A stretch of DNA of 6,733 nucleotides from Sulfurovum sp. GTDB lineage: Bacteria; Campylobacterota; Campylobacteria; Campylobacterales; Sulfurovaceae. Location of the stretch: NCBI GenBank assembly GCA_003978375.1, contig QNZW01000122.1:1-6733 (forward strand), read 5' to 3'. The notes beneath the pieces are model-generated. The model did no database searches and was not told where the DNA came from. It worked only from the letters and a program-made list of their open reading frames with translations. This document shows, piece by piece, positions 1 through 6,733 of this stretch; the stretch's first letter is position 1; every line of letters begins with the position of its first letter. The position numbers and the translations under genes were made by a program.

Positions 1-231
1 ATACAACTGCACCTCATAGTCTCCATGAAGCTGACGCGCAAGTACAATACCATCTGCACCATTATTCCCAGTGCCAGAGATAATGAGCACAGAGCTTCCT
101 TTTGCAAAGTTTTGGCGTATATAGTTTGCCATGCCTATTGCGGCATGTTCCATGAGTATATCTTCTGTAAGTCCATACGTTTCGTAACACCGTTTGTCTA
201 AATCATAACAAGATTGATAGACTTTTTGCAT
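1..231 (-). CDS. nnr: NAD(P)H-hydrate epimerase (YjeF N-terminal domain), 5' part only
   Basis: The gene runs leftward off the window; the first 77 codons are visible. The protein begins MQKVYQSCYDLDKRCYETYG and continues with the LMEHAAIGMANYI helix typical of YjeF_N proteins. It then shows GTGNNGADG at residues 53-61, matching the family's G-x-GNNGGDG dinucleotide loop with Ala for the third Gly, followed by the usual LARQL helix. The family epimerises damaged NAD(P)H hydrates in the cytosol. In many bacteria the same polypeptide carries a C-terminal ADP/ATP-dependent dehydratase domain; whether this one does lies outside the window. The start is supported by an AAAGGAG site 7 nt upstream. 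It is divergent from rpsU. Confidence 0.88.
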   Translation of the reverse strand, partial: MQKVYQSCYDLDKRCYETYGLTEDILMEHAAIGMANYIRQNFAKGSSVLIISGTGNNGADGIVLARQLHGDYEVQLY

Positions 232-238
232 CGTAATA

Positions 239-245
239 CTCCTTT
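239..245 (-). promoter_or_regulatory. Ribosome binding site of nnr
   Basis: AAAGGAG on the minus strand, 7 nt from the ATG at 231. It fixes the start of the leftward epimerase gene. Confidence 0.75.
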
Positions 246-266
246 TAGGACATCTTTATTATTTCA

Positions 267-272
267 ATTTTA
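267..272 (-). promoter_or_regulatory. Candidate -10 box for nnr
   Basis: TAAAAT on the minus strand inside the divergent intergenic region. It would place transcription start near 260 and give a 5' UTR of about 30 nt. There is no convincing -35 hexamer, which is normal for housekeeping promoters in Campylobacterota. The region is AT-rich, so chance matches are likely. Confidence 0.35.
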
Positions 273-294
273 TCACAATTTAATCCTCTTTGGA

Positions 295-300
295 TATAAT
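295..300 (+). promoter_or_regulatory. Candidate -10 box for rpsU
   Basis: A perfect TATAAT preceded by GGA, resembling the Campylobacterota -10 consensus, with only AT-rich sequence where a -35 would be. Transcription would start near 306-308, leaving a leader of about 130 nt before rpsU, unusually long for a small ribosomal protein gene. Confidence 0.55.
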
Positions 301-303
301 TCT

Positions 304-437
304 GCCACTTTGTTTACAACTCATACTCAATATGCTACACAACTGAGCCAAGTGGCGAAGCTTTAGTGAGAGGAATTGAAAGATTGGCTTTGCCAATTTT
401 CAAGGAGAAATCTAGAACAGAAAGGGGGTGCTTTTTT
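304..437 (+). promoter_or_regulatory. Structured 5' leader of rpsU with competing inverted repeats
   Basis: The leader holds several inverted repeats. GCCACTT (304-310) is complementary to AAGTGGC (350-356). AGCCAA (346-351) is complementary to TTGGCT (384-389). The 380-388 arm pairs with 392-400 as a 9-bp hairpin with a UUU loop, counting one G-U pair. TTGGC at 384-388 can therefore pair upstream or downstream but not both, the usual layout of a switchable leader. Two Shine-Dalgarno-like sites follow, AAGGAG (402-407, no start codon at a suitable distance) and AAGGGGGTG (422-430, used). Autoregulation by bS21 is an inference; only the complementarity is seen. Confidence 0.4.
422..430 (+). 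promoter_or_regulatory. Extended Shine-Dalgarno of rpsU
   Basis: AAGGGGGTG matches the full AAGGAGGTG complement of the 16S rRNA 3' end except for one G that would form a G-U pair. It lies 7 nt before the ATG at 438. This selects 438 over the in-frame GTG at 366, which has no ribosome binding site and would add 24 residues foreign to bS21. Confidence 0.8.
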
Positions 438-650
438 ATGCCAGGAATTGTAGTAACATCACGCGAATCGTTTGACGATGCGTACAGAAAGTTCAAAAGA
501 CAGTCAGATAGAAACCTTATCGTGACTGAAGCGAGATCTCGTCAATATTATGAGACGAAGACTGAAAAAAGAAAAAAAGAGAAGATTGCAACACGCAAGA
601 AAATTCTTAAAAAACTCTTCATGCTTAGAAGATACGAGTCTAGACTCTAA
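438..650 (+). CDS. rpsU: 30S ribosomal protein bS21
   Basis: A 70-residue, strongly basic protein, close to the 71 residues of E. coli S21. It begins [20 protein letters not shown], has the family's conserved AYRKFKRQ segment at residues 19-26, and a Lys/Arg-rich helical second half ([14 protein letters not shown], then LRRYESRL at the end). bS21 sits on the 30S platform near the 3' end of 16S rRNA and takes part in initiation. The gene stands alone: it has its own candidate promoter and a strong terminator, so it is probably monocistronic here, unlike the rpsU-dnaG-rpoD arrangement of enterics. Confidence 0.97.
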
Positions 651-656
651 TCATAA

Positions 657-692
657 AAATAGTGAGGTTTTTCCTTACTATTTACTTTTTTT
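657..692 (+). terminator. Intrinsic terminator after rpsU
   Basis: An 11-bp stem (657-667 with 673-683, one G-U pair, 5-nt U loop) followed within two bases by seven T. It begins 7 nt after the rpsU stop and separates rpsU from the downstream phosphoesterase gene. Confidence 0.85.
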
Positions 693-710
693 ATATTTTA
701 ACTCTATTAA

Positions 711-716
711 TATAAT
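711..716 (+). promoter_or_regulatory. Candidate -10 box for the metallophosphoesterase gene
   Basis: TATAAT between the rpsU terminator and the next ATG at 734. Transcription would begin near 723, giving a leader of only about 11 nt with no Shine-Dalgarno match. The T-tract of the terminator occupies the -35 position. Confidence 0.4.
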
Positions 717-733
717 TACAGTACACTTTTTCT

Positions 734-1591
734 ATGACAAATATAAAATATCTTATTTTTTATGGCTCTTGGTTTGTTTTTCCTTTACTTTATATTTTAG
801 TCGAAAATGAATATTATTTTTTAGCTTTTCTCTCTTTGCTTTTTATGTATGCGCGATTTATAGAACCTAAAATACTTTTGGTTCATCACTATCAAATAAA
901 GACTGGTTTCAAAGCCAAATATGCACTGATTTCTGACATACATTTGGGTGTTTATACAGATGCTACCATACTCCAAAAAATTGTTACAAAAGTACAGACC
1001 CTCAAGGTAGATGCCCTACTTATAGCAGGAGATTTTACAGATAGCATACAAAAAGAAAAACTCAAAAAACTTTTTGATGCCTTTAGAGAACTTAAAATTC
1101 CTATCTATGCCGTTCTTGGCAACCATGACTGTAACTGTGAGAATCCTGATACTCTTATACAAGATGATATCGCATTGGCATTGGAAAATGCAGGGGTGCA
1201 GGTGCTCACCAACACAGCCGTAACACTTCATGATATTACAATTTTAGGCTTAGGGAGTCATCGAGCAAAAGAGGATGATATCTCTCTTTTACATCGCTAC
1301 ACAAAAGAGGACAAACTCATTGTGCTTACACACAACCCAGATACTGTATTACGCTATCCTCCTGCAAGTCCTGCTAAACTTACACTTGTGGGACATACAC
1401 ACGGAGGACAAGTTCGTATCCCTTTTATCTATAAATATATTATTCCTATTCAAGGCAAAGTGTTATGGGATCAAGGGCTTTATCATTATCGTGACAATCA
1501 AGTGTTTGTTACTAGTGGCATAGGCACAGTAGGCTTACCCTTACGCTTTTTTATACCTCCTACCATTGATGTGCTTGAATTATATGACTAA
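734..1591 (+). CDS. Membrane-anchored metallophosphoesterase, YaeI/YkuE-like
   Basis: 285 residues. A hydrophobic N-terminal stretch (about residues 6-39) is followed by a calcineurin-type phosphoesterase domain with all metal motifs: SDIHLG (D68, H70), GDFTD (D100), GNHD (N130, H131), THNPD (H200) and GHTHGGQ (H221, H223). The ending, GLPLRFFIPPTIDVLEL, matches the YaeI/YkuE branch, whose characterised members include UDP-2,3-diacylglucosamine or phospholipid-type phosphodiesterases. A role in lipid or envelope metabolism is possible, but the substrate is not readable here. No Shine-Dalgarno precedes the ATG at 734. The next in-frame Met (38) has none either and would remove most of the membrane segment, so 734 is kept. 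The gene appears to be transcribed alone. Confidence 0.88.
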   Translation: MTNIKYLIFYGSWFVFPLLYILVENEYYFLAFLSLLFMYARFIEPKILLVHHYQIKTGFKAKYALISDIHLGVYTDATILQKIVTKVQTLKVDALLIAGDFTDSIQKEKLKKLFDAFRELKIPIYAVLGNHDCNCENPDTLIQDDIALALENAGVQVLTNTAVTLHDITILGLGSHRAKEDDISLLHRYTKEDKLIVLTHNPDTVLRYPPASPAKLTLVGHTHGGQVRIPFIYKYIIPIQGKVLWDQGLYHYRDNQVFVTSGIGTVGLPLRFFIPPTIDVLELYD

Positions 1592-1610
1592 GATTGACAT
1601 ATTTTTACCA

Positions 1611-1645
1611 AACTCATCCCAACTTATCCAACTTTTCGCTAAAAT
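1611..1645 (+). promoter_or_regulatory. Candidate promoter region of the purT operon with three short direct repeats
   Basis: Between the phosphoesterase stop and purT lie AACTCATCC (1611), AACTTATCC (1621) and AACTTTTCG (1630), near-repeats spaced about one helical turn, then TAAAAT at 1640-1645 as a plausible -10. Transcription would start near 1652, about 23 nt before purT. No -35 is well placed. The repeats could be an activator or repressor site, or chance in a low-complexity stretch. Confidence 0.4.
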
Positions 1646-1674
1646 AACTACATTATTTTCCAAAGGTATTTTCT

Positions 1675-2838
1675 ATGACATTTACAACCCCATTACAAAA
1701 AGATGCGATTAAAATTATGCTCCTTGGTTCTGGTGAACTTGGCAAAGAAGTCACTATTGAAGCACAACGTCTTGGTGTAGAAGTTGTGGCTGTAGATAAG
1801 TACAAAAATGCACCTGCACACCTAGTAGCAAACCATGCCTATGTGATAGATATGCAAGATGAAAAAGCTGTCCTTGAAGTGATAGAAAAAGAGCAACCTA
1901 CCTATATTTTACCAGAAGTAGAAGCCATCTCCATCTCTGCACTGTTTGAAGCAGAAAAACGCGGTTTTCATGTCATTCCCAATGCAGAAGCAGTCAACAA
2001 AACCATGAACCGCAAACATATCCGTGTCTTTGCTACTGAAACATTAGGGGTTAAGACCAGTGCCTTTGAGTTTGTGACAACTTTAGAAGGGTTAAAAGAT
2101 GCAAGTGAGCGTATAGGATTTCCTTGTGTGATTAAGCCTGTTATGTCATCTTCAGGACATGGACAAAGTATTGCCAAAAGCACAGAAGATATAAAAAAAT
2201 CATGGGAGATAGCCAAAGAAGCCAGAGGAGATGCAAGTGAACTCATCGTAGAAGAGTTTGTCTCTTTTGATTATGAGATAACACTGCTCACAGTACGCAA
2301 CGAAACGGGTACTACATTTTGTCAGCCTATAGGGCATCTTCAAAAAGAGGGTGATTACATTCTCTCATGGCAACCTATGGCTATGAATCAAGCTACACTC
2401 AACAAGGCCAAAGAGATTGCAAAAGCAGTGACAGATGGTTTGGGTGGACGTGGTATTTTTGGGGTAGAATTTTTTATCAAAGATGAAGAGGTCTACTTTT
2501 CAGAGCTTAGTCCACGTCCTCATGATACAGGTATGGTAACACTCATCACCCAAAGCCAAAGTCAATTTGCACTACATGTACGTGCAGTGCTTGGTTTGCC
2601 ACTTGCTTACACCACTTATGGCTCAGGTGCATGTGGTGCTTACAAAGCCAAAAATGAGAGCCATCATCCCGTATTGCATGTGCCTGATGATGCTTTTAGT
2701 GCACATTCATTTGTACGGATTTTTGGCAAACCAGAGTCACATATAGGACGTCGTATGGCAATAAGCCTTGTACTTGATGAAGTAGAAGCAGCCAAAAAAC
2801 GTGCCAGTGAAATCGTCAATCAAATCACAGATTCTTAG
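1675..2838 (+). CDS. purT: Formate-dependent phosphoribosylglycinamide formyltransferase (GAR transformylase 2)
   Basis: 387 residues against 392 in E. coli PurT, with closely similar sequence throughout. This cytosolic ATP-grasp enzyme makes formyl-GAR from GAR, formate and ATP, the folate-independent third step of purine synthesis. Visible are the N-terminal LGSGELGKE loop (17-25; E21/L22 contact GAR in the E. coli enzyme), PEVEAIS (80-86), R113, K154, the ATP loop SSSGHGQ (158-164), the Mg ligands E265 and E277 in [17 protein letters not shown]284, and K352 and R359-R360 near the C-terminus. The ATP loop has His162 where E. coli PurT has Lys (SSSGKGQ). An AAAGG site at 1662-1666 supports the start. 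It is the first gene of a four-gene operon; the next gene begins 8 bp after its stop. Confidence 0.96.
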
Positions 2839-2841
2839 GAG
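2837..2841 (+). promoter_or_regulatory. Ribosome binding site of the VKOR-like gene, overlapping the purT stop
   Basis: AGGAG begins within the TAG stop of purT and lies 5 nt before the ATG at 2847. It fixes this start and links translation of the two genes. Confidence 0.75.
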
Positions 2842-2846
2842 CAAAA

Positions 2847-3695
2847 ATGCCATTTTTTTCAAGAGTTTTTTTACCATTTTTACTGTTAATTTATATTGCA
2901 ATAGAGACCTATTTAAAGCTTCATCATAGTTCACTTTGTGATGCTACTGGATGTAAATTAGCAGGAGAACTTTTACGTTTTAACCCTATTTATCTCAACT
3001 ACCTTGGTCTCTTTTTTGTCTCGGTATTGACCCTATTAGGATATGCTTCTTTAAAAAGCAATCTTGCACAAAGACTCTTTTTTATGGTACTTTATGCCTC
3101 TATTGCTTTTGAAACAACCATTATCGGATATCAATTTATTGTCAACCCAGAACCATGTGTTTTTTGTTTGGGGATTTTTTCCTCTTTATTGCTTATTGCT
3201 TTGTTGGCTAGGGTTAAAGATTTTTTATTTATTTTGAGTATTGTTCTTGCTATTTTCTTAGCCTTAAGTACCCTTGCCATCCCAAAAAACAAAACCTTTA
3301 TGCAAAATGATGGTGCCTACCTCATACACTCAGATAGCTGTCCACACTGTAAAAAAGTAAAAAAATATCTTTCAGAAAATCATATCAACTATACCCCTAT
3401 TTCTGTAGAAGAAGCCAGTGCGAGAAATGTTTTAAAATTTATGGGTATTGATTCTATTCCTGTGCTTATGGTTAAAGATGCTACAGAAATCAATGTATAC
3501 CGTGGTGACCAAGCAATTATCTCTTATTATACACAAAAAAGTTCTTCACAAAAAAATACCTCTAGTGCTTCATTAGAACACAATTCTCTCAATGTCAATG
3601 ATACCTTTTTAAAAGCAGGAGCAAAGAGTGATGGCTGTGCACTAAGCATTGTTGAGACCACACCTTGTGAAGATAATACGAGTAGTCATGAATGA
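2847..3695 (+). CDS. VKOR-like membrane oxidoreductase fused to a thioredoxin/glutaredoxin-fold domain
   Basis: 282 residues. Five hydrophobic segments (about 6-23, 50-68, 76-97, 105-121, 126-145) carry a Cys pair in the first loop (C31, C36) and a CVFC motif (C104, C107) at the start of segment 4. That is the cysteine order of vitamin K epoxide reductase homologues, not of DsbB, whose CxxC comes first. Basic residues at loops 69-76 and 121-125 put all these Cys and the C-terminal domain in the periplasm. Residues about 157-228 form a thioredoxin-like domain with SCPHCKK (C165, C168) and a cis-Pro motif SIPVL (P205). VKOR-Trx fusions oxidise periplasmic thiols and pass electrons to quinone. 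The Ser expected a few residues after the second loop Cys of VKOR is not evident, so the family call is not certain. A Ser-rich tail (232-282) has two more Cys (C264, C274). Its stop overlaps the next start by 4 bp. Confidence 0.78.
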   Translation: MPFFSRVFLPFLLLIYIAIETYLKLHHSSLCDATGCKLAGELLRFNPIYLNYLGLFFVSVLTLLGYASLKSNLAQRLFFMVLYASIAFETTIIGYQFIVNPEPCVFCLGIFSSLLLIALLARVKDFLFILSIVLAIFLALSTLAIPKNKTFMQNDGAYLIHSDSCPHCKKVKKYLSENHINYTPISVEEASARNVLKFMGIDSIPVLMVKDATEINVYRGDQAIISYYTQKSSSQKNTSSASLEHNSLNVNDTFLKAGAKSDGCALSIVETTPCEDNTSSHE

Positions 3696-5365
3696 AAGAT
3701 GTATTAATCATAGGGAGTGGTGGGGCAGGACTAAGTGCTGCATTAAGTGCTAAGGCATCGGGAGCTTCTGTACTTGTAGTAGGTAAAGCCTACCCTACCA
3801 ATTCCCAAACTTCTATGGCACAAGGGGGCATGAATGCTGCACTTGCCAATGTGGAAGAAGATCATATCAGCACACACATAACCGATACCATCAAGGCTGC
3901 ACATGGCTTATGTGATGAAGATATGGTACGTAAAATGTGTGCAGATGCTCCCGATACCATTGCATGGTTAGAGCATATAGGTGTGCCTTTTTCACGTTTA
4001 ACCAGTGAAGCCAATAAAAGATATGAGGATAACAATGTATTACAAGACAATGACACGCTATCCTCTGAGCTAAACACAAAAAACCCTCAACAAAGTTCAA
4101 TACACACAATAGCCCAAAGACAAATGGGTGGAGCCAGTGCAAAACGTGCTTGTTATGCGCAAGACTACACAGGACTTAAAATCCTTCATACGCTTTATGA
4201 TACCTGTCTTAAAGAAAATATCAACTTTTTAGAAGAATACTATCTTCTTAATCTAGTCACGCTTGATGGTGTAGCCAAGGGAGCAACATTTTTAGATATT
4301 CGCACAGGAGAAATCAAACAAATTCATGCCAAATCTGTGATCATCGCTACAGGTGGTTATGCGAGTCTGTATCATGGCTATACTACCAATGCCTATGGGT
4401 CCACAGGCGATGGCATCGCAGCTGTACTCCGTGCAGGTGGTGCGGTGAGTGATATGGAATTTATTCAGTTTCACCCTACAGCACTCAAACACTCTAGCAT
4501 TCTGATTTCTGAGAGTGCTAGAGGAGAAGGTGGGTACTTGATAAATTCAGATAACAAACGTTTTGTAGATGAGCTTAAACCTAGAGATGAAGTAGCACGA
4601 GCAATTTTTGAGCAATTACAAAAGGGGAAAGAAGTTTTTTTAGACTTGCGTCATTTGGGAGAAAAAACACTTATGGAGCTTCTGCCTCAGGAAGTAGCAC
4701 TTTGTAAGCTTCATGAACATATAGACCCTGCCATTGAGCTTATCCCCATCAAACCTGTAGCACACTATAGTATGGGTGGCATAGAAGTAGATACTGCACT
4801 AGAAGTCAAAGGAATTAAAGGCTGTTTTGCTGTGGGAGAATGCTCTAATGCCAAAGTACATGGTGCCAACCGTCTAGGGGGTAACTCTTTATTGGAAATC
4901 ACTGCTTTTGGTAAATTTGTCGGTGAAAATGCTTACAAATATGCAATCTATGCTAGTAATAAAAAAATAGAAGAGAGACAACTGCAACAAGACAAAAAAG
5001 AGATAGAAGCCATTTATACAAAAGAGAATCTTATCAACTTCTATGAAAAGAGATTAGATCTAGGAAAACTCTTTTATGAAAAAGTAGGTATCCTAAGAGA
5101 CAATGCACAGCTTACACAAGCCATGGAAGAAGTCATTGCCATGCAAGTCATGCAAAAAAAGATAGGCATTGCAGATAAAAGCCAAAAAAACAATACAAAT
5201 CTTATTGAGTATTTAGAATTCTCAAATGCTCTTCTTCTTGCACCTACGATTATCTCTGCTGCACTTGCCCGTAATGAGAGCCGTGGTGCACACTATAAGA
5301 TAGGGTTTGAAAGCCAAGATGATGAGAAGTTTAAGCAGCATATTGTGTTGCAATGGAAGGATTAA
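3692..5365 (+). CDS. Succinate dehydrogenase/fumarate reductase-type flavoprotein subunit, cytoplasmic, lacking the FAD-linking His
   Basis: 557 residues. The chain starts directly in the FAD Rossmann motif (VLIIGSGGAGLSAA, 4-17), with no Tat or Sec signal, so it is cytoplasmic. The family's catalytic residues are present: HPTA (H261), ESARGEGG (E274), PRDE (R298), AHYSMGGIEVD (H358) and HGANRLGGNSLLE (R394), plus the C-terminal ESRGAH. Where E. coli FrdA has SHT with the His covalently bound to FAD, this has SQT (Q39), so FAD should be non-covalent. A polar, Asn/Gln-rich stretch (about 107-142) makes the region before the capping domain longer than in E. coli FrdA. L-aspartate oxidase also lacks the His, but LDLRHLGEK, VGECSNAKVHGANRLG and the adjoining iron-sulfur gene favour the Sdh/Frd class. 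It starts in an ATGA overlap with no clear Shine-Dalgarno, so it is probably translated by coupling. Reaction direction is not determinable. Confidence 0.87.
   Translation: MKDVLIIGSGGAGLSAALSAKASGASVLVVGKAYPTNSQTSMAQGGMNAALANVEEDHISTHITDTIKAAHGLCDEDMVRKMCADAPDTIAWLEHIGVPFSRLTSEANKRYEDNNVLQDNDTLSSELNTKNPQQSSIHTIAQRQMGGASAKRACYAQDYTGLKILHTLYDTCLKENINFLEEYYLLNLVTLDGVAKGATFLDIRTGEIKQIHAKSVIIATGGYASLYHGYTTNAYGSTGDGIAAVLRAGGAVSDMEFIQFHPTALKHSSILISESARGEGGYLINSDNKRFVDELKPRDEVARAIFEQLQKGKEVFLDLRHLGEKTLMELLPQEVALCKLHEHIDPAIELIPIKPVAHYSMGGIEVDTALEVKGIKGCFAVGECSNAKVHGANRLGGNSLLEITAFGKFVGENAYKYAIYASNKKIEERQLQQDKKEIEAIYTKENLINFYEKRLDLGKLFYEKVGILRDNAQLTQAMEEVIAMQVMQKKIGIADKSQKNNTNLIEYLEFSNALLLAPTIISAALARNESRGAHYKIGFESQDDEKFKQHIVLQWKD
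5355..5361 (+). promoter_or_regulatory. Ribosome binding site of the iron-sulfur subunit gene
   Basis: GGAAGGA lies 5 nt before the ATG at 5367, within the last codons of the flavoprotein gene. It selects 5367 over the in-frame ATG at 5307, which would add 20 residues unlike the family N-terminus. Confidence 0.75.
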
Positions 5366-5366
5366 T

Positions 5367-6068
5367 ATGCAAATACATATCTTGCGTTCAGAAACAAATA
5401 CACACCAAGCATATACTCTTTTAGAGGGTGAAACGACACTCCTTCATGCGCTTACACACATTAAAGCCACACAAGATGCTACCCTTACTTTTAGCGCAGG
5501 GTGTCGTGCATCTGTTTGTGGGACGTGTGCTGTGCGTGTCAATGGCAAAGAGGTTTTGTCCTGTGCCTATAAAGTACAAGATGGTGATGTGGTAGAACCA
5601 TTACACTACCATCCTGTCCTACGTGATCTTAAAGTAGACAAATACCAAGCCACAAAAACATTAACAAAAAGTACAGCATGGCTACATCGTTTTACAGAAG
5701 CATCTCTTAATCATAAAGATGAAAAACGTACAGAACGTCAAACAGATTGTATACTTTGCGATGCTTGTTACTCTGCTTGTCCTGTTTATGCAGTTAATCC
5801 AGACTTTTTGGGACCTTTTGCACTCACACGTGTGTATCGTTACAGTATAGACAAACGTGAAGACGATACCAAAACACTCATAGCAAATATCCAAACAAAT
5901 GGTGTATGGGATTGTACCTTATGTGGAGAATGTACCATGGTATGCCCAAAAGGCATAGATCCTAAAATGGACATTACCATGCTACGCGGAGATTCTATTT
6001 CCCACGGTTACTCCGATCCAAACTTTGCTACACAAAATTTTGGATTTGATCCAAACATTAAGTTTTAA
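5367..6068 (+). CDS. Succinate dehydrogenase/fumarate reductase-type iron-sulfur subunit with a second four-Cys cluster motif
   Basis: 233 residues, similar in length to E. coli SdhB/FrdB. The N-terminal plant-type ferredoxin domain has C46, C51, C54 and C66 for [2Fe-2S]. The C-terminal domain has CILCDACYSACP (C128, C131, C134, C138) and CTLCGECTMVCP (C183, C186, C189, C193), followed by KGIDP as in classical members. In E. coli FrdB/SdhB the second motif has Val/Ile at the place of C186 and binds [3Fe-4S]. The extra Cys here predicts [4Fe-4S], as in non-classical (archaeal-type) complexes and thiol:fumarate reductase. No cysteine-rich CCG extension is present. It starts 1 bp after the flavoprotein stop and should carry electrons to or from its FAD. 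It is the last gene of the operon, with no membrane anchor gene after it. Confidence 0.92.
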   Translation: MQIHILRSETNTHQAYTLLEGETTLLHALTHIKATQDATLTFSAGCRASVCGTCAVRVNGKEVLSCAYKVQDGDVVEPLHYHPVLRDLKVDKYQATKTLTKSTAWLHRFTEASLNHKDEKRTERQTDCILCDACYSACPVYAVNPDFLGPFALTRVYRYSIDKREDDTKTLIANIQTNGVWDCTLCGECTMVCPKGIDPKMDITMLRGDSISHGYSDPNFATQNFGFDPNIKF

Positions 6069-6099
6069 TCAACTCAAACTAAGAAGATTAAAACTTTTT
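6060..6099 (+). terminator. Intrinsic terminator of the purT operon
   Basis: A perfect 11-bp inverted repeat (6060-6070 with 6086-6096, 15-nt loop) ending in a run of five T (6095-6099). The first arm contains the stop codon of the iron-sulfur gene. The stem is AT-rich with only two G-C pairs, so efficiency may be modest. For the converging minus-strand gene the hairpin lacks a good U-tract, though it may still help. Confidence 0.7.
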
Positions 6100-6102
6100 A
6101 CT

Positions 6103-6733
6103 CTAATTTAACTCTTCTCTTCTCAAATAAACTAATCCTGTTATCAGCATAAGTATCATTAAAAAGAACATACTCGCTTTTCCAAAGGTATCACCACTAT
6201 CTGTTATATCTTCACATTGTTCAATGTTTCTCTTATATTTTATAGATATTGTGGCTTGATTACTTATATTTTCACAATTATCTTTTACACTATATTGTAT
6301 GCTTACTGTTTCATTTAAATCATCTTCTGGTGTAAAAATAACTTTCCCTGTATCTACATCAACTGACCATGTACCTTTATCTTCTACTTCGATTGTAGGT
6401 ACTTGTTCACCTGAATCATCTATTAACCTAACACTCTCTTTTCTAAGTGGCATATCTGAAGTATCATTGTGCAATACGTCTATTGTTATGGTTTTATTTA
6501 TCTTAGAAGTTACCGTATCATCTTTTGCAACAGGTGCTTTTGCTTCATCACATGTCATTTGTATAGGTGCTGATGCAGGAGTTGGTGTTGGCGTTGGAGT
6601 TGGCGTTGGAGTTGGAGTTGGTATTGGCGTTGGAGTTGGTGTCGGTGTACATACTTTTGGTACCACAAACCCATTGTTCTCTTCTTGGTTCATCACCCCT
6701 GCTTTAATTGCCACAACCGTTGGGTTACTTCCT
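6103..6733 (-). CDS. C-terminal part of a surface protein: Thr-Pro linker, CshA-type fibril repeat, membrane-anchoring tail
   Basis: The frame is open to the right edge (GSNPTV precedes the GTG at 6714), so this is the 3' end of a larger gene; about 209 codons are visible. In order: a segment resembling the end of an SdrD-B-like repeat (NPTVVAIKAG..NNGFVVP), a Thr-Pro linker (6577-6650), and a domain with PVAKDDTVTS, ITIDVLHNDTSD, GTWSVDVDTGKVIFTP and IQYSVKDN (about 6235-6535). The last matches the CshA-type fibril or bacterial cadherin-like repeat. The protein ends with a hydrophobic stretch (about 6120-6177) and RREELN, a tail pattern like Gram-negative sorting or anchoring signals. Such proteins are usually exported adhesins. 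The domain classes are recognised by pattern; SdrD-B is the least certain. Confidence 0.75.
   Translation of the reverse strand, partial: GSNPTVVAIKAGVMNQEENNGFVVPKVCTPTPTPTPIPTPTPTPTPTPTPTPASAPIQMTCDEAKAPVAKDDTVTSKINKTITIDVLHNDTSDMPLRKESVRLIDDSGEQVPTIEVEDKGTWSVDVDTGKVIFTPEDDLNETVSIQYSVKDNCENISNQATISIKYKRNIEQCEDITDSGDTFGKASMFFLMILMLITGLVYLRREELN
6581..6646 (-). repeat. Hexanucleotide repeat encoding the Thr-Pro linker
   Basis: Eleven tandem copies of a GTTGGN-type hexamer (plus-strand reading), with single departures (one ATTGGC, one GTCGGT). In the coding frame the Pro codon is almost always CCA while the Thr codon varies among ACA, ACT and ACG; one Thr is Ile. It encodes an extended, stiff linker between surface domains. 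The mixed wobble bases should lower slippage compared with a pure repeat. Confidence 0.85.

Follow-up and report, generated by a model that had tools for sequence, protein, structure and literature searches.

A pair of genes for a fumarate reductase-type flavoprotein and iron-sulfur subunit lies directly behind a gene for a VKOR-like membrane protein in a metagenome-assembled genome of Sulfurovum (79% complete; GCA_003978375.1, contig QNZW01000122.1), which raises the question of whether the pair is functionally tied to thiol redox state, as the first-pass annotation of this DNA proposed, or whether two separate enzymes share one gene cluster. The window, i.e. the whole stretch of 6,733 nucleotides that was analysed, contains the following features.

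1675..2838, + strand: purT, formate-dependent GAR formyltransferase (NCBIfam PurT, above cut-off)
2847..3695, + strand: fusion of a VKOR-like membrane domain, a glutaredoxin-like domain and a C-terminal cysteine tail, 282 aa
3692..5365, + strand: SdhA/FrdA-type flavoprotein, 557 aa, predicted cytoplasmic, with predicted non-covalent FAD (Pfam, alignments)
5367..6068, + strand: SdhB/FrdB-type iron-sulfur subunit, 233 aa, without a CCG half (TIGR00384 dhsB)
6060..6096, both strands fold: AU-rich hairpin, predicted terminator between convergent genes (fold z-scores)

The coordinates bear out the tight gene order described in the first-pass annotation, with a 4 bp overlap (ATGA) between the fusion and flavoprotein genes and a 1 bp gap between the latter and the iron-sulfur gene. 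The claim that the block ends at a terminator without an anchor or CCG gene also holds: neither kind of gene was seen among the ORFs and Pfam matches of the window, and the hairpin, which has an 11-pair outer stem, begins within the final codons of the iron-sulfur gene and continues into U’s. On the + strand its minimum free energy is -8.6 kcal/mol (z -3.8), which none of 200 shuffles equalled, and z on the - strand is -2.8; it is not listed by a promoter/terminator consensus scan, whose totals were no greater than those of shuffles, because it is too G+C-poor. The start of the block has to be moved, as the co-directional purT ends 8 bases before the fusion gene, and neighbourhood comparison places purT upstream of the same slot in relatives as well.

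The fusion is arguably the more important part of this locus, since the Pfam VKOR model misses it and, among the 120 listed of 442 homologues, those that are named at all are called hypothetical protein or glutaredoxin-type only. Its best fold match is the Synechococcus VKOR, at low TM-scores and with an rmsd that is high over the whole chain. It has the VKOR topology of a loop cysteine pair plus a CxxC in a helical bundle, in agreement with the earlier reading as a VKOR/thioredoxin-fold fusion. The Pfam model PF07884 exceeded its cut-off in none of 100 genomes, 24 of which encode the fusion; one of two sub-threshold matches fell on a fusion (G010), and 3 of 14 control genomes were matched. 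As the cut-off is not reached, the domain is termed VKOR-like. The Pfam DsbB model PF02600 matches the window’s fusion with only a portion of its profile, at 22.8 bits against a cut-off of 22.1, and a DsbB match of any kind occurs on 4 of the 21 Sulfurovum fusions, of which 3 exceed the cut-off. When the PDB was searched by sequence, with either the fusion or its alignment as query, no VKOR chain and one DsbB chain (E 0.96) were returned, alongside glutaredoxin-type and other unrelated chains. A literature search of titles, abstract starts and best rows found no publication that deals with a VKOR fusion from Campylobacterota or with a tail pair; in the accessible parts of two related papers, VKOR is treated in general terms only (PMC4460558) and ‘epsilon’ does not occur, with Campylobacter and Helicobacter appearing only in a reference title (PMC4555120).

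Four cysteine pairs were followed in an alignment of 53 proteins (that of the window and those of 52 named loci), from which the contig-cut L196 was dropped for the tail count.

Codons 2937..2954, + strand: loop cysteines C31 and C36, invariant in 53/53
Codons 3156..3167, + strand: CVFC pair C104/C107, predicted quinone-side active site, cysteines invariant in 53/53
Codons 3339..3350, + strand: CPHC pair C165/C168 of the glutaredoxin-like domain, cysteines invariant in 53/53
Codons 3633..3668, + strand: tail G263-C274 with the fourth pair C264/C274, in 52/52 C-terminally intact proteins

The likely activity of the fusion is the formation of disulfides from periplasmic thiols, with quinone as the predicted electron acceptor. 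By analogy with the Synechococcus VKOR relay, the electrons would run from the client through the tail pair C264/C274, whose position in the chain is uncertain, to C165/C168, C31/C36, C104/C107 and finally menaquinone. The tail pair is kept in all of the best 120 of the 442 homologues, the window’s own protein included, and would serve as a shuttle disulfide, which makes it a clear prediction of such a disulfide in a VKOR-like enzyme. The tail around it has low model confidence, is predicted to be disordered and has no predicted fold, and the two cysteines are 8 to 15 residues apart in 52 proteins, and 5 in a distant protein of genome G062. Both the missing fold and the variable spacing have been counted in favour of a structural or metal-binding pair; we nevertheless find that role rather unlikely, as the pair is invariant although the linker diverges, and the tail has just two conserved ligands and lacks a conserved histidine.

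On the shuttle reading, the fusion may represent an unrecognised Campylobacterota branch of VKOR, with a four-pair relay and a floppy-tail shuttle, that combines the functions of DsbB and DsbA in a single polypeptide, a proposal to which we give somewhat less than even credence. Only one of the 24 fusion-bearing genomes of the first survey has a separate recognisable DsbB. A pattern of replacement between DsbB and the fusion within Sulfurovum was rejected, the two having no complementary distribution: four DsbB matches in this genus are on the fusion itself, the only other is in G012, which also has the fusion, and the profile search gave no DsbB match in Sulfurovum without the fusion either.

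Considering whether the pair is coupled to the fusion, the comparative data alone render this unlikely, ahead of any bench work. The fusion is present in 21 of 61 Sulfurovum genomes and missing from 24 of the 31 high-quality Sulfurovum genomes that have the flavoprotein, while the 99%-complete genome G062 has the fusion without the pair. The named fusion loci, many of which are the same contigs as the surveyed genomes so that the samples overlap, divide into 31 of 52 near the cluster of the pair and 21 of 52 away from it, the ‘adjacent’ ones including L196 and L200, whose contigs stop short of the flavoprotein, and L226, with a divergent fusion beside the cluster. Adjacency thus extends beyond this strain, to which the first-pass annotation had allowed it might be confined; on the gene tree it requires two changes, and the most plausible reading is a single arrangement inherited within Sulfurovum and nearby lineages. 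In relatives, a gene for a D-2-hydroxyacid dehydrogenase of the NF006263 family usually lies between fusion and pair.

Under coupling, a flux of thiol/disulfide or of quinol from the fusion would drive fumarate reduction or be sensed by it. In its favour are the tight gene spacing in the window, the divergent fusion beside the cluster in L226, the possibility that both enzymes touch quinone, and the constant slot of the fusion within Sulfurovum wherever the contig permits a check, which is also expected under coupling and so counts against our own explanation. Nevertheless, we consider it very improbable, because most occurrences of the pair lack the fusion and many fusion genes lie at other loci, and also because a third gene usually intervenes and the CCG half of TfrB is missing. 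The topology caveat of the first-pass annotation, with VKOR and thioredoxin-fold sites predicted to be periplasmic and the flavoprotein cytoplasmic, stands and places the two on opposite sides of the membrane, and the functional tie to thiol redox that it proposed is not upheld. Because the fusion is absent from those same 24 genomes, we also rejected the idea that its VKOR-like membrane domain anchors the pair. Fusion and pair are probably two enzymes of one gene cluster without mechanistic coupling, judging from gene content and order.

The pair itself has the features of the complex II superfamily, i.e. an FAD domain, dicarboxylate-site residues, and ligand sets for a [2Fe-2S] and two cubane clusters. 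The flavoprotein matches Pfam FAD_binding_2 (E 3.4e-99) from residue 3 onwards, together with Succ_DH_flav_C, and falls just below the cut-off of the sdhA_frdA_Gneg model (554.7 vs 567.3). The four dicarboxylate-site residues H261, R298, H358 and R394, and also Q39, are invariant in 20 aligned sequences including that of the window. The FAD is predicted to be non-covalent, as the first-pass annotation had it, because Q39 replaces the FAD-linking histidine of solved SdhA/FrdA chains. Identity as an L-aspartate oxidase was rejected, the NadB model giving 367.6 of the 452.75 bits needed. A separate 490-aa flavoprotein homologue is found on contig C129, its assignment as NadB being by size alone.

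The iron-sulfur subunit scores 175.6 bits with TIGR00384 dhsB (cut-off 88) and contains a single [2Fe-2S] motif of the plant type plus two complete C-x2-C-x2-C-x3-CP motifs, matching the two [4Fe-4S] clusters predicted earlier; the cluster cysteines are invariant in 17 alignment rows. Short subunits of this type have a common C-terminal end, G-F/L-D/E/N...F, which could be a docking motif. Elsewhere in the genome, a second set of SdhA, SdhB and CCG genes (SdhABE-type) is present on contig C62, and a GlcF/LdhH-like CCG protein is encoded on contig C4.

As a whole, we regard as likely an explanation in which a fumarate reductase pair and a thiol-oxidising fusion occupy one cluster uncoupled. The pair would be a cytoplasmic enzyme that reduces fumarate to succinate in this direction only, chiefly to serve the reductive TCA (rTCA) cycle, and draws its electrons from a putative soluble donor. 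Nearly all of the Sulfurovum genomes that were examined encode the anchorless two-subunit enzyme, as do many related genomes. No ATP-citrate lyase was detected in the window’s genome (79% complete). The pair occurs without the lyase in 20 genomes of family f8, and the lyase without the pair in 16 genomes (families f15, f20, f9), so that the pair does not require the lyase, nor does presence of the lyase imply the pair. These counts ignore kinship; pair class was set by an E-value split near 1e-80, from a search profile that held one long SdhB of another type and so raised hits of that type, six weak lyase matches were not scored as lyase, and the lyase search matched none of 14 control genomes. 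Five genomes of unsure class are outside the strict pair count, and with them the table reads 102/26/16/253.

The f8 genomes could also suit a pair that is mainly a succinate dehydrogenase or acts on another C4 acid, tied to the D-2-hydroxyacid dehydrogenase and not to the rTCA cycle, and the gene for that dehydrogenase is near the flavoprotein inside and outside Sulfurovum. We judge this improbable, since the window’s genome, at 79% completeness, has no NF006263 match above cut-off and keeps the pair nonetheless, the dicarboxylate site is invariant, and loss of the FAD-linking histidine abolished succinate oxidation in enzymes cited in the accessible part of PMC2680327.

For the fumarate reductase that we favour, the electron donor would set the energy cost of this carbon-fixation step. 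Hydrogenobacter FrdABCDE is a soluble, NADH-dependent fumarate reductase of five subunits with an NADH-oxidising part, and Pfam searches revealed no such NADH-oxidising neighbour in the window. The pair may not act by itself but with a partner whose gene lies in another part of the genome; candidates are the CCG subunit of the second set and proteins that oxidise NADH or ferredoxin. This possibility concerns the donor alone, is compatible with the explanation above and is one that we hold tentatively, at roughly one chance in three. The two [4Fe-4S] ligand sets resemble those of E-type complexes (PMC2680327, in part), and the common C-terminal end might provide the docking site. The CCG partner that the first-pass annotation suggested seeking does exist on C62, but it is encoded beside its own SdhAB and not beside the window’s pair, and the same-strand runs of 47 loci contain no recurrent redox partner gene.

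Several known complex II relatives can be compared with the pair. Membership of the cytochrome b-anchored QFR/SQR enzymes (FrdABC, SdhABCD) was rejected, there being no cytochrome b or hydrophobic anchor gene in the window and none recognised in the same-strand runs of the 47 loci. Methanogen TfrAB has non-covalent FAD, two [4Fe-4S] clusters and no membrane anchor, all of which the pair appears to share, and the C-terminal CCG (HdrD-like) half of TfrB carries thiol oxidation. Here membership fails on that half: the TfrB model has 488 positions and the 233-aa subunit matches only 5-222 of them, at 157.4 of 385 bits and thus below cut-off, with no CCG match in Pfam. A ‘putative TfrAB’ has been named in rTCA gammaproteobacteria (PMC6315080, in part). 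The MfrABE/SdhABE enzymes of Campylobacterota, according to the accessible part of PMC2680327, have non-covalent FAD and a second [4Fe-4S] replacing [3Fe-4S], as predicted for the pair; the pair was excluded from this group by the lack of the ~40-residue N-terminal Tat extension and of a CCG anchor gene beside it, and with their models it reaches 425.9 against a required 1100 and 136.8 against a required 600. A counterpart from the same phylum is the two-subunit FrdAB of Campylobacterota, a putative cytoplasmic rTCA fumarate reductase (Sievert 2008, cited in the part of PMC4674564 available), which likewise consists of flavoprotein and iron-sulfur subunit without a third; the window’s cluster adds the fusion and lacks the D-2-hydroxyacid dehydrogenase, and the two are presumably orthologous. 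Passages of PMC2147049 and PMC2628731 contain no description of such a two-subunit enzyme.

The fusion resembles Synechococcus VKOR-Trx and Arabidopsis LTO1 in its VKOR-like helices, loop pair, CxxC and C-terminal thioredoxin-fold domain with a CxxC, although this domain is glutaredoxin-like, unlike theirs. The Synechococcus chain aligns to about its residue 282, which corresponds to model residue 237, and leaves the 45-residue tail of the fusion without a counterpart; the ‘four conserved cysteines’ that PMC4555120, in the portion available, describes for plant VKOR-Trx are located in the Trx domain and not on a tail. The sulfhydryl oxidases Erv and Ero1 are FAD enzymes of another fold, for which no homology with the fusion is claimed. 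Their shuttle pairs are located on mobile segments. Such pairs are named in PMC3800646, and passages of PMC3401233 did not provide the corresponding detail on the Erv2 tail. By analogy, the proposed tail would likewise use two cysteines as a relay connecting the active site with its client.

The block belongs to a 1.58 Mb metagenome-assembled Sulfurovum genome of 79% completeness and runs purT, fusion, flavoprotein, iron–sulfur subunit, hairpin, convergent gene, with four genes placed as follows:

1675–2838, + strand, purT, upstream of the fusion
2847–3695, + strand, VKOR-like/glutaredoxin fusion
3692–5365, + strand, flavoprotein
5367–6068, + strand, iron–sulfur subunit

Rechecking of the coordinates confirmed this arrangement, including the exact spacing reported in the first-pass annotation, i.e. 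a 4 bp overlap of fusion and flavoprotein genes and a 1 bp gap before the iron–sulfur gene. The convergent gene (6103–6732, − strand) encodes a surface-type protein with a Big_9/CshA-like repeat in a domain search and, by eye, a (TP)n linker and a hydrophobic stretch at the C-terminal end that precedes RREELN and looks like a signal for sorting or anchoring. A small basic protein resembling ribosomal protein S21 is encoded at 438–650 on the + strand; 23 of the 61 stretches fetched contain a member of its family (c6), usually on the upstream side of purT.

The first-pass annotation had raised the possibility that the flavoprotein/iron–sulfur pair is functionally tied to the fusion, to be refuted if the two were neighbours in this strain alone. 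That condition did not arise, the adjacency being clade-wide, but coupling is not supported, as the pair is usually found in genomes that lack the fusion, which for its part is often encoded elsewhere. The fusion is present in 24 of 100 genomes, the window's own included, 21 of them among the 61 Sulfurovum genomes; the flavoprotein search matches 99 of the 100, many of these matches being other family members, and on our reading of the results an orthologue is present in 56 of the 61 Sulfurovum genomes. Among 32 high-quality Sulfurovum genomes, 31 have the flavoprotein orthologue and seven the fusion. G062, a relative of 99% completeness, encodes the fusion and no pair, and two other relatives (G065 and G099) carry both on separate contigs. 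All 52 named fusion loci are titled Campylobacterota or subgroups thereof; purT, YjbQ, a D-2-hydroxyacid dehydrogenase or the flavoprotein lies nearby in 31, and none of these within 3.5 kb in 21. On a quick tree of 53 fusion proteins with long branches, adjacency changes twice, compared with a shuffled mean of 16.8 (0 of 500 shuffles as low), and a single origin of the adjacency is compatible with this.

The slot downstream of purT may hold the fusion (at a few loci also a thioesterase), YjbQ (UPF0047), both, or nothing. Of the 19 fetched loci where fusion and flavoprotein share a run, 13 have a D-2-hydroxyacid dehydrogenase (NF006263 equivalog) separating the two, and this family is close to the flavoprotein in 32 of the 61 fetched stretches, in and beyond Sulfurovum (L128, L129, L137, L139, L141 and 27 more); it is absent from the window, whose genome has no match above the family cut-off. 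Loci L221 (4570) and L227 (6887) carry the fusion within a few genes of a flavoprotein of the SdhABE type, which has no relation to the short pair; members of the same two families, k29 and k65, lie in between at both. In another branch (L214, L219, L220, L222–L225) it is divergent beside ribosomal L21- and L27-like genes (k12 and k13, named by eye), and its location therefore varies freely.

The sequence of the pair supports its identity as a fumarate reductase. The flavoprotein matches FAD_binding_2 and Succ_DH_flav_C and, aligned to solved SdhA/FrdA chains, retains dicarboxylate-site residues H261, R298, H358 and R394, with roles as in E. coli FrdA, while the histidine that links FAD is replaced by glutamine Q39; all five are invariant across 20 aligned sequences. 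A variable insertion of up to ~35 residues between FSR and IAQR (3998–4108) is carried by some Sulfurovum and by nearly none of the aligned relatives outside the genus. The iron–sulfur subunit has one [2Fe-2S] motif and two complete four-cysteine motifs, and scores over the cut-off of the general dhsB model and below those of specific models, e.g. TfrB (157.4 against 385) and MfrB (136.8 against 600). Short subunits of this type end in a G–F/L–D/E/N...F motif (6039–6065 here), common across families, which is possibly a docking site for an electron donor. The suggested likeness to methanogen thiol:fumarate reductase holds for the shared features and fails for the thiol part: the subunit covers only positions 5–222 of the 488 in the TfrB model, lacking the CCG half, the seat of thiol oxidation in that enzyme.

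No membrane anchor was found among the same-strand neighbours of 47 fetched loci (flavoprotein identity at least 46%); screening for at least three hydrophobic stretches left an unassigned neighbour at three, viz. a DUF1538 protein with a P-II domain, a permease and a glycosyltransferase. A CCG partner is present elsewhere in the genome, though with its own AB genes, since contig C62 carries a second SdhA/SdhB/CCG set and contig C4 encodes a GlcF/LdhH-like protein; no FrdA of QFR size turned up in the genome, which is 79% complete.

As a kind, the two-subunit enzyme is already known: PMC4674564 reports a FrdAB copy of two subunits from a Campylobacterales genome, relaying the suggestion of Sievert et al. 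(2008) that such an enzyme is cytoplasmic and acts within the rTCA cycle; PMC6315080 reports putative TfrAB interspersed with flx–hdr genes in rTCA gammaproteobacteria; and PMC2680327 gives fumarate reduction, and no detectable oxidation of succinate, for a related enzyme whose FAD is bound non-covalently. The short iron–sulfur subunit occurs in ~123 of 397 Campylobacterota genomes (E-values split by hand). Co-occurrence with ATP-citrate lyase supports an rTCA role, with real exceptions: counted genome by genome, ignoring kinship, and with a lyase search matching 0 of 14 control genomes, 97 of the 397 have both, 26 the pair only, 21 the lyase only and 253 neither. Families f15, f20 and f9 include 16 genomes with the lyase and no pair, and the lyase had no match in the window's own, 79%-complete genome. 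Twenty genomes of family f8 (e.g. G202, G281 and G399) have the short subunit without the lyase, and a further use of the enzyme beyond the cycle is therefore probable.

The fusion with its C-terminal cysteine pair is the more interesting lead. All 53 proteins compared (that of the window and those of the 52 named loci) keep the six core cysteines, and all 52 with an uncut C-terminal end carry the tail cysteines, 8 to 15 residues apart, after a variable, largely polar linker; in the distant G062 fusion they are five residues apart. Of 442 homologues, the 120 listed each carry exactly eight cysteines, and among these 120 the commonest residue of a column has a mean share of 0.76 in the core, 0.49 in the linker and 0.82 in the tail. 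The best-ranked titles and abstract openings from open-licence literature yielded no report of a Campylobacterota VKOR fusion or of the tail pair, from which absence from print does not follow.

In the Synechococcus relay, as PMC3800646 gives it, electrons pass from client to Trx pair, loop pair, CxxC pair and quinone. The simplest place for the fourth pair would be between the glutaredoxin CxxC and the clients, as a shuttle disulfide; the Synechococcus VKOR chain has nothing alignable to the tail. Four cysteine pairs as such are not unprecedented, because plant VKOR–Trx proteins carry extra cysteines; PMC4555120 assigns ‘four conserved cysteines’ to their Trx domain. Whereas the plant cysteines lie within that domain, the extra pair of the fusion lies on a tail predicted to be disordered, and the fusion with this pair is a new variation on the VKOR–Trx design.
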